This document shows, piece by piece, positions 1 to 64,000 of a DNA stretch of 64,000 bases (its first letter is position 1; every line of letters begins with the position of its first letter). Under the pieces are notes generated by a model. That model saw only the letters and a program-made list of their open reading frames with translations. It ran no database searches and was not told where the DNA came from. The translations under genes were made by a program, and so were the position numbers. This DNA comes from Oscillospiraceae bacterium CM (GTDB lineage Bacteria; Bacillota; Clostridia; Oscillospirales; Oscillospiraceae). Location of the stretch: the NCBI GenBank assembly GCA_022870705.1, contig CP072107.1:62001-126000 (forward strand), written 5' to 3'.

Positions 1-18
1 TTACCGGGAGGAAATCTG

Positions 19-1518
19 ATGCGTCGATACATAAGAGGGCTTATCGCAGGGGCGCTTTGTCTGGTGTTGTTGCTGCCGATGTCGGTTGCGGCGGCGGCGG
101 CGCCGATTCACCTCAAGCTTGGGACGAAAACACTCAATGTTGTGCCGGTTTTAATGCAGGACGGCAGGTCGTTTGCACCATATAACACCCTTTTCAAGGC
201 GCTTGGTGCACGCGCTGTTTATGACGCCGCGTCAAAAACGATAACGGCGGTATCGGGAACAACGACCGTTGTGATGCCATGCAGCAGCGGCAATATCACG
301 ATAACTGACGGGGAGGAGACGTATGACATGTACTGCGCTTACCCGCCGATTGAAAACACGAGCACCGGAAAAATCTACATCTCCATACGCTATGCGGCCC
401 AGGCGCTTGGGTATACCGTATCGTGGGATGGCGCGGCACGCACCATCGTCCTCGGGACTGTTGACGAGCTTATGGCGAGAAGCGGCGCAACCTATACGGT
501 TTTGGATAAGTATCTTGCCTATAACAGAAGCTTTTTGGAAAAAAGCCATACCTTAGAGGGCACTTTTGATTATTCCATGGATATGCAATCGTCACTGTAC
601 GGCAATTTGGAGGATGAAGACCAACCGGCTGTGCCTAGTGCTTTAACGGCTACCGGCACGGTTTCAGGCCTTTTTGACAAGGGTGGCGAGGAAATGAGCC
701 TGAACTTGAAAACAAATCTATCCGATTTTACCGAAATGCTCGAGAGCGCTGAACCGCTTGACGATGAGACAAGAGCCTTGTTAAGCCAGCTCGATAATAT
801 CGATATGAGCATCATCATCAATAACGAGACAGGGATGATGTATATAAAATCCCCACTCCTGTCGTCAGTTTACGGTATTTCGGCAGATGCGTGGGTCTCC
901 AATGAAACGGGGAACGCTGGGACGAATTTTGGGTTAGATGTTTTAAGCATGAGCGGTTATTCCGGCCTGAGCATGAGCGACATCGCCGCTGCCGGTGGCA
1001 GCTTCCGAGACGGCGTCAAACATCTTCTTGTCAGTCAGCTGCGCTCCGGTAATGACAATATCGAAAGTGTTTTGAATAATATTAATCAGCTTTTCAGCGA
1101 TCAGGCTATGGTTCGAGACGGCGATTCATATGTCGTATCGCTATCGGAAACGGAGACCGAAGGCGATGAATACGGATATACCAACCGGTTTACATTGAAG
1201 ATGGTTTATTCCTTTAGCGGAGAAACATTTACAGGATTATCGCTGTCTTTGACGGATGACGCCACCTATCGATATGGCGACGCGTATGCTGAGACATATA
1301 AAACAGAGATGCTGTTTGCCTATACAACCGACGGTCATGGCAGTCTGGTGCTGAAAGACGCCGTCAATGATGTGACGCGCCAAGCCCTGAATATTTCATT
1401 TACATACGCGGATACGACGCAGACACCGGCCAGAGAGCCTGCCGCCGGTAGTACGGTGATCTCCGCCGACGACCTGTATGCGCCGGATGAACAGGGTATC
1501 CCGCAGGAGACGACGTAA
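19..1518 (+). CDS. Secreted protein with copper amine oxidase N-terminal (stalk) domain
   Basis: Predicted exported protein of 499 residues. Residues 1-27 form a signal peptide (MRR start, hydrophobic core, Ala-rich cleavage region). Residues about 30-147 match the copper amine oxidase N-terminal domain pattern seen in many Firmicutes surface proteins, with its typical '..GRSFAPYNTLFKALGA..' and '..YISIRYAAQALGYTVSWDG..' repeats. That domain is a structural or binding module in these proteins, and no oxidase catalytic domain is present. The remaining 350 residues are polar and Thr/Ser/Asp-rich and resemble no family I can name. A GGGAGG ribosome binding site lies just before the ATG. It appears monocistronic, since a hairpin follows at 1547-1578. 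Its role is unknown, probably extracellular. Confidence 0.75.
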   Translation: MRRYIRGLIAGALCLVLLLPMSVAAAAAPIHLKLGTKTLNVVPVLMQDGRSFAPYNTLFKALGARAVYDAASKTITAVSGTTTVVMPCSSGNITITDGEETYDMYCAYPPIENTSTGKIYISIRYAAQALGYTVSWDGAARTIVLGTVDELMARSGATYTVLDKYLAYNRSFLEKSHTLEGTFDYSMDMQSSLYGNLEDEDQPAVPSALTATGTVSGLFDKGGEEMSLNLKTNLSDFTEMLESAEPLDDETRALLSQLDNIDMSIIINNETGMMYIKSPLLSSVYGISADAWVSNETGNAGTNFGLDVLSMSGYSGLSMSDIAAAGGSFRDGVKHLLVSQLRSGNDNIESVLNNINQLFSDQAMVRDGDSYVVSLSETETEGDEYGYTNRFTLKMVYSFSGETFTGLSLSLTDDATYRYGDAYAETYKTEMLFAYTTDGHGSLVLKDAVNDVTRQALNISFTYADTTQTPAREPAAGSTVISADDLYAPDEQGIPQETT

Positions 1519-1546
1519 AAAGAGCAGACTCGGTCTCAATAATGAC

Positions 1547-1578
1547 AAGCCCGGCAGCGTACAGGCGCAGCCGGGCTT
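1547..1578. terminator. Inverted repeat between convergent genes, possible terminator
   Basis: A 9-bp perfect stem (AAGCCCGGC / GCCGGGCTT) with a 14-base loop lies between the end of the plus-strand secreted protein and the end of the minus-strand broken lipoprotein gene. There is no long T run after it, so its strength as a Rho-independent terminator is uncertain. It could serve both directions. Confidence 0.45.
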
Positions 1579-2064
1579 ACTATTTGCAATTTTCTGTGAA
1601 AAGTTTGCGATCAATACACCATATGGGCGTTGTTTGAGACAAACATGTAACTGTCGCCAGACTGATGGAGCGTGACAACGCAGCGATCGATCTGCTGGCC
1701 ATATTCGGGATTGTCCTCGCATTGGATGACATATGTCCCGTCGCTTGTTTTATAGCCGCTGACGCAGTTGAAAAAGCCATAATTTGTATCAAAGACCATG
1801 CTGTAATACGCGTCGTACTTTTGGATGTACAGCCAGTGAAGCTTCCCGCTGATTTGAGAGAGCGTGACGCCTGCTTTTTCTTTCAAATAGTCGTTGATCT
1901 GCTTGGTGGACAGCTTAAGCAGGTCGCCGTCGATGCTGTCTAATTCATACGCATCCATAAAGGCCTGTTGTTCGTCTGAGCTGATTTCCTGCCCGTCAGA
2001 GGCAATCCCGGCACCGGTGTAAAAAAGCGCATCCAGGTCAATTTCTGAAGGTTTAGCGTAGTTT

Positions 2065-2078
2065 GACAATAAAAAGCC
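2065..2078. repeat. Left copy of 14-bp target site duplication
   Basis: GACAATAAAAAGCC, identical to 3356-3369. On the minus strand it encodes GFLLS of the interrupted lipoprotein. One copy belongs to the original gene. Confidence 0.85.
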
Positions 2079-3355
2079 ATAAATTGCAAGTGCAAATTGA
2101 ACACCCCGAGGCAAAATCGTTCCCATCAATTAACCTTGGACACAGATGGTGCCGCAGGCGCTGTCTGTGCCAAGGTTGTCGCAGCCGTCAGGCTGCGTAT
2201 TCGGAATCAAGAAAGGCTTCAAATAGTTCCTCTGGCGTGTGGTATCCGAGCTTCTTCCGGGGTCGCCCATTTAACTCATCAGCAGCGGACAGGATGTCCT
2301 CGTCTGTATACTGCTCAATAGATGTTCCCTTTGGAACGAAGGTCCGGAACAGTCCATTATGCCTTTCGTTCTGAGGACGTTCCCAAGAGCTGTATGGGTG
2401 GGCAAAGTAGATCTGGGAACCCCAAGCCTCGACTTCTGCAAAGTCGGCGAACTCGCTGCCGTTGTCTACGGTAATCGTCTTAAAAATCTGTGAAAAACGT
2501 TCCCCGTACTCAGCGCGTAGGCTTTTCATGGCAGACATCACCGCATCACTGGTCTTTCCGGGAATACGAATGGCGATGTAGTGCTCGGTCTTCTTCTCCA
2601 GCAGAGAGAGTACAACTGCCTCTTTCCCAGCTCGTTTTCCAACCACGGTGTCGCCCTCCCAGTGGCCGCCTTCTATACGAAGGGAAGCGATCTCAGGACG
2701 GGCGGAAATGCTTGTGCCGTAGTGCTTTTTGTTTTCCCTGCCCCTGGCCTTTCGGGTGCTGCGTTTTAAGGCTTCCGGCAGTTCGGTCGGCGTGATGGGA
2801 AGCAAGCCTGCCCAGACCATGTTGTACAGAGTGCGGGTACAAACCATCTGATCTTCACTGTACAAACGCTGTCGCTTCGCATATCCGCAGCAGGAATCCA
2901 GCGACCACTTGTGTTCCCGGATCTGCTTGACTACCCAGTCAATGAAAGTCTTGCAGGAGCCTGCTTTGAGGGGCTTGACACAAGCCCTTCGATTAGCCTT
3001 GTAGATGGCCTCGCCGAGTTTCGGAGAATAGCCAGGTGCTTGGCCCCTGTTGCTCTTCCGTGTCGGTGTACCTCGCCTTAACTCGTATGAGATGGTGGAC
3101 GGTGAACAGCCAATGTTTCGGGCGATGCCGCGTACGCCAAGTCCCTGCTTCAAGAGGGCTTTGACAGCACCACGATCTTCCAAGCTCAAGTGTTGCCCTT
3201 TCTTGCGTTCTGCGCTGACTGTGATAGAATCATTGTTATCCATAGTGATTGTATCCTTTCGGTGGCAGATGTTGTGTAGGAACTACATTTTACCACGAAG
3301 AATAATCACTATGGATTTTTCTGTTCAAGTGTTCAATTTCATTTTACAATCAACC
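2079..3355 (-). mobile_element. IS30-family insertion sequence, apparently complete
   Basis: The 1277-bp element carries one transposase gene. Imperfect terminal inverted repeats are visible: inward from each end both termini share ATTG, then a variable 7 bases, then AAATTGAACAC (left 2083-2104, right on the opposite strand about 3329-3350). The element is bounded by the direct repeat GACAATAAAAAGCC at 2065-2078 and 3356-3369. The transposase frame is intact, so the copy may be active. Confidence 0.85.
2188..3243 (-). CDS. IS30 family transposase
   Basis: 351-residue transposase that cuts and joins the ends of its own element. An N-terminal helix-turn-helix (residues about 15-60, LSLEDRGAVKALLKQGLGVRGIA... 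then GCSPSTISYELRRG) is the IS30 signature DNA-binding domain. The C-terminal integrase core shows the DDE residues in context: the first Asp in GGHWEGDTVVGKR (about residue 195), the second in TVDNGSEF (about 258), and the Glu in SSWERPQNERHNGLFR (about 293). The length is normal for the family. The ATG at 3243 follows a GAAAGGA ribosome binding site. Confidence 0.95.
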   Translation of the reverse strand: MDNNDSITVSAERKKGQHLSLEDRGAVKALLKQGLGVRGIARNIGCSPSTISYELRRGTPTRKSNRGQAPGYSPKLGEAIYKANRRACVKPLKAGSCKTFIDWVVKQIREHKWSLDSCCGYAKRQRLYSEDQMVCTRTLYNMVWAGLLPITPTELPEALKRSTRKARGRENKKHYGTSISARPEIASLRIEGGHWEGDTVVGKRAGKEAVVLSLLEKKTEHYIAIRIPGKTSDAVMSAMKSLRAEYGERFSQIFKTITVDNGSEFADFAEVEAWGSQIYFAHPYSSWERPQNERHNGLFRTFVPKGTSIEQYTDEDILSAADELNGRPRKKLGYHTPEELFEAFLDSEYAA

Positions 3356-3369
3356 GACAATAAAAAGCC
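3356..3369. repeat. Right copy of 14-bp target site duplication
   Basis: Identical to 2065-2078 and immediately outside the right end of the IS30-family element. Confidence 0.85.
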
Positions 3370-3669
3370 GTTGTTTTGGGGGTCCTCAAAATACGCAGTG
3401 AAATAGGACAGCTCCGACGATGTCAGCGGCGTTTGCGTATTTTGGGGCGACGCCATCGGCGAACCGTAACGATTGGATGACGGGGTGGCGCCGGATGATG
3501 GCGATGCGCTCTGATTTCGTGAAAACATATTATTTAAGCCGCAGGAGCTGAGCAGAAGTGTTGCGAAAAGCATCAAGGCAGCGACAGCTTTTTTCATGGT
3601 AATCCTCCGTTATGACTGGCTTTTGGAAAATCAGCGCCTGTTCGTTTGGCGTCAAGCCCTTTTCCATAT

Positions 3670-4767
3670 TTATAACTTTTTTTCAAGAATATCCGCAATA
3701 TGTTTTGAGGCAAAGCCGTCACCGTATGGGTTGGAGGCATGACTCATCGCGTCATAGGCGCGCTGATCGACGAGCAGTGTTCTAAACTCTTGGTAGATCG
3801 TCTCTTCGTCGGTGCCTGTGAGCTTGAGCGTTCCGGCGTCCACGCCTTCCGGGCGCTCCGTCGTGTCCCGCAGAACGAGGACCGGCTTGCCGAGGGAGGG
3901 CGCTTCCTCCTGAATGCCGCCTGAATCCGTGAGAATGAGATAGGAGCGCGCGAGAAAATTGTGAAAATCAAGCACATCAAGCGGGTCAATGAGATGCACC
4001 CGTTCGTGGCCGCCAAGGACGTCACGTGCTGCCTCCCGGACGGCGGGGTTTAGATGGACGGGGTAGATGATTTTAACGTCGGGAAATTCGTCGACAATCC
4101 GGCGGATCGCGCCGAAGATGCGGTACATCGGCGCACCGAGATTTTCGCGGCGGTGCGCCGTCAGCATCACGAGGCGGCTGCCTTCCGCCCAGCTGAGCTC
4201 CGGATGGGTGTAATCGGTGCGTACCGTTGTTTTTAAGGCATCTATCGCCGTGTTGCCCGTCACAAAGATTGTCTCCGGCGCTTTGCCCTCGCGCAGCAGA
4301 TTGGCTTCGGAGACGGCTGTCGGCGCAAAGAGAAAACGCGCGACACTGTCAACGGCCTGCCGGTTGAACTCCTCCGGGTACGGTGATGTAATATTGTAGG
4401 TGCGCAGACCGGCCTCCACATGGCCGACGGGAATGTCCAGATAGAAGCAGGCAAGACTGGCGGCAAACGTCGTTGTCGTGTCGCCATGAACAAGGACGAC
4501 GTAGGGGCGTGTCTGCTCCAAAATGTCCTTCATGCCGCGCATCACGCGCTCTGTGATATCAAACAATGTCTGCCTGTCTGACATGACGGACAGGTCAAAG
4601 TCCGGCGTGACGTTAAAGGCGTCGAGCACCTGCTGAAGCATTTGGCGGTGCTGGCCGGTGACACAGACGAGTGTCTCGAAATTATCTCGGCTTTTCAGTT
4701 CCAGCACGAGCGGGCACATTTTTATGGCCTCCGGCCGCGTGCCGAAAACGAGCATGACTTTTTTCAT
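3670..4767 (-). CDS. mnaA: UDP-N-acetylglucosamine 2-epimerase (non-hydrolysing)
   Basis: Interconverts UDP-GlcNAc and UDP-ManNAc in the cytoplasm, supplying ManNAc for teichoic-acid linkage units or surface polysaccharide. The 365-residue protein has the family hallmarks: KVMLVFGTRPEAIKM at the N terminus, CVTGQHRQML, VHGDTTT, HVEAGLRT, TAHRRENLG near residue 205 and LTDSGGIQEEAPSLGKPVLVLRDTTERPE near 280. The length is normal. The ATG is preceded by GAGG with a 7-base spacer. It lies 58 bp downstream of ahcY on the same strand and may be co-transcribed, although the pathways are unrelated. It could serve the polysaccharide locus at the other end of this window. Confidence 0.95.
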   Translation of the reverse strand: MKKVMLVFGTRPEAIKMCPLVLELKSRDNFETLVCVTGQHRQMLQQVLDAFNVTPDFDLSVMSDRQTLFDITERVMRGMKDILEQTRPYVVLVHGDTTTTFAASLACFYLDIPVGHVEAGLRTYNITSPYPEEFNRQAVDSVARFLFAPTAVSEANLLREGKAPETIFVTGNTAIDALKTTVRTDYTHPELSWAEGSRLVMLTAHRRENLGAPMYRIFGAIRRIVDEFPDVKIIYPVHLNPAVREAARDVLGGHERVHLIDPLDVLDFHNFLARSYLILTDSGGIQEEAPSLGKPVLVLRDTTERPEGVDAGTLKLTGTDEETIYQEFRTLLVDQRAYDAMSHASNPYGDGFASKHIADILEKKL

Positions 4768-4825
4768 ATTTTGACCTCGAAAGATAGGATGATTGATACA
4801 AGCTCATTAATACCGACAGTGCAGC

Positions 4826-6070
4826 TTAGACGTTCCAGCTGGATAGGTATTCCCGCTGCTGCTCTGTCAGCGCATCAATCGAAAGACCGCAGGCGGCAAG
4901 CTTCATTTTTGCAACCGCCGTATCGATTTCCACCGGTACCGCGTGGACACCGGGCACGAGCTTATCCCTGTTATCGGCAAGGAATTTGGCGCTAAGCGCC
5001 TGGATGGCGAAGCTCATGTCCATGATTTCAACGGGGTGCCCATCCCCGGAGGCGAGATTAACGAGCCGCCCCTCAGCCAAAACAAAGATCGTCCGCCCGT
5101 TTTCGAGCGCATATCCCATGATGTTCGGCTTTTGCTCAGCCTTATTGACGGCGTGCTGATCAAGCCATGCCACGTCAACCTCGACATTGAAGTGACCGGC
5201 GTTGCATAAAACGGCGCCGTCCTTCATGTTGTTGAAATGCTCCGGCGTGATAACGCCGCTGCAGCCTGTCGCTGTGATGAACAGGTCGCCGATTTCGGCA
5301 GCCATTGCCATCGGCATGACATCAAAGCCGTCCATCATCGCCTCGAGCGCTTTGACGGGGTCGATTTCCGTGACGACGACGCGTGCGCCGAAGCCTTTGG
5401 CGCGCATGGCGATCCCCTTGCCGCACCAGCCATATCCGGCGACAACGACGGTTTTCCCGGCGACGACAAGATTCGTCGTACGGTTGATGCCGTCTAAAAC
5501 GGATTGGCCCGTCCCGTAGCGGTTATCAAAAAGATATTTGCACTGGGCGTTGTTAACGGTAATCATCGGGAATTTGAGCGTCTTCTCGCGGGCCATCGCA
5601 TTAAGACGGACAACGCCTGTTGTCGTCTCCTCGCAACCGCCGAGTATGCCCGGGATGAGATGCTGAAGTTTTGTATGTACCAAACCGACGAGGTCGCCAC
5701 CGTCGTCAATGATGATATTGGGGCCCGACGCGAGGGCGGCGACGAGATGGCGCTCATATTCCGCGGCCTTCACGCCGTGGACGGCGTAGATATCCATCCC
5801 GCCGGCAGCCAGCGCCGCGGCGACGTCATCCTGCGTGGAGAGCGGGTTGCAGCCGGTCACATGCATTTCGGCGCCGGCGTTTTGCAGCATCCGGCACAGG
5901 CAGGCTGTTTTGGCCTCCATGTGGACGGACAGCGTTATTTTAAGGCCGCGAAACGGTTTTGACACGGACAGTTCCCTATCAAGGGCGTTGAGCAGCGGCA
6001 TGTTCCGAAGCGCCCAGGCGATTTTCTTCTCGCCCGATGGGGCGAGGGCAATATCGCGAATATCACTCAT
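4826..6070 (-). CDS. ahcY: Adenosylhomocysteinase (S-adenosylhomocysteine / S-inosylhomocysteine hydrolase)
   Basis: NAD-dependent hydrolase that splits S-adenosylhomocysteine (or its deaminated form) into homocysteine and the nucleoside, completing the methyl cycle. The 414-residue protein shows the family pattern: CNPLSTQDDVAAAL, DDGGDL, GGCEETTTGV, the NAD-binding VVAGYGWCGKGIA (about residues 210-222), TATGCSGVI and a C-terminal VPVEIDTAVA. It is shorter than the usual proteobacterial and eukaryotic enzymes (about 430-470) and closer to archaeal/Thermotoga-type lengths. Its ATG overlaps the stop of the upstream deaminase by 4 bp (ATGA), so the two are translationally coupled. This coupling suggests that the substrate may be S-inosylhomocysteine. 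Confidence 0.93.
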   Translation of the reverse strand: MSDIRDIALAPSGEKKIAWALRNMPLLNALDRELSVSKPFRGLKITLSVHMEAKTACLCRMLQNAGAEMHVTGCNPLSTQDDVAAALAAGGMDIYAVHGVKAAEYERHLVAALASGPNIIIDDGGDLVGLVHTKLQHLIPGILGGCEETTTGVVRLNAMAREKTLKFPMITVNNAQCKYLFDNRYGTGQSVLDGINRTTNLVVAGKTVVVAGYGWCGKGIAMRAKGFGARVVVTEIDPVKALEAMMDGFDVMPMAMAAEIGDLFITATGCSGVITPEHFNNMKDGAVLCNAGHFNVEVDVAWLDQHAVNKAEQKPNIMGYALENGRTIFVLAEGRLVNLASGDGHPVEIMDMSFAIQALSAKFLADNRDKLVPGVHAVPVEIDTAVAKMKLAACGLSIDALTEQQREYLSSWNV

Positions 6071-7344
6071 CGTGTTCCGATCCTTTCACAGACGCGGCTG
6101 ACTTCATGGAGGACCCGATCACGGTCAATCGTCAGAAAGCGCCTGTTTTCCATTAATATTTTCCCGCCGACAAGGACGGTTTCGACCTCCGAGCCGTTCA
6201 TTGAATAGGCCAGCGCCGCCACGGGGTCATTCAGGGGTTGGAGGTTCGGACGGTCGAGGTCGATAATCGCGAGGTCCGCCGCCATCCCCGGTTTGATGGC
6301 GCCGACGTTTGTCAGACCGAGCGCCCGGGCACCGTTGATTGTCGCAATTTGTAAGCCTTCACGAGCCGTGACCGCCTGCGGGTCGCCCGTCGTTCCCTTA
6401 TGAAGCGCCGTGAGAAAGGCGAGCTCACGGAACATGTTGAGTGTGTTATTACTGGCGGGGCCGTCCGTCCCGAGCGCCACGTTAATACCCGCCTTCAGCA
6501 TTTTTGGAATTGGCGCGATGCCGTTGGCAAGCTTTAAATTGCTGACTGGATTCGTTGCAACGGACACCCCGCAGCGTGCTAAGAGGGCGATATCGTCATC
6601 CGTCAAATAGACGCAGTGGGCCGCAACGGTCTTATCCGACAAAAGACCCGTTTTGTCATAGAGTTCCGGCGGCGTGCAGCCATAAGAAGCGCGAATTGCC
6701 GCCATCTCGGACTGGCTTTCGGACAGATGCGTGTGAATGCGTACGCCAAGACGGTGCGCTTCTTCGGCAACTTCCTTTTGATAGATATCATCGCACGTAT
6801 ATGGTGCGTGCGGCGCCAGCATAAAGCTGATGTTGTTATAGCCACGCCATTTTTCAATCTCCGTCTTTGCCTCGTGTAATCGCTGCGCGCCGCCCGCGGC
6901 GTTTTCCCGGTCACCGACAAGCCCGCGCGACAAAACGGCGCGCATACCGCTGTCATAGACGGCCTGAGCCGCCGCGTCAACAAAAATATACATGTCGTTA
7001 AAGGCTGTCGTACCCGTTGAGAGCATTTCCATGATGCCGAGCAGTGAGCCCCAGTAGCAGTCCTCATGTGTCAGCTGGTCTTCCAACGGCAGAATGCGGC
7101 CGAAAAGCCAGTCATGAAACGTCAGGTCGTCGGCGACGTTGCGGAAAAGCGTCATATAGGCGTGGGTGTGCGCGTTTATAAGGCCCGGAATGAGCATTTT
7201 GCCGGAGCCGAGGATTGTTTTTTCCGCACGGAAGTCTTTCGGAACGTCGCCGACAGCCGTGATGACGCCGTTTTCAACGGCAACGGAGCAGACAGCCGCG
7301 CCCTCGGGCAGGATCGCGAGGATATCTCGGATTAATACCGACAT
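6067..7344 (-). CDS. mtaD: 5'-methylthioadenosine/S-adenosylhomocysteine deaminase (amidohydrolase)
   Basis: Metal-dependent amidohydrolase that deaminates the adenine of S-adenosylhomocysteine, methylthioadenosine or related 5'-modified adenosines. The 425-residue protein has the TIM-barrel metal ligands in place: LINAHTHAYMTLFRN (about residue 57), LAPHAPYTC (about 180), HTHLSES (about 207), AAHCVYL (about 240) and LGTDGPASNNTLNM (about 293). The length is normal. It is the first gene of a two-gene unit with ahcY (4-bp overlap), with a promoter 30-60 bp upstream. Deamination followed by hydrolysis would give inosine plus homocysteine rather than adenosine. Confidence 0.9.
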   Translation of the reverse strand: MSVLIRDILAILPEGAAVCSVAVENGVITAVGDVPKDFRAEKTILGSGKMLIPGLINAHTHAYMTLFRNVADDLTFHDWLFGRILPLEDQLTHEDCYWGSLLGIMEMLSTGTTAFNDMYIFVDAAAQAVYDSGMRAVLSRGLVGDRENAAGGAQRLHEAKTEIEKWRGYNNISFMLAPHAPYTCDDIYQKEVAEEAHRLGVRIHTHLSESQSEMAAIRASYGCTPPELYDKTGLLSDKTVAAHCVYLTDDDIALLARCGVSVATNPVSNLKLANGIAPIPKMLKAGINVALGTDGPASNNTLNMFRELAFLTALHKGTTGDPQAVTAREGLQIATINGARALGLTNVGAIKPGMAADLAIIDLDRPNLQPLNDPVAALAYSMNGSEVETVLVGGKILMENRRFLTIDRDRVLHEVSRVCERIGTR

Positions 7345-7374
7345 GTGACGCCCTCCAACATTTTTTGCTTTTTA

Positions 7375-7403
7375 ACTATACCACCCGCGCCCCTTGTTGA
7401 CAA
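7375..7403 (-). promoter_or_regulatory. Sigma-A-type promoter for mtaD-ahcY
   Basis: Minus-strand -35 TTGTCA (7398-7403) and -10 TATAGT (7375-7380) are separated by exactly 17 bp. Transcription would start about 25 bp upstream of the mtaD ATG. Confidence 0.6.
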
Positions 7404-7454
7404 GCCGGAAGACACAGCCCCTTTTCAATAGCTTTCAATGATAACCGGCATTGA

Positions 7455-7492
7455 CAAGAAAAGCGGCGTCGTCATCACAGACGGCGCCGCTT
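7455..7492 (-). terminator. Rho-independent terminator downstream of the 90-aa gene
   Basis: A G+C-rich stem (AAGCGGCG... pairing with ...CGCCGCTT, 7461-7492) is followed on the minus strand by CTTTTCTTG. It sits just after the stop of the small gene that follows spoIIE and separates it from mtaD. Confidence 0.6.
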
Positions 7493-7503
7493 ATGGCGGA
7501 AGA

Positions 7504-7776
7504 CTATATAACAAACTGTGTCAAAACCCAGATGAGCGCCGTAAATGCCGCGCCCAAAGCGGCAAAGGCCGGGGCGGGCAATTTTGATAAGAAAGACTTT
7601 TTCAGGTGAACGCGAATATAACGGTCGGCTACCGCCTGCGCCTGCCGGACGATCTCATCGCCCGTTACGCCGCCTGCGCGGAGCGCTTCCTCCTTGACGA
7701 TGAAGATTGCTTCGTCAAACAGATGCAGGCCCGGAGACTTGATAACGATGACACGACGGGATACACCTTTTACCAC
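7504..7776 (-). CDS. Small protein of unknown function with C-terminal membrane anchor
   Basis: 90 residues starting at a GTG preceded by AGGAG. The N-terminal two thirds are soluble and charged (VIVIKSPG..FDEAIFIVKEEAL..GDEIVRQAQAVADRYI). The last about 22 residues (FAALGAAFTALIWVLTQFVI) form one membrane helix ending at the C terminus, so it is a tail-anchored type of protein. It lies 80 bp downstream of spoIIE on the same strand. I do not recognise the family. Its position suggests expression with spoIIE during early sporulation, but nothing in the protein proves that. Confidence 0.6.
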   Translation of the reverse strand: MVKGVSRRVIVIKSPGLHLFDEAIFIVKEEALRAGGVTGDEIVRQAQAVADRYIRVHLKKSFLSKLPAPAFAALGAAFTALIWVLTQFVI

Positions 7777-7855
7777 TTTAAATCACACTCCTAGACGATT
7801 TGCTAAAATTTTGCCCGATTCAGGAGTGGAATATACAGGTAAACGACGCGGTTAA

Positions 7856-10207
7856 TTAAACGCGCTCGGCCATTTGAATGGCAATGACCGTCATATCGTC
7901 TTCGACGCCGTATTTCTCCGTCGCCGCACGGACGATGGAGGCGGCGAGGTCCTTTGGCGTATCCCCGGAAAATTTTGAAATAAGATCGCACAACCAGCCG
8001 TCCTCGGGGTCAGCCGTCACCCCATCGCTGACGATGACGGCAACGGAACCGGGCTTAAGCGCCATTTTCAGTTGATCCGGCGCGTCGTGGGGCGGCAGGC
8101 CGAGACCGGCGGCCAGGCTTTTGCCCTTCATCCGGCGCACCCCGCGGCCGTTTCGGAGGTACGATGGGGCCGCGCCGTATTTAAACAGGCGCGCATCGCC
8201 AGTAAAAAGGTTGATGCACACAAGGTCAACCGTTGCACAGCCAATATCATCCTCATTTTTCAGAAGCATCAGGTCGTTGAGCATCCGCACGGCCGTTTCG
8301 GGCGCGACGCCGGAACGCAAAAAGCGCTCCAAAATCCGAACGGTGTCTCCGGCGTATTGAGCGGCCTCCGCGCCGGTACCCATGCCGTCGGACAAAATCA
8401 CGTATAAGAGCCCCTCGTCTGTTTTGAAATAGGCGCCTTTATCGCCGCTCTGCCCTTTTTCGTTTTTCTTTTTAGAGGAAATGCCGACGGCGGCTGCCAA
8501 TGGTTCCGCCTCAAGCAGATAAAGCCTGTCGACCGCGGAAACCGTCTCGGCGGTGCATAAGCGGACATTTAAAACGGCAGAGAGCTTTTCCAAATAGTCT
8601 GGAATTTTTTTGATTGTCACGGCGTTGGCACCGAATAATTCGGCGTGCAATCGACCGGCTCGGTCACGAAAAACGGCTGTTTCGGCCTGAATGTTGAGGC
8701 TTCTGAGATACTTACGCAGCCTATTTTCAAGCTCCGGTTCAAAGCTCGTGCCGCTGCCGAGCTCTTCTGAAATTCCGTTTAATATTGCAGCGACGTCGCC
8801 ATACTGATGAAACGCGGCATTTTGGTTCTCCTTGAGCCGTTTTCTGAACTGACGGCGGTATAAGAGGCTCTTGAGCTCGGCATTAACGGCGGTGATGAAT
8901 TCCGACAGATTGACGCACGCGTGCACAAAATAATCCGGCAGGTCCGATTCCAAAAGGCTTCCGCGCTCAAGCATAGCGGGACTTGCGTTATTCATTGCAT
9001 CAACTGTCGTCTGATAATCCTGATGCCAGCACGTTGACGAGCGAGCGCACGTCAGACAGGCCACCTCGGCAGCTTTATCGAAAACAGAGGCGATGTCCTG
9101 ATCGTTGCGGCCGACACCGGCAGCCGTCTGTACCGTTTCATACAGCTCTCTGAAGGCGAGCGCCGCCTGCTCGACGCGGCTTTTTGTGTATTCGCGGGAT
9201 TTTAAAACGCCATAGCCGCCGCTTGTCCCCGGGATGAGGACGGAAAGTCTTGCCATAAACGACGGCGGCAGCAGCATAAAGACGACGGAGGCGATAAAGG
9301 TCTCATATAAAATGGCCGGAACGGCGGCGTTGCCAAGCGATACCGCCGCCGCGCAGGCGTCAACAAGAATATACGTCATGGCAAATAAGAGTCGGCGCCG
9401 CCTTGAAAAAATCCCTGCGATGAGGCCTGAGAGCCCATAAACCGTACAGAATATGGGCGAAACGCTCGTCGATGCGTCCATTGCCAGCCCGACGGCAAGG
9501 CCGGTGGCGCAGCCCATGCCCGCGCCGCCTTTGAAGGCCGCAAGAAAGACAATCAGCGTTGCGGCCGCGCGCCCGATCGAAATAACGCCGAAAAGCTCTA
9601 GGTGGGCTAAGGAGATCAGCAGCGTTGACAAGAGGATAAGGATACTGACGGTGTGCGTAATTTCAGCGCCCTGTTCCAAATTGAACCGGCCCGACCACGG
9701 GGAGAGCGCAATTTTATAGAAATAAGCGCTGCCGCCGGCCAAAACGATGTCCGTCACAAAAAGTGCCGTTGCGGCGGCAGTCCAGCCAGCGTCGACTGCC
9801 GATACGAAGCCGATACAGGCTGTGACAACGGCTGCGATAACCGGCATAAACCAATCGGTCTGTTTAACTTCCGTATCGCGGAACACCATCGCGGCCGTCG
9901 TCACAATAACCGCGATGGATATGTATTTGACCGCCCAGAAAAACGACCCTGAAAGCAGATAGCCAATAATGGCGCCGAACAGCGCGGCAAAACCCGTGAC
10001 GCCGGCACCGGATGCCGCCGTCAGCCCGACGGCAAACGGCGCGACAGCGCCAAAAATCTGCGAGCCGGATAATACAAATGCCAGCGCAAAGCGGACGAGA
10101 CACTCGGCCGCCAAGGCCTTGTCCGCTTTGAAGACCTTGAGAGCCGCGCCCCCCTGAAGATCCGTTTTGATCGCGCTCAGCCGCTGCCGCAGGTCGTTAC
10201 CGGTCAT
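7856..10207 (-). CDS. spoIIE: Stage II sporulation protein E, membrane PP2C phosphatase
   Basis: Dephosphorylates the anti-anti-sigma factor SpoIIAA at the asymmetric septum to release sigma-F, and helps place that septum. A multi-pass membrane region occupies about residues 40-310, a linker with Cys-rich CLTCARSSTCWHQDY follows near 375, and a PP2C-type phosphatase domain covers about the last 200 residues. Metal-binding motifs are LSDGMGTGAEAAQYAG and IVSDGVTADPEDGW, with EDDMTVIAIQM near the end. The start is ATG at 10207 or 10213; GAGAGG spacing favours 10207. Upstream codons to 10252 lack a ribosome site. About 784 residues is near the family norm of 800-830. Confidence 0.93.
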   Translation of the reverse strand: MTGNDLRQRLSAIKTDLQGGAALKVFKADKALAAECLVRFALAFVLSGSQIFGAVAPFAVGLTAASGAGVTGFAALFGAIIGYLLSGSFFWAVKYISIAVIVTTAAMVFRDTEVKQTDWFMPVIAAVVTACIGFVSAVDAGWTAAATALFVTDIVLAGGSAYFYKIALSPWSGRFNLEQGAEITHTVSILILLSTLLISLAHLELFGVISIGRAAATLIVFLAAFKGGAGMGCATGLAVGLAMDASTSVSPIFCTVYGLSGLIAGIFSRRRRLLFAMTYILVDACAAAVSLGNAAVPAILYETFIASVVFMLLPPSFMARLSVLIPGTSGGYGVLKSREYTKSRVEQAALAFRELYETVQTAAGVGRNDQDIASVFDKAAEVACLTCARSSTCWHQDYQTTVDAMNNASPAMLERGSLLESDLPDYFVHACVNLSEFITAVNAELKSLLYRRQFRKRLKENQNAAFHQYGDVAAILNGISEELGSGTSFEPELENRLRKYLRSLNIQAETAVFRDRAGRLHAELFGANAVTIKKIPDYLEKLSAVLNVRLCTAETVSAVDRLYLLEAEPLAAAVGISSKKKNEKGQSGDKGAYFKTDEGLLYVILSDGMGTGAEAAQYAGDTVRILERFLRSGVAPETAVRMLNDLMLLKNEDDIGCATVDLVCINLFTGDARLFKYGAAPSYLRNGRGVRRMKGKSLAAGLGLPPHDAPDQLKMALKPGSVAVIVSDGVTADPEDGWLCDLISKFSGDTPKDLAASIVRAATEKYGVEDDMTVIAIQMAERV

Positions 10208-10266
10208 AATCATCGTCCTCTCAGATGGGCATAAAATGCACCAGGTCGTCATAAAATAGTAATTTC

Positions 10267-10299
10267 ATTCTAGAAGACACCCGATGAAAATACGGTCAA
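10267..10299 (-). promoter_or_regulatory. spoIIE promoter with 21-bp spacer (Spo0A-activated type)
   Basis: Minus-strand -35 TTGACC (10294-10299) and -10 TAGAAT (10267-10272) are separated by 21 bp. Bacillus subtilis spoIIE and spoIIG promoters are known for 21-22 bp spacers used by sigma-A only with Spo0A~P. I see no perfect 0A box (TGTCGAA), so activator binding is an inference. Confidence 0.5.
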
Positions 10300-10354
10300 A
10301 CAGTGGCGCTGGCGGCTGTAACATTGCGTCGGGAAATACTCGGAAATGCAAAAG

Positions 10355-10388
10355 AAACAGCCCGAAGCCAAATGGCGTCGGGCTGTTT
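10355..10388 (-). terminator. Rho-independent terminator after htpG
   Basis: An 11-bp perfect stem (AAACAGCCCGA / TCGGGCTGTTT) with a 12-base loop is followed on the minus strand by TTTCTTTT. It lies 77 bp past the htpG stop. Confidence 0.8.
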
Positions 10389-10464
10389 GCAGGCGCTGCT
10401 GTATCAAGGTTACATAATATTTATCGCATGTTCCGTTTTGCTTAAAGAGAAGGGATGCACGCTG

Positions 10465-12381
10465 TCAGATCATGAGCTCGGCGACAAGTGCGGCAAAGCG
10501 CGCCGGGTCCTCCGGCGTGAGCCCGGCCAAAAGCTCGGCCTGGCCATAAAGCAGCTCGGCATATTTTTTTGCCTTGTCCCGATCGTGATCAACAGCATCC
10601 TTCAGCGCTAAAAAGACGGGGTGGCTGGCGTTAAGCTCAAGGACGCGCTCGGCCTTCATAAGACCGGCCTCCTCATTCGGCATCATGGCAAAATAGCGCT
10701 CCATTTCGAAGCTGACACCGCCCTGCGTCGTCAGGCAGACGGGGTGGCTTTTGAGCTTGTGAGAAAGCTTGGCCGAGACGATTTTGCCGTTTAGGCTTTC
10801 CCCGACAAAATCAAGCACATCTTTGTTGTCGGCCTCTAGCTTGTCGGCTGAGGCTTTCTCCGTCTCCGTCTCAAGGCCGAGGTCATCATCGTTGACGGAG
10901 CGGAATTCCTTCCCATCGACTTTCATCAGCGCCCGGACGACGAACTCGTCAACCCGGTCCGTCAGATAGAGGATGGCAAAGCCTCTGTCACGGAGGCTCT
11001 CAGCCTGCGGGAGCTTATCAAGCGCCGCGGCGCTTTCGCCGGTGGCATAGTAGATGTATTTTTGCGCCTCCGGCATATTCTTAATGTATTCCGAGAAGGT
11101 AATATTCTTTTCGGCAATCGTTGAATAAAAGAGGAGCATCTCCGAAAACGCATCGCGGCTGGCGCCATATTCGTTCAAAACACCGTATTTAAGCTGCAGG
11201 CCGAAACTTTTAAAGAAGCTCTCATATTTGTCGCGGTCGTTTTCCAAAAGGCGCTTGAGCTCGGCCTTGATTTTCTTGTCTAGATTCATCGCGATGACAC
11301 GGAGCTGGCGGTCATGCTGCAGCAGCTCGCGGGAAATGTTCAGCGACAGGTCCTGTGAATCGACGACACCGCGGACAAAGCGAAAATGCTCCGGCAGCAG
11401 GTCGGCGCAGTGCTCCATAATCATAACGCCCGATGTGTAGAGCTGCAGGCCCGCTTTATAGTCGCGCGTGTAATAGTCATACGGCGCTTTAGCCGGGATG
11501 AACAGCATCGCTTTATAGCTGACTGCACCCTCTGCGCTGACACGGATGACGGAGACAGGGTCGTCCATGTCGTAAAACTTCTCCTTATAGAATTGGGCGC
11601 ACGCCTCGTCGGTGACGTCGCCTTTAGCGCGCTGCCAGATTGGAATACGGCTGTTGACGACTTCTTTTTCGATGTAGTCCTCCCAGACCATTTTTTTCTT
11701 GCCGTCCTGATCGGTTTCCGGCCCCTCAACCTGCCGACTTTTCGTCACATCCATGACGATCGGCCAGCGGATATAATCGGAATACTTTTTGATGATCCGA
11801 TGCAGCGTTTCCTCTTCCAGATAATCGCCGTAGTGCTCATCATCCTCATCGGGCTTCATTTCGATGATGATATCTGTGCCGGCCGTTTCTTTGTCACAGG
11901 GGGTGATCGAATACCCGTCCGACCCGGCGGAAACCCACATGTTGGCTGAAGATGCCCCGTATGCCCGCGAGATGACCGTGACTGTTGAGGCTACCATGAA
12001 CGCCGAGTAAAAGCCGACGCCGAACTGGCCGATGATGTCAACGTCATCCGCCGCGTTATCACCCATCTCCTTTTTAAACTGGAGCGAGCCGCTGCGCGCG
12101 ATGACGCCGAGGTTGGACTCCAGCTCTTCCGCCGTCATGCCGATGCCGTTATCGGAAACGGTGAGCGTGCGCTTTTCTTTGTCGACGGTGATGTCGATTT
12201 TGAAATCGTCGCGCGTCAGACCGACCTTGTCGTCCGTCAAAGAGACGTAACAGAGCTTGTCAATGGCGTCGGATGCGTTGGAAATGATTTCACGCAGGAA
12301 TATTTCCTTATGCGTGTAAATTGAGTGGACCATCAGGTCGAGCAGCCGTTTTGATTCGGATTTAAATTGTTTTTTTGCCAT
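10465..12381 (-). CDS. htpG: Molecular chaperone HtpG (bacterial Hsp90)
   Basis: ATP-dependent cytoplasmic chaperone. The 638 residues contain the N-terminal GHKL ATPase with FLREIISNASDAIDKL (about residue 27), DNGIGMTAEEL (about 80) and IGQFGVGFYSAFMVA (about 117), then the middle domain with SRELLQHDRQLRVI and a C-terminal dimerisation domain. The ending is not MEEVD, as expected for bacteria. AGGAGG precedes the ATG. It is flanked by its own promoter and terminator. No CIRCE (TTAGCACTC-N9-GAGTGCTAA) element is visible upstream, so HrcA control is not supported. Confidence 0.95.
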   Translation of the reverse strand: MAKKQFKSESKRLLDLMVHSIYTHKEIFLREIISNASDAIDKLCYVSLTDDKVGLTRDDFKIDITVDKEKRTLTVSDNGIGMTAEELESNLGVIARSGSLQFKKEMGDNAADDVDIIGQFGVGFYSAFMVASTVTVISRAYGASSANMWVSAGSDGYSITPCDKETAGTDIIIEMKPDEDDEHYGDYLEEETLHRIIKKYSDYIRWPIVMDVTKSRQVEGPETDQDGKKKMVWEDYIEKEVVNSRIPIWQRAKGDVTDEACAQFYKEKFYDMDDPVSVIRVSAEGAVSYKAMLFIPAKAPYDYYTRDYKAGLQLYTSGVMIMEHCADLLPEHFRFVRGVVDSQDLSLNISRELLQHDRQLRVIAMNLDKKIKAELKRLLENDRDKYESFFKSFGLQLKYGVLNEYGASRDAFSEMLLFYSTIAEKNITFSEYIKNMPEAQKYIYYATGESAAALDKLPQAESLRDRGFAILYLTDRVDEFVVRALMKVDGKEFRSVNDDDLGLETETEKASADKLEADNKDVLDFVGESLNGKIVSAKLSHKLKSHPVCLTTQGGVSFEMERYFAMMPNEEAGLMKAERVLELNASHPVFLALKDAVDHDRDKAKKYAELLYGQAELLAGLTPEDPARFAALVAELMI

Positions 12382-12458
12382 AAAAATAACCTCCTAGTGA
12401 CATCGGTAACGTTTAACTTCACGGGGCAATCCTGTAAGGATTGTGCCGCTGCGTATCA

Positions 12459-12485
12459 AAATGGCGGGAGCATGTCCCGCCATTT
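12459..12485 (-). terminator. Hairpin between mreB and htpG: mreB terminator or htpG leader stem
   Basis: An 11-bp perfect stem (AAATGGCGGGA / TCCCGCCATTT) with a 5-base loop is followed on the minus strand by TTTTGATAC. It looks like a terminator for mreB. However, a good promoter (12500-12528) lies upstream of it, so the same hairpin would begin about 8 nt into the htpG transcript. Confidence 0.6.
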
Positions 12486-12499
12486 GGCGCTATACCTTC

Positions 12500-12528
12500 A
12501 TTATAATGAATAAACCATATTTCGGCAA
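12500..12528 (-). promoter_or_regulatory. Sigma-A-type promoter for htpG
   Basis: Minus-strand -35 TTGCCG (12523-12528) and perfect -10 TATAAT (12500-12505) have a 17-bp spacer. It starts just beyond the mreB stop codon and fires towards htpG, leaving a leader of about 110 nt. Confidence 0.6.
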
Positions 12529-12533
12529 GTGGG

Positions 12534-13562
12534 CTAGGCCTTCATCTGCCGCCGCCGCGCGAGGTTAATCGTCCCCTCGTGCATGTCGCCAACGAGATCA
12601 AGCGATTTGCCGACCCCATAGCCGACGCACATTTCCGCGTCGTCAGCAATCCGCGTTTGAATATTCGTGCGGCTTTCAATGAGCTTGTCGAACCCCCATA
12701 AAAGACTCCCGCCGCCTGTCAAAACGATCCCGTTTTGCGAGACGTCGGCCACAAGCTCCGGCGGTGTGTTTTCCAGAACACGGTGAACCATCTCAAGAAT
12801 GCCCTCGGTGACCTCTTCAAAAGCTTCGAGAATTTCCGTTGAGCTGATGGAAACGATCCGTGGCAGGCCGGTCATCAGGCAGCGCCCCTTAACGTCAACA
12901 GTCGTCGATTCGGGGCGTGGGAAAACGCAGCCAATGCTTTTTTTAAGCTCCTCGGCCGTATTGTCGCCAATAAGAACGTTGTGCTTGCGGCGGATGTATT
13001 TAACAATGGCGTCGTCAAACGCGGCGCCGCCCGCTTTGATGGAATCCGACTCGACAACGCCGGATAGCGAGAGGATGGCGGCATCCGTTGTTCCGCCGCC
13101 GATATCAACGACCATATGACCGTCCGGTTTTGAGATGTCAAGCCCGGCACCGACGGCCGCCGCGAGCGGGGCTTCCATCAGGTAGACTTTGCGGGCACCG
13201 GCCTCAATGCCGGCATCAATGACGGCGCGTTCCTCAACCTCCGTGATGCCGGAAGAGACGGAGATGATGACGCGCGGCTTGAACAGGCTGAAATTGACGG
13301 CTTTGCGGATGAGCTCGCGGAGCATGCGCTCGGCCATGTCGTAATCGGAAATGGCCCCGTTGCGCATCGGCCTGATGGCAACGATGTTGCCAGGCGTTCT
13401 GCCGAGCATACGCTGCGCCGCCATACCGACGTTCAGAAGACGGCCTGTATTTTTATCCATCGCCACGACGGACGGCTCCCGCGATAAAACACCCTTGCCG
13501 TTTGCTGTGACCATCACCGAAGTCGTACCGAGGTCGACTCCGATATCTCTACCAAAAAGCAT
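12534..13562 (-). CDS. mreB: Actin-like rod-shape-determining protein (MreB/Mbl family)
   Basis: Bacterial actin that forms membrane-associated filaments directing side-wall synthesis with MreC, MreD and PBP2. The 342-residue protein carries the actin-fold ATP motifs: GRDIGVDLGTTSVMV at the N terminus, MVDIGGGTTDAAILSLSG (about residue 155) and VLTGGGSLLWGFDKL (about 285). KPRVIISVSSGITEVEERAV is typical of MreB/Mbl. It is not beside mreC-mreD, which lie 22 kb away at 34789-36148, so it may be the Mbl or MreBH paralogue rather than the mreBCD-operon copy. Confidence 0.9.
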   Translation of the reverse strand: MLFGRDIGVDLGTTSVMVTANGKGVLSREPSVVAMDKNTGRLLNVGMAAQRMLGRTPGNIVAIRPMRNGAISDYDMAERMLRELIRKAVNFSLFKPRVIISVSSGITEVEERAVIDAGIEAGARKVYLMEAPLAAAVGAGLDISKPDGHMVVDIGGGTTDAAILSLSGVVESDSIKAGGAAFDDAIVKYIRRKHNVLIGDNTAEELKKSIGCVFPRPESTTVDVKGRCLMTGLPRIVSISSTEILEAFEEVTEGILEMVHRVLENTPPELVADVSQNGIVLTGGGSLLWGFDKLIESRTNIQTRIADDAEMCVGYGVGKSLDLVGDMHEGTINLARRRQMKA

Positions 13563-13676
13563 GACAAACCCCCAAATAAGTACAGATGCGCCGACGCGCC
13601 GTTGAAATGGACGACAAAAGCCTCAGTAGTTAAGTATAGACGCAAATGAAAGACTCAAACCGTCCGCGCCGGGAAT

Positions 13677-14330
13677 TTATGTGGCGCGGGCCAGCGCTGC
13701 GCCAACGACGGATTCTGCCCCCGCTAATAAAAGCGTCCGCGCGCATTCCGATAGCGTTGAGCCTGTTGTAATAATATCGTCAATAATTAAAATGCGTTTA
13801 CCGCATACAAGCTCATGATCTTTAACGTCGTAAACGCCGATGACGTTGGCGCGCCGTGTCTCCCCGCCGGTTAGGGAGGATTGGGCCGGGATGTTGGCGT
13901 TTTTAACGAGTGTTTCCGCAGCGACGTCGCCAAGCGCTAATGCGGCGGCACAGGCTAAGAGCATGGCCTGATCGTATCCGCGCTCCCGCTCGCGATTCCG
14001 GCTGAGCGGAACCCATGTAATGAGATCAAATTTCCCCGCGAGATTATCCCGGATGCAGGCTGCAAGAAGCTTGCCGTAGCAGTCGGCATAAGCGGCCGCA
14101 CCTTTGAATTTATATCGATGGATGGATTTGCGGACCATGCCAGCATAAAAAAGCGGTGAGACGCATTCGTCAAAATAGTTGCCCTTTTGGCTGACGTCGG
14201 CAGCCTTCGTAAACGGCAGCGTCTTGGCGCAGGCGTCGCAGCAGCACACCTCGCCGTTCTTGAAGTGCTTTCCGCAGAAAATGCACTTTGGCGGAAATAA
14301 AAGATCAAGAATTTCAGACAAAAAACGCAT
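13677..14330 (-). CDS. comF: ComF family phosphoribosyltransferase-like protein
   Basis: About 217 residues with an N-terminal zinc-binding segment of paired cysteines (PPKCIFCGKHF..GEVCCCDAC) and a C-terminal PRTase-type domain containing the PRPP-loop motif KRILIIDDIITTGSTLSECA (about residues 175-194). ComF proteins act in natural DNA uptake in Bacillus and Haemophilus. The start at 14330 is chosen because AAAGGAG lies 9 bases before it; an in-frame ATG 8 codons earlier has no ribosome site. It follows recD2 on the same strand, placing a competence-type protein next to a recombination helicase. Confidence 0.88.
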   Translation of the reverse strand: MRFLSEILDLLFPPKCIFCGKHFKNGEVCCCDACAKTLPFTKAADVSQKGNYFDECVSPLFYAGMVRKSIHRYKFKGAAAYADCYGKLLAACIRDNLAGKFDLITWVPLSRNRERERGYDQAMLLACAAALALGDVAAETLVKNANIPAQSSLTGGETRRANVIGVYDVKDHELVCGKRILIIDDIITTGSTLSECARTLLLAGAESVVGAALARAT

Positions 14331-14392
14331 CCGGAACCGCTCCTTTCGTTTCATCCGAATTGCGGAGATGGCCGAAAATGCCGCCGAAATGA

Positions 14393-16600
14393 TTACAAAG
14401 GCCCGGACAGCCGCGCGCGAAGGCCGCTGTAGCGCTTCTGCCGCCTGTCGTTTGCAACCATCGTCTCAAAAACGGCCTGGTCGCCAACGATGATGAGAAG
14501 CTCTCTGGCCCGCGTGACGGCGGTGTATAGGACGCTGCGCACGAGAAGCTGTGGCGCACCGGCGGCGGCTGCTAATATAACGGCGCGGTATTCACTGCCC
14601 TGTGATTTATGGACGGTCAGCGCGTACGCTGGCTCAAGCTCCGATAGCTGCTCAAAGAGATATGTCACAATTTTGTCGTCGAAATCGACAGATAGTGTCT
14701 CACGGGCGAAGTCAATATCCAGAATGCATCCGATGTCACCGTTGAAGACGCCGGTGCCGACGGTGAGGCCGCCGTCACTTTTCCATAGTATATCATAATT
14801 ATTGCGAATTTGCATAACTTTGTCACCCTCGCGGAAGACAAAGTCGCCGAAGGATTTCTCTTTTTTGCCCGGAGAAGGCGGGTTGAGCACTTCCTGCAGC
14901 CGCCTGTTTATGTTTTCCGTCCCCGCTTTGTTTTTTCGTGTCGGAGAGAGAACCTGAATTTGCGCGGGGGAAACGCCCATGTTTTTCGGCAGCCGCTCGG
15001 CACACAAATCGACAATTGTCTCAACCGTGCGCTCGGCAGATGGGCGGCGGAGAAAAAAGAAGTCATGCGTTTTTTCGGACAGATCGGGAACGAGGCCCTT
15101 GTTAATCATGTGTGCGCTTTTAATGATGCCGCTCTCACCGGCTTGGCGGAAAATTTCAGACAGGGCAACCGTCTCGACGGCGCCGCTGCGGATGATATCG
15201 GAGAACACGTTGCCAGGACCGACAGAGGGGAGCTGGTCGGCGTCCCCGACAAGGACAAGGCGACACGCCGCCGGGAGCGCCGATAAAAGAGCGCGCATCA
15301 GGAGGATATCGACCATTGACGTTTCGTCAACCACAACAGCGTCGGCATCAAGCGGGTTTGTCTCGTCGTATTCGAAAACTAGGCCGTCGCCCTCACCGAC
15401 GCCGGCACCCAAAAGGCGGTGAATCGTCGCCGCCTCGCGGCCAGTGACCTCGCTCATGCGTTTGGCAGCGCGGCCGGTCGGCGCGCAAAGGCGTGTTTTA
15501 AGGCCGAGATTGTCAAACAAGGCGAGTATGCCGTTAACAGCCGTTGTCTTCCCGGTACCGGGGCCGCCCGTTAAGACGAGGACACGGCTTTTGAGTGCCA
15601 GCGCCACAGCCCGTTTCTGCTCGGCGGCATAACGAAGATTCTGCGCGCGTTCCACCGCCGCGATGAGCGCGTTAATATCCACACAGTCGTCTGTTTCGGG
15701 CGCTGCCGCTGCCAGCAGGCGGGTGGCAACAGACCGCTCGGCCTGGGCAAGCGGCTCTAAATAGCATGCGTCCTGCCCGGCGATGGGCTCGCGCACGATA
15801 TAGCCGCTTTCGCACAGTGCGTCAAGCGCGTCGGTGATCGTTTGATTCTCAACGTCAATCAGCTGCTGCGTTGCCGAGACAAGCTTATCAAACGGCAAAA
15901 AGGTGTGGCCATTATTAAGATTGTGCTCTAATTCGAATAAAACGGCCGCCTCGGCACGTGCTGGGCAGTCGCTGTCAAAACCGAGGGCGAGCGCCACAGC
16001 ATCCGCTTCAAAAAAATCGGCCCCGAAATCAGAACTTGTCATGATGTATGGATTATCCCGAACGGCGTCAAGCGCGTCGTCCCCAAACGTTTTGTAAAGC
16101 CGGACGGCGATTACCGGCTTGAGGCCGTATGCCGACAAGAATTCCATTAAGCGCCGCAGGCCGACCTGACGCCGAAAGGACGCGCCGACCTCGCGCGCTC
16201 TTTTAGACGTAATGCCGCGCACCTGCGCGAGCTGATCCGGGTCGTTTTCGATGACCTCCAGTGCTTTGTCCCCAAAGGTATCGACAATGTCGCGCGCCTT
16301 GGCCGGGCCGACGTTTTTGATAACGCCGGAGGCCAAATAGGCATAAATAGCCTCGCGGCCGGACGGCATCCGCCGCTCTACGTATTCAGCTTTAAACTGC
16401 TCGCCGTAGGCATGATGCGTCGCCCAAACCCCTGTCAGAATAAGGGCCTCGCCGGGATTAATACCGGGCATGCAGCCGACAGCCGTCACCAAGCCGTTAT
16501 CGGTCTGAAGGCGCAGAACGGCATACCCGTTATCCGTGTTTTGATAGACGAGCGCGGCAACCGTTCCTTCAATTTTTATGTCCTGTCTTTCCTCTTGCAC
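14393..16600 (-). CDS. recD2: RecD2 family ATP-dependent 5'-3' DNA helicase
   Basis: 735-residue superfamily 1B helicase of the RecBC-independent RecD2 type, involved in DNA repair and replication-fork maintenance. The N-terminal region (about 1-330) has helix-hairpin-helix repeats (VGPAKARDIVDTFG, VRGITSKRARE). The motor follows with Walker A LTGGPGTGKTTAV (about residue 341), Walker B VVDETSMVD (about 420), VGDADQLPSVGPGNVFSDII and the C-terminal TVHKSQGSEYRAVI. The start is GTG at 16600 with GGGAGG 7 bases upstream. The neighbours comF and cinA are in the same orientation, a set associated with DNA processing. Confidence 0.93.
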   Translation of the reverse strand: MQEERQDIKIEGTVAALVYQNTDNGYAVLRLQTDNGLVTAVGCMPGINPGEALILTGVWATHHAYGEQFKAEYVERRMPSGREAIYAYLASGVIKNVGPAKARDIVDTFGDKALEVIENDPDQLAQVRGITSKRAREVGASFRRQVGLRRLMEFLSAYGLKPVIAVRLYKTFGDDALDAVRDNPYIMTSSDFGADFFEADAVALALGFDSDCPARAEAAVLFELEHNLNNGHTFLPFDKLVSATQQLIDVENQTITDALDALCESGYIVREPIAGQDACYLEPLAQAERSVATRLLAAAAPETDDCVDINALIAAVERAQNLRYAAEQKRAVALALKSRVLVLTGGPGTGKTTAVNGILALFDNLGLKTRLCAPTGRAAKRMSEVTGREAATIHRLLGAGVGEGDGLVFEYDETNPLDADAVVVDETSMVDILLMRALLSALPAACRLVLVGDADQLPSVGPGNVFSDIIRSGAVETVALSEIFRQAGESGIIKSAHMINKGLVPDLSEKTHDFFFLRRPSAERTVETIVDLCAERLPKNMGVSPAQIQVLSPTRKNKAGTENINRRLQEVLNPPSPGKKEKSFGDFVFREGDKVMQIRNNYDILWKSDGGLTVGTGVFNGDIGCILDIDFARETLSVDFDDKIVTYLFEQLSELEPAYALTVHKSQGSEYRAVILAAAAGAPQLLVRSVLYTAVTRARELLIIVGDQAVFETMVANDRRQKRYSGLRARLSGPL

Positions 16601-16672
16601 CGTTGGCCCTCCCGGCCCGCGCCGCGCCGCGATTGAAGCACGCAGATGTTTGCGTTTGTCATGCGGGCATGC

Positions 16673-17944
16673 TTATTGCCCGGAAATCTGTTCGACCGGC
16701 AGCCCCGTCAGATACCGACGGAGCATGTCAAGCGCGTGGCTTGCCGCTGTGGTGCGCGTTCTGTCGCGGTCCGGATAGAGCATGAGGCTCCGTGTAAAAA
16801 CCCCGGCCGGTGCCGCAAGAGCGACAAAAACCGTCCCGACGTCGAGGCCGCTGCCGTCGCCGTCCGGCCCGGCGATGCCGGTGATGCCGATACCAAGGTC
16901 CGTGCCGAAAAGCGTTTTGACCCGGATGGCCATCTGCTCGGCAACGTCTTTCGACGCCACGCCCTTTTCTGCAATAAGTGACGCATCGACGCCGAGCACC
17001 GATGTTTTTGACGCCGTAGCGTACGTCGTAACGCCGCCGAAAAAGACGCGTGACGCGCCAGGGATATCCGTCAGGCGTTTGGCTAAAAGACCGCCCGTGC
17101 ACGATTCAGCCGCCGAGAGTGTTGTGCTTTTTTCCGTGAGGAGGGTGATAACCGTTCTTTCCAGACTGTCCGTATCGACGCCGTAAATAATGTCGCCCAA
17201 AATATTGCGGAGCTTTTCAAGAACAGGCGCCAGCATCGCTTCCGCCGCGTCTTTTGAAGCGGCCTTCGCCGTCAGGCGGAGCAGCACCTCGCTGTCCTTG
17301 GCATAGGGGGCGAGCGTCGGGTTATTCATTTCAAGCATCATATCGCGCAGGCGCGACTCAACAGTGCTTTCGCCCTGACCAAATATGTGGATGTTATGCG
17401 AGTGAATCTCCGCGTCGGACAGTGCTTTCAAGTATGGGATCGCACAGTTTTTAAGCATAGCCCGGCATTCGCGCGGAGGGCCGGGCAGCATTAAAACGTG
17501 TGTACCCTCGGCCTCAAAGGCGCAGCCGGGGGCCGTGCCGCAGCCATTGTCAAAGATAACGCAGTCTTCCGGCAAATACGCCTGCTGAAAATTGTTTTCC
17601 GTCATCTCCATATTCTTAAGCCGCGTCTCGAAATAGGCGCGGATTTTCGCGGCTTCGTTTTCGTTGAAAAGGAGCTTTTTACCGAAGGCATCTGCAAGCG
17701 TCTGCTTTGTCAGATCGTCGCACGTCGGGCCGAGGCCGCCCGTTGTGATAATAATATCGGCGCGGTCTTTGGCAATGGCAACGGCCTGTTTGACCCGTTC
17801 GGGATTGTCGCCGACAACGGTGTGGAAAAAGACGTTGATGCCGATCTCCGACAGCGCTTGCGACACATCCTGCGCGTCCGTATTGGCAATGCTCCCCAAA
17901 AGCAGCTCTGTCCCAACGCTGATAATCTCCGCTGTATATGCCAT
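16673..17944 (-). CDS. cinA: CinA family protein (competence/damage-inducible, nicotinamide-nucleotide amidase)
   Basis: Two-domain protein of about 423 residues. The N-terminal molybdopterin-binding-like domain has AEIISVGTELLLGSIANTDAQ and TTGGLGPTCDDLTKQ (about residues 70-85). The C-terminal CinA amidase domain has LSAAESCTGGLLAKRLTDIPGAS and GITGIAGPDGDGSG near 365-378. The family recycles nicotinamide mononucleotide and is tied to competence in some species. The start at 17944 is supported by GGAGG 8 bases upstream; the ORF opens 6 codons earlier without a site. Confidence 0.93.
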   Translation of the reverse strand: MAYTAEIISVGTELLLGSIANTDAQDVSQALSEIGINVFFHTVVGDNPERVKQAVAIAKDRADIIITTGGLGPTCDDLTKQTLADAFGKKLLFNENEAAKIRAYFETRLKNMEMTENNFQQAYLPEDCVIFDNGCGTAPGCAFEAEGTHVLMLPGPPRECRAMLKNCAIPYLKALSDAEIHSHNIHIFGQGESTVESRLRDMMLEMNNPTLAPYAKDSEVLLRLTAKAASKDAAEAMLAPVLEKLRNILGDIIYGVDTDSLERTVITLLTEKSTTLSAAESCTGGLLAKRLTDIPGASRVFFGGVTTYATASKTSVLGVDASLIAEKGVASKDVAEQMAIRVKTLFGTDLGIGITGIAGPDGDGSGLDVGTVFVALAAPAGVFTRSLMLYPDRDRTRTTAASHALDMLRRYLTGLPVEQISGQ

Positions 17945-17997
17945 AGAAAATCCTCCGTTCACGCGGCAGCGTGCCGCGACAGCACCATTTTAAGCAA

Positions 17998-18028
17998 GAA
18001 AACGACGCCCGTCAATGGGGTCGTTTTC
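17998..18028 (-). terminator. Inverted repeat overlapping the thiI stop, probable terminator
   Basis: GAAAACGAC.CC pairs with GG.GTCGTTTTC with one mismatch and a short loop, overlapping the last codon of thiI. The minus-strand 3' side ends in GTTTTCTTG. Confidence 0.5.
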
Positions 18029-19202
18029 ACGAAACGTCGACATGTACGTGTTCTGTCCCGTCGAATGCTTCGCTGACGAGGGTGTCGATACAGAGCGCCG
18101 CCTCCGCCTTTAAAACGTCGTCAAGACGCGGCTTCGTTTTCGGATGGCGCGGCGTAAACACGGTGCAGCAGTCCTCATACGGGAGAATCGACGTGTCAAA
18201 CGTGCCGATTTTTTCCGCCATAGCGACAATGTCCTTTTTGTCGAGCCCAATAACGGGACGCAAAACGGGCATCGTGACGCATGCCTGCGTCGCGGCCATG
18301 GCCTCCAGGGTTTGGCTCGCGACCTGGCCGAGATTTTCACCCGTGACAAGGGCGCGGCAGCCGTGGTAGTCGGCAAGCTTTTCCGAAAGGCGCATCATGA
18401 ACCGGCGCATGATGATTGTAAAAAGCTCTTCCGGGCATTTTTCTCGGATCTCTTCCTGAATATGCGTGAGCGGGACAATTTCCAGCGTCATACGCCCGCA
18501 GTAGCGCGTTAAGAGCCGCGCGAGCTCAATGACCTTTTCCTTGGCTTGCATCGACGTATATGGAAAGGAGAAAAAATGCACGGGGATGATGTGAACACCA
18601 CGCTTGGCGATCATATAAGTAGACACGGGGCTGTCAATCCCACCCGATAAGAGCGAAACGGCCCGGCCGTTTGTGCCGACGGGCAGGCCGCCCGCGCCGG
18701 GGTCAACAGGCCCGTGGACGTACGCCGCGTAATCGCGCACCTCAAGATGGACGGTAAAGTCCGGCGCGTGCACATCAACCTTGACATGCAGATAAGCGTC
18801 GGCCAGTTCACCGCCGACGTACTGCGAGAGCTGAATGGACGTCATCGGAAAACGTTTATCAGCGCGCTTTGTCTCGACCTTAAAGGATTTTGCCCGCGCG
18901 AGCGTATCGCCCAGATAGCGTTTGGCCGTCTCTAAAATAGCGTCTTTATCCTTGGCGCACGCGGCGGCACGCGAGACGGCGACAATGCCGAAAATCGTTT
19001 TGACGGCATCATATGCCCCGTCCATGTCGCACCGGTCGTTTTGCGGCTCAACGTAAATCGTCGACTGCACGGCGTAAATCTTAAAGTCGCCGAACGGCTT
19101 TAAACGTTTTGTGATATTCGCAATGAGCTTGATTTCAAAGCTTCGCCTGTTGAGGCCCTTTAAGACGATTTCGCCTTGTTTGAGGAGTATGATATCTTCC
19201 AT
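18027..19202 (-). CDS. thiI: tRNA 4-thiouridine synthase ThiI
   Basis: ATP-dependent sulfurtransferase for 4-thiouridine at tRNA position 8 and, in many bacteria, thiamin thiazole synthesis. The 391 residues comprise an N-terminal ferredoxin-like plus THUMP region (about 1-165) and a PP-loop ATP pyrophosphatase domain with AVSLLSGGIDSPVSTYMIAKRG (about residue 180) and TGENLGQVASQTLEAM (about 290). There is no C-terminal rhodanese domain, as in Bacillus-type ThiI, so a separate cysteine desulfurase must deliver sulfur; none is adjacent. The ribosome site before the ATG is weak. Confidence 0.94.
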   Translation of the reverse strand: MEDIILLKQGEIVLKGLNRRSFEIKLIANITKRLKPFGDFKIYAVQSTIYVEPQNDRCDMDGAYDAVKTIFGIVAVSRAAACAKDKDAILETAKRYLGDTLARAKSFKVETKRADKRFPMTSIQLSQYVGGELADAYLHVKVDVHAPDFTVHLEVRDYAAYVHGPVDPGAGGLPVGTNGRAVSLLSGGIDSPVSTYMIAKRGVHIIPVHFFSFPYTSMQAKEKVIELARLLTRYCGRMTLEIVPLTHIQEEIREKCPEELFTIIMRRFMMRLSEKLADYHGCRALVTGENLGQVASQTLEAMAATQACVTMPVLRPVIGLDKKDIVAMAEKIGTFDTSILPYEDCCTVFTPRHPKTKPRLDDVLKAEAALCIDTLVSEAFDGTEHVHVDVS

Positions 19203-19258
19203 GCATTATTCCAATCAAAATATTTTGTCGTTGCAGTTATCTTATATGAGCGGGTGTT

Positions 19259-20779
19259 TTATTCCCCATCCCGGAAATCATAAGTCCTGTACTGGATGGC
19301 CTCGGCCAAGTGGGTACGCTCGATGTTTTCACTCTCGGCGAGGTCGGCGATGGTGCGCGCCACGCGTAAAATGCGGTCATACGAGCGGGCGGTGAGACCG
19401 AGGCGGCTGTAGGCGTTTTTCATGAGCTTTTCGCAATCGTCGTTTAAGGCGCAGTATTTTTCAAGCTCTTTGGAGCCGATGTAGGCGTTGCACTCGATCC
19501 CCGATCCGGCATAGCGTTTTTGCTGTAGCGCGCGGGCAGTGTTGACGCGCGCGCGGATGGCTGCCGACGTTTCGGCCTGCGGCCTGTCCCGCAGTTCTTC
19601 ATATTCAAGCGACGGCACTTCGATGTGCAGGTCAATGCGGTCGAGGAGCGGGCCAGAGAGGCGCTCGTGATATTTTTTTACAGAGTTCTCGCCGCAGGTG
19701 CATCGCCGCGTCGGATGGCCGTACCACCCGCAGCGGCACGGGTTCATCGCGCACACGAGCATAAAGCGACAGGGATACGTAATTGACGCCACGGCGCGCG
19801 AGATGGTAACTTGCCCATCCTCGAGCGGCTGGCGCAGAGACTCTAAAACATCGGACGTGAATTCCGGCATCTCGTCTAAAAACAACACGCCGTTGTGGGC
19901 AAGGGAAATTTCGCCCGGTTTGGGGTTTGACGTGCCGCCCGCCATTGCCGTTGACGAAACAGTATGGTGCGGCGAGCGAAAGGGGCGCGTTGTGATAATC
20001 GGGTTATCGCGGCCTGTCATGCCCATGACGGAATGGATTTCTGTGCATTCAAGCATCTCATCGCGGCTCATGTCCGGCAAAATCGTCGGCAGGCGCTTGG
20101 CCAGCATGCTCTTGCCCGCGCCCGGCGGGCCGACGAGGAGGATGTTGTGGCCGCCCGCGGCGGCGACCTCTAAGGCGCGCTTGACGTTATCCTGCCCCTT
20201 GACCTCGGAAAAATCCAGCGTCACGGGGTAGACGGCTACCGGCTCAGTCGGCTTTATAGGCGTTATCGGTTCCGTCCCGTCTAGGTGCCTTAAAAGCTGC
20301 TCAACGTGTGTGACAGGATAGACCGTGACGCCGGTGGCATATGACGCCTCGGCGGCATTGTCCGCCGGGACAAAGAGCTTAGAGATACTTGCCCGCTCGG
20401 CCGCCAGCGCCATCGGCAATGCGCCCGTCACCGGCCGCAGCTCGCCCGAGAGCGAGAGCTCGCCGAAAAAGGCGCTGTCATCCGGGAGGGGATGAATACT
20501 CTCGGCCGCCGCGAGGATGCCCAGCAGCACTGGCAAATCATAAACCGTCCCCGCTTTTTTGGTGTTGGCCGGTGCGAGGTTGACCGTGATGCGGCTTATT
20601 GGGAATTTGATCCCGACGTTTTTCGTCGCGGCGCGCACACGCTCCCGCGCTTCCTTGACGGCAATATCGGCCAAGCCGACGATATCAAAGCTCGGCAGGC
20701 CGCCCGACAAATAGCATTCAACAGAGACCTCGTAGCCGGAAATGCCGCCAAGGCCGAGGGAACGGATTTTTGAAACCAT
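19259..20779 (-). CDS. comM: YifB/ComM family Mg-chelatase-like AAA+ ATPase
   Basis: 506-residue hexameric helicase-type ATPase. ComM drives branch migration of incoming DNA during transformation in Gram-negative species; the role in Firmicutes is less clear. The N-terminal fold opens with KIRSLGLGGISGYEVSVECY and PSFDIVGLAD. The AAA+ core has Walker A VGPPGAGKSMLAKRLPTILP (about residue 210), Walker B GVLFLDEMPEF (about 290) and a CxxC-rich NPCRCGWYGHPTRRCTC segment (about 345-362). The C-terminal domain has GLTARSYDRILRVARTIADL. The start at 20779 is set by AAAGGAG 7 bases upstream; the frame is open 50 codons further but without similarity. A truncated copy of its first codons lies at 21508-21579. 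Confidence 0.93.
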   Translation of the reverse strand: MVSKIRSLGLGGISGYEVSVECYLSGGLPSFDIVGLADIAVKEARERVRAATKNVGIKFPISRITVNLAPANTKKAGTVYDLPVLLGILAAAESIHPLPDDSAFFGELSLSGELRPVTGALPMALAAERASISKLFVPADNAAEASYATGVTVYPVTHVEQLLRHLDGTEPITPIKPTEPVAVYPVTLDFSEVKGQDNVKRALEVAAAGGHNILLVGPPGAGKSMLAKRLPTILPDMSRDEMLECTEIHSVMGMTGRDNPIITTRPFRSPHHTVSSTAMAGGTSNPKPGEISLAHNGVLFLDEMPEFTSDVLESLRQPLEDGQVTISRAVASITYPCRFMLVCAMNPCRCGWYGHPTRRCTCGENSVKKYHERLSGPLLDRIDLHIEVPSLEYEELRDRPQAETSAAIRARVNTARALQQKRYAGSGIECNAYIGSKELEKYCALNDDCEKLMKNAYSRLGLTARSYDRILRVARTIADLAESENIERTHLAEAIQYRTYDFRDGE

Positions 20780-20797
20780 GGAACCGCTCCTTTCAAG
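20712..20797. repeat. Direct repeat copy A (comM 5' end and ribosome site)
   Basis: Functional copy, covering the ribosome binding site and first codons of comM. Its partner is 21512-21597. Confidence 0.85.
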
Positions 20798-20814
20798 GGT
20801 TAGGTTTATTTCTT

Positions 20815-21486
20815 TCAAACGAAAATAAACATCAAAAAGTCCCAATACATATGCAAAGAAATCGGTACCATAATGTTTTTCGTTTTTATAAAAGCCCGGC
20901 CAAATACGATACCTAGAACAATAATACACAGAAAACCCATGTTTTTAAAGTTAGTAAAAAGTGTTTTTTCATATATCCATATCGGAAAATGAATGAATAA
21001 AAACAGCATGGCGTTGAGTATCAGCATCAGCCACATCTGTTTTTTCGAGCAACCTTTGACGGTTGCGTTTAAGAGCCAGCCCCTGAAAACGAGTTCTTCT
21101 GAAATACCGACAAACAAAACAATGATGAGCGTAGAATAAGTAAAATCCGGAGAAACGAAGATCCCGCCATGTAGCAAACAGCTTGCAACCAGAATGTAAA
21201 TTGTGAAAAAAGCAAACACAGGCAGATATTTCAGCCAGTTTACCGTGTTGAAAAACATGTCTTTCAGCGAGACATAAACGTCGTCTTTAAAATACTTAAT
21301 TAATAGAAAAGCAGGGCCTGTCCAAACGATGTTTTTAATTAAGACCGTCTTAATTATTGTTTCGAACAAATCATTATCTAGTAAACTGATTTGAGGGGTT
21401 ATGATTAACTCGACGAAAGCCCATAAGGTATAAAACACAATGCAGTATATAATCAAAGTGAATATTACTGTATGTTTTATATTCAT
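20815..21486 (-). CDS. CPBP family intramembrane metalloprotease
   Basis: 223-residue multi-pass membrane protein of the CPBP/CAAX-protease (Abi) family. About six hydrophobic segments are visible. The conserved motif EELVFRGWLLNA (about residues 110-121) carries the Glu-Glu and Arg of motif 1, and LFLFIHFPIWIY provides the second-motif His. Members process lipoproteins or peptides, and some give bacteriocin self-immunity. The gene is clearly A+T-richer than its neighbours, and it sits between comM and a duplicated comM 5' fragment, so it is probably acquired. It ends 35 bp before the comM start, inside comM's leader. Confidence 0.85.
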   Translation of the reverse strand: MNIKHTVIFTLIIYCIVFYTLWAFVELIITPQISLLDNDLFETIIKTVLIKNIVWTGPAFLLIKYFKDDVYVSLKDMFFNTVNWLKYLPVFAFFTIYILVASCLLHGGIFVSPDFTYSTLIIVLFVGISEELVFRGWLLNATVKGCSKKQMWLMLILNAMLFLFIHFPIWIYEKTLFTNFKNMGFLCIIVLGIVFGRAFIKTKNIMVPISLHMYWDFLMFIFV

Positions 21487-21507
21487 AATACCTATTTGGC
21501 CTCCTGT

Positions 21508-21579
21508 TTAGTAGCATTCAACCGAGACCTCATAGCCGGATGTGCTGCTAAGGCTGTGGGAACGGATTTTTGAGACCAT
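21508..21579 (-). pseudogene. Duplicated 5' fragment of comM (24 codons, ends in stop)
   Basis: The minus strand reads ATG then MVSKIRSHSLSSTSGYEV... and stops after 23 residues, matching the first 23 residues of comM (MVSKIRSLGLGGISGYEV...). The DNA match extends through the ribosome binding site to about 21597 and aligns with 20712-20797 at a constant 800-bp offset, with about 10 mismatches in 86 bases. The remnant lies directly upstream of the CPBP gene. It may act as a leader peptide whose ribosome site drives coupled translation, or may simply be decaying. Confidence 0.85.
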
Positions 21580-21597
21580 AGAACCGCTCCTTTCAGG
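21512..21597. repeat. Direct repeat copy B (comM 5' remnant)
   Basis: About 88% identical to 20712-20797 by eye. The two copies bracket the CPBP protease gene. Confidence 0.85.
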
Positions 21598-21612
21598 GAG
21601 ATGAAGTTTTTC

Positions 21613-22446
21613 TTATGCGTTGCTGACTTCGGTCAGCTGTGACTTGCCAAAGCTTTTATCACCATTAAGCCATTGCCATGATTCGTGCAACGTGAGACGT
21701 CCATCCGAGAGTATTTCAGGATAGCTTTTGCACTCGCCGGCCCTTATGTTCCCCATGTCATTTGTATGTACATAAGAAAACTCAAGACTGCCGTCTCGTT
21801 GGACGAATCCGGCCAAAAACCCTTTGACAATTCCACCGCCGGAATACTCCGCCCAAATATGCCTGTCGCTCTGATGGTAACAAAACCGTGTCTTCTCACC
21901 GGCTTCTCCGTTGGTCGAATTCCGCATTGTCACAAAAGATTTGCCGTCATATGAAATCTCATCTTGTTTTTCCGGACAAGCGGTTTCTTGTCGTTTTAGC
22001 TGCATCATATGGTAGCATAAAAAATCGCCGTTGCCCGTCACGATTTTATAAAATTCCGTTTCGGTATAGCCGCGGCTTCGATAGAAGGCAAGTGCGGCGA
22101 GTGATGAAGCCAGATAAATTGTGTCATACGATTCAAAAACCTGACGCTCTAAAAAATGCATGAGTTGACAACCGTAGCCTTGATGCTGTACAGCAGGGAA
22201 TACAAACAAACGGTGAATCTCGTTTTCTTTTACCGAGCCTGTTCCGAGCGCCTGGCCATTTTCACCAAAAAGCAAATAGACAAAGCCGCTGTCAATGTCT
22301 GTCAGGATTGCCTGTTTGCTGTGGTGCAACAAGAAGTAGTCAACAGCGCCGGACGGATAATAACGGGGGAAAACGACGCGAATCGTCTCGTGGACAATAT
22401 GTTGGACGATTTCAAGCTGGGCTGCCGATGCCTTGATAATCTGCAT
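21613..22446 (-). CDS. GNAT acetyltransferase fused to a C-terminal beta-rich domain
   Basis: 277 residues. The N-terminal half (about 1-150) is a GNAT acetyltransferase: GTGSVKENEIHRLFVFPAVQHQGYGCQLMHFLE contains the acetyl-CoA loop Q-H-Q-G-Y-G, and YLASSLAALAFYRSRGYTE is the typical last helix-strand. The C-terminal about 115 residues (from EISYDGKSF to SQLTEVSNA) form a separate strand-rich domain of the type often labelled 'N-acetylglutamate synthase' in Firmicutes annotations, although it has no acetyltransferase motif itself. The substrate is unknown. GAGG precedes the ATG. It lies 13 bp downstream of the VOC gene and is probably in one transcript with it. Confidence 0.8.
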   Translation of the reverse strand: MQIIKASAAQLEIVQHIVHETIRVVFPRYYPSGAVDYFLLHHSKQAILTDIDSGFVYLLFGENGQALGTGSVKENEIHRLFVFPAVQHQGYGCQLMHFLERQVFESYDTIYLASSLAALAFYRSRGYTETEFYKIVTGNGDFLCYHMMQLKRQETACPEKQDEISYDGKSFVTMRNSTNGEAGEKTRFCYHQSDRHIWAEYSGGGIVKGFLAGFVQRDGSLEFSYVHTNDMGNIRAGECKSYPEILSDGRLTLHESWQWLNGDKSFGKSQLTEVSNA

Positions 22447-22459
22447 ATGCGCACCTCGC

Positions 22460-22933
22460 TTACGACATATTTAAGCAAGTCCTCACGAAATCAGGCGGGA
22501 CATCCATCCGGGCGGCCGTTTCTTCAACAGATAGCCCGGCGTCAAAAAAGCGCCTGACAACAGCGGTCATGTTTTCACCGACTTCAATAATATGCCGGTC
22601 GGGGTCATAAAATCGGATCACGCGCTGGCCCCATGCATGCTCCATAAGGGGATGAACGTATTCAATGCCGTCAAGACGATTCAGCTTGGCTGCAAAACCG
22701 TCGATATCATCTTCCTCAAAATAGAGCTCGGCAACATGGCTGCCGAAAAGGATTTCGTCATCCCGTTTTTGTATAAAGCCTTTCCAGGTATCAAGCGTCT
22801 GCAAGGCAATCCCGCCCGTCAGCGTGACGTTTGCCCCAAAATCCGCCGCCACTTCAAGACCCAAAACGGCAGCGTAAAATTGCTTTGACAGACTCATATC
22901 GTGAACGGCGATTAATGTGCATTGATATTTCAT
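22460..22933 (-). CDS. VOC (glyoxalase/bleomycin-resistance) superfamily protein
   Basis: 157 residues. The first about 118 form one VOC beta-alpha-beta-beta-beta module: CTLIAVHDMSLSKQFYAAVLGLEVAADFG..., then YFEEDDIDGFAAKLNRL and WGQRVIRFYDPDRHIIEVGE, where the final Glu is the usual metal ligand. A short C-terminal helical extension (VVRRFFDAGLSVEETAARMDVPPDFVRTC) resembles a helix-turn-helix. The start overlaps the end of the TfoX-domain gene by 4 bp (ATGA). The substrate cannot be deduced; metal-dependent isomerase or antibiotic-binding roles are possible. Confidence 0.82.
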   Translation of the reverse strand: MKYQCTLIAVHDMSLSKQFYAAVLGLEVAADFGANVTLTGGIALQTLDTWKGFIQKRDDEILFGSHVAELYFEEDDIDGFAAKLNRLDGIEYVHPLMEHAWGQRVIRFYDPDRHIIEVGENMTAVVRRFFDAGLSVEETAARMDVPPDFVRTCLNMS

Positions 22934-23262
22934 TTGCGGTCAACCTCTGGCTTCACTTTCTTCTTCGGAACAGCTGTCACTGACTCCAAAAGCACGGCGA
23001 CACGGCGGCTGCGCTCCGCGTCGTCGATATCGAGAATATAATGTTCCTTCGCACCCGTGTATGGGACGCCGACCTCAGCGCCCGACATCTCTTCGTGCAG
23101 AATGTCAAGCTTTTTGACATAGACGGTATTGTCGCAGACGAGGAGTACCGGCTTATCATTAACGTATACCATATATTCGCCAAACATTTTCCGATATCGA
23201 ATGCGGCCGGCACCGTCAACCTGCTTTGAGACGTGTTCAACAAAATCCTGTGTTGTGGACAT
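22930..23262 (-). CDS. TfoX N-terminal domain protein
   Basis: 110 residues, almost entirely the TfoX N-terminal domain: FVEHVSKQVDGAGRIRYRKMFGEYMVYVNDKPVLLVCDNTVYVK and later YTGAKEHYILDIDDAERSRRVAVLLESV. In gamma-proteobacteria TfoX/Sxy is a competence activator, but stand-alone N-domain proteins in Firmicutes have no established role. It is the first gene of a minus-strand unit with the VOC and GNAT genes, translationally coupled to the VOC gene. Confidence 0.82.
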   Translation of the reverse strand: MSTTQDFVEHVSKQVDGAGRIRYRKMFGEYMVYVNDKPVLLVCDNTVYVKKLDILHEEMSGAEVGVPYTGAKEHYILDIDDAERSRRVAVLLESVTAVPKKKVKPEVDRK

Positions 23263-23386
23263 AGAAACATCCTCCCGAGTGACTGCAAGCCCGATATAAT
23301 TCCGTCATTTTTGATAAATAGCGGCTGGCGCACCGTCGACACATTTTCGAAATTTTTCATCGGAACAGGGTAAAATTTGTCAACTC

Positions 23387-23416
23387 AGTATAGCATTAAT
23401 CGTGTAATGTTTGCAA
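23387..23416 (-). promoter_or_regulatory. Possible promoter for the tfoX-VOC-GNAT unit
   Basis: Minus-strand -35 TTGCAA (23411-23416) and -10 TATACT (23387-23392) are separated by 18 bp, about 125 bp upstream of the TfoX-domain start. Confidence 0.35.
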
Positions 23417-23459
23417 CCGAAGACGCCTAAAATGCGGGGGAATTCATGGAAAAACACAA

Positions 23460-23488
23460 TTTACACGGTCTTTCGGGAATGATATAAT
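23460..23488 (+). promoter_or_regulatory. Sigma-A promoter for nifJ
   Basis: -35 TTTACA (23460-23465) and perfect -10 TATAAT (23483-23488) are separated by 17 bp. The start would be about 70 bp upstream of the nifJ ATG. Confidence 0.7.
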
Positions 23489-23566
23489 AGTTTAACTATT
23501 CAAATCGGTGAATTTGACGAGAATTTATGGACGGACGAAACTTGATCCAGAAAGGATGCTAAATTA

Positions 23567-26500
23567 ATGGCTCGGAAACTCAAAACCATGGACGGCAACA
23601 ACGCTGCCGCGCACGTCGCCTACGCGTTTACGGATGTTGCCGCGATTTATCCGATCACCCCATCGTCGACGATGGCTGAATATGTCGACAAGTGGTCGGC
23701 AAATGGACAGGAGAACATTTTCGGTCAAACCGTTAAGGTGCTGGAGATGCAGTCGGAGGCCGGCGCTGCCGGTGCTGTCCACGGCTCACTGCTGGCAGGC
23801 GCCCTTACAACGACATTCACAGCGTCGCAGGGTCTGCTCCTGATGATACCCAACATGTATAAATGGGCGGGTGAACAATTGCCCGCCGTTGTCCATGTAT
23901 CCGCCAGAACGGTTGCAACGCACGCCCTGTCGATATTCGGTGACCAGAGCGACGTCATGGCCTGCCGCCAGACGGGCTTTGCCATGATCGCCACGAACAG
24001 TCCGCAGGAGGCCATGGACCTCGGCGCCGTCGCCCATCTTTCCGCCATCCGCGGCTCCATGCCCTTCCTGCACTTTTTCGATGGGTTCCGGACATCACAC
24101 GAGATGCAGAAAATTGAAATTTGGAATTATGACGATCTGGCGGAAATGGTCGATTTCGACGCACTGAACAAATTCCGCATGCGGGCGTCAAACCCCAACC
24201 ACCCCGTGCTGCGCGGCTCGGCCCAGAACGGCGATATCTTCTTCCAGGCCAGAGAGTCCATTAACGATAAATACACAGCGCTTCCTGATATCGTTGAAAA
24301 TTACATGGACGCCGTTAACAAAAAGATCGGCACGAATTATAAACCCTTCAACTATCATGGCGTACCCGACGCCGAGCATGTCATCATTGCGATGGGTTCC
24401 GTCTGTGAGACGGCGGAAGAGGTCGTGGATTATCTCAATGCAAGCGGCCAGAAGGTCGGTCTTGTCAAGGTCCGCCTCTATCGCCCCTTCAGCGTGAAGC
24501 ACCTACTGAGCGTTTTGCCGAAGACTGTCAAGACGGTCGGCGTTCTCGACCGCACGAAGGAGCCCGGCTCCGTCGGCGAGCCGCTGTATCTCGACGTTTT
24601 TTCCGCCCTGTGCGGCACGGATATCAAGGTTGTTGGCGGGCGTTACGGCCTTGCCAGCAAGGACACAACACCAGGCTGCATCATTTCTGTCTTCAAAAAC
24701 CTTCAGGAGAAAAACCCGAAGAACAACTTCACCGTTGGCATTACGGACGATGTGACGCATCTGTCGCTGCCCATCACAGAGGAGCCCGACACGACGCCGA
24801 AGGACATCATCTCCTGCAAATTCTGGGGCCTTGGCTCGGACGGCACCGTCGGCGCGAACAAGAACTCCATCAAGATCATCGGCGACCATACCGATTTAAA
24901 GGTTCAGGCCTATTTCCAGTATGACTCGCGTAAATCAGGCGGCGTCACAATCAGCCATCTGCGCTTTGGCAAGAGCCCCATTAAATCGACCTATTATATT
25001 TCAAAAGCCAACTTTGTCGCCTGCCACAACCCGTCGTATCTCGAAAAATTCGATATCGTGCAGGACGTTAAGCCCGGCGGCGTTTTCCTAGCCAACTGCT
25101 CCTGGGATGCTGCGGAGCTTGAAGAACGGCTGCCCGCCGCTGCGAAGAAATATATTGCTGACAATAACATCCGTTTCTACACGGTTGACGCCGAGAAAAT
25201 CGCACGAGCGATCGGCCTTGGCAACAAGACAAACGCCATTTTGCAGTCAGCCTTCTTCAAGCTGTCGGAGATTCTGCCGATTGACGAAGCTGTTGCATAT
25301 ATGAAGGAAGCCGTTAAAAAGACATACGGCCACAAGGGCGAAGACGTGGTCAACAAAAACAACAAAGCGATCGACGCCGGCCTTGAAAGCATCACACAGA
25401 TCGACGTACCGGCCTCCTGGAAGAACCCGTCGCCGTCGCCTGAACCGGCTGCCGTTACGTCAAACAGAGCGGATGCCGATCAGTATTTAAACGGTGTCAT
25501 GAACAAGATGAACACCATGCGCGGTGACAAGCTGCCTGTTTCGGCCTTCCTTGACCTCGAATGCGGCGCCGTTGTCCCAGCCGGTACGGCCGCCTTTGAA
25601 AAGCGTAAAATTGCCTCCGACGCACCGATGTGGATTCCGGAAAACTGCATTCAGTGCAATCAGTGCGCGTATGTGTGCCCGCATTCCGTTATCCGCCCGT
25701 TTGTGATGGATGCCGAGGAGGCTAAAAACGCGCCGGAAGGCACAAAATCAATACCGATGACGGGCAAGGGCAACGAGAACTACCGCTTCTCGATCATCCC
25801 AACCGTCTTTGACTGCACCGGCTGCGGTTCCTGCGTCAATGTCTGCCCCGCGAAGGAAAAAGCGCTCGTTCTGAAGCCGCTTGACGAGGTTTCAGAGACA
25901 CAGAAGTCCTTTGACTACGCTGTCAAAAATGTCTCATTCAAAGAAACCGGCTTTGCCGCGAACACCGTGAAGGGTTCGCAGTTCTTAAAACCGCTGCTCG
26001 AGTTCCCGGGCGCCTGCGCCGGCTGCGGCGAAACGCCGTACGCGCGCCTCATCGCGCAACTCTTCGGCGACAGAATGTTAATCGCCAACGCCACGGGCTG
26101 CTCATCCATCTGGGGCGGCAGCGCGCCGACGACGCCGTACACCGTCAACGACGAGGGGAAAGGCCCGGCGTGGGCAAACTCCCTGTTCGAGGATAACGCA
26201 GAGCTCGGCCTCGGCATGGCGACGGCCTCCGTCCAGCGCCGCGACGGCATACGCCTGTTGGCCGACGAACTGGCAAAAAAGCTGGAGAGCGGCACGCTGA
26301 AAACAGCGATCGAAAACTGGCTGAAGGAATTCGACAATGCCGACGGCTCGAAAAAGACCGCAAAGGTACTGGAGGCGGCTCTTTCAGAGGCCTTGAAGAA
26401 AACGGGCGATTTCCCCTTCAAAACACAGATTGAGGCGCTGAGTAACGCCCGCGACCAGTTTGTCAAGCCGTCCGTTTGGATCTTCGGCGGCGACGGCTGG

Positions 26501-27127
26501 GCTTACGATATCGGCTACGGTGGTCTTGACCACGTGATTGCTTCCGGCCAGAATGTCAACATCTTTGTCTTTGACACGGAGGTCTATTCCAACACCGGCG
26601 GCCAGGCTTCTAAAGCAACGCCGACAGGCGCTGTTGCGCAATTTGCCGCTGCCGGTAAGGGCGTGAAGAAAAAAGACCTCGCACAGATTGCGATGTCTTA
26701 CGGCTATGTCTATGTCGCACAGGTCTCCATGGGCGCCAATTATCAGCAGACGCTGAAGGCTATATTAGAAGCGGAAAGCTATGACGGCCCGTCGCTCATC
26801 ATCGGTTATGCCCCCTGCATCAACCATGGTATCCGCGCCGGTATGGGCAAATCGATGACCGAGATGAAAAAAGCCGTTGACGCCGGGTACTGGAACATGA
26901 TGCGCTTTGACCCGCGCCTTGCCGCTGAAGGCAAAAACCCGCTGTCGGTTGACAGCAAGCCCGCGACCGAGAGTTATAGTGACTTCATTATGGGCGAAGT
27001 CCGGTACAGCTCGCTGAAGCTGGCCTTCCCGGATAGGGCCGAAAAGCTCTTTGCAAGCGCCGAAAAAGAGGCGAAAGAGCGCTACGACAATCTCGTCAAA
27101 CAGAAGGAAATGTACGACGCGCAATAA
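23567..27127 (+). CDS. nifJ: Pyruvate:ferredoxin (flavodoxin) oxidoreductase
   Basis: Homodimeric 1186-residue enzyme that converts pyruvate plus CoA to acetyl-CoA, CO2 and reduced ferredoxin, the central energy step of fermenting anaerobes. All domains of the fused form are in order: an N-terminal pyrimidine-binding domain (DGNNAAAHVAYAFTDVAAIYPITPSS), domain II, the gamma domain, a two-cluster ferredoxin domain (CIQCNQCAYVCPH near residue 695; CTGCGSCVNVCPA near 750), and the TPP domain with CAGCGETPY near 815 and GGDGWAYDIGYGGLDHV near 975 followed by NTGGQASKATPTGA. The length is normal. AAAGGATG lies upstream. It is monocistronic between a strong promoter and a hairpin terminator. Confidence 0.97.
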   Translation: MARKLKTMDGNNAAAHVAYAFTDVAAIYPITPSSTMAEYVDKWSANGQENIFGQTVKVLEMQSEAGAAGAVHGSLLAGALTTTFTASQGLLLMIPNMYKWAGEQLPAVVHVSARTVATHALSIFGDQSDVMACRQTGFAMIATNSPQEAMDLGAVAHLSAIRGSMPFLHFFDGFRTSHEMQKIEIWNYDDLAEMVDFDALNKFRMRASNPNHPVLRGSAQNGDIFFQARESINDKYTALPDIVENYMDAVNKKIGTNYKPFNYHGVPDAEHVIIAMGSVCETAEEVVDYLNASGQKVGLVKVRLYRPFSVKHLLSVLPKTVKTVGVLDRTKEPGSVGEPLYLDVFSALCGTDIKVVGGRYGLASKDTTPGCIISVFKNLQEKNPKNNFTVGITDDVTHLSLPITEEPDTTPKDIISCKFWGLGSDGTVGANKNSIKIIGDHTDLKVQAYFQYDSRKSGGVTISHLRFGKSPIKSTYYISKANFVACHNPSYLEKFDIVQDVKPGGVFLANCSWDAAELEERLPAAAKKYIADNNIRFYTVDAEKIARAIGLGNKTNAILQSAFFKLSEILPIDEAVAYMKEAVKKTYGHKGEDVVNKNNKAIDAGLESITQIDVPASWKNPSPSPEPAAVTSNRADADQYLNGVMNKMNTMRGDKLPVSAFLDLECGAVVPAGTAAFEKRKIASDAPMWIPENCIQCNQCAYVCPHSVIRPFVMDAEEAKNAPEGTKSIPMTGKGNENYRFSIIPTVFDCTGCGSCVNVCPAKEKALVLKPLDEVSETQKSFDYAVKNVSFKETGFAANTVKGSQFLKPLLEFPGACAGCGETPYARLIAQLFGDRMLIANATGCSSIWGGSAPTTPYTVNDEGKGPAWANSLFEDNAELGLGMATASVQRRDGIRLLADELAKKLESGTLKTAIENWLKEFDNADGSKKTAKVLEAALSEALKKTGDFPFKTQIEALSNARDQFVKPSVWIFGGDGWAYDIGYGGLDHVIASGQNVNIFVFDTEVYSNTGGQASKATPTGAVAQFAAAGKGVKKKDLAQIAMSYGYVYVAQVSMGANYQQTLKAILEAESYDGPSLIIGYAPCINHGIRAGMGKSMTEMKKAVDAGYWNMMRFDPRLAAEGKNPLSVDSKPATESYSDFIMGEVRYSSLKLAFPDRAEKLFASAEKEAKERYDNLVKQKEMYDAQ

Positions 27128-27144
27128 ACCGAAAAGAACAAATC

Positions 27145-27181
27145 AAAAGGGGTGTTTCACACAGCTGAAACGCCCCCTTTT
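27145..27181. terminator. Bidirectional terminator between nifJ and parB
   Basis: A long stem, AAAAGGGG.GTTTCA pairing with TGAAAC.CCCCTTTT, with a short loop is followed by T-rich sequence on both strands. It separates the convergent genes nifJ and the ParB-family gene. Confidence 0.8.
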
Positions 27182-27194
27182 GTTGTTTCTGGCG

Positions 27195-28007
27195 TTATTT
27201 CGTTTTCGGAATCTTGATCGTCAGGACAATCTCGTTGTCCGTCTCATCCCGACCATACTGGGCATCAATACCCGACTGCTGCATGAGGTTCATGCCACGT
27301 GATAGCGTATTTAAAAATAGGCGCACATCCTTGAGGACGTAGACCGGTTTCACAGGTTGTTTTTCCTGTTCTTCCTTTTTCTGAAGGCAGCCGTCAATAA
27401 ATTCTTCAGTGTTCGCCACATTGAGATTGCGCGTCAAGATTTCTTTAATAACCTCAAGGCGCGCTTCTTCCGTCTCCAGGCGCAAAAGCGCCCTGGCGTG
27501 GCGCTCTGTCAACCCTGACTCGCGCAGCATGGTTAAAAGGGCGGGGGAGAGCTTCAAGAGGCGCAGCTTGTTGGATACGGCCGACTGAGACAGGCCGACA
27601 AGCCGGGCAACTTCCTCCTGCGTATGCTGGTAAGTGTTGACGAGATGATAAAGGCCTTCGGCCTCCTCAATGAAATCGAGGTCTTTGCGTTGCAGGTTTT
27701 CAACAAGCGCTAGAATGGAGGATTTCTGGGCGTCGACATCCAAAATGATGCAGGGGACATTTTTAAGTCCGGCCAGTTTCGCCGCGCGAAGCCGGCGCTC
27801 ACCGGAAACGAGCTCATATCCCGCACAGCGGCGGCGCACCGTGAGAGGCTGAAGAACGCCGTATCGCGAAATGCTGCCGGCCAGCTCGCTGAGGGCAGCC
27901 GGTTCAAAGTTCTTGCGCGGCTGGTCAGGGTTTGGTTGGATTTCGCTGAGCGGCAGGTAGACAATACGACTTGCTTCAAACAGACCGCGCCTTTTTAAAA
28001 GCGGCAT
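27195..28007 (-). CDS. ParB/Spo0J/Noc family DNA-binding protein
   Basis: 270 residues. An N-terminal ParB CTPase domain (IQPNPDQPRKNFEPAALSELAGSISRYGVLQPLTVRR then YELVSGERRLRAAKLAGL) is followed by the helix-turn-helix TQEEVARLVGLSQSAVSNKLRLLKL (about residues 125-150). The C-terminal segment from about 195 is variable. The family either segregates chromosomes with ParA (Spo0J) or guards the nucleoid during division (Noc). No parA is adjacent, so Noc or an orphan ParB is likely. The short basic N terminus LLKRRGLF could be a membrane-binding segment as in Noc, but this is only suggestive. Confidence 0.85.
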   Translation of the reverse strand: MPLLKRRGLFEASRIVYLPLSEIQPNPDQPRKNFEPAALSELAGSISRYGVLQPLTVRRRCAGYELVSGERRLRAAKLAGLKNVPCIILDVDAQKSSILALVENLQRKDLDFIEEAEGLYHLVNTYQHTQEEVARLVGLSQSAVSNKLRLLKLSPALLTMLRESGLTERHARALLRLETEEARLEVIKEILTRNLNVANTEEFIDGCLQKKEEQEKQPVKPVYVLKDVRLFLNTLSRGMNLMQQSGIDAQYGRDETDNEIVLTIKIPKTK

Positions 28008-28076
28008 AACACAACACCTGCTCCATATATAGTATTAATTGGCCTTATAATACACTAGATATTGCGAAAAAAGAGC

Positions 28077-28105
28077 AGAAAAAAGGCGGGAAATTTATTC
28101 CCGCC
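28077..28105 (-). terminator. Rho-independent terminator after aspS
   Basis: An 8-bp stem GGCGGGAA/TTCCCGCC is followed on the minus strand by TTTTTTCTGC, 33 bp beyond the aspS stop. This is the end of the long minus-strand operon. Confidence 0.85.
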
Positions 28106-28137
28106 CGGATCATGTATGTTTTTGCCGTTAAAACGAA

Positions 28138-29925
28138 TTAATCTTCCGAATTCTGCTTGTGTGCCAGAAACAACTCGTCGAGCTGCTTTTTGTCAACAAC
28201 GTCGGGGGCGCTTGTCATAAGCTCTGACGCATTTTGGACTTTTGGGAACGCAATAACATCACGGACGCTTTCGGCGCCGGTGAGGAGCATGACGAGCCTG
28301 TCGAGCCCAAAGGCCAGACCGCCGTGCGGCGGCGCGCCGTATTTAAAAGCTTCTAAAAGGTGGCCAAAGCGCGCGTGCGTATCCTCGTGCGTCAAGCCGA
28401 GCGCGCGGAACATCGTCTCCTGCATGTCCGGCGTCGAAATCCGGATAGACCCGCCGCCAAGCTCCGTGCCATTTAATATAATGTCATACGCTTTAGCGCG
28501 GCAGCTCTTTTTATCCGATTCGATTTTGCCGATATCGGCATCAAGAGGGGCTGTAAAGGGGTGGTGCATCGCCACAAAGCGGCCCTCTTCCTCGGAATAC
28601 TCAAACATGGGGAACTCCGTGACCCACAACAGCCGATAGTCGCCCTTCTTCAGGAGGCCGAGACGTTTGGCGCATTCACAGCGCAGCGCGCCGAGCACGG
28701 CAAAAACCGTTTTGTCACTGCAGTCGGCGACGACGAGGATCAGGTCGCCTGTTTTGGCACCCGCCCGCGCAATAATGGCATTATTTTCGTCATCTGTGAG
28801 GAACTTGGCAAAGGAGGAGCTCGCGCCATCCTGCCCCAGACGCGTCCAGGCAAGCCCTTTAGCGCCATAAGTTTTGACAAATTCGACAAGAGCGTCAATC
28901 TGTTTTCTCGGGAAAGCATCCGCCCCGCCGGGGACAACGATACACCGGACGCTGCCGCCCTGCTCGACCGGGTCTTTAAAGACCTTAAATCCGCAGGTTT
29001 TTACAAGGTCGCTGATGTCGCAAAGCTCCAGCCCGAAGCGGAGATCCGGCTTGTCGGAGCCGAAGCGCGCCATCGCCTCATCATACGGCAGGCGGAGCAG
29101 AGGCGTTTTGATCTCGACGCCGAGTACGTCTTTGAAAACTTTTTTCAAGAAGCCCTCGTTGACGGCAATGACGTCGTCGGTATCGACAAAGGACATTTCA
29201 AGGTCAATCTGCGTAAACTCCGGCTGCCGGTCGGCACGAAGGTCTTCATCCCGGAAGCAGCGCGCGATCTGGAAATACCGGTCAAAGCCCGAGAGCATCA
29301 AAAGCTGTTTATACTGCTGCGGGGACTGCGGGAGGGCGTAAAATTTCCCCGGATGGACGCGGCTGGGCACAAGATAGTCGCGCGCGCCTTCCGGCGTTGA
29401 TTTCGTAAGGATTGGCGTTTCAATTTCATAAAAGCCGTTTTCATCAAAATAGTCGCGGGCGATTTTAACGACCTTGTGGCGCAGCGAGATGGCGCGCTGC
29501 ATATCGGGCCGGCGAAGGTCGAGATAGCGGTATTTCAGGCGCAGCGTGTCGTTGACATCGGAATTTTCCGTTATTTCGAAAGGCGGCGTTTCCGAAACGG
29601 CTAGAATGCGGAGCGACGTCACCGCAAGCTCAACATCACCCGTCGGCAGGTCTTTGTTTTTTGACGACCGCTCGCGCAAAACGCCCGTCACGGCAAGAAC
29701 ATATTCAGAGCGGACCGACAGCGCTTTTTCAAAGACATCCCGAGCTGTCCCATCGTCAAAGGCCAACTGCACGATGCCCGTCCTGTCGCGCAGGTCGATA
29801 AATAAAAGCTGCCCCAAGTCACGGCGGCGCTGGACCCAGCCGCAGACGGAGAGCGTTTTGCCGATATCGGATGATTTGACGAGACCGCAGTAGTCAGAGC
29901 GCTTAAAGCCGTTTAATGATTCCAT
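28138..29925 (-). CDS. aspS: Aspartyl-tRNA synthetase
   Basis: Class II synthetase of 595 residues charging tRNA-Asp. An N-terminal OB-fold (VCGWVQRRRDLGQLLFIDLRDRTGIVQLAF) is followed by the catalytic core with motif 2 CFRDEDLRADRQPEFTQIDLEMSF (about residues 215-238), a bacterial GAD insertion, and motif 3 GGLAFGLDRLVMLLTG near 525. The start at 29925 (ATG, MESLNGF) is 19 bp after hisS; the longer reading frame would overlap hisS by 83 bp and lacks similarity there. It is the last gene of the run that begins at the U32 peptidase gene, followed by a terminator. I cannot tell the discriminating from the Asx-charging type. Confidence 0.96.
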   Translation of the reverse strand: MESLNGFKRSDYCGLVKSSDIGKTLSVCGWVQRRRDLGQLLFIDLRDRTGIVQLAFDDGTARDVFEKALSVRSEYVLAVTGVLRERSSKNKDLPTGDVELAVTSLRILAVSETPPFEITENSDVNDTLRLKYRYLDLRRPDMQRAISLRHKVVKIARDYFDENGFYEIETPILTKSTPEGARDYLVPSRVHPGKFYALPQSPQQYKQLLMLSGFDRYFQIARCFRDEDLRADRQPEFTQIDLEMSFVDTDDVIAVNEGFLKKVFKDVLGVEIKTPLLRLPYDEAMARFGSDKPDLRFGLELCDISDLVKTCGFKVFKDPVEQGGSVRCIVVPGGADAFPRKQIDALVEFVKTYGAKGLAWTRLGQDGASSSFAKFLTDDENNAIIARAGAKTGDLILVVADCSDKTVFAVLGALRCECAKRLGLLKKGDYRLLWVTEFPMFEYSEEEGRFVAMHHPFTAPLDADIGKIESDKKSCRAKAYDIILNGTELGGGSIRISTPDMQETMFRALGLTHEDTHARFGHLLEAFKYGAPPHGGLAFGLDRLVMLLTGAESVRDVIAFPKVQNASELMTSAPDVVDKKQLDELFLAHKQNSED

Positions 29926-29944
29926 GTGTTGAAAACTCCAGACA

Positions 29945-31312
29945 TTATTCTTGATTTGGTTCTTTGATCGGCAGACCGTCACGCCTCGAAGGGACGGCGG
30001 TTTTGATGCGCGTGAGGACGTCCTCAAAAGGCGCAGACGTCTGCGTGCCGGTCGTCATATCCTTGACGGATATCACGTTATTTTTCAGCTCATCCTCGCC
30101 GAGGAAGACGACAAAGGGGATTTTAAGCTTGTCGGCATAGGCGAGCTTTGCTTTAAACTTTTTGTTTTCACTGTATATCTGAACGCGAAGCCCATTTTCG
30201 CGCAGCGCCGTTGCCAGAGTGACGGACGGCCCCATGTCACCGGTCATCGGCAGGATCAGAACGTCCGATGGGGCAAATAGCAGCGCATCGTTTAAATAGC
30301 CCTGGTTTTCAAGAATAAAAAACAGCCGCGTCAAGCCGATCGAAATGCCGACGCCTGGTAGCTTTTTCTCCGTATAATACCCCGCAAGGTCGTCATAGCG
30401 GCCGCCGGAGCAAATCGAACCGATTTCGGGATGATCTGTCATCGTCGTCTCGTACACCGTGCCGGTGTAGTAGTCCAGACCCCGCGCAATGGTGAGGTCC
30501 AGTCGCACATGTGACGCCGGGACGCCGAAATCCGCCATGAGGCGGAGCACCGTTTCAAGCTCTGAAAGACCGGTGTCAAACGTGTCGTTTTGGCCGCGAA
30601 ACGCCGAGAGCTTCAACAAAGGGTCCTCGGCGCTGTCACGACAAGTGATAACGGCGAGAAGTTGGCTGGCTTGACTCGGCTCAAATGAAAGCTCATTCGT
30701 CATCAAGCTGAGCACCTTGTCGTCCCCGATTTTTTCAAGCTTGTCGATAACCTGCATGACGGCGTGGGCTTTTTCGCCGATCCCGAAAATGGCGAAAAGC
30801 CCGGTAAGGACCTTGCGGTTGTTGACGCGGATGACGAACTTCTCGAGGCCGAGCGCACGGAAACAGCGGTAGATAATACTCGGGATTTCGGCCTCGTTTA
30901 CGATGTCTAGAGCGCCGTCGCCCACCACGTCGATATCAGCCTGATAAAACTCGCGGAAGCGGCCGCGCTGGGCGCGCTCGCCGCGGAAGACTTTGCCGAT
31001 CTGATACCGGCGGAAGGGAAATGTCAGCTGACCGGCGTGCAGGGCAACGTATTTTGCCAGCGGCACCGTGAGGTCAAAACGGAGTGACAGATCGCTGTCA
31101 CCCTTTGTAAAGCGGTAGATCTGTTTTTCCGTTTCGCCGCCGCCCTTGGCCAAAAGCACTTCGGACGCCTCAACAAGCGGTGTATCAAGCGGTGTGAAAG
31201 CGTAGAGCGAAAACGTGTCGCGCAGCTTTGCAACCATAAGATCGAACAGCGCCTGGCGTTCCGGCAAAAGCTCCATAAAGCCCGACAGGGTGCGGGGCGT
31301 GACTTTTTCCAT
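29945..31312 (-). CDS. hisS: Histidyl-tRNA synthetase
   Basis: Class II synthetase charging tRNA-His, 455 residues from the ATG at 31312, which has AAGGAG 7 bases upstream (the frame is open 12 codons earlier). Motifs: TPRTLSGFMELLPERQALFD, motif 2 RYQIGKVFRGERAQRGRFREFYQADID (about residues 110-135), the histidine-A signature ARGLDYYTGTVYE (about 268), GGRYDDL, VGISIGLTRLF (motif 3) and a C-terminal anticodon-binding domain. It lies directly upstream of aspS, the common Firmicutes pairing. No T-box leader was seen in the 80 bp upstream, which instead hold a terminator-like hairpin. Confidence 0.95.
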   Translation of the reverse strand: MEKVTPRTLSGFMELLPERQALFDLMVAKLRDTFSLYAFTPLDTPLVEASEVLLAKGGGETEKQIYRFTKGDSDLSLRFDLTVPLAKYVALHAGQLTFPFRRYQIGKVFRGERAQRGRFREFYQADIDVVGDGALDIVNEAEIPSIIYRCFRALGLEKFVIRVNNRKVLTGLFAIFGIGEKAHAVMQVIDKLEKIGDDKVLSLMTNELSFEPSQASQLLAVITCRDSAEDPLLKLSAFRGQNDTFDTGLSELETVLRLMADFGVPASHVRLDLTIARGLDYYTGTVYETTMTDHPEIGSICSGGRYDDLAGYYTEKKLPGVGISIGLTRLFFILENQGYLNDALLFAPSDVLILPMTGDMGPSVTLATALRENGLRVQIYSENKKFKAKLAYADKLKIPFVVFLGEDELKNNVISVKDMTTGTQTSAPFEDVLTRIKTAVPSRRDGLPIKEPNQE

Positions 31313-31334
31313 GATGATTCTCCTTGATATCGAC

Positions 31335-31372
31335 TCAAAAACAAACACGCGGGCGGGGGCAAGCCCCCGCCC
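31335..31372 (-). terminator. Terminator-like hairpin between mgsA and hisS
   Basis: A 10-bp perfect stem GGGCGGGGGC/GCCCCCGCCC (31351-31372) with a 2-base gap at its tip is followed on the minus strand by GTTTGTTTTTG. There is no room for a separate hisS promoter after it, so it probably only attenuates read-through into hisS-aspS. Confidence 0.6.
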
Positions 31373-31393
31373 TGCAGCACGATCGGAAAACGA

Positions 31394-31795
31394 TTAATGC
31401 TTCGGGTTAACAATGTCGCGCCAGTCAAGGTCGCCGCGCTTGAGGCCTTGGATCAGGACCTCCGCCGTCGCGACGTTTGAGGCAAAGGGTACGTTATATT
31501 GGTCGCAAAGCCGCGCAATGTCATTGACGTTGCTTGACATATCCGGCTGTGTCGGGTCGCAGAAAAATAAGACGAGGTCCAGCTCGTTATAGGCGATGCG
31601 CGCGCCGATCTGCTGGTCGCCACCTTGATTGCCGGAGAGATAAAGCGTCATCGGCAGACCGGTAGCCTCTGTGACAAGCCGACCGGTCGTATTCGTGGCA
31701 CAGATGGAATGACCGGCGAGAATGCCGCAATAGGCGATACAAAATTGCACCATCAGTTCCTTTTTTCTGTCGTGAGCCATCAAAGCGATATTCAA
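31394..31795 (-). CDS. mgsA: Methylglyoxal synthase
   Basis: Converts dihydroxyacetone phosphate to methylglyoxal and phosphate, a bypass that relieves sugar-phosphate stress. The 133 residues contain the family signatures NIALMAHDRKKELMVQF, ATNTTGRL, the phosphate loop SGNQGGDQQIGARIA (about residues 53-67) and LVLFFCDP with the catalytic Asp. The start is TTG (31795) preceded by GAGGGCGG, and the resulting N terminus matches the family exactly. It sits behind minD, the same grouping (mre-min-mgsA) seen in other Clostridia and Bacilli. Confidence 0.94.
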   Translation of the reverse strand: MNIALMAHDRKKELMVQFCIAYCGILAGHSICATNTTGRLVTEATGLPMTLYLSGNQGGDQQIGARIAYNELDLVLFFCDPTQPDMSSNVNDIARLCDQYNVPFASNVATAEVLIQGLKRGDLDWRDIVNPKH

Positions 31796-31834
31796 TAAAG
31801 CCGCCCTCTTTCCGGATTTGTTAACCGAATTGTG

Positions 31835-32581
31835 TCAGGACCATTTTTTGCTGAGCGGGATGCGCTCACCGGCAAGACGCCGGGCAATTTTCAGATATTG
31901 GAGCGCTGCTTTTTTGTGCGTATAGAGAATAAGCGGCATCTCGGAGTTGGAGGCCATGAAAACGGCCTCATCCTCTTCCACAAGGCCAATCAGACGCGCG
32001 CCGACCGTGTCGATGACGTCATCCACCGTCGTGTCAAGCTGGCGAAACTTACGCGGGTTGACGCGGTTGACAACGAGGCGGATTTCACTGATCCCCATCG
32101 CGCGCAGTTCTTCGGCAACGCGCTGCCCGTCGCGCATGCTCGACATATCGAAGACAGCCACAATCAGCGCCATGTCGGCAGCCTGTGCGGCAAGGCGGAA
32201 ACCGGGGCCGACGCCTGCCGGAGAATCGATCAGGCAGTAGTCGAACGTCTCCTTAATCTGCCCCATCAGAGCGGACATTGCGGCGGGGTCGATATCCTCC
32301 GGGCCGCGAAACGCCGGGGCCGACAGAAAAAACAGGTTTTCAATGTTCGGGTGCTCGCTGCACGCTTCCGTGAGCGTCGTATCGCCATCGAGGACATCGG
32401 CAAAATCCGTCACGGCGTAATCCGACATGCCGATGGTGATATCGAGGTTGCGCAAGCCGGCGTCACAGTCCATGCACAGCGTTTTATACCCAAGCGCAGC
32501 AAGGCAGGAGGAGATGGCACCGACAGAAGTCGTTTTGCCCGTGCCGCCCTTGCCGGAGGCGACGACGATCACTTTGCCCAT
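31835..32581 (-). CDS. minD: MinD-type septum site ATPase
   Basis: Deviant Walker-A ATPase that positions the division site at the membrane, 248 residues. Motifs: VASGKGGTGKTTSVGAIS (residues 7-24, with the signature Lys), MDCDAGLRNLDI, YCLIDSPAGVGPGF and LVVNRVNPR. The start is ATG at 32581 with GGAG 6 bases upstream. Usual MinD is about 260-270 residues and ends in a short amphipathic helix (KKGxxxxLFG type). Here the protein ends RRLAGERIPLSKKWS, with no such helix visible. No minC lies in the run; PBP2 occupies the place where minC is common. Membrane targeting and partner are therefore open questions. Confidence 0.88.
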   Translation of the reverse strand: MGKVIVVASGKGGTGKTTSVGAISSCLAALGYKTLCMDCDAGLRNLDITIGMSDYAVTDFADVLDGDTTLTEACSEHPNIENLFFLSAPAFRGPEDIDPAAMSALMGQIKETFDYCLIDSPAGVGPGFRLAAQAADMALIVAVFDMSSMRDGQRVAEELRAMGISEIRLVVNRVNPRKFRQLDTTVDDVIDTVGARLIGLVEEDEAVFMASNSEMPLILYTHKKAALQYLKIARRLAGERIPLSKKWS

Positions 32582-32689
32582 AGGTCTCTCCAATCCAAGC
32601 CGTTAAAGTAGTTATATCATTATATACAACGACGGCGTCGTTGACAAGTCTCCATTCTGTACAAAATTATGAAATCCGGACAGCGGCCG

Positions 32690-34753
32690 TCACGGCAGAA
32701 CCGTGTTGTCCTTGGCGGTGGTGATGCCGGGCTGTGACTTAAAATACTGTGTCATGATGTCTTTGGCGATTTCCATGATCGTGGAGCCGGACGTCCCCTT
32801 TTCTACAACAAGGGCGATAGCAATCTGCGGGTCGTCGGCCGGGGCGTAACAGACAAAAATGCCGTTATTCAGCTTGGCATTCTTTTTCGTCGCGCTTGAT
32901 TGAACGGTACCTGTTTTGGCAGCAACCGGGATCGCATAGTTTTGAAAGACAGATTTGGCCGTACCGCTTGAGGCCACCAGCTTCATCCCCTGCTGCAGAT
33001 ATCCGATATACTCGCTGCCGCTGACCGTGTTGATCAGTTTTTGCTGCGGCTGATAAACGACCTGGGAGAAATCGGCGCTGCGGATACTGCGCAGGATCGT
33101 CAGGTTATAATGCTTGCCACCGTTTGCGATCGTCGCGACATAGTTGCTCAGCTGCACCGGTGTAAAATAGTTGATATCCTGACCGATAGCCGTAATAATG
33201 TTGTCGGCCGCGTACCAATCGTCCCCGACAATCTCTTTTTTTGTCTCCGGCGTTGCCAGCGTCCCGGCAGCCTCCGGCAGCTCGATGCCTGTCTTCGCGC
33301 CCAGACCGAAGTCGGAGGCGGTGCTCGAAATTGCGTCGATACCGATGGTGTCACCGAGCCAGTAGAAGAAATAGTTGCAGGAGTCACGCAGGGCCGTTAC
33401 GATCGTTTCCGGCCCGTGCCCATGCCCTTCCTGCGTGTAAATCCAGCAGACCGGCTTAAAGCCGGTGTCGGCGTACCTCATGTAAACGCCCGTATCGTCA
33501 ATGGTGGTGTTCGGCGTAATGGCACCTGACTTAAAGCCAGCAAGAGCCGTCACCATTTTAAACGTGGAGCCGGGGTTATACGTGCCCATTGTAGCCCTGT
33601 TGTAGAGCGGCTGCGTTTTATTGTTCAACAGGTCTGATATGTTATCTGAGAGCTTTGACAAATCGTACGACGGATACGATGCGCAGGCCAGAACTTCGCC
33701 CGTTTTGACGTCCGTCACGACGACGGCGCCGCCTGTGACGCGGTCTTCCTCAGTTCGGTCGGCATTGATCAGGTCGATTTTGGCGGCCAGCGCGTCCTCA
33801 CAGACGGCCTGCAGACCGATGTCAATAGATAAAAAGACGTTGTTACCGGGAACGGGCTCTTTCGTCGTTTGGACATTTAAAACAGTGCCGTTATTGCTGG
33901 TTGTCGTGACCTGCTTACCGTCCGTCCCATGCAGATATTTTTCAAAAGCAAATTCGGCACCAGATTTTCCAACCATGGCACTGTAGGAATATCCGAGGGT
34001 ACTATATTTATTGTCGTATTCTTCCTTGTCCATCAGGCCGATGTAACCGAGCAAATGCGCGGCATACGTCGTGTTATAGACGCGTTTTGAAGACGTTTCA
34101 ATATTGACGCCGGGGTATTTCTGTTCTTTAATCATCGACAGGAAGTCGACACTGACGTCGTAGGCAAAGACATATGGGTTCAAGCTTTTGACACGGCGCA
34201 TCTCAAGCTCATATCGCACCCCGATAACCAAGCGCGCGTCGTTAATATTCGTTGTAAAATCGATGCCGTAGCGCTCTTTCAGCTTGATAATCAGGTCGGA
34301 GGCGGAGATGTTCGGGTCGGCTTTGATATAACTGATAAAGGCCGACAGGCGATCTTTTTGCGTTTTCGTCATTTCGGAATCGTATGTAAACGGTGCCCCG
34401 GCCGTCACGGGGAACGTGTCGGTATACGTAATGTTGTTAGCAATAGCAGCGTGAATGAGGTCGAGAATTGTTTTGTTCGGATCACCGCTGTCAAGCAGTG
34501 CATCGAGGGAGAGCGAGACGTTATAGGAAACGCGGGAAGAGACAAGAACGATGCCGTTCCTGTCGAGAATATCACCGCGGGCAGCCGTTAGGATCGTTGC
34601 CTGTTTCGTTGTGTTGCGCGCCAGATATGCGTTTTCAGCCCCGCCCTTGTCAAAGAGCTGGAGCTTATACAGTGTTGCCAAATAAATGCCGAGAACGAGA
34701 AGGATCAAAACGGCAACGACGGCAATTCTCGAGGATTTGTAGTATTTCTGCAT
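32690..34753 (-). CDS. mrdA: Penicillin-binding protein 2 (elongasome transpeptidase)
   Basis: Class B PBP cross-linking side-wall peptidoglycan with RodA and MreBCD. 687 residues: one N-terminal membrane anchor (about 10-30), a dimerisation/pedestal domain with ARGDILDRNGIVL (about 58), and the transpeptidase domain with the active-site Ser in NPGSTFKMVTA (about residue 396), the SxN motif in DSCNYFFYW and KTGT in AAKTGTVQS (about 617). The length is normal. It lies 36 bp after mreD. This arrangement (mreC-mreD-PBP2-minD) supports the elongasome assignment rather than a division or spore PBP. Confidence 0.94.
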   Translation of the reverse strand: MQKYYKSSRIAVVAVLILLVLGIYLATLYKLQLFDKGGAENAYLARNTTKQATILTAARGDILDRNGIVLVSSRVSYNVSLSLDALLDSGDPNKTILDLIHAAIANNITYTDTFPVTAGAPFTYDSEMTKTQKDRLSAFISYIKADPNISASDLIIKLKERYGIDFTTNINDARLVIGVRYELEMRRVKSLNPYVFAYDVSVDFLSMIKEQKYPGVNIETSSKRVYNTTYAAHLLGYIGLMDKEEYDNKYSTLGYSYSAMVGKSGAEFAFEKYLHGTDGKQVTTTSNNGTVLNVQTTKEPVPGNNVFLSIDIGLQAVCEDALAAKIDLINADRTEEDRVTGGAVVVTDVKTGEVLACASYPSYDLSKLSDNISDLLNNKTQPLYNRATMGTYNPGSTFKMVTALAGFKSGAITPNTTIDDTGVYMRYADTGFKPVCWIYTQEGHGHGPETIVTALRDSCNYFFYWLGDTIGIDAISSTASDFGLGAKTGIELPEAAGTLATPETKKEIVGDDWYAADNIITAIGQDINYFTPVQLSNYVATIANGGKHYNLTILRSIRSADFSQVVYQPQQKLINTVSGSEYIGYLQQGMKLVASSGTAKSVFQNYAIPVAAKTGTVQSSATKKNAKLNNGIFVCYAPADDPQIAIALVVEKGTSGSTIMEIAKDIMTQYFKSQPGITTAKDNTVLP

Positions 34754-34788
34754 GGAAGGCCCTTTCTAACAGCCTGAAGCCAGAAGCG

Positions 34789-35292
34789 TCAGGCGGACGG
34801 AACACGCCGGCTGAGTGACCGGATAATCGGGTAAATCGGAAACGCAAAAAAAATGGAATAGAGCGTCTGCAAAAAACCGACGCGCAGCAGCGATGAAAAA
34901 TCGACGCGAGAGAAGAAAAGCAGAGAGAACATGTTGACAAACGCCGTCAGGAGCAATGCGCCCAAGCAGCAGATCAAAAATGTCGGAAAGCCGCGCGCCA
35001 GCACCGTTTCGGACAGGATGCCGACGCCGATGCCGATAATGGTGAACGTGACCGTCATGAGCGCGACCGGCTGATTGAATGAAATGTCGCAGAGGATACC
35101 GGCCAGCAGCCCGTAGCCGGCGCCGCGGGCGCTGCCTTCAAACATAGCGATGCCGACAACGACAAGCGGCAGAATGACAGGGAAAATACCGGCAATCGGC
35201 AGGTACGCAAAAATCATAGATTGCAACATGTAAACGAGCACGATGACGAGGATATGTGCCAGCAGGACAGCCGGAATCTGGATCTTGGACAT
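34789..35292 (-). CDS. mreD: Rod-shape-determining protein MreD
   Basis: 167-residue integral membrane protein with five or six hydrophobic helices, starting IPAVLLAHILVIVLVYMLQSMIFAYLPIAGIFPVI. The motif FEGSARGAGYGLLAGILCDI (about residues 50-70) is typical of MreD. It links the MreB cytoskeleton to wall enzymes. It starts 1 bp after mreC. Confidence 0.9.
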   Translation of the reverse strand: MSKIQIPAVLLAHILVIVLVYMLQSMIFAYLPIAGIFPVILPLVVVGIAMFEGSARGAGYGLLAGILCDISFNQPVALMTVTFTIIGIGVGILSETVLARGFPTFLICCLGALLLTAFVNMFSLLFFSRVDFSSLLRVGFLQTLYSIFFAFPIYPIIRSLSRRVPSA

Positions 35293-35293
35293 G

Positions 35294-36148
35294 TTATTCC
35301 CCGTTTCCTGTTATTTCAAAACTCGTGATCAGATAGACGTTTGTGAGGCTGCTTAGGTCGGCAGCCGGCTTGATTGTGGCGTAACGGCGGATGCCCGTAT
35401 CATAGGTACTTACATCCTGCACCGTCCCGATAACGAGCCCGGCCGGCAATATTCCCCCCTTGCCGGAGGTGATGATGGTATCGCCGGTGACGATATCCGT
35501 GGAGTCCGGCAGATAGTCGAGCTTTAGCATGTCCTGACCCATCAGGGTAAAGTCGCCTGTGGCGATGGCGTGCTCGTCATTGCGCTCAATATACGCGCCG
35601 ACGGAAAACGTCGTGTCCAGAACGGTGACAACAGTGGAGGAGTTTGAGCTGACAGCACTGACAACGCCGACAAGATCGCCCGTTTCCGTGATCACACAAT
35701 CGCCAACCTTGATGCGGGAGTTCGACGAGCCTTTACTGATGGTGAAGGAGGACGACCAGTTTGAGACGCTCCACGAGATAACAGAGGCCATGTCGTATTG
35801 CTTGTAATCGGGATGACGCGCGCTGAGCTCTAAAAGGGCGCGCAGCTGCTCGTTTTCATTGGACACGTCCGTATACTCTCTGTAATCTTGCTGGAGCTTA
35901 GCCAGCTCTGCTTTAAGGCTCTCGTTTTCTTCAACGACCTTCTCATACTGGTTTATATAACCATATAGGTTCTCATATTCCCTGGCGACGGACGAGGCGA
36001 TGCTTTTCAGCGGTTTTGATAGCGACATCAGGGAGTTCGTGAGAAAACCAGGACTGCCATTTGTATTGACCGATATGAGCGTCAACGTCGCGATGATGAC
36101 CGCGACGATTAAGACGCCTAAAACTCTGATTCTCAAAAACCGTTTCAT
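35294..36148 (-). CDS. mreC: Rod-shape-determining protein MreC
   Basis: 284 residues. An N-terminal membrane anchor (about 8-27), a long coiled coil with heptads (about 65-110: YEKVVEENESLKAELAKLQQDYREYTDVSNENEQLRALLEL) and two C-terminal beta-barrel domains with VISWSVSNWSSSFTISKGSSNSRIKVGDCVI and a closing GLVIGTVQDV. It organises the elongasome on the outer face of the membrane. The stop of maf and the start of mreC are directly adjacent (TAAATG). Confidence 0.94.
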   Translation of the reverse strand: MKRFLRIRVLGVLIVAVIIATLTLISVNTNGSPGFLTNSLMSLSKPLKSIASSVAREYENLYGYINQYEKVVEENESLKAELAKLQQDYREYTDVSNENEQLRALLELSARHPDYKQYDMASVISWSVSNWSSSFTISKGSSNSRIKVGDCVITETGDLVGVVSAVSSNSSTVVTVLDTTFSVGAYIERNDEHAIATGDFTLMGQDMLKLDYLPDSTDIVTGDTIITSGKGGILPAGLVIGTVQDVSTYDTGIRRYATIKPAADLSSLTNVYLITSFEITGNGE

Positions 36149-36751
36149 TTAATTACCTGCTTTCGTACCGTCGGCCGGTAAAGCCGCAAGGTCAACGCCG
36201 AACGCCCGCAAGGCCGTCACAAGGCGGCAGAGCGGCAGCCCCATGACGGTGAAAAAATCGCCCTCAATGCGCTCGATAAAGACGGCGCCGCGGCCTTGCG
36301 CGCCGTAAGCGCCCGCCTTGTCCAGCGGCTCCCCTGTCGCGACATAGGACGCGATTTCACTGCCGGACAGTGCCCTGAAGAAAACATCGGTCTTCTCCGC
36401 AAATGTCACACGACGGCCGCTTTGAAGGAGCACGACGCCGGTGTAAACCGTGTGGCGGTTGCCGGAGAGGCGTTTGAGCATATCTGCGGCTTCAGATGCA
36501 TCACGCGGCTTGCCGAGGGGGACACCGTCCAGATAGACAAGTGTGTCGGCTGCCAAAACAATATCGTCTCTGCCCGCGCGGGATGCAACGTCCTCCGCCT
36601 TGGCGAGGGCTATCTGACAAACGGCTTGCTCCGGCGGGAGCGGGCCGGTATCCTCCTGTGTGTCGGCCGGGATGACTTTAAAGTCTTTCAGGCCGAGCAT
36701 GCAAAGAAGCTCGCGCCGACGCGGCGAGGCTGAGGCGAGAATAAGGCCCAT
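36149..36751 (-). CDS. maf: Maf family nucleotide pyrophosphatase
   Basis: 200-residue house-cleaning enzyme that hydrolyses non-canonical or modified nucleoside triphosphates; it is also linked to septum inhibition in Bacillus. Motifs: LILASASPRRRELLCMLGL at the N terminus, VLAADTLVYLDGVPLGKPRD (about residues 64-83), HTVYTGVVL and the conserved DKAGAYGAQGRGAVFIERIEGDFFTVMGLPLCRL near the end. The start overlaps the upstream U32 gene stop by one base (TAATG). Its place before mreCD is standard in Firmicutes. Confidence 0.95.
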   Translation of the reverse strand: MGLILASASPRRRELLCMLGLKDFKVIPADTQEDTGPLPPEQAVCQIALAKAEDVASRAGRDDIVLAADTLVYLDGVPLGKPRDASEAADMLKRLSGNRHTVYTGVVLLQSGRRVTFAEKTDVFFRALSGSEIASYVATGEPLDKAGAYGAQGRGAVFIERIEGDFFTVMGLPLCRLVTALRAFGVDLAALPADGTKAGN

Positions 36752-38841
36752 TATTCCACTCCCCTGAAATACAGCCCGCGCGTGTACGTACCGGGTTCAT
36801 AGTCGCCCTGCCCCAGGTAACGGCGGAAAACAGCCACGCATTCAACGGCGTTTTCCGTTGTGAACATGAGCCGCTCCGCCCAAAGACCGAGCTTGGCTGT
36901 CTCGTTAAGTTTATCGGCCAAAAAGAGCTTCTTGGAATTTAAAACAACATTGCGGCACTTATATTCGGGGACGATGGGGAAAAACGCGCCCTGGCGGTCT
37001 TTAAGGCCGGACGGGTTATCACAGGTGCACAGATTGGTGCTGTTTTTGACGATGCAATTTTCCGTCAGCATAAGCGGCAGGCGGCCGTAAACAATCAGCT
37101 CCGTGTCGAGCGGTTTTGAGAGATCGCGGATTTGTTCAAGGCGGAGCTCAAAAGAAAGCGTTGCCGACAGCAGGCCGATGTCTTTCATAGATTTGAGCGT
37201 CTGGGAATTGTAAATATTCAGGCCGAAATCACCGCGTGCCTCAAAGCCCAGACTCTTGACGAACTGGATATGGCCGATGTTGCCGATGAGTGCTTCGGTG
37301 ATGCCCATACGGCTTGCTTTTTCAAGCAGACTTGTAACGTCTTTTTTCTCGCTGTCAAAGATAACGCGCGGCAGCCGGACGGCAACAGTGATATCCGGAT
37401 CGTCCAAAAACGGAATGAGGGCGTCATCATCGTCGCGGAGTTCTTCAAGTGGTAAATATAAAACACGCGGCTGTAAAACGGCCAGCTCCTTAGACAGTTG
37501 CGCGGATTTCATGACGGAGATTGTAAAAACCGGCTTATCCTCCCGGTTGAGCAGGCGGAGGCCCGGAATAAATTCCCCTTCCAGGCGGGGCTCAAAGTGT
37601 TTGCGCTTTTCCATGAGCTCGGCAAGCAGGTCGCGCCGCATTTCATTGATGGCCGCAGCCGGCAGTGACAGGCCGCCGTCGACCGCGCTTTTAACACCAA
37701 CGCAGTAAAACGGCGTGCCGCCCGTTTTGTGCAGCTGTGTCTGCAAGGCCGTCGCCGTCAGCTCCTTGTGGAACGCCGGTTCCGGCGCAAGCCCCTGCGT
37801 CATGGCCTGATTTCCCTTGTCGTCGACAGCGGCAAATTTTGAAGGCTCGCCAAGCCGGACAACGCCCGCAAAGCGGACGGGAATGCGTTGGAACTCGCCG
37901 TGCAGATAATTTTTCCGCGCCGTGGCAAAAATGACCTGATCGCCTTTTTTCTCCTCTTCACGGATGCCGAACATATCAACGCCCTTTTTCCCGACATAAT
38001 AGCCGTCCGTAAAGCCCTGTCTGGAAAAAGCCTGCTCCAGGGCACGCATATCATCAGCCGAGGGTTGTTTTCTTTCTTTAACGGCCTGTGAGTAAATGCC
38101 GGTAACGATCGCCGCATATTCCGGCCGACGCATGCGGCCTTCGATTTTCAGGCTTGTCACGCCGATTTGTTCAAGTTCCTCGAGGTGTTCAATCAGGCAG
38201 TTGTCTTTAAGGCTTAGAACATATTCGGCGGTGTGGCCGCCGGTGCTGTAATTCAGGCGGCACGGCTGCGCGCAAAGACCTCTGTTGCCGCTGCGGCGAC
38301 CGATCATGGCGCTCATATAGCACTGGCCGGAGTAGCACATGCATAAAGCGCCGTGCGCGAAGACTTCTGTTTCAATCGGCGCATTCCGGCAGATATAGGC
38401 GATTTCAGCCCGAGACAGCTCCCGGGAGAGGACAACGCGGGAGAGACCCATCGCTGCCGCGAGCTTGACCCCTTCGAGATTATGAATGCTCATCTGTGTG
38501 CTCGCGTGCAGCGGCATTTCCGGAGTCGCTTGGCGCAGGGCGCGCAGAACGCCAAGGTCCTGTATGATAAACGCGTCAGCGCCGTGGCGGCAGGCAAATT
38601 TAGCCTGCTCGGCAAGCATTGGGAACTCTCTGTCAGAGGCAAGCGTATTAAACGTGACGTATATTTTAACGCCGCGGATGCGGCAGTATTCGGCGGCTTT
38701 ACGAAAATCTTCCGCAGTAAAATTCTTCGCATTTCTGCGGGCGTTAAAATTGCCGAAGCCGACATAGACCGCGTCGGCACCGTTTTGTACGGCGGCGATG
38801 ACCCCCTCGGAAGAACCGGCGGGGGCAAGTATTTCAAGCAT
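36751..38841 (-). CDS. U32 family peptidase (long form)
   Basis: 696-residue protein of the U32/YrrO-RlhA type. Opening motifs are ILAPAGSSEGVIAAVQNGADAVYVG, VYVTFNTLASDREFP and ADAFIIQDLGVLR. The signature is EVFAHGALCMCYSGQCYMSAMIGRRSGNRGLCAQPCRL (about residues 160-198), with the cysteines expected of the prephenate-dependent tRNA/rRNA hydroxylation subfamily. The C-terminal half includes a further Cys pair (NSTNLCTCDNPSGLKD). Despite the 'peptidase' label, related proteins act in RNA hydroxylation, so the substrate here is unproven. It is the first gene of the operon leading to mreC. Confidence 0.88.
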   Translation of the reverse strand: MLEILAPAGSSEGVIAAVQNGADAVYVGFGNFNARRNAKNFTAEDFRKAAEYCRIRGVKIYVTFNTLASDREFPMLAEQAKFACRHGADAFIIQDLGVLRALRQATPEMPLHASTQMSIHNLEGVKLAAAMGLSRVVLSRELSRAEIAYICRNAPIETEVFAHGALCMCYSGQCYMSAMIGRRSGNRGLCAQPCRLNYSTGGHTAEYVLSLKDNCLIEHLEELEQIGVTSLKIEGRMRRPEYAAIVTGIYSQAVKERKQPSADDMRALEQAFSRQGFTDGYYVGKKGVDMFGIREEEKKGDQVIFATARKNYLHGEFQRIPVRFAGVVRLGEPSKFAAVDDKGNQAMTQGLAPEPAFHKELTATALQTQLHKTGGTPFYCVGVKSAVDGGLSLPAAAINEMRRDLLAELMEKRKHFEPRLEGEFIPGLRLLNREDKPVFTISVMKSAQLSKELAVLQPRVLYLPLEELRDDDDALIPFLDDPDITVAVRLPRVIFDSEKKDVTSLLEKASRMGITEALIGNIGHIQFVKSLGFEARGDFGLNIYNSQTLKSMKDIGLLSATLSFELRLEQIRDLSKPLDTELIVYGRLPLMLTENCIVKNSTNLCTCDNPSGLKDRQGAFFPIVPEYKCRNVVLNSKKLFLADKLNETAKLGLWAERLMFTTENAVECVAVFRRYLGQGDYEPGTYTRGLYFRGVE

Positions 38842-38968
38842 GTTTCATCTGCCTTTCACTGAGGGAAAGTGTTGTGATACACCATGGCCCAGTATCGTCA
38901 ATGGCTTGTCTGAAAGCCAAAAAAAAACGGACGACAAGACGGCCGGCCGAGCCGACATTCTTTTTATA

Positions 38969-38996
38969 AAGATAACATATCTGCTAGTAATGTCAA
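38969..38996 (-). promoter_or_regulatory. Promoter for the U32-maf-mreCD-PBP2-minD operon
   Basis: Minus-strand perfect -35 TTGACA (38991-38996) and -10 TATCTT (38969-38974) have a 16-bp spacer, about 120 bp upstream of the U32 start. Confidence 0.6.
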
Positions 38997-39043
38997 TAAT
39001 AAGCCTGAGACAAGGCAAAGGCTTGACAGGGTTCAACGCGGCG

Positions 39044-39559
39044 CTATTTAAAAAACCCATTGTGAATAAACGTTGTCTCCCGGGCCATCACGAAGGCGGA
39101 CGGGTCGACGTGATAGACAATACGCTGCAGCTTTTTAAGGTCGCTGCCCCGAATTTCGATAACGAGCAGATACTTCTCATTGCCGAAAGCCGAACTGTTG
39201 ACGTTCAGAACGGAGACGCCGAAACCAGCGTTTTGGATGGCCTCGACAAGACGGTCGTTTTTCGAGCTGGTGACGATTTGGATATCGAGAAAGCCTCTGA
39301 GAAAAGTGTTTGCCAGTCTGCCGCCGGCCCATGTCCCGGCGGCAAAGCCGCCGGCATACGATAGCGCGACAAAAAGGCTGCTGCCGCCTTTGCTGATAGC
39401 GGCCTGAACAATGACATACCAGACAAAAATCTCGACAAAACCAATGGCGGAGGCCGCCACGATTTTGCCCTTAACCGTCAAAATGGTGCGCACCGTACCA
39501 AGCGAAACATCGACGATCCTGCAAAAAAAGACCTGTATACACAGTAATAACAGTTCCAT
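39044..39559 (-). CDS. DUF5698/DUF2179 membrane protein (YebE-like)
   Basis: 171 residues. The first about 85 hold three hydrophobic helices with the DUF5698 pattern CRIVDVSLGTVRTILTVKGK.. and GFVEIFVWYVIV. The last about 80 form a soluble DUF2179 domain (IVTSSKNDRLVEAIQNAGFGVSVLN... YLLVIEIRGSDLKKLQRIVYHVDPSAFV) resembling a ligand-sensing ferredoxin-like fold. Its function is not established for any member. It is transcribed leftward, divergent from dnaD. Confidence 0.85.
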   Translation of the reverse strand: MELLLLCIQVFFCRIVDVSLGTVRTILTVKGKIVAASAIGFVEIFVWYVIVQAAISKGGSSLFVALSYAGGFAAGTWAGGRLANTFLRGFLDIQIVTSSKNDRLVEAIQNAGFGVSVLNVNSSAFGNEKYLLVIEIRGSDLKKLQRIVYHVDPSAFVMARETTFIHNGFFK

Positions 39560-39688
39560 AAGGCCTCCTCAGGCATCATACCGCCCCAAGACGGCATCGT
39601 TTCGGCGACATAACGGGCTTTCAATGTCCGCCGTCGCCGTATAGAATTAATTTTGACATAATTATCATGATTTAATCGCCGGGCGGCA

Positions 39689-39717
39689 TTGCCCGGCGAG
39701 ACATTTGCTGATATAAT
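39689..39717 (+). promoter_or_regulatory. Promoter for dnaD-dnaI
   Basis: -35 TTGCCC (39689-39694) and perfect -10 TATAAT (39712-39717) have a 17-bp spacer and lie about 95 bp before the dnaD-like start. The rest of the 39560-39811 gap shows no gene. Confidence 0.6.
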
Positions 39718-39811
39718 CAGAGCGCAGCAGCGATGACAGCCGCGCCGCTGGACAGCGGGGTTTTTAGGCCATCGTTCGATTGTTGTCAAACAGGAAAGGA
39801 GAAGCGCCGTT

Positions 39812-40759
39812 TTGGATGTTAAACTCGTTTTGTCAGGCTCCGAAGCAATCACACTGAGCGGGCAGGCAGCCGATAAACTCATCCGCGCCGCCGACGGTGA
39901 CGCGGCGCTTTTATACTTGTATCTGCTGAGAAACGGCGGAACCGTAACGGCACGGCAAGCGTCAGAAATTCTCGGCCGAAGCGAAAGTGCGGCCGCCGGG
40001 GCAATGGCCGTCCTCGGTCGGCTTGGGCTCATTCACTTTGACGAGGCCGCACCGGCCCCCCAGAAGGACGAGACGCCGGAATATACGGCGGAGGACATCA
40101 AAAACGAGCTGCAAAACGGTTCTGTTTTTCACGCGCTCGTACAGGAGATTCAAAAGAGCCTTGGCAAAATTCTCACATCCGACGACCTGCTGCGGCTTTT
40201 CGGCATTTACGACAGCCTCGGCCTGCCGCCGGAAGTGATTTTACACCTTGTTACCCACTGCATTGATGAGAACAAAAAACGCTATGGACTCGGGCGCGTG
40301 CCGACAATGCGATATATTGAGAAAGCCGCCTATACATGGGAAAAAGAGGGCGTTTTATCGCTGGAGCGGGCCGAGGCGTATCTCAAGCGTTTGGAGACCG
40401 AGCAAAAAAGCATCCGCGAGATGAAAAAGGTGCTTCAAATTAAGGACAGGGAACTCTCATCGGGTGAACGAAAATACGTTGAAAGCTGGCTGGCACTTGG
40501 CTTTTCGCCGGAGGCTGTTGAGCTGGCTTACGATAAAACGCTGCTCAAAACGGGCCGCCTGGCCTGGAGCTATATGGATTCCATCATCATGAGCTGGCAC
40601 AGCAAAAATCTGCATACCGTTGATGAAATTGAGGCAAAGGATAAAAAAGCGCCGTTCGCGGCCAAAAACACACAGCAGAAAGCGCCCAAAACGGCAGAGG
40701 CCGACCGGACGGACTTTGAACGCATGAAAAAATTCCTGCAGAAGCAGAGGGAGGCTTGA
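39812..40759 (+). CDS. dnaD: DnaD domain replication protein
   Basis: 315 residues. Starts at TTG 39812 after AAAGGAG; no in-frame ATG is available. The N-terminal winged-helix region (about 25-75: ALLYLYLLRNGGTVTARQASEILGRSESAAAGAMAVLGRLGLI) is followed by tandem DnaD/DnaB-type C-terminal domains. One has DDLLRLFGIYDSLGLPPEVILHLVTHCIDEN (about 127-160); the second has YVESWLALGFSPEAVELAYDKTLLKTGRLAWSYMDSIIMSWHSKNLHT (about 225-275). This family helps load the replicative helicase in low-GC Gram-positives. It is 4 bp upstream of the dnaI-like ATPase, and the pair is the helicase-loading unit. Confidence 0.9.
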   Translation: MDVKLVLSGSEAITLSGQAADKLIRAADGDAALLYLYLLRNGGTVTARQASEILGRSESAAAGAMAVLGRLGLIHFDEAAPAPQKDETPEYTAEDIKNELQNGSVFHALVQEIQKSLGKILTSDDLLRLFGIYDSLGLPPEVILHLVTHCIDENKKRYGLGRVPTMRYIEKAAYTWEKEGVLSLERAEAYLKRLETEQKSIREMKKVLQIKDRELSSGERKYVESWLALGFSPEAVELAYDKTLLKTGRLAWSYMDSIIMSWHSKNLHTVDEIEAKDKKAPFAAKNTQQKAPKTAEADRTDFERMKKFLQKQREA

Positions 40760-40763
40760 GGAC

Positions 40764-41759
40764 ATGGCGTTAGACGGCAGGCTGCTTGCCCGCGCAAAGG
40801 CACGCCTTGAAGAAGCGGCGCGCCAGCATGAGGCCGTTCTGGCAAAACGGCAAGAAGAGGTCTACGCGGCGGTGCCCCGTGTCCGTACGCTCGACAATGC
40901 ACTCAAGGCCTCGGTCATCGACGTTATCGGCGTGGCGCTGAAAAACAGCAAAGACCCAAGTGCCGCCATCGCCGATATCCGGGACGCCAATTTATCGCTG
41001 CAGGAGGAGCGCGTCCGGGCCCTGCGCAATGCCGGCTTCCCGGCTGATTATCTGGACGATGCATACCGGTGCGCAACATGCCGAGACACAGGGTATGTTG
41101 GGACGGAGATCTGTTCCTGCCTGGCGGCGTTTTACAAAGAGGAGCAGGCGGCGTCTTTAAGCAGTCTCTATAAGCTCGGCGAGGAGACGTTTGAGCGCTT
41201 TGACCTGTCTTGGTACGACAATGCGCCCGACGCGCTGTCGGGCATATCGCCGCGTGAACAGATGACACTCGTTTTTGAAACGTGCGCCGATTACGCCGCG
41301 CGATTCGATGCCAGGGCAGCAAACCTCTATTTGTCCGGCGGCACAGGGCTTGGCAAGACGTTTCTCTCGGCCTGTATTGCCCGTGTCGTCTCCGAAAAGG
41401 GCTATTCGGTTGTCTATGAGACGGCGTCAGCCGTTTTTTCAACGTTTGAGGAAGAGAAGTTTTCAAAAAACGTGGATTTGTCGTCGTCACGCGAGGAAAT
41501 CCGCCGCTACCTCGGGTGCGATCTGCTCATTTTAGATGATCTCGGTACGGAGATGACGACATCGTTTACCGTCAGCGCCCTATATGAGCTCGTCAACACG
41601 CGCCTCAACCGCGGGAAAAAAACGATTATCAGCTCAAACCTCCCCGCCGATGAGCTGCGAAGCAAGTATTCCCAGCAAATTGCCTCGCGGATCGAGGGGG
41701 ACTATCACGTCTTGAATTTCTGCGGCCGAGACATCCGGCTGCTGAAAAAAGGGTTATGA
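40764..41759 (+). CDS. dnaI: DnaI/DnaC-type helicase loader ATPase
   Basis: 331-residue AAA+ ATPase. An N-terminal helicase-binding region contains a zinc-type cysteine cluster CATCRDTGYVGTEICSC (about residues 102-118). The AAA+ domain has Walker A LSGGTGLGKTFLSACIA (about 190), Walker B LLILDDLGTEMT (about 253), sensor I TIISSNLP and the box VII/sensor II region SRIEGDYHVLNFCGRDIRLLKK. It loads the hexameric helicase on DNA bound by DnaA and DnaD. AGGCTTGAGG precedes the ATG. Confidence 0.93.
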   Translation: MALDGRLLARAKARLEEAARQHEAVLAKRQEEVYAAVPRVRTLDNALKASVIDVIGVALKNSKDPSAAIADIRDANLSLQEERVRALRNAGFPADYLDDAYRCATCRDTGYVGTEICSCLAAFYKEEQAASLSSLYKLGEETFERFDLSWYDNAPDALSGISPREQMTLVFETCADYAARFDARAANLYLSGGTGLGKTFLSACIARVVSEKGYSVVYETASAVFSTFEEEKFSKNVDLSSSREEIRRYLGCDLLILDDLGTEMTTSFTVSALYELVNTRLNRGKKTIISSNLPADELRSKYSQQIASRIEGDYHVLNFCGRDIRLLKKGL

Positions 41760-41805
41760 GCGATATATTCAGTCCTCTGAATATCGCATAACGGCATGAA
41801 ACGTA

Positions 41806-41906
41806 TTTCCCACAGGAAATATTCATTGTATTTCCGCGAGTTTTACACACATTCCACAGGTTTTTCCACCGTGTGTTATGTCAACACATCTGTTAAAATA
41901 TTCACA
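41806..41906 (+). promoter_or_regulatory. Cluster of weak DnaA-box-like sequences
   Basis: Five same-strand 9-mers close to TTATCCACA: TTTCCCACA (41806), TTTTACACA (41841), CATTCCACA (41850), TTTTCCACC (41862) and ATATTCACA (41898), each with two or three mismatches. They lie in the A+T-rich gap after dnaI. Binding is unproven. Confidence 0.3.
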
Positions 41907-41921
41907 GCGATTGCCCGAAAC

Positions 41922-41950
41922 TTGTATTCTGTCCCGCCCGGGTGTAAAAT
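41922..41950 (+). promoter_or_regulatory. Promoter for the polysaccharide exporter gene
   Basis: -35 TTGTAT (41922-41927) and -10 TAAAAT (41945-41950) have a 17-bp spacer, about 70 bp before the TTG start of the downstream membrane protein. Confidence 0.5.
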
Positions 41951-42022
41951 GAGCCGCTATTGAATATAGTGTATACACGACTGTCAATAATCCCGTATGG
42001 GTCACGGGAAGGATGTAATATA

Positions 42023-43645
42023 TTGTCTGAAAACAAGCAATCGTATATGAAGAGCGCGGCGATCCTGGCGGCGACGGCGATCGTCGTCAAAATCATCAGC
42101 GGCATTTATAAAATTCCTTTGTATAATATGATCGGGGATGAGGGTACCGGTCATTTTCAGGTGACATATACAATTTTCACACTGCTGTTTACCATCTCGA
42201 CGGCCGGAATTCCAGTCGCCCTGTCCCGCCAGATTTCTGCCGCCGTCGCCGTTGGGCAGCGCGGTCTCGTCAGGCGCTATTTTTCCATGGCGCTGCCTGC
42301 GTTTGCTGTCGTTGGCGCGTTCTTTTCTGTCGTTATGTTTGTTTATGCCGACAAACTGGCTCTTTTTATGAACGACGGCCAGGCAACGGCCGCCATCCGG
42401 ATTTTATCCCCGGCCGTCTTTTTTGTCTGTATCGTCTCGGTCTACGAGGGATACGGGCAGGGGCACGAAAACATGTATCCCACGGCCGTCAAACAACTCA
42501 TCGAGGTCTCTTGTAAGCTTATTTTCGGCCTTTCCATCGTCTGGTTTCTCCTCAGAGCGGGATATCCCTCGCCCGTTGTGACGGCCGGGGCCATTTCGGG
42601 CGTCACATTCGGCCTTGGCTTGGCGCTGCCCGTTATGTTTTATTTTAAGCGGAAAATCGACAGGACGTTTTACAGGAACAAAAAATACGATGACGTTGCA
42701 ACAACCGACAGTCGCCGACATGTTCTTTTGAGTATTTTCAAAGTCAGCATCCCTATCACGCTCGGTGCGTCTTTTATGAATATCCTAACGCTGCTTGACA
42801 CAAAGTTTGTCCTGCTGCGTTTACAGACAGGCGCGGGCTTTGCGCCCGAAAACGCGGTCGCGCTTTATGGCGTTTATTCCAAAGGCTTGTCGCTTCTCGT
42901 GCTGCCGTCTTTTTTAATTGTGCCCATCACCATCAGCATCATCCCGGCTGTCTCGGCGGCGTTGGCGACACACCGGTATCGGGACGCCAAGGAGGTTATA
43001 GCCTCTTCAATGAAGCTGACGAATCTCTTCGCTATGCCGGCGGGAGTTGGTCTGTGCATTCTGGCGTACCCAATCTTCAACGTTCTTTATCCGCATAGCA
43101 ATCCCGTCGGGCCAACGCTGCTGTCGATCTTCGGCATCGCCGCGTATTTTGTCTGCATGCAGCTGATGACAACGGCGCTTTTGCAGGCCAGCGGTCGTGA
43201 AAAAATCCCGCTGTTCACGTTTCCTGTCGGCGGTATCATTCAAATTGTTCTCGACTGGGTGCTCGTCGGCAACCCGTCTGTCGGTATTATCGGGTCTCCA
43301 ATCGGCACGCTGACCTGCTACTTTATCATCACCGTGCTAAACTTTGTTTTTATCGCCGTAACGGTTCGTCACAAACCGAACTTCGCGCCGGCGTTCATCA
43401 AACCGGCGCTCTGCACGGCCGCCATGGGGGTAACGGCGTGGTCTGTCTATGAACTGCTGGCGAAAGTGGGCGCAAAGGCACTCGGTACAGGTCATTTGGC
43501 GCTTGCCGTCTATCTAACAGGCGCCATTGTTGCCGCCGTCGTCGTCTACGGCGCTCTCGTTATTGCGACAAAAACGGTCACGCGGGAGGATATGAAGTTC
43601 GTCCCCAAGGGTGAAATCATCGCAAGCTTTCTTAAAATCAAGTAA
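42023..43645 (+). CDS. MOP-superfamily polysaccharide/lipid II exporter (SpoVB/MurJ/YtgP-like)
   Basis: About 540 residues and roughly 14 membrane helices, a typical multi-drug/oligosaccharide-lipid/polysaccharide flippase. The opening MKSAAILAATAIVVKIISGIYKIPLYNMIGDEGTGHFQVTYTIFTLLFTISTAGIPVALSRQIS is characteristic of the SpoVB/YtgP branch, which flips lipid-linked wall precursors. The start is TTG at 42023 with GGGAAGG upstream; 21 further codons are open but carry no ribosome site. Downstream is mazG, a neighbour also seen with spoVT-spoVB-mazG in Bacillus. This gene, not the EPS cluster, holds the only flippase seen in the window. Confidence 0.9.
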   Translation: MSENKQSYMKSAAILAATAIVVKIISGIYKIPLYNMIGDEGTGHFQVTYTIFTLLFTISTAGIPVALSRQISAAVAVGQRGLVRRYFSMALPAFAVVGAFFSVVMFVYADKLALFMNDGQATAAIRILSPAVFFVCIVSVYEGYGQGHENMYPTAVKQLIEVSCKLIFGLSIVWFLLRAGYPSPVVTAGAISGVTFGLGLALPVMFYFKRKIDRTFYRNKKYDDVATTDSRRHVLLSIFKVSIPITLGASFMNILTLLDTKFVLLRLQTGAGFAPENAVALYGVYSKGLSLLVLPSFLIVPITISIIPAVSAALATHRYRDAKEVIASSMKLTNLFAMPAGVGLCILAYPIFNVLYPHSNPVGPTLLSIFGIAAYFVCMQLMTTALLQASGREKIPLFTFPVGGIIQIVLDWVLVGNPSVGIIGSPIGTLTCYFIITVLNFVFIAVTVRHKPNFAPAFIKPALCTAAMGVTAWSVYELLAKVGAKALGTGHLALAVYLTGAIVAAVVVYGALVIATKTVTREDMKFVPKGEIIASFLKIK

Positions 43646-43700
43646 ATTCAACGATTTTTTTAAAAAAGTTTCATAAAAAGCTTGCGGAACGGGGGAAAGT

Positions 43701-44507
43701 ATGGTAAATTTTGAAAACAAAGACCGCTATGACGTCTATGACCTGAAAAAAATCGTTTCAATCCTGCGCGCGCCCGGCGGATGCCCATGGGATGCCGAAC
43801 AAACACACGAGAGCATCCGGCGCAATTTGCTGGAGGAGGCCTTTGAGGCTGTCGAAGCGATTGATGAGAATGACCCCGTGCACCTCTGCGAGGAACTGGG
43901 CGATGTGCTCATGCAGGTGATCTTTCATTCGGATATTGAAGCCGATGCCGGGCGCTTTGACTTAAACGACGTGGCCGACATGTCCGTTCGGAAGCTGCTC
44001 AACCGCCATCCGCATGTTTTCGGGGATTTGATTGTCTCTGGCAGCGGCGAGGTGATCGACAACTGGGATGTCATTAAACGCGCGGAGAAAAACCACGAGA
44101 CGACCGCCGATGCGCTCGACGCCGTCGCCAAAAGCCTGCCGGGCTTGTGGCGTGCCGAAAAAATGCAAAAAAAGGCGTCAAAGGTTGGTTTTGACTGGCC
44201 GGATATCACGGGGCCGCTGGACAAGCTTTCTGAAGAGCTTCGCGAGCTGACGGACGCCGTCGGCCAAAACGGTGACACCGCCGGAGAACTTGGTGATGTG
44301 CTCTTTTCCGCCGTTAATGTCGCGCGGTTTCTGCAGATTGACCCGGATGACGCCCTGCAAGGCGCGTGCGATAAGTTTTCCCGCCGGTTCAGACATCTCG
44401 AGACGGCCGCCCGCGACAGCGGAAAAGAACTGGGCGCTCTGTCACCCGAGGAAATGGACAAGCTCTATACGCATGTTAAAGAGGCATTAGAGAAAAAGTA
44501 CGAATAA
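43701..44507 (+). CDS. mazG: MazG nucleoside triphosphate pyrophosphohydrolase
   Basis: 268-residue enzyme hydrolysing NTPs to NMP and pyrophosphate, removing damaged nucleotides. It has tandem MazG domains: the first carries LRAPGGCPWDAEQTHESIRRNLLEEAFEAVEAID with the EExxE-type metal site and LCEELGDVLMQVIFHSDIE (to about residue 75), and the second has KLSEELRELTDAVGQNGDTAGELGDVLFSAVNVARFL (about 170-210). The length fits the standard two-domain form. Confidence 0.95.
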   Translation: MVNFENKDRYDVYDLKKIVSILRAPGGCPWDAEQTHESIRRNLLEEAFEAVEAIDENDPVHLCEELGDVLMQVIFHSDIEADAGRFDLNDVADMSVRKLLNRHPHVFGDLIVSGSGEVIDNWDVIKRAEKNHETTADALDAVAKSLPGLWRAEKMQKKASKVGFDWPDITGPLDKLSEELRELTDAVGQNGDTAGELGDVLFSAVNVARFLQIDPDDALQGACDKFSRRFRHLETAARDSGKELGALSPEEMDKLYTHVKEALEKKYE

Positions 44508-44565
44508 AGCGAGCGTATTTTTCTTTAAAATAAACAAATGCATTTTATTTAGGAGGACGGTACTA

Positions 44566-44841
44566 ATGAATAAAGCAGATCTCATCAGCAAAATTGCCGT
44601 AAATTCCGGTCTTTCGAAAAAAGACAGCGAGAAGGCGCTTGCTGCCGCCATTGACGCCATCACCGAGTCTTTGACGGCCGGGGAAAAGGTTCAGCTCGTT
44701 GGTTTTGGCATTTTTGACGTCAAGGATCGTGCCGCACGCACCGGTCGCAATCCGAAGACAAAGGAAGCCATTAAGATTCCTGCTTCGAGAACGCCGCAGT
44801 TTAAGGCCGGCAAGGCCCTGAAGGATGCCGTTGCGAAATAA
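44566..44841 (+). CDS. hup: HU family DNA-binding protein
   Basis: 91-residue histone-like protein that bends and compacts DNA. Pattern: MNKADLISKIAVNSGLSKKDSEKALAAAIDAITESL, then GFGIFDVKDRAARTGRNPKTKEAIKIPASRTPQFKAGKALKDAV with the DNA-wrapping beta arm. AGGAGG lies just before the ATG. It is followed by a hairpin at 44894-44924. The mazG-hup-rqcP order is shared with many Clostridia. Confidence 0.97.
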   Translation: MNKADLISKIAVNSGLSKKDSEKALAAAIDAITESLTAGEKVQLVGFGIFDVKDRAARTGRNPKTKEAIKIPASRTPQFKAGKALKDAVAK

Positions 44842-44893
44842 CCTGCGCGGGTTATCCGGTCAGATTCATGCGCTTGATCAAATACTGTGATAT

Positions 44894-44924
44894 AATGACG
44901 GCACGGGTGTTTCGTGCCGTCATT
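44894..44924 (+). terminator. Terminator-like hairpin between hup and rqcP
   Basis: A 12-bp perfect stem AATGACGGCACG/CGTGCCGTCATT with a 7-base loop is followed by TTTACGTTTT. It lies 53 bp after hup and ends only 22 bp before the rqcP start, so it may also shape translation of rqcP. Confidence 0.65.
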
Positions 44925-44946
44925 TTACGTTTTAACGGAGAATTCT

Positions 44947-45189
44947 ATGAGACTTGATAAATATTTGAAGGTTTCGCGGCTGATTAAGCGGCGGTCGGTA
45001 GCCAATGACGCTTGCGACAGCGCGCACGTCACGGTCAACGGGCGGCCTGCCAAAGCGTCGTACGACGTTAAAATCGGTGATATTATTGACATCCGCTTCG
45101 GGCAGAGGACGCTCAGCGTTGAGGTGCTCGCCGTTAATGAATACGCCCAGAAATCTGATGCAGGCGCCATGTATCGGGAAGTCCGGTAA
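44947..45189 (+). CDS. rqcP: S4-domain RNA-binding protein, RqcP/Hsp15-like
   Basis: 80-residue S4-domain protein: MRLDKYLKVSRLIKRRSVANDACDSAHVTVNGRPAKASYDVKIGDIIDIRFG. Members of this family (formerly YabO) bind the stalled 50S subunit with RqcH and help add alanine tails in ribosome-quality control. The start at 44947 follows CGGAG; the ORF is open 11 codons earlier through the hairpin. It is downstream of HU, a conserved neighbourhood. Confidence 0.92.
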   Translation: MRLDKYLKVSRLIKRRSVANDACDSAHVTVNGRPAKASYDVKIGDIIDIRFGQRTLSVEVLAVNEYAQKSDAGAMYREVR

Positions 45190-45206
45190 AGCGTTTGATG
45201 CGCCGG

Positions 45207-45245
45207 TTAACAAATTGTTCCCTTGCGGTTAACAAATTGTTCACC
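45207..45245 (+). promoter_or_regulatory. Pho-box-like direct repeats upstream of the two-component operon
   Basis: Four hexamers at an exact 11-bp period: TTAACA (45207), TTCCCT (45218), TTAACA (45229) and TTCACC (45240), each separated by 5 bp. The Bacillus PhoP consensus is TT(A/C/T)ACA repeated with about 5-bp spacing. Within this, GGTTAACAAATTGTTC is repeated perfectly at 45205 and 45227. The array probably binds the response regulator encoded just downstream (autoregulation). Confidence 0.6.
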
Positions 45246-45318
45246 ATTGTCTCCAGGCGCGTATTATGATAATCTCGGCAATAATGCCGCGAATTGTAGG
45301 GTTAGAGGGGTGAGCTCA

Positions 45319-46008
45319 TTGCCAAAGAAAGCGCTTGTCATTGAGGACGATATTCATATAGCCGAACTGTTGCGACTGTATCTTGAAAAGGACGGATTTG
45401 ACGTCGCCATTGCCGACAACGGCGGTAAAGGCGTCAGCGAATTTGAACGGATCAAACCCGATATTGTTCTGCTGGACATCATGCTGCCCGTTTTGGACGG
45501 CTGGGGCGTCTGCCGTGAAATCAGAAGCACATCAAAAACGCCGATTATCATGCTGACGGCCAAGGGGGAGACATTTGACAAAATTACGGGCCTTGAAATG
45601 GGTGCCGACGACTACGTCGTCAAACCATTTGAGGTCAAAGAACTTTTAGCGCGCGTTCATGCCGTGATGCGCCGGACCGAGACAAAAGAGGAGACCGCCG
45701 CCAAAAAGCTTGTTTTTGATAAGCTGATTATTGATATGGATTCCTTTGAGCTCATTGTCGACGGGAAGAAAGTAGACGCCCCACCAAAGGAAATGGAGCT
45801 TTTATACCATCTGGCCATGACGCCGAACAGAGTTTATACGCGCAACCAGCTGCTCGACGAAGTGTGGGGCTTTGACTATTTCGGCGACTCGCGGACGGTT
45901 GATGTCCATATTAAGCGGTTGCGCGAAAAGCTTGAGAACGTCAGCGAGAAATGGTCACTCAAGACTGTTTGGGGCGTCGGTTATAAATTTGAGTTGAGCG
46001 GCGCATGA
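45319..46008 (+). CDS. OmpR/PhoP-family response regulator
   Basis: About 229 residues. Receiver domain LVIEDDIHIAELLRLYLEKDGF with the acidic pair, phospho-acceptor Asp in IVLLDIMLPVLDGWG (about residue 53), the Thr in IIMLTAKGE and the Lys in DDYVVKPFEVKELLARV. The C-terminal winged helix includes YHLAMTPNRVYTRNQLLDEVWGFDYFGDSRTVDVHIKRLREKL. The start is set at TTG 45319 because GAGGGG lies 8 bases upstream; GTG 45310 is the alternative. It overlaps the kinase gene by 4 bp. The Pho-box-like array upstream suggests a PhoP-type phosphate regulator, but no pst/phoU genes are nearby to confirm it. Confidence 0.93.
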   Translation: MPKKALVIEDDIHIAELLRLYLEKDGFDVAIADNGGKGVSEFERIKPDIVLLDIMLPVLDGWGVCREIRSTSKTPIIMLTAKGETFDKITGLEMGADDYVVKPFEVKELLARVHAVMRRTETKEETAAKKLVFDKLIIDMDSFELIVDGKKVDAPPKEMELLYHLAMTPNRVYTRNQLLDEVWGFDYFGDSRTVDVHIKRLREKLENVSEKWSLKTVWGVGYKFELSGA

Positions 46009-47447
46009 AAAGCCTATATTTTCGGAATTTTATGATGACGGCCAGCATCGTATTGCTGAGCTTTCTCTTCCTCGGCGCCATTTTTTCGGCCTGGAGCTAC
46101 AGGCTCGTCGTCGCGGAAACGAAAGAGACAATGTCAAAAACGGCCGGTGAAGTTGTCCGTTACATTTCAGCGCTCAACAATGGGTATGAGCTCGGCGGCT
46201 TTGAAATGCGTATGGCGCTGTCCGTCATGTCGAAGACGACTGGTTTTGATATCCTGGTTGCCGACAGAACCGGCACCGTCATCTCCTGCTCGGACAAGGA
46301 TGGTACCTGCCCGCACATCGGCAGAAACGTGCCGCACGGCATTCTTTCACAGATCACATCCGACGCCGGGTACAGCGGAACGTCCGACCTTGGCGGTGTC
46401 TATGACGACAGCCGATACGTCGTTGGTGTGCCGCTCACGAGCGGCAATATCATCGTTGGGTATGTGCTGCTCTCAAGCGAATCGACCGAGATGATCCATG
46501 TCTGGCGGCAGTTCTCCGGTGTTTTTCTGATGATCTCTCTTTTTGTGCTGGTGCTTACTTTTTTCATCACGCTCATCACGTCGAAGAAACAGGCCGAGCC
46601 GCTTAATGAAATGGCCCTGGCGGCCCGGCGCTTTGCCCGGGGCGATTTCACGGCGCGCGTGGCTGAGACATGCCGGGATGATGAGCTCGGCCAGCTGACG
46701 GACGCCTTCAATAAGATGGCTGATTCGCTTGAGCGGTCGGAAAGCCTGCGCCGTGAATTCGTCGCCAACGTCTCCCATGAGCTCAAGACACCGATGACGG
46801 TCATCTCCGGTTTTTCAGATGGTATCCTTGACGGCACGATCCCGCAGGAAAACTCACGCGAGTATCTGGAGGTCATATCTGCTGAGACGAAGCGCCTGTC
46901 AAGACTCGTGCGCAACATGCTCGACATGTCCCGCATCCAGTCGACAAGCGCCGAGATTCTGCGAAGCGGCAGGTTTGATATCTCGGAAATCATCCGGTTA
47001 TCCCTTTTAAGCCTTGGCAGCAAGATTGACGCGAAAGGGCTGGACGTTGATGCCGCGCTGCCGGAGGAGCCGATGACGGCCCGCGGCGATCAGGATGCGA
47101 TGACGCAGGTTGTCTACAACCTGATCGACAATGCCGTCAAATTTGCCGAGCAAGGCTCGACCCTGCGCGTCAGTCTATGGAAGCAGGGACAGCGGGCCTT
47201 CGTATCTATTGAAAACACTGGGGAGACGATACCGCCGGAGGAGATGCGGCTCATTTTCGACAGATTCCATAAAACAGACCGGTCGCGGAGCGAAAACCGC
47301 GACAGCACGGGGCTCGGCCTTTATATTGTCAAAACAATTCTTGACAATCACAAAGAGGATATTTTCGTCACGAGCGCCGATGGTGTGACGAAATTCACGT
47401 TTACGCTGACATTGGATTCAAACGAGCGGCCGCCCGGCGCGCGGTGA
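46005..47447 (+). CDS. Membrane sensor histidine kinase (PhoR/ResE-like)
   Basis: 480 residues. TM1 is about 10-32, followed by an extracytoplasmic sensor loop of about 130 residues with CSDKDGTCPHIGRNVP, a cysteine-containing segment. TM2 (about 168-190) leads to a HAMP domain (about 191-243). The HisKA domain has the phospho-accepting His in FVANVSHELKTPMTVISGF (about residue 258), and HATPase_c has N-box VVYNLIDNAVKFAEQG (about 371) and G-boxes STGLGLYIVKTIL (about 435). It is translationally coupled to the response regulator (ATGA overlap). A second Pho-box-like array starts 6 bp after its stop. Confidence 0.94.
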   Translation: MKSLYFRNFMMTASIVLLSFLFLGAIFSAWSYRLVVAETKETMSKTAGEVVRYISALNNGYELGGFEMRMALSVMSKTTGFDILVADRTGTVISCSDKDGTCPHIGRNVPHGILSQITSDAGYSGTSDLGGVYDDSRYVVGVPLTSGNIIVGYVLLSSESTEMIHVWRQFSGVFLMISLFVLVLTFFITLITSKKQAEPLNEMALAARRFARGDFTARVAETCRDDELGQLTDAFNKMADSLERSESLRREFVANVSHELKTPMTVISGFSDGILDGTIPQENSREYLEVISAETKRLSRLVRNMLDMSRIQSTSAEILRSGRFDISEIIRLSLLSLGSKIDAKGLDVDAALPEEPMTARGDQDAMTQVVYNLIDNAVKFAEQGSTLRVSLWKQGQRAFVSIENTGETIPPEEMRLIFDRFHKTDRSRSENRDSTGLGLYIVKTILDNHKEDIFVTSADGVTKFTFTLTLDSNERPPGAR

Positions 47448-47452
47448 CAAAT

Positions 47453-47506
47453 TAACAAATTATTCAAAGTCTATTCACAAAAATGATGGATTTAAGGCAT
47501 ATGATA
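47453..47506 (+). promoter_or_regulatory. Second Pho-box-like array with a -10 element, no gene downstream
   Basis: Three hexamers at 11-bp period: TTAACA (47453), TTCAAA (47464) and TTCACA (47475). They are followed 20 bp later by TATGAT (47501-47506), the layout of a PhoP-activated promoter in which the array replaces the -35. It fires rightward into the gap before the convergent rib operon. Confidence 0.5.
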
Positions 47507-47511
47507 AAGCT

Positions 47512-47666
47512 ATCAAAACGGAAATCGCCTGCCATTCGGTACCGCTTGACGCCTGCTTCTAAACATACACACGTACCATCCTCCCCCGGCAGGTAACGTC
47601 CGATTTTGTTTATCCCGTAAAAGCCCTCTCTTTTCGAAAAGCCCCCGACACTGTCGGGGGCTTTTC
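47512..47666 (+). ncRNA. Candidate small RNA from the orphan Pho-box promoter
   Basis: If the promoter at 47453-47506 is active, a transcript of about 155 nt would run to the hairpin at 47636-47666. No convincing protein is encoded: the only frame opening near the start has no ribosome site and runs on into sequence antisense to ribH. The existence of the RNA is an inference. Alternatively this is just the remnant of a promoter whose target gene was replaced by the rib operon. Confidence 0.3.
47636..47666. terminator. Strong hairpin, bidirectional terminator after ribH
   Basis: GAAAAGCCCCCGACA pairs with TGTCGGGGGCTTTTC with almost no loop, ending in CTTTTC on both strands. It lies 15 bp past the ribH stop on the minus strand and would also stop rightward transcripts. 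Confidence 0.8.
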
Positions 47667-47680
47667 GTACGGCGTGTGCG

Positions 47681-48148
47681 TTATTGCGCCATGCCTCGCA
47701 GCAGATTGACCATTTCAACGGCGCCGAGCGCCGCGTCATAGCCTTTGTTGCCAGCCTTCGTCCCGGCGCGCTCGATGGCCTGCTCAATCGTCTCGGCCGT
47801 CACGACGCCGAAGAGAACGGGGACACCGGTTTGAAGCGCCGTCTGGGCGATGCCCTTTGTGATTTCACTGCAAATGAGGTCGTAATGGGATGTTGCCCCG
47901 CGGATGACGGCCCCAAGGCAGATGACGGCGTCATATTTGCCGCTCTGAGCCATTTTTGAGGCGATAAGCGGTATTTCAAATGCGCCCGGCACCCACGCCA
48001 CATCGATATCGCCATCGTCCACATTGTGCCGATATAACCCGTCAAGCGCGCCGGAGAGGAGCTTTGAAACAATAAATTCATTAAAACGCGCTGCGATAAT
48101 ACCGACCCTTATATGCTCGGATACGAGATTGCCCTGATAGATTTTCAT
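47681..48148 (-). CDS. ribH: 6,7-dimethyl-8-ribityllumazine synthase
   Basis: Condenses the ribityl-aminouracil and dihydroxybutanone phosphate into lumazine. 155 residues with family motifs [67 protein letters not shown] (about residues 78-103) and the catalytic His in that stretch. Forms icosahedral or pentameric shells in other species. It is the last gene of the rib operon, 15 bp after ribBA. Confidence 0.96.
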
Positions 48149-48162
48149 GATGGTGCTCCTTT

Positions 48163-49368
48163 TCAGTTTAAAATATGTCCCATTTTTTCTTTTTTTGTTT
48201 TGAGGTAAAACGCGTCGTGCGCTGTTGCGTCTATCTGGATCGGTAGGCGCTCAATGATTTCCAACCCGAAATCGGAAAGTCCATAGACCTTTTGCGGGTT
48301 GTTTGTCAGGAGGCGGAGCGTTTTCGCCCCAAGGTCACGGAGAATCTGCGCGCCGATATAGTATTCGCGCGCATCGTCTTCAAACCCGAGGGCGCGGTTT
48401 GCCTGTACCGTATCAAGACCTGTATCCTGCAGCTCGTAGGCTTTCAGTTTGCCGACAAGGCCGATGCCGCGCCCCTCCTGCCGCAGATACAGTAAAATAC
48501 CGCGCCCGGCCTTATCAATACGGCGCATTGCGGCGGCAAACTGCTCGCCGCAGTCGCAGCGGACGGAGCCGAACGCGTCACCCGTCAGGCATTCGGAGTG
48601 GACGCGGCATAAGACATCCCGCCCGTCTCCAATTTCCCCCCTGACGAGCGCCACATGGTGCTCACCGTTGAGCTTGTTGACGTAACCGTATGCTGTGAAG
48701 TCGCCGTATTTCGTCGGCATTTTTGTGACGGCGACGCATGAGACAAGCTTGTCGTGCTTTTTGCGATAGTCCTGCAGGGCTTTAATGGTGATGAACTTGA
48801 GACCAAATTTTTCTGCCAGCAAAACGAGCTCTGGTGTTCGCATCATGGTGCCGTCTTCACGCATGATTTCACAGCACAGGCCGCATTCCGAAAGCCCCGA
48901 CAGACGCATGAGGTCCACTGTCGCCTCGGTATGACCGGGGCGCTCCAGTACGCCGTTTGGCTTGGACAGCAGCGGAAACATATGGCCCGGTCTTCTGAAA
49001 TCCTCCGGTTTGGCAGTCGCCTCAACGCACTTAAGCGCCGTTATGGACCGTTCTGCCGCGGAAATGCCCGTCGTTGTGGAAATATGGTCGATAGAGACGG
49101 TAAACGCCGTCTCGTGATTGTCGGTATTGTGTGAAACCATTTGCGGAATCCGCAGCCGCGAAACGAGGGCTTCGCCCATCGGCATGCAGATGAGCCCCTT
49201 GCCGATTGTTGCCATAAAGTTGACGTTTTCCGGTGTGGCGTATTGAGCCGCACAGATGAAGTCCCCCTCGTTTTCACGGTCCTCATCGTCCGTAACGAGG
49301 ATAATTTTGCCTTGTTTCAGGTCTTCCAGGGCTTCCTCAATCGTATGAAATTGAAACATCTTAATCAC
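48163..49368 (-). CDS. ribBA: Bifunctional 3,4-dihydroxy-2-butanone-4-phosphate synthase / GTP cyclohydrolase II
   Basis: 401 residues. The N-terminal DHBP synthase domain (about 1-200) has [30 protein letters not shown] and [20 protein letters not shown]. The C-terminal GTP cyclohydrolase II domain has the zinc site [17 protein letters not shown] (about residues 258-274) and [13 protein letters not shown]. Supplies both branches of riboflavin synthesis. Follows ribE by 6 bp. Confidence 0.97.
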
Positions 49369-49374
49369 CTCTTT

Positions 49375-50025
49375 TTAAAAACCTGTCCGCATGAGAAAGT
49401 CACGCGTTACGCTGCCACCCGCCGCTTGGGGCGCCTGCCCGGCTGTCACAAAACGTTCGACATATTTACCAATCATATCGTTTTCGAGATTCACCGTCTC
49501 GCCTATGTGTCTATCCAGCAGCGTTGTTGCCTGCCCCGTGTGCGGAATAAGCGATACCGAGAAATCACGCGCTGTGACACGCGCCACAGTCAGACTGATG
49601 CCGTCAATGGCAATGGAGCCTTTTTCAACGATGTATCGAAGAATGGCGGGCGGGGCCGAAACGATGACCCAGACGGCGCTGCCGTCCCGCCGCGTTGCAA
49701 TGATCCGCCCCGTCCCGTCGATGTGACCGGACACCATGTGGCCGCCGAAGCGACCGGAGGCGCTCATGGCGCGTTCTAAATTGACGCGGCGCCCAGGGAC
49801 GAGCGCGCCAAGATTTGTGCGGTCCAGTGTCTCGTGCATGACATCAGCCGTGAAAACGCTGCCGCCGAAATCCGAAACCGTCAAACAGACGCCGTTGACG
49901 GCGACACTGTCACCAAGTTTTAAATCGCCGAATACGGCCGCCGCCCGGATCGAGAGCCTTGACGCGCGAGCATCCTTGGCAACAGCTGTGACGGTGCCGA
50001 TTTCCTCAATTATACCTGTAAACAT
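49375..50025 (-). CDS. ribE: Riboflavin synthase, alpha subunit
   Basis: Dismutates two lumazines to riboflavin. 216 residues made of two repeated lumazine-binding barrels: MFTGIIEEIGTV with GDSVAVNGVCLTV in the first, and GHMVSGHIDGTGRI with GSIAIDGISLTVA in the second. The trailing segment after about residue 195 is a short family-variable tail. Lies 9 bp after ribD. Confidence 0.96.
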   Translation of the reverse strand: MFTGIIEEIGTVTAVAKDARASRLSIRAAAVFGDLKLGDSVAVNGVCLTVSDFGGSVFTADVMHETLDRTNLGALVPGRRVNLERAMSASGRFGGHMVSGHIDGTGRIIATRRDGSAVWVIVSAPPAILRYIVEKGSIAIDGISLTVARVTARDFSVSLIPHTGQATTLLDRHIGETVNLENDMIGKYVERFVTAGQAPQAAGGSVTRDFLMRTGF

Positions 50026-50034
50026 CTGTTTGCC

Positions 50035-51120
50035 TCATTTCAATCTATAATCAAAAAGAATATCGCGGCCCAGCGCCGTGATGCGCCCGTTTTCAAGCAG
50101 GGCGGCGTCGTCGGGGCTTTCAACGCCGATGCCGCCGACAGGCGTCTTTGCTGCCTCGCCGCCAAAAATCGTCGGCGCGATGAAGGCGCAAACCCTATTA
50201 ACAATACCGCACTCGAGCGCCGCGGCATTGAGAGAAGGCCCGCCCTCAAGGAGAATGCTGTCAAGACCAAGTGCCCCCAGCTTTTGCATAAGCTCCCGCA
50301 GGTTGAGACGGCCGTTTTGGCCGGAAACCGCGATAAGACCGATGCCCTTTTTGATGAGCTGATCGGCTTTTTCCGACGGCGGGGCAGACGTTGTGATATA
50401 TGTTTGAATTGCCGCCGCGGAGCTGACGATTTTGGAATCAATCGGGATGGACAGGGATGAATCACAGATGATGCGCACCGGATTTTTATGGCCCGGCAGG
50501 CGGCAGGACAGCATCGGATCGTCGGCAAAAACGGTTCCAACACCCGTCATGATGCCCATATAGCGATGGCGCATGCGGTGGACGTATTCCCGGGCCTCCT
50601 CGCCTGTAATCCAGCGCGATTTTCCGGTGCGTGTTGACGATTTACCGTCCAGCGTCATGGCGTATTTCAAAACGACGTATGGCGTATGGGTGGTGATAAA
50701 ATGAAAAAACACGTCGTTTATCGTGCGGCACGCCTGCTCCAGGATACCGAAGACGACGCGGATGCCGTGACAGCGGAGTGCTTCGAGCCCCTTGCCGGAG
50801 ACAAGCGGATTTGGGTCCAGAACACCGACGACAACCTCGGATATGCCGCTTTCAAGGATAGCGTCCGTGCAGGGCGGCGTTTTCCCGTGGTGGCAGCAGG
50901 GCTCCAGCGTCACATAAAGCGTCGCCCCGCGAGGATTTTCTGTGCAATTTGCGAGGGCGTTAATTTCGGCATGCCGGCCGCCGAACCGCTCGTGATACCC
51001 TTTGCCGATCACCGCGCCGTTTTTAACAATGATGGCACCGACCATCGGATTTGGGCTGACCCAGCCGCAGCCCTTTTCGGCTTCGGAAAGCGCCAGCCCC
51101 ATATATGTTTCATGTGTCAT
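50035..51120 (-). CDS. ribD: Bifunctional riboflavin deaminase-reductase
   Basis: 361 residues. The N-terminal cytidine-deaminase-like domain has zinc ligands in GGRHAEINALAN (about residues 47-58) and LEPCCHHGKTPPCTDAI (about 72-88). The C-terminal reductase domain has YVVLKYAMTLDGKSSTRTGKSRWITG and SILLEGGPSLNAAAL (about 290). It carries out the second and third steps from GTP cyclohydrolase II product. First gene of the operon, 18 bp after the second of two terminator hairpins that follow the FMN riboswitch. Confidence 0.96.
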   Translation of the reverse strand: MTHETYMGLALSEAEKGCGWVSPNPMVGAIIVKNGAVIGKGYHERFGGRHAEINALANCTENPRGATLYVTLEPCCHHGKTPPCTDAILESGISEVVVGVLDPNPLVSGKGLEALRCHGIRVVFGILEQACRTINDVFFHFITTHTPYVVLKYAMTLDGKSSTRTGKSRWITGEEAREYVHRMRHRYMGIMTGVGTVFADDPMLSCRLPGHKNPVRIICDSSLSIPIDSKIVSSAAAIQTYITTSAPPSEKADQLIKKGIGLIAVSGQNGRLNLRELMQKLGALGLDSILLEGGPSLNAAALECGIVNRVCAFIAPTIFGGEAAKTPVGGIGVESPDDAALLENGRITALGRDILFDYRLK

Positions 51121-51137
51121 GTTTTCACGTCCATCTC

Positions 51138-51165
51138 AAAAAAGGCCGGGAATGTTCTTCCCGGC
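51138..51165 (-). terminator. Second terminator in the FMN riboswitch leader
   Basis: An 8-bp stem GCCGGGAA/TTCCCGGC with a 5-base loop is followed on the minus strand by CTTTTTTGAG (six T). It ends 18 bp before the ribD ATG, so it could also block ribosome access. Confidence 0.75.
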
Positions 51166-51194
51166 GTTTATGATGCGCATTTTCTGCCGATTCG

Positions 51195-51227
51195 AATAAA
51201 AAGCTCTGGAATAATTCATTCCAGAGC
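51195..51227 (-). terminator. First terminator in the FMN riboswitch leader
   Basis: A 10-bp perfect stem GCTCTGGAAT/ATTCCAGAGC with a 5-base loop is followed on the minus strand by TTTTTATT. It lies 35 bp after the aptamer and is the expected expression platform. Confidence 0.8.
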
Positions 51228-51261
51228 CAATAAACAAACGGCATTAACATGCACAAACATT

Positions 51262-51367
51262 CTTCTTTCATCCAGACTATACTGTCGGCTTCGGAGTTAC
51301 ACCGAATCTGCGCCATAGCGCTCGTGGGCTTTACCACCGGTAGGGAATCACACCCTGCCCTGAAGAT
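51262..51367 (-). promoter_or_regulatory. FMN riboswitch (RFN element)
   Basis: On the minus strand the conserved RFN blocks appear in order: CTTCAGGGCAGGGTG, then GATTCCCTACCGGTGGTA followed by AAGCCCACGAGC, then TGGTGTAACTCCGAAGCC-type sequence (here CGGTGTAACTCCGAAGCCGAC) and the closing AGTCTGGATG.AAGAAG. Binding FMN would favour termination of the rib operon. Confidence 0.93.
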
Positions 51368-51385
51368 ACGATATTAATTTTTTTT

Positions 51386-51414
51386 AGAATAGCACGGGAC
51401 GCAAAAAAATGCAA
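51386..51414 (-). promoter_or_regulatory. Promoter for the rib operon
   Basis: Minus-strand -35 TTGCAT (51409-51414) and -10 TATTCT (51386-51391) have a 17-bp spacer, placing the start about 10-15 bp before the aptamer. Confidence 0.6.
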
Positions 51415-51489
51415 TAAAAAGTTATGAATGGCGCTTCGCTACCGTGATGCATAGGTTTTGAGATTTTTAAAAGACTGACAATTTTGGAC

Positions 51490-51516
51490 TAATTCAACAG
51501 GTTTTTCTGTCGATAA
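51490..51516 (+). promoter_or_regulatory. Possible sigma-D (motility-type) promoter for the HD-GYP gene
   Basis: TAAT, 15 bp, GTCGATAA against the sigma-D consensus TAAA-N15-GCCGATAT: one and two mismatches with the exact spacer, 45 bp before the ATG. No flagellar gene lies in the window. Confidence 0.3.
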
Positions 51517-51561
51517 AAACTAATACAGCGGCAAGTGCGGTTTGAACGAGGGGGATAGCGC

Positions 51562-52635
51562 ATGAGATTTGTACCGGCGAGCTGCCTTCGCGACGGCATG
51601 CAGGTTGCAAAACCATTATATGGCAAGAACAACGAAAAGCTTCTGGCGGTTGGCGTTGTTCTAAACAGCAAGTACATCGACAGCATTCAAAGGCTGAAGT
51701 ACCCCGGTATTTACATCGAGGACGATATATCGAGAGATATCGATATTATGAGCGTCATCAGCGACGAATTACGGGTTGAAACGATGAAGGGCGTCAAAAG
51801 AATCTTTCTTGATGCCAAGAGCGGAGCCAGCCGGAAAGAAAAAGTTGAAGAAATCCGGCTGATGGTGGAAAGCATTGTTGAGGAGCTGCTAATAAATAAG
51901 CACCTGATGATCAACATGATTGATTTAAAGTGCTTTGACAATTATACGTATTCCCATTCCGTCAACGTCGCCGTTTTATCACTCGTTATGGGCATTGCGA
52001 TGGAGCTTGACCGTGAAACGTTATGGAAGCTGGGCTTGAGCGCCGTGCTCCATGATATCGGAAAAGTTTTTATTGACAAAAGTATTATTAACAAGCCGGA
52101 TGTTTTAACACCAGCGGAATTTGAGGAGATCAAAAAACACTCGCTGCTCGGCTATGAGTATGCCCGTAAAAAATTTCGTCTGCCAACGTCAAGTTATACG
52201 GGCATCCGAGACCACCACGAAAAATATAACGGGACGGGATACCCCGCCGCAAAAAGCGGAAAAAGCATCTCTCTATTCGGCAGAATTATCACACTAGCCG
52301 ACATTTACGACGCCTTGTCGTCGGAGCGGCCTTATCGCAAAGCGCTCTGCCCGTCTGAGGCGATGGAATTTATTATGGGGAACATTGAAACGGTTTTTGA
52401 CCCAAAAATTGCAGAGATCTTTATCCGCAAGGTCGCGCCGTATCCCGTTGGTACGCTCGTTCGCCTCTCCAGCGGCGACACGGCAATCGTCGTGGAAAAT
52501 TTCGAGGCATGCTGCCTGCGCCCGAAGGTACGCGTCATCAATTCCGGCGGCAAAGACGTTTCCCCATATGACCTCAATCTCTTCAACGACTACAGTCTGC
52601 TGAATATCGTCATCGAAGGCCCGGTAAAGGAATAG
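51562..52635 (+). CDS. HD-GYP domain protein, probable cyclic-di-GMP phosphodiesterase
   Basis: 357 residues. The N-terminal about 120 residues have no clear sensor family. The HD-GYP domain follows: NYTYSHSVNVAVLSLVMGIAM, the metal site VLHDIGKVFIDKSIINKP (about residues 162-180), HSLLGYEYARK and the GYP signature RDHHEKYNGTGYPAAKSG (about 215-233), then LADIYDALSSERPYRKAL. All canonical His/Asp ligands and the GYP triad are present. It would degrade cyclic di-GMP (or a related dinucleotide) and may link that signal to the adjacent polysaccharide genes. GAGGGGG precedes the ATG. Confidence 0.92.
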   Translation: MRFVPASCLRDGMQVAKPLYGKNNEKLLAVGVVLNSKYIDSIQRLKYPGIYIEDDISRDIDIMSVISDELRVETMKGVKRIFLDAKSGASRKEKVEEIRLMVESIVEELLINKHLMINMIDLKCFDNYTYSHSVNVAVLSLVMGIAMELDRETLWKLGLSAVLHDIGKVFIDKSIINKPDVLTPAEFEEIKKHSLLGYEYARKKFRLPTSSYTGIRDHHEKYNGTGYPAAKSGKSISLFGRIITLADIYDALSSERPYRKALCPSEAMEFIMGNIETVFDPKIAEIFIRKVAPYPVGTLVRLSSGDTAIVVENFEACCLRPKVRVINSGGKDVSPYDLNLFNDYSLLNIVIEGPVKE

Positions 52636-52656
52636 GAAGCAGATAAATGTAAAATA

Positions 52657-52685
52657 TTGACATTTATTATGCCCCCTGATATAAT
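52657..52685 (+). promoter_or_regulatory. Consensus sigma-A promoter for the LCP gene
   Basis: Perfect -35 TTGACA (52657-52662), 17-bp spacer, perfect -10 TATAAT (52680-52685), about 55 bp before the ATG. It is the strongest promoter match in the window. Confidence 0.85.
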
Positions 52686-52745
52686 TTGGTCACGATAAAA
52701 CACGGCGTGAATCGATGGCCAAAGATATCGTTGGGGGCAAAGTGT

Positions 52746-53759
52746 ATGGGGGAGAATGACAAAAAGAAAAAAAGCCGCCCGAAACGGCTGCTGCTTGTTG
52801 CTGGGCTGATGGCGGCAATCATCGTAATAACCGGCTGCATTCTCATCAATATGGAATTGTCAAAGATCAAAAAGGCCGGAAGTGTAACAGCAATCCCGCG
52901 AGAAAATGAGACGTTTGATACAGACGATAATGCCGGTTTTGGGAACGAGGCGATGCTGCTCAACCCAAGCGACGTTGTCTGGCCGGAAGGCGTTGAGCCG
53001 ATCGCTGATCAGGATATGATTAACATACTCCTCATCGGCCAAGACAAAAGGCCAAATCAGGAGCGCGGGCGCTCGGATTCTATGATTCTCGTCAGCTATG
53101 ACAGAAAAAGCGGCGTGCTGACGCTGGTGTCACTGATGCGCGATATGTATGTGCAGATTCCAGGCTTCAGCGACAACAGACTCAACGCAACGTATCAGTT
53201 CGGCGGGATGGCGCTTCTTGACGAGACGATAAAAGAAAACTTTGGCATCACAGTCAACGGCAATATTGAAGTCGACTTCGAGCAGTTTACATCGATTATT
53301 GACGCACTGGGCGGCCTTGAGATCACGTTAAACAGCGCGGAGGCCACATATTTGAGCAGAAGCACAAAATCAACGCTCGTTTCGGGGGAAAACCATCTAA
53401 ACGGGCAGCAGGCGCTGATGTATTCAAGAATCAGATACATCGGGAAAGCCGACTATGAGCGCACTGAGCGGCAGAGAACGATTCTGCTGCAGGCCTTTAA
53501 TGTGACGTCGCGCCTGAATCTGACGGCGAAGCTCGATCTGCTCAACAAGGTATTGCCATTATTAACAACGGATATGACAAAAGAGGATATTTTGCGAGAC
53601 GTGTATACCATTCTTCAAAATGGCGTCAAACGCACACAGACGCTGCGCATTCCCGCCGACGGGACGTTTAAACCGGCCGTTATCCGGAAGATGGACGTTC
53701 TTTTGCCGGACCTGACGGCAAATAGGGCGCTGTTGAAGCAGTATCTGACAAAACAATAA
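52746..53759 (+). CDS. LytR-CpsA-Psr (LCP) family ligase
   Basis: 337 residues: short cytoplasmic Lys-rich start, one TM (about 14-35), and an extracellular LCP domain. LCP motifs: NILLIGQDKRPNQERGRSDSMILVSYDRKSGVLTLVSLMRDMYVQIPGF (about residues 97-145) with the conserved Asp/Arg residues, LNATYQFGG, and LNGQQALMYSRIRYIGKADYERTERQRTIL (about 218-248). The family transfers lipid-linked polymers (teichoic acid, capsule) onto peptidoglycan. The start at 52746 follows a GGGGG stretch; 20 earlier codons are open but lie inside the leader. Its place at the head of the polysaccharide genes fits attachment of that polymer. Confidence 0.92.
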   Translation: MGENDKKKKSRPKRLLLVAGLMAAIIVITGCILINMELSKIKKAGSVTAIPRENETFDTDDNAGFGNEAMLLNPSDVVWPEGVEPIADQDMINILLIGQDKRPNQERGRSDSMILVSYDRKSGVLTLVSLMRDMYVQIPGFSDNRLNATYQFGGMALLDETIKENFGITVNGNIEVDFEQFTSIIDALGGLEITLNSAEATYLSRSTKSTLVSGENHLNGQQALMYSRIRYIGKADYERTERQRTILLQAFNVTSRLNLTAKLDLLNKVLPLLTTDMTKEDILRDVYTILQNGVKRTQTLRIPADGTFKPAVIRKMDVLLPDLTANRALLKQYLTKQ

Positions 53760-53764
53760 TCCTT

Positions 53765-53795
53765 AAAAGCCCGGGCCGCTATGGCCCGGGCTTTT
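53765..53795. terminator. Bidirectional terminator between LCP gene and cpsD
   Basis: A 13-bp perfect stem AAAAGCCCGGGCC/GGCCCGGGCTTTT with a 5-base loop, between convergent genes. Confidence 0.9.
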
Positions 53796-53841
53796 GTCTT
53801 GCATGAGCAGAAGTTAAAGGATCTCGGCGGCGTGAGCCGTT

Positions 53842-54582
53842 TTATCGGCGCGTATTCGTGGTGCCGGCATATTGATACTTGGTGCTGTATCTTTGATATG
53901 CCGGCGCGCTTTTCGGGCTGACGTCGTTTAAAATGAAGCCGGCGACGGTCGCTCCGACTTGCTCTAAGCTGGCGACGGCTTGCTTGATAATACGGATGTC
54001 GCTTTTGCCGTTTTTGACGATAAAAATATAGCCCGTCACTTTTTTGGCGAGAACCGTCGCGTCTGTTACAACGCAGACGGGCGGCGTGTCAATAAAAACG
54101 TAATCAAAGTGCTCGCGGGCAATTTCAATCAGTTTGTCCAGCCTGCTGCCGGATAAAAGTTCAGCTGGATTTGGCGGAATTTTTCCGGCGTTTAAATACT
54201 TCAGTAGCGGGAGGTCCGTCTGTTCAAAATTAATGTTTGATTCAAGACCGGCTAAAATTTCACTGACGCCGTTTTGCAGCGGGGCAGAAAAGAAATGATG
54301 AATGGTTGGGTTGCGCATATCTGCGTCAATCAGCAGTGTTTTTTTCCCCATCAAGGCAAAGGAAACAGCAAGATTGATACAGTTAATCGTCTTGCCGTCG
54401 TTGGGGAGCGGGCTAGTCACGGCGTATACGGGGCATTTTTCACCGGCGCCTGTGAACAGAATATTTGTCCGAATGGAACTGTATGCCTCTTTGATCCCAA
54501 AAGGGGAGTCATGCCGAAGCAACTTTCTGGCGTCGCTTTTATTAAAGCTGATATTCTTTTTTCCCCCATTAAAAAACCGCAT
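53842..54582 (-). CDS. CpsD/CapB-type tyrosine-protein kinase
   Basis: 246-residue cytoplasmic BY-kinase controlling polysaccharide length and export. Walker A is in VTSPLPNDGKTINCINLAVSFAL (about residue 46-68), Walker A' in KTLLIDADMRNP and Walker B in FDYVFIDTPPVCVVTD. The C terminus ends in a tyrosine cluster (APAYQRYSTKYQYAG), the autophosphorylation site typical of this family. The N-terminal SPFGIKEAYSSIRTNILF is also diagnostic. The start at 54582 is fixed by AAGGAGG 8 bases upstream, 14 bp after the transmembrane partner gene. Confidence 0.94.
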   Translation of the reverse strand: MRFFNGGKKNISFNKSDARKLLRHDSPFGIKEAYSSIRTNILFTGAGEKCPVYAVTSPLPNDGKTINCINLAVSFALMGKKTLLIDADMRNPTIHHFFSAPLQNGVSEILAGLESNINFEQTDLPLLKYLNAGKIPPNPAELLSGSRLDKLIEIAREHFDYVFIDTPPVCVVTDATVLAKKVTGYIFIVKNGKSDIRIIKQAVASLEQVGATVAGFILNDVSPKSAPAYQRYSTKYQYAGTTNTRR

Positions 54583-54596
54583 GGCGAGAGCCTCCT

Positions 54597-55283
54597 TCAA
54601 GATTGAACAGCCGCGAGTGACGGCACGGTGCCGAGAACCGGTATAGCAAAAAGCTGCTGCAGGTCTTCCTCCCCGTGCACGCGGGTGTCAAACCAGACCG
54701 CGGCAATCCGAAAACCGAACGAAGCAACAAAACCCGCCAGAACGCCAAGAAGGGTGTTGAATAGAACATGCGGTGACGACGGTTTGTCCGGCTGCTTGGC
54801 ATAGTCGATAACTTCGACACCGCCGGCCTTGACGACACGGATAATTTCCGCCGGCGCGACGGCTGCAATTGTATTGGCAATCATCTGCGCCTCACGGGCG
54901 TCGCTGCTCGTGATGCTGACGCGAAAGGCCTCTGTCGCATCAATGGCCCCGGCCGACATCATGGCTCGAATATCGTCCGGCGTCATGGAAAGATTCAGTG
55001 TGCTGATGACCTTTTCTAAAACCGTATCGCTCTTTAAGACGACAATATATGTATTGACGAGCTCTTGAGACGCTGTCAGCTCGGAAGAGGTAATGGCGTC
55101 AAGTGTTCTATCGGCGTTGCTGAAAACATACAGAGAAGTTGTAGCCACATATTTTGGCGTGACGAGGAAATGAAAAATGGAAAATGACACGCCTCCCCCG
55201 AGCAGCATCGCGAGCAGAATCCAGAATAGATTTTTACGGAAAATCAAAAAAATCTGTCGAAGATCAAGTTCCTTTTGGCGCAC
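54597..55283 (-). CDS. CpsC/CapA (Wzz-like) membrane activator of the tyrosine kinase
   Basis: 228 residues. Two membrane helices (about 12-35 and 165-190) flank an extracellular coiled/alpha-beta region, the polysaccharide co-polymerase layout. N terminus: ELDLRQIFLIFRKNLFWILLAMLLGGGVSFSIFHFLVTPKYVATTSLYVFS; proline-rich motif before TM2: KQPDKPSSPHVLFNTLLGVLAGFVASFG. The short cytoplasmic tail activates CpsD. The start is taken as GTG 55283 with GAGG 7 bases upstream; the ORF opens 21 codons earlier. It is transcribed away from the biosynthesis operon. Confidence 0.9.
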   Translation of the reverse strand: MRQKELDLRQIFLIFRKNLFWILLAMLLGGGVSFSIFHFLVTPKYVATTSLYVFSNADRTLDAITSSELTASQELVNTYIVVLKSDTVLEKVISTLNLSMTPDDIRAMMSAGAIDATEAFRVSITSSDAREAQMIANTIAAVAPAEIIRVVKAGGVEVIDYAKQPDKPSSPHVLFNTLLGVLAGFVASFGFRIAAVWFDTRVHGEEDLQQLFAIPVLGTVPSLAAVQS

Positions 55284-55325
55284 AATAAATACCTCATATT
55301 CAAAAATTTGGTAAATTATGAGTTG

Positions 55326-55353
55326 ATTATAACATAATGATTCCATAAATCAA
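55326..55353 (-). promoter_or_regulatory. Promoter for cpsC-cpsD
   Basis: Minus-strand -35 TTGATT (55348-55353) and perfect -10 TATAAT (55326-55331) with a 16-bp spacer. Confidence 0.6.
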
Positions 55354-55543
55354 CAAAAAAAATTCTGTTCCATCATAATTGGTGCTTTGATGCGTGGCGG
55401 CCTGTTTTTCAGACTGTGCCCGCCCATAACGAACCGGGTGTGGAATTCCCTTCAAACAAGGGGATTTCACGCTTTTTTTTGATGCAGCCGAATCTCATTT
55501 AACTTTCACGGTTATTTTTGTACAAAATTTCCCAAAATTTTTA

Positions 55544-55572
55544 TTGATTTACAATTAATACCAATTTATAAT
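55544..55572 (+). promoter_or_regulatory. Promoter for the EPS biosynthesis operon
   Basis: -35 TTGATT (55544-55549) and perfect -10 TATAAT (55567-55572) with a 17-bp spacer, about 33 bp before the first ATG. Confidence 0.65.
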
Positions 55573-55604
55573 GATTCCAATAAATGGCAATAACGGAGGC
55601 GAAG

Positions 55605-56384
55605 ATGAAAGCAGGCAGTTTTTTTGAAAGCGGTGCGACCTATGTGACTGGGCTTGATGAGGCGCATTGGGGTTATCAAAAGCGCTACGATGATGTAGCC
55701 GGTGACGTGATGGTTCACGCACGCGGGGAGCGGCAGGCTGTTCTCTCACTATCGCCGCCGCTGAAAGGTCCGCCGGGAAAAGAGCGGTATGCCGCTGTCA
55801 AACGCGTGCTGGACGTTATTTTTTCTCTAATGATCCTGATCGTTGTTTCTCCCATCATGCTCCTGACGGCCATTGCCGTCCGGCTGGAATCTATGGGGCC
55901 GGCTTTATACGCGCAGACGCGCGTCGGGAAACACGGAAAACCGTTTACCATTTATAAGTTCAGAAGCATGGTCTGCGACGCGGAGGAACGGCAAAAGGAG
56001 CTGCTGCATCTTAACGAGCAAGACGGCCCCGTTTTTAAAATCACGCATGACCCGCGTGTCACACGCATCGGCAGGCTGATTCGCAAGCTGAGCATAGATG
56101 AGCTGCCACAGCTTTTTAACGTTTTGCGTGGCGACATGTCACTCGTAGGTCCAAGACCGCCGCTGATACGTGAGGTTTCGCAATATACGCCTTATCAGAT
56201 GCAGCGCCTGTCTGTAACGCCGGGGCTGACGTGCTACTGGCAGATCAGCGGCAGGAGCCGCCTGAGTTTCGACGAATGGGTTCAGCTTGATCTAAAGTAC
56301 ATCGAGGAAGCAGGGTTTGTGACCGACTTTAAAATACTCATCCTGACGGTACCGGCCGTCTTATTCGGGCGGGGCGCGTGCTGA
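55605..56384 (+). CDS. Initiating sugar transferase (undecaprenyl-phosphate sugar phosphotransferase)
   Basis: 259-residue polyisoprenyl-phosphate hexose-1-phosphate transferase, which puts the first sugar on undecaprenyl phosphate. One membrane segment (about 75-97: VLDVIFSLMILIVVSPIMLLTAIAVRLES) is followed by the catalytic region ALYAQTRVGKHGKPFTIYKFRSMVCDAEE, DPRVTRIGRLIRKLSIDELPQLFNVLRGDMSLVGPRPPLIREV and TPGLTCYWQISGRSRLSFDEWVQLDLKYIE. This is the short form without the N-terminal multi-TM domain. The start at 55605 has GGAGG 5 bases upstream. First gene of the biosynthetic run. Confidence 0.94.
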   Translation: MKAGSFFESGATYVTGLDEAHWGYQKRYDDVAGDVMVHARGERQAVLSLSPPLKGPPGKERYAAVKRVLDVIFSLMILIVVSPIMLLTAIAVRLESMGPALYAQTRVGKHGKPFTIYKFRSMVCDAEERQKELLHLNEQDGPVFKITHDPRVTRIGRLIRKLSIDELPQLFNVLRGDMSLVGPRPPLIREVSQYTPYQMQRLSVTPGLTCYWQISGRSRLSFDEWVQLDLKYIEEAGFVTDFKILILTVPAVLFGRGAC

Positions 56385-56468
56385 GCATACATATTCAGTA
56401 TTGAACATACCAAAAGAAGACGCCTGTTTTGAGGCGGCTACAGATGATATCGGAACGTGGGGTAATAG

Positions 56469-57596
56469 ATGAGACAATACGATTTTCTAATTGTTGGCGC
56501 GGGGCTTTTCGGCGCCGTCTGCGCGCGGGAATTGACGGACAACGGCAAGCGCTGCCTTGTCATAGAAAAGCGAAGCGAGACGGGCGGCAATGTCGCCTGC
56601 CGGACGCTGGAAGACATAACGGTGCATCAGTATGGCGCGCACATCTTCCATACAAAAATCGACACGGTTTGGGCGTACGTTAACAGGTTTGTGCGCTTTA
56701 ACCATTTTATCAACTGCCCGATGGCAAATTACAAAGGCGACATGTATAACCTGCCGTTTAATATGAACACGTTTTATGGCCTTTGGCGTGTTAGGACACC
56801 GGAGCAAGCCAAAGAAATCATTGCGCACCAGCGCGCTGCCTTGGGCGGGAAAGCACCGGAAAATCTTGAGGAGCAGGCCATCAGCCTCGTTGGGACGGAT
56901 ATTTTTCGAAAGCTTATAAAAGGCTATACGGAAAAGCAGTGGGGGCGCGACTGTCGGGACTTGCCGGCCTTTATCATCCGGCGTCTGCCGGTGCGGTATA
57001 CATACGACAACAATTATTTCAGCGACCCCTATCAGGGCGTCCCTATCGGCGGGTACAATGCGCTCATCGACAAGCTGCTCGAAGGTGTAGAGGTTATTGT
57101 CAACTGCGATTATCTTGCCGCCCGCGCCCGCTATAACGACCTTGCTGATACGGTCATCTATACAGGCCAGATTGATGCCTATTTTAACTATGCGCTGGGC
57201 GTGCTGGCCTGGCGAAGCCTGCGCTTTGAGACCGAGACGCTTGCTGCCGACAATTTTCAGGGAAGCGCTGTCGTTAATTATACCGACAGGGAAACACCGT
57301 ATACACGCATCATCGAGCACAAACATTTTGAATTCGGCGCGCAGGAGAAAACCGTTGTCACGCGTGAGTATCCGATGCGGTGGGAAATCGGGCAGGAGCC
57401 GTATTATCCCGTCAATGACGATTGCAATGGAGCGCTTTATTCAAAATATAAAACGCTGGCCGAGCGGGAGACGCGTGTCATTTTCGGCGGCCGGCTCGGC
57501 ACGTATCAGTATATGGATATGGATCAGGTTATTGATGCGGCGCTGAAAACGACAGAAAGGGTTTTGAAAGATGAAAAAAGTATTGCATATCGTTGA
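56469..57596 (+). CDS. glf: UDP-galactopyranose mutase
   Basis: FAD enzyme converting UDP-galactopyranose to UDP-galactofuranose. 375 residues. N-terminal FAD motif FLIVGAGLFGAVCARELTDNGKRCLVIEKRSETGGNV, then HQYGAHIFHT, FNMNTFYGLWRV, KGYTEKQWGRDC (about residue 155), YTGQIDAYFNYALGVLAWRSL and RLGTYQYMDMDQVI at the end. All of these are standard family features. Its presence means the polymer contains galactofuranose. It overlaps the next gene by 26 bp. Confidence 0.96.
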   Translation: MRQYDFLIVGAGLFGAVCARELTDNGKRCLVIEKRSETGGNVACRTLEDITVHQYGAHIFHTKIDTVWAYVNRFVRFNHFINCPMANYKGDMYNLPFNMNTFYGLWRVRTPEQAKEIIAHQRAALGGKAPENLEEQAISLVGTDIFRKLIKGYTEKQWGRDCRDLPAFIIRRLPVRYTYDNNYFSDPYQGVPIGGYNALIDKLLEGVEVIVNCDYLAARARYNDLADTVIYTGQIDAYFNYALGVLAWRSLRFETETLAADNFQGSAVVNYTDRETPYTRIIEHKHFEFGAQEKTVVTREYPMRWEIGQEPYYPVNDDCNGALYSKYKTLAERETRVIFGGRLGTYQYMDMDQVIDAALKTTERVLKDEKSIAYR

Positions 57597-58707
57597 AGCG
57601 TTCGGCGGCGGTGTTTATAACTACGTCAGGGACTGCGCCAACTGGCAGGCGGAAAAGTATGAGGTCACCATCGCGTTTTGCATGATTGAAAAAACACCGA
57701 GCGGGTTTATGGGCCAATTTGATCAGCGCGTCCGTTTTGTTGAAATGACGGGCTGCGGTCGGTCGATGAATCCGCTGAAAAACCTCAAAGCGATTGATGC
57801 TATTCGGGAAATCGCCCATAAGCTGCAACCGGACGTGATTCACCTGCACTCGTCCTTCGCCGGATTCTGGGGAAGGCTGGCCGTTAACGGCGATGATATA
57901 CCGCTTTTTTATTCGCCGCATGCCTATGGATTCGTGATGCAAAACGCAACGCGGTTTGAACGGAAACTTTACTTATGGCTTGAAAAAATCGCCGGGAAGC
58001 GGTCGTGCATTACCGTTTGTGACTGTATGAGCGAATATGACGAGAGTAAAACGGTCACGTCAAAAAGCGTCTGTATTAATAACGGCATTGATATCTGTGA
58101 GCTGGAGGAGACCGTTCAAAAGCTCCGTGTGACGCCGTCTGGTGTTGTGCCGACGGTGTTTATGATGGGCAGAATCTGCGCGCAGAAAAATCCCGCGCAG
58201 TTTAACCGCTTGGCGCAGCGCTTCCCGGAAATCCCGTTTTTGTGGATCGGAGACGGCGAGGCAGCGGCGCTTCTGACAAGCCCCAATATCAAAGTGACCG
58301 GCTGGGTCAGCCGGGAGGAGGCAATCGCCTACGCGCTCGGCTGCGATATTTTCCTCTTTACGACGCTGTGGGAGTCGCTCTCGCTGGCGCTGTTGGAGTG
58401 CCTATATCTCAGGAAAATCTGCATCACCATGGACGCCGAGGGCAATAGGGACGTTATTAAAAACGGCGTTAACGGCTTTCTGTGTTATTCCGACGACGAT
58501 ATGGAAAAGGCGCTTTCGAAGGTTTTATCTGGCGGTGTTGACTGGGTACGCCTCGTTGAAAACGCGCATGACGATGTCGTTCGGGAGTATAACACTGAAA
58601 TGAAAAATACAAGGCTGAGCGCACTGTATCAAAATCCGTGGGAGGCTGTGCAGCGGCAGAGGAGACTGGCCGATGATGTCGGAAAGATATCCTACTCATT
58701 TAAATGA
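57571..58707 (+). CDS. Glycosyltransferase, GT4/GT1 type (GT-B fold)
   Basis: 378 residues. N-terminal VLHIVEAFGGGVYNYVRDCAN is the substrate-side motif of GT4 enzymes. LQPDVIHLHSSFAGFWGRLA and the C-terminal donor-binding region with VFMMGRICAQKNPAQFNRLA, FLWIGDGE, VTGWVSREEAIAYALGCDIFLFTTLWESLSLALLECLYLRK (the E-x7-E region about residues 265-275) follow. It transfers a sugar from a nucleotide donor to the lipid-linked chain in the cytoplasm; the sugar cannot be read from sequence. It overlaps both neighbours (26 bp and 35 bp). Confidence 0.93.
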   Translation: MKKVLHIVEAFGGGVYNYVRDCANWQAEKYEVTIAFCMIEKTPSGFMGQFDQRVRFVEMTGCGRSMNPLKNLKAIDAIREIAHKLQPDVIHLHSSFAGFWGRLAVNGDDIPLFYSPHAYGFVMQNATRFERKLYLWLEKIAGKRSCITVCDCMSEYDESKTVTSKSVCINNGIDICELEETVQKLRVTPSGVVPTVFMMGRICAQKNPAQFNRLAQRFPEIPFLWIGDGEAAALLTSPNIKVTGWVSREEAIAYALGCDIFLFTTLWESLSLALLECLYLRKICITMDAEGNRDVIKNGVNGFLCYSDDDMEKALSKVLSGGVDWVRLVENAHDDVVREYNTEMKNTRLSALYQNPWEAVQRQRRLADDVGKISYSFK

Positions 58708-59662
58708 GGCCATAGGGCCGCTCATAACCGTAATTATCCCCGTCTATAAGGTTGAAGCGTATCTCGCGACGTGCGTCGAAAGCGTCTTATGTCAGAGTTA
58801 TCAAAATCTTGAAATCTGGCTCGTCGACGACGGGTCGCCGGACGCGTGCGGGGCGCTCTGTGACGATTTCGCGCAACGCGACAGGCGCGTCAAAGTGATT
58901 CACCAGCAAAACGGCGGCCTGTCGGCTGCGCGTAACGCGGCGCTCGATAAAATGACAGGGGAATATGTGACGTTTGTCGACAGTGACGACCTTGTCCGGC
59001 CGCAGTATGTGGAAATGTTGTATCGTCTCATCTGCCGGTATGGAACAAAGCTCGCCGTCTGCGGGATGACAACGTTTGATGAAATGGATGCTATACCGCC
59101 CGACAGGAAGAAGCCGGATGAAGCCGTCTTTCAGACAGAGACGGCGCTGGAACACATGCTGTATCAGAAATTCGACGTTTCCGCACCGTATAAGCTCTAC
59201 TCAACGGCACTTTTTTCCGATATTCGCTATCCGATCGGCGAAGTCTACGAGGACTTGTCCACAACGTATAAGCTCCTGCTTATGTGCGACGCAGTTGCCT
59301 ATACGAATGCAAGGCTTTATTTATACCGGCAGCGCCGGGGGAGCATACGGCACAGCGCGTTTGACAGGCGCGAGATGGTTGCGATCACGTCTCTTCAGAC
59401 GATGCGGCGGGCTATTTTAGAAAAATACCCCGCCCTTACCCGTGCGATGGACTGCCGGAGCTTGAGCATGACTTTTCAGCTCTTTCTGAAAATCACCCCA
59501 TCATCGTTTCCCGATCTGCATGACGCGCTCTGGCAGGAGATTAAACGTCTCCGCGCCAATGTTTTGTATGACCGCGCGGCGCGTAAAAAAGCGCGTGCCG
59601 CCGCACTGATATCCTACTTTGGCACGGGGCTGTGCCGGGCCGTTTTCAGCCTGCTCCGGTAA
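58673..59662 (+). CDS. Glycosyltransferase family 2 (GT-A fold)
   Basis: 329 residues. N-terminal GT2 domain: ITVIIPVYKVEAYLATCVESVLCQSYQNLEIWLVDDGSPDACGALCDDFA, NGGLSAARNAAL and the metal-binding VTFVDSDDLVRPQYVEML (about residues 96-113). The C-terminal part is helical with Arg-rich segments that probably sit on the membrane. GAGGAG precedes the ATG pair at 58673/58676. Long overlap with the upstream gene implies tight coupling. Confidence 0.93.
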   Translation: MMSERYPTHLNEAIGPLITVIIPVYKVEAYLATCVESVLCQSYQNLEIWLVDDGSPDACGALCDDFAQRDRRVKVIHQQNGGLSAARNAALDKMTGEYVTFVDSDDLVRPQYVEMLYRLICRYGTKLAVCGMTTFDEMDAIPPDRKKPDEAVFQTETALEHMLYQKFDVSAPYKLYSTALFSDIRYPIGEVYEDLSTTYKLLLMCDAVAYTNARLYLYRQRRGSIRHSAFDRREMVAITSLQTMRRAILEKYPALTRAMDCRSLSMTFQLFLKITPSSFPDLHDALWQEIKRLRANVLYDRAARKKARAAALISYFGTGLCRAVFSLLR

Positions 59663-59684
59663 ATACAGAAAAGGAATGGCGTCT

Positions 59685-60800
59685 ATGGCAATTTATTTCG
59701 TCGTTGTCGGCCTCATTTTCGCACTCGCGTTTTTCAGCTTGTATATCAAAAGTGAGGCCGGACCAGAAAGGCGCAAAAAACTGTTTCTGGCAGGAGCGTT
59801 TCTATTGCTGGGCCTTTTGATGGCGCTGCGGGCGTCATCTGTCGGAACGGACACGGAGACGTACAGCCGAATCTTTTATAAGATCGGGGCGACGAGCCGT
59901 TTTTGGGATATTGTCCCGTCAGCCCCGGTCTATAATTTGTATAACAAAATTGTCTTTTTTATCTGGCCAGACGACCGGGCAATCATCGTTCTCAACGCAC
60001 TGATAATCAGCGTCTCGGTTGCCGTTTTTATCTACAATTTTTCCGACGATGTCTTTGTCTCGACGCTTTGCTACGTCACGATGTACTGCTTTTTCTTCAG
60101 CATGAACGGGACACGGCAATATGTCGCCCTGTCGCTGCTCTTGCTGGCAGCCTGCGTGCTCAGACGAAAAAAGTTTGTGATGGGGCTACTCCTTGCAAGC
60201 CTGGCCGTCGGCGTGCACAACACGGCGCTCATCTTCGTCCCATTTCTGCTGGCAACGCCCAATAATGTCAGCAAAAAAACGCTGCGCATTTTCGTTGCCG
60301 CCTCGGTGATTCTGGTGCTTTTTTTCTCTGTCATATTTGACGAGGCGCTCAGCTTGTTTTGCCGCCTTTTCCCTCGGTATCTCGTCTATGTCAACAACGC
60401 CATCGGTCGGTCGGTCTTTGACGCCGGACAGGGGCGGAATATCCTGCTCACGCTGTTCTATGCCGTCGTTGTCGCCGTCGGACTTCTGATAGAATCGCGC
60501 CCGGACGGTACATTCGGGCTGAGCGCTGCCGACCGGCAAAAACTGCGTTATCTGCTGCTGCCGTGTCTAATTTCCGTCGCCGTGGGCCTTGCGGCCGCGC
60601 AATACGTCAATATTTTAAGGCTGCGGGAATATTTCACGATTTATTTCATTTGTCTGATTCCAAGTATTATTCGGTGTTTTCAAAACGATAAAGTAATCCT
60701 CAATATTACAGCCCAGCTGACGCTAATGATCCCCTGCGTCGTCCAGCTTGTTGAAAAAAAGAGCGGCGTTGTGCCGTACTTATTCTTTTGGCAGAAATAA
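59685..60800 (+). CDS. EpsG family O-antigen/EPS polymerase (Wzy-like)
   Basis: About 372 residues with 9-11 hydrophobic helices (first: AIYFVVVGLIFALAFFSLYI). The segment LMALRASSVGTDTETYSRIFYKIG (about residues 45-68), an Arg followed by the GxDTxxY motif, is characteristic of EpsG. TRQYVALSLLLLAACVLRRKK and GVHNTALIFVPFLL also match. Polymerises repeat units on the outer face of the membrane. The start at 59685 is placed by AAAGGA 9 bases upstream; an ATG at 59676 abuts that site and is less likely. Confidence 0.88.
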   Translation: MAIYFVVVGLIFALAFFSLYIKSEAGPERRKKLFLAGAFLLLGLLMALRASSVGTDTETYSRIFYKIGATSRFWDIVPSAPVYNLYNKIVFFIWPDDRAIIVLNALIISVSVAVFIYNFSDDVFVSTLCYVTMYCFFFSMNGTRQYVALSLLLLAACVLRRKKFVMGLLLASLAVGVHNTALIFVPFLLATPNNVSKKTLRIFVAASVILVLFFSVIFDEALSLFCRLFPRYLVYVNNAIGRSVFDAGQGRNILLTLFYAVVVAVGLLIESRPDGTFGLSAADRQKLRYLLLPCLISVAVGLAAAQYVNILRLREYFTIYFICLIPSIIRCFQNDKVILNITAQLTLMIPCVVQLVEKKSGVVPYLFFWQK

Positions 60801-60821
60801 AGTATTTCGGAGAGAGAAACC

Positions 60822-62042
60822 ATGACCTTGTTGAAAAAAAGCCTGATTCAATTAAGCGCCAGACTCAACGCCGCACATCCGGTGCAGCGCCGCCAGGCAA
60901 AGCAGTTTCGATCAATCGCGGAAAACGGCACAAAGAGGGCAGTGCCTGAAGATGTCACCGTCCGTCAAGCGGCGCACGGCAGCCGATACGGTCGGCGCGG
61001 AAAAGTGATGTACCTCAGTGTCAGTGACGCGCATTTTTTAATCGGCGGGCTGCCGTTTTGCGGGCAGAGCCGCACGATTTACGGCAGGCTGCCGGAAAGC
61101 CTTTTGCGCCGGGGGCTCAGGCCAGACCTTGAAAAAATGGGGCGCTGCCCGGCCGGTGGATACTTACGTTTTACAACGGATTCAAAGAACATTGAAATTC
61201 GCATGACGCTCCTGAACATTATGGAATTTCCGCATATGCCGCCAACTGGCGCAACAGGGGCGGATGTCTATGTCGGCAACGGGGAGGGGTTTTTCTGGTA
61301 TGGCTGTTTTACGCCGGAAAAGCTGTTACCGGCGGCAATTCGGATTGACATGGCGTTCCAGACGCGTGAAAAAAGAGATATTTATGTTTATTTCCCGCTG
61401 TTCGCTGAAATTGGACATATCGTGGCGGGGCTTGACAGTGACGCTATTCTGTTTGCGCCCGGCCGCGAAAAGCTTCAAAAGCCCATCGCCGTCTACGGCT
61501 CGTCGATCACACAGGGCTGCGCGTGCAGCCGGGCTGGGCTGGCGTACACGGCGCTTTTGTCACGTATGCTTGAAACGGATGTCTATAATTTCGGATTTTC
61601 CGGCGCGGCGCGCGGCGAGCCCTTTCTTGCCCGCCTGTTGGCCGGACTCGATATATCAGCCCTCGTGATGGAATATGACCACAATGCCAGTGTTGACGAA
61701 CTCATGCGGACGCACGAGACGTTTTACCGCCTGATTCGCAAGCGCCAGCCCGGGCTGCCGATCGTTTTGTTGTCCAGATTGTCGGGCGGCGTGTCCGTCC
61801 CTCAACAGGAAGCTTCAGAAAGAAGCGCCATCATCAGAAAAACGTTTGAATCGGCAGTGGCACGAGGGGACCGGAATATCTATTTTATTGACGGCGGCTC
61901 GGCGCTGCCGGAGGTAACGCGGAGCGACTTTTTCGTCGACGGCAAGCATCCGAATGACAGGGGGATGGCGGCCATCGCGTCGCTCTTATTTGAAACATTG
62001 GCACGGATTGAGGACAAAGTCCCTCCGGCGCGCGTGCAGTAA
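60822..62042 (+). CDS. SGNH/GDSL hydrolase, probable polysaccharide or lipid acyl-esterase
   Basis: 406 residues, no signal peptide or membrane helix. The N-terminal half (about 60-215) is beta-rich, with RTIYGRLPESLLRRGLRPDLEKMGRCPAGGYLRFTTDSKNIEIRMTL, the SsfX3-like/beta-sandwich domain that accompanies many SGNH enzymes. The C-terminal SGNH domain has block I IAVYGSSITQGCACSR with nucleophile Ser (about residue 228), block II FSGAARGEP, block III VMEYDHNAS in place of GxND, and block V FVDGKHPNDRGMAAI with Asp and His (about 372-375). Probably adds or removes acyl groups on the polymer in the cytoplasm. Confidence 0.85.
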   Translation: MTLLKKSLIQLSARLNAAHPVQRRQAKQFRSIAENGTKRAVPEDVTVRQAAHGSRYGRRGKVMYLSVSDAHFLIGGLPFCGQSRTIYGRLPESLLRRGLRPDLEKMGRCPAGGYLRFTTDSKNIEIRMTLLNIMEFPHMPPTGATGADVYVGNGEGFFWYGCFTPEKLLPAAIRIDMAFQTREKRDIYVYFPLFAEIGHIVAGLDSDAILFAPGREKLQKPIAVYGSSITQGCACSRAGLAYTALLSRMLETDVYNFGFSGAARGEPFLARLLAGLDISALVMEYDHNASVDELMRTHETFYRLIRKRQPGLPIVLLSRLSGGVSVPQQEASERSAIIRKTFESAVARGDRNIYFIDGGSALPEVTRSDFFVDGKHPNDRGMAAIASLLFETLARIEDKVPPARVQ

Positions 62043-62053
62043 AGGAGAAAACA

Positions 62054-63160
62054 ATGGTCAAGCGCATTCGCGCAGTGATGAAAAAAATGTTACCGCCTTC
62101 TTTTTTAAAGCGCCTGAAGCTCCGCCTGGCCGGGCTTAACCCACATGCCTATACCGAGCGTATCAGAGCCGACGGGGCAGTACGGCGGTTTTTCATTTTC
62201 GGAACGCCGATTCACGACAATTTGGGCGATCATTTAATTGCGGCGGCGGAACAGCAGTATCTGCGCAGCCTTGCGCCCGATATTCCCGTCTATGACATTC
62301 CGACAGAGCTTTTTGCGGCGTATCCGAACGAGGTGTCGCCATGCGTCCGTCCGCAGGACATTGTTTTTATCAGCGGCGGCGGCTGGATGGGGAACTTGTG
62401 GCCGGATGACGAACTTTTTATGCAGGCCGTCTTGCGCCGGTTTGCCCGCCGGAAGATCATCATTTTCCCGCAGACGGTCTACTACAACGAGGCGCTGTCA
62501 GCGTATATGCCGATTCTCCGCGCCGCACGGGAGACGTATCGGCGCTGCGACGATTTGACGCTCTGCGTGCGGGACAGGCGCTCGTATGAGTTTGCCACAA
62601 ACGCGCTCGGATTTCAGGAAAGGCATTGCCTGCTCATGCCGGATATCGCCCTGCTGTACCGGCGGGAGGGGCCTATTGTCGATCGACAAAACACGGTTCT
62701 TTTATGTTTGCGGCAGGACCGGGAAAAAATCCGGGGCGATCTGCAAGCGCTTTCTCTGACTGCCAAAGCGTGTGGCTGCTCAGCGCACGGGACCGACACC
62801 GTGATACAGACGATTGTGCCGCTGCACCGGCGACAGCGGATGATTGAGAAAAAGCTGACGGAATTTTCACGCGCCCGGCTTGTTGTGACGGATAGACTGC
62901 ATGGGATGATTTTTGCGTTTCTGGCGAAGACGCCCTGCGTTGCGCTTGATAATAAAACGTCTAAGGTGCGCGGCGTTTTTGAATTGTGGCTTCGTGAAAC
63001 CGGCCGCGTTTTATTCGTTCAAAAAAGCGCCGACGCCCCGGCGGCTGTCAAAAAGGCGCTTTCCGAAGAGAGCCGGAGCGATACCGACGCCGATTTTCTG
63101 CCTTTTTTTAATGCGCTCACCAGCCTGATACGAGAGGAGGTCGCGGTTGATGCCGGATAA
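62054..63160 (+). CDS. Polysaccharide pyruvyl transferase family protein
   Basis: 368 residues. FFIFGTPIHDNLGDHLIAAAEQQYLRSLAPDIPVYDIPTELFA at the start, ISGGGWMGNLWPDDELFMQAVLRRF, IIFPQTVYYNE, CVRDRRSYEFA and ARLVVTDRLHGMIFAFLAKTPCVALDNKTSKVRGVFELWL near 275-315 are the family blocks, including the conserved TDRLHG. Transfers a pyruvyl ketal from phosphoenolpyruvate to sugar hydroxyls, giving the polymer negative charge. GGAG lies 7 bases before the ATG. It overlaps the radical SAM gene by 11 bp. Confidence 0.92.
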   Translation: MVKRIRAVMKKMLPPSFLKRLKLRLAGLNPHAYTERIRADGAVRRFFIFGTPIHDNLGDHLIAAAEQQYLRSLAPDIPVYDIPTELFAAYPNEVSPCVRPQDIVFISGGGWMGNLWPDDELFMQAVLRRFARRKIIIFPQTVYYNEALSAYMPILRAARETYRRCDDLTLCVRDRRSYEFATNALGFQERHCLLMPDIALLYRREGPIVDRQNTVLLCLRQDREKIRGDLQALSLTAKACGCSAHGTDTVIQTIVPLHRRQRMIEKKLTEFSRARLVVTDRLHGMIFAFLAKTPCVALDNKTSKVRGVFELWLRETGRVLFVQKSADAPAAVKKALSEESRSDTDADFLPFFNALTSLIREEVAVDAG

Positions 63161-64000
63161 ACCGAAGCGTCTTATTTTAGGGCATATCCCAATCAACGTC
63201 TGCAATTTGCAGTGTCCGTATTGTTATTTTACGCAGCGCGACATCTGGAACGACACACGATCGTCGCCGCTCGCCTACGCGCCGGATGATATCGCGCGGT
63301 GCCTATCCGCCGAGCGGCTCGGCGGTGTGAGCCTCATCAATCTGACGGGGCAGGGCGAAACACTCCTGCAACCGGGTATTGAAGACCTCGCCCGCGCGCT
63401 GCTTCGGGAGGGTCATTACGTCGAAATTGTAACAAACGGCACGGTGACGAAGGTTATCAATCAGCTGCTGGCCATGGATGCGGTGCTGCTGGCGCGGCTG
63501 GAATTTAAGATTTCTTTTCATTATAACGAGCTCAAGCGCCTTCGAATTCTCGAGCAGTTCTGGCGCAACGTCAAAGCCATCAAAGCCTCTCCCTGCTCGT
63601 TTTCGTTGGAGCTGATGCCCTGTGACGAACAGGAAGCACATCTCGATGAGATCATGGCGCTCTGCCGGTCAAACGCGGGGGCCGTCTGCCACGCGACGGT
63701 GGGCAGAAATGACGGCTATAAAGGGCGGTATCTCCTCACAGCGCAGAGCAGGGAGCAGTATGTCGCCGCCTGGTCTAAGCTTGGCTCGGCGATGTTCGAC
63801 TTTAAAATGGCGCTTTCAGATGTCAAAAGGAAGGAATTCTGTTATGCCGGTAGCTGGACGCTGTGGGTCAACATGTCGACGGGGGATGCCTGCCAATGTT
63901 ACGGCCAGCCTGTTAATCAGAACATTTTCAAAGACCCGGCAAAGCCGATTAAATTTATTCCGGTTGGTTATTACTGCACCGAGCCTTACTGCGTCAACGG
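63150..64000 (+). CDS. Radical SAM domain protein, 3' end beyond the window
   Basis: 283 codons visible with no stop. The radical SAM 4Fe-4S motif is NVCNLQCPYCYF (CxxxCxxC, residues 18-25), followed by LINLTGQGETLLQPGIEDLARALL with the SAM-binding GE pair. A Cys-rich region near the end, MSTGDACQCYGQPVNQN and YYCTEPYCVN (about residues 250-282), could start a second iron-sulfur (SPASM or twitch-like) domain. AGGAGG precedes the ATG at 63150, which lies inside the end of the pyruvyl transferase gene. Radical SAM proteins with this layout modify peptides or sugars; the substrate is unknown. Confidence 0.9.
   Translation, partial: MPDKPKRLILGHIPINVCNLQCPYCYFTQRDIWNDTRSSPLAYAPDDIARCLSAERLGGVSLINLTGQGETLLQPGIEDLARALLREGHYVEIVTNGTVTKVINQLLAMDAVLLARLEFKISFHYNELKRLRILEQFWRNVKAIKASPCSFSLELMPCDEQEAHLDEIMALCRSNAGAVCHATVGRNDGYKGRYLLTAQSREQYVAAWSKLGSAMFDFKMALSDVKRKEFCYAGSWTLWVNMSTGDACQCYGQPVNQNIFKDPAKPIKFIPVGYYCTEPYCVN

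Follow-up and report, generated by a model that had tools for sequence, protein, structure and literature searches.

A probable small RNA gene of a two-component system with a proposed role in HtrA-type envelope stress in Sporobacter

Small RNAs (sRNAs) of the envelope-stress response are well described in Proteobacteria, CpxQ being one of them, the RsaE family is present in Rfam, and phosphate promoters of the PhoP/PhoB type are built of phased hexamers ahead of a -10 element. CpxQ is described as an sRNA from the 3'UTR of cpxP, which is the most strongly induced transcript of the Cpx system (PMC4817254, accessible parts). In Bacillota, RoxS/RsaE is an sRNA with several C-rich regions able to pair with Shine-Dalgarno sequences, and it is activated by ResDE/SrrAB (PMC4409812, accessible parts). 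According to the accessible text of a further report, CutR acts on htrA genes and has the motif TAWATAAA (PMC12802291). In the open-licence literature, as far as its accessible text goes, no report was found of any two-component system from Clostridia or Oscillospiraceae that is linked to HtrA and includes an sRNA.

The window considered here is the whole analysed stretch of 64,000 nucleotides. Its positions 47452-47667 are probably the sRNA gene of the adjacent two-component system, which would be of the HtrA-type envelope/secretion-stress kind. In the mechanism proposed, the phosphorylated response regulator would bind three phased hexamers of conserved geometry and activate a promoter without a -35 element and with TATGAT 20 nt downstream, and it would also act at its own promoter, where a related box is present. 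The transcript would be non-coding and about 155 nt long. It would combine a covarying stem, which carries a C-rich segment, with a linker rich in C and U and a terminator, and its C/U-rich segments would most likely pair with Shine-Dalgarno regions of mRNAs, whose translation would thus be repressed. The signal would be envelope or secretion stress, and the regulon would have a protease arm (HtrA) and an RNA arm; it is read in this way because htrA lies in most of the examined slots behind the kinase and because a similar CU-rich core occurs in the 3'UTRs of box-driven htrA genes. In Sporobacter the htrA frame is absent from the slot and the promoter would drive the RNA alone, the direction of this change being presumed. 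Promoter geometry, regulator box, RNA structure, CU-rich segments and the link to htrA are each supported by sequence comparison.

The two-component system consists of a response regulator of the OmpR/PhoB family (45319..46008, + strand, start codon placed by inference, assigned with NCBIfam models) and a sensor histidine kinase with HAMP, HisKA and HATPase_c domains (46005..47447, + strand, domain models), the stop codon of which is the TGA at 47445-47447 on the same strand. The best NCBIfam models of the regulator are MtrA, YycF and PhoB, every score being below the cut-off (226.6 bits with the PhoB model, cut-off 296.2), and the kinase scores 178.9 bits with the PhoR model (TIGR02966, cut-off 334.2) and is likewise below the cut-off of the PnpS model. 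Neither protein of the pair thus reaches the cut-offs of the PhoB and PhoR models, which PhoP/PhoR of Bacillota may fail too. Of 200 genomes of the family, 186 contain a match to the kinase at E <= 1e-95, and all six genomes of the genus have a kinase ortholog. Two cysteines lie in the presumed extracytoplasmic domain of the kinase; among 50 orthologs, 36 retain C95 and 31 retain C102. Two conserved sensor cysteines are also reported for the secretion-stress kinase CutS (PMC12802291, accessible parts), and by analogy C95 and C102 hint at a disulfide or folding signal.

Ahead of the regulator gene stands a proposed autoregulatory promoter (45229..45270, + strand, from sequence and comparison) that reads TTAACA-N5-TTCACC followed after 19 nt by TATGAT. 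An additional TTAACA-like repeat begins at 45207, and the related hexamers upstream of the gene, which had been overlooked in the earlier note, extend over 45207-45245. Of the 46 loci with enough sequence, 38 have box and -10 element ahead of the regulator gene, compared with one of 414 control windows, the form searched being TTHACA-N5-TTCACM with at most two mismatches and a -10 element at 19-21 nt; this two-repeat form was defined after the result of a stricter three-repeat search (8/46 upstream of the regulator) had been viewed. The box at the regulator gene would tie the element to the regulator of its own system, as we infer from sequence.

Behind the kinase gene, three phased hexamers of the TTHACA type form a putative response-regulator site (47452..47479, + strand; sequence, pattern scan and comparison): TTAACA at 47452-47457, TTCAAA at 47463-47468 and TTCACA at 47474-47479, with a period of 11 bp. 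The -10 element TATGAT (47500..47505, + strand) lies 20 nt past the third hexamer, a spacing that is conserved, since a -10-like hexamer occurs 19 or 20 nt past the third hexamer in 43 of the 47 kinase loci having a box at up to four mismatches. The pattern TTHACA-N5-TTHAH-N6-TTHACA has a single exact match in the genome of 2,185,546 bases, namely this site, and four sites at one mismatch, one of which is the promoter of the regulator of the same system. With three hexamers, at most four mismatches in total and a -10 element at 19-21 nt, box and -10 element were recorded behind the kinase in 45 of 110 kinase loci and in none of 1011 reverse-strand windows of kinase loci. The hexamers and the TATGAT 20 bp further on, as the earlier note had described them, are thus real, only that the first hexamer starts at 47452 and not at 47453. 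A scan with the sigma-70 consensus did not return this promoter because it has no -35 element, as is expected of an activated promoter. Phased hexamers together with TATACT were also seen ahead of a frame resembling an ABC transporter ATPase (named by eye) at L069 (G000:C1:57330-57357, - strand; G000 is the present genome), a possible further member of the regulon. A similar box could also be read by another OmpR-family regulator.

The slot behind the kinase was compared in 110 kinase loci (30 + 20 + 60), a subset of all the kinase places found. Pfam assigned six of seven chosen slot proteins to HtrA (Trypsin_2 + PDZ) and one had no match; a profile built from the six HtrA proteins then marked htrA in the remaining loci. 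In this way htrA was found in the slot at 65 of the 110 loci, 24 with the box and 41 without it, so that a regulator-type box stands at the htrA gene in 24/65 htrA slots of relatives. A further 20 slots were RNA-like, all of them with the box by construction since the class was assigned from sequence and fold with the box included, and the other 25 held something else or were too short, one of them having a box. At htrA-like genes elsewhere in the genomes the box was absent from all 16 scanned loci, nine of which were from Sporobacter. In the kinase tree of 50 loci, 26 rows form a group (support 100/99) of 14 RNA loci, 12 others and no htrA, and one further RNA-type locus (G008) is placed with htrA loci. 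Eight changes of the RNA label are required on the tree, compared with a mean of 13.1 for shuffled labels. On this evidence the history of the RNA slot may have involved repeated loss or more than one origin. In the genus of L040 (G006) and L232 (G134) the slot RNA was observed to carry a pair of strong hairpins and, before the terminator, a stretch rich in U and C; these two RNAs have neither the C-rich motifs described below nor a match in Rfam, and they are possibly a separate RNA family.

The small RNA gene proper is placed at 47510..47667 (+ strand, about 155 nt, start estimated) from the fold, the covariance model and the comparison. The RNA at 47510-47672 folds with -54.2 kcal/mol (z = -5.25), none of 200 shuffles being as low, and this low predicted energy is owed largely to the terminator stem. 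The outer stem is formed by a 5' arm with AAAACGG and CCTGCC (47515..47533, + strand) and a 3' arm with GGCAGG and CCGATTTT (47588..47607, + strand), both arms resting on consensus structure, arm swap and covariation. Between them lies C-rich segment 1, ACCATCCTCCCCC (47575..47587, + strand), a putative antisense element taken from the alignment and unpaired in the consensus, which reads ACCTTCCTCCCC in G003 and G005. C/U-rich segment 2, CCCTCTCTTTT (47624..47634, + strand), was likewise taken from the alignment, is kin to the core of the htrA 3'UTRs and directly precedes the terminator stem-loop, an inverted repeat at 47635..47667 (+ strand; sequence, fold and conservation). This stem-loop was absent from the output of a terminator consensus scan because its T-run is short and lies within the stem. 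The predicted RNA has no ATG on inspection and no + strand frame of 60 amino acids inside it, which agrees with the absence of a credible gene stated earlier, and comparison of sequences also backs the proposal that the promoter drives a small RNA up to the hairpin. At the gathering score of Rfam there was no match for the RNA of the window and 18 related loci; at a loose threshold seven weak matches appeared, each below the gathering score and reaching into the terminator stem, and they were not accepted. The neighbouring rib operon is convergent; 13 bases separate the end of ribH, the final gene of the operon, from the terminator of the sRNA, and an FMN riboswitch lies upstream of the operon at 51256-51371 on the - strand (RF00050, 114.7 bits). 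The symmetric terminator may also serve the convergent rib operon.

Conservation was followed in six genomes, the present one included, of a genus taken as Sporobacter. All six have the box with its -10 element, an RNA-like interval and a terminator 3' of the kinase. The earlier note would have counted a lack of conservation of the interval against the RNA, and this objection does not hold: similarity of the interval DNA is clear in three of the five other genomes (G001, G003 and G005), and G002 and G004, where the DNA match is not significant, are alike in layout, their RNAs being recognised through place, stem, C/U-rich stretches and terminator. The exact CCCTCTCT core is absent from the G004 RNA. 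The four similar RNAs have a mean column identity of 76%; terminator, linker and C-rich stretch are nearly invariant among them, the linker reading CTCCCTCTCTTTTCG in three RNAs and GCCCTCTCTTTTCG in G000, and the outer stem varies in sequence with its pairing kept. The structure that RNAalifold derives from these four sequences contains an inner hairpin in addition to the outer stem and the terminator, and both C/U-rich segments are unpaired in it.

Covariation was counted on the structure taken from the same alignment of four RNAs. Paired cells amounted to 94.6% compared with 88.0% in shuffles, pairs with changes on both sides to 6 compared with 3.1 (2/500 shuffles as high), and the covariation score was 0.242 against 0.119, with 0/500 shuffles as high and slid versions at 0.083 or below; further pair types (11 compared with 9.5, 127/500 shuffles as high) were the one of five covariation measures at the level of the shuffles. 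MAFFT misaligned the stem when eight RNAs were aligned, and that alignment was excluded from the pair counts. Because of this misalignment of the distant RNAs an arm-swap test was used, in which the best-pairing 3' arm is sought for each 5' arm. In the six Sporobacter RNAs it gave p = 0.0014 (about 1/720, the smallest attainable value) with the own arm best in five of six, and in eight RNAs p = 6e-5 with the own arm best in six of eight. When the set was enlarged to 9, 11 or 16 RNAs, none of the permutations sampled did as well, the own arm being best in only 6/9, 6/11 and 7/16 rows respectively. Judged from these comparisons, the outer stem is held by compensatory changes.

C-rich 5-mers numbered 90 in the 20 slot RNAs, compared with 34.6 +/- 6.3 in shuffles (maximum 57), and 42 in 13 other RNAs, compared with 10.9 +/- 3.9 (maximum 23). 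The C-rich motifs, which were picked after the sequences had been viewed, are present in 18/20 slot RNAs and 12/13 of the others, the RNAs without them being those of G006, G134 and G158. Both segments favour starts when 100 start regions, picked for Shine-Dalgarno strength, are set against 200 coding stretches of this genome. At the start regions segment 2 reaches -9.8 kcal/mol and beats all 20 shuffles (best mean -9.1), and segment 1 reaches -11.1 kcal/mol and is no better than its shuffles (-10.8, best shuffle -11.7). Targets were also sought in four genomes by the complements of the segments; the few near-matches were mostly off start codons and unshared, and no target is claimed. A near complement of segment 1, GGGGAGGAAGATA, stands at L323 (G000:C1:1420647-1420659, - strand) ahead of the start of a gene that, judged by eye, resembles an ammonium transporter gene, and this site is a target candidate only. 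The lack of convincing mRNA targets in this four-genome search would agree with an RNA that acts on a protein, for example as a sponge for a C/U-binding regulator to which the segments are presented on the stem, and so would the recurrence of similar C/U-rich elements in otherwise dissimilar RNAs. This explanation is nevertheless given a small probability, as no candidate protein is at hand and pairing of C-rich regions with Shine-Dalgarno sequences is a known mode in Bacillota (RoxS/RsaE, PMC4409812, accessible parts); the preferred reading remains an RNA that would pair with mRNAs.

Copies away from the kinase were searched with a covariance model, R1, built from the four Sporobacter RNAs; its first positions are the final two bases of the -10 element, so the box is excluded from it. 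Among the 200 genomes of the family 83 gave matches that reached E <= 0.1, in many cases through the terminator only. The opposite strand of the window itself scores E = 1.4e-8, which shows how far R1 scores depend on the terminator. Outside the genus, R1 matches best at the kinase slot of G130 (E = 1.5e-9), and the second-best match, in G106, has no box. On the slot loci R1 found G002, G113 and G026 at E = 3e-7 to 1e-5 (G002 at 3.3e-7) and some others weakly or partly, with the terminator end only at the G004 slot; the genome-wide run gave no match in G004. Box and -10 element (at most four mismatches, 19-21 nt) accompany 14 of the 57 examined matches outside the genus (8/18 + 6/39) and are missing from 43, in a set that leaves out L292 and L293 of the own genus, the terminator-only L383, the terminator-only matches without a locus and one opposite-strand match at the G168 slot. 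Random windows had the box in 59 of 4000 cases, true kinase boxes included. Thirteen of the 14 box-bearing matches are not at the kinase slot, and 11 of these 13 RNAs are on a different contig from the kinase or more than 100 kb distant, the position of the kinase not being given for those of G099 and G125. The RNAs of G024, G027 and G208 are near-identical, and in G024, G027 and G181 the kinase slot holds htrA without a box. Seven off-slot RNAs have varied neighbours, among which no phosphate gene was recognised by eye.

The last observation bears on the name of Pho-box promoter given earlier: that it is an activated promoter of the response-regulator type is backed by the comparison, and its attribution to phosphate, together with that of a phosphate-responsive RNA, is not. 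It is improbable that the system is the PhoPR of Sporobacter and the RNA a phosphate-starvation sRNA. The hexamers in 11-bp phase do resemble the PhoP box, and the regulator does match PhoB, YycF and MtrA and the kinase PnpS and PhoR, each below its cut-off, but no box with -10 element (at most four mismatches) is present in 19 kb around pstB-phoU or in 17 kb around pstSCA, no two-component genes were recognised by eye in either region, and the slot is filled by htrA in the majority of relatives' loci counted above. In this genome phoU lies 3' of pstB at 1.022 Mb, and pstS is at 1,528,786-1,531,543 with pstC-like and pstA-like neighbours, PstS and PhoU being assigned by Pfam and the other genes of these regions by eye. 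A pst gene may be present in some of the 24 slots that have neither htrA nor RNA nor box. Phosphate as the main reading was set aside since the box is absent at pst/phoU and htrA is in the slot. The idea in the earlier note that the promoter was stranded when the rib operon replaced a pst-type target fares no better: to the right of the RNA, G000 has ribH and G003 another gene on the reverse strand, and box and RNA stay with the kinase.

A response to envelope or secretion stress is the preferred reading, and the 3'UTRs of htrA bear on it. They were inspected because covariance-model matches in G082 and G070 fell just behind htrA. A CU-rich core (CTCTCTT, CCTCTCT, CTCTCTA or CCCTCTC, picked after the sequences had been viewed) was searched within 100 nt past the htrA stop and found in 17/23 genes with a box compared with 1/39 without (Fisher p = 2e-9, a value which, like those of the other motif tests, ignores relatedness). 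This set comprises 62 of the 65 htrA loci, G095 and G180 being out as the sequence ended and G036 as it was not parsed. The 17 core-bearing genes are spread over 11 genera, and in most of them the core stands shortly 5' of a terminator-like stem (by eye), as it does in the Sporobacter RNA. Least probable of all is that the RNA is an inert remnant of a lost htrA (leader plus terminator) kept only as an inter-operon terminator: htrA fills the slot in most examined loci and the best-conserved parts are the terminator and the linker before it, but compensatory changes maintain the stem, the C-rich segment is nearly identical in four species, and box-driven relatives of the RNA exist off the kinase slot. 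With the locus read as an sRNA gene of a stress system, there is about an even chance that one Oscillospiraceae regulator governs a two-armed envelope-stress response, in which protease and RNA can be separated from one another and the RNA module takes the form of an htrA 3'UTR, a stand-alone gene behind the kinase (Sporobacter) or a gene elsewhere with its own box. If this is true, a 3'UTR sRNA has been caught at successive steps on the way to an independent gene, and comparison of the three arrangements would allow the 3'UTR origin of an sRNA to be traced across genera. It would also be, to our knowledge, the first secretion-stress sRNA family in Gram-positive bacteria. From the box a regulon can be predicted, and the RNA could serve as a reporter.

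Compared with the known systems, the locus shares with PhoP/PhoB-type promoters the phased hexamers before a -10 element, and differs from them in that no such box lies near pst or phoU in this genome. With CutRS/CssRS it has in common two-component control of htrA in Gram-positives, here suggested by the box; the CutR motif TAWATAAA is different, and an sRNA is not mentioned for CutRS/CssRS in the accessible parts of the source (PMC12802291). The best reading, by analogy, is that the RNA would work in a way that resembles CpxQ and RoxS. Like RoxS/RsaE (PMC4409812, accessible parts), it would be a two-component-activated sRNA with conserved C-rich regions, here predicted to be single-stranded; unlike it, it has another activator and box, is located downstream of its own kinase gene or looks like an htrA 3'UTR, and has no match in Rfam. 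Like CpxQ (PMC4817254, accessible parts), it would belong to an envelope-stress two-component system, with the element here in the 3'UTR of a box-driven htrA. It differs in phylum, in having htrA and not cpxP as host mRNA, in occurring in free-standing forms and in being known from sequence alone. The trait that marks CpxQ, an sRNA-like sequence in the 3'UTR of a regulated mRNA, is present in the relatives at the level of sequence.
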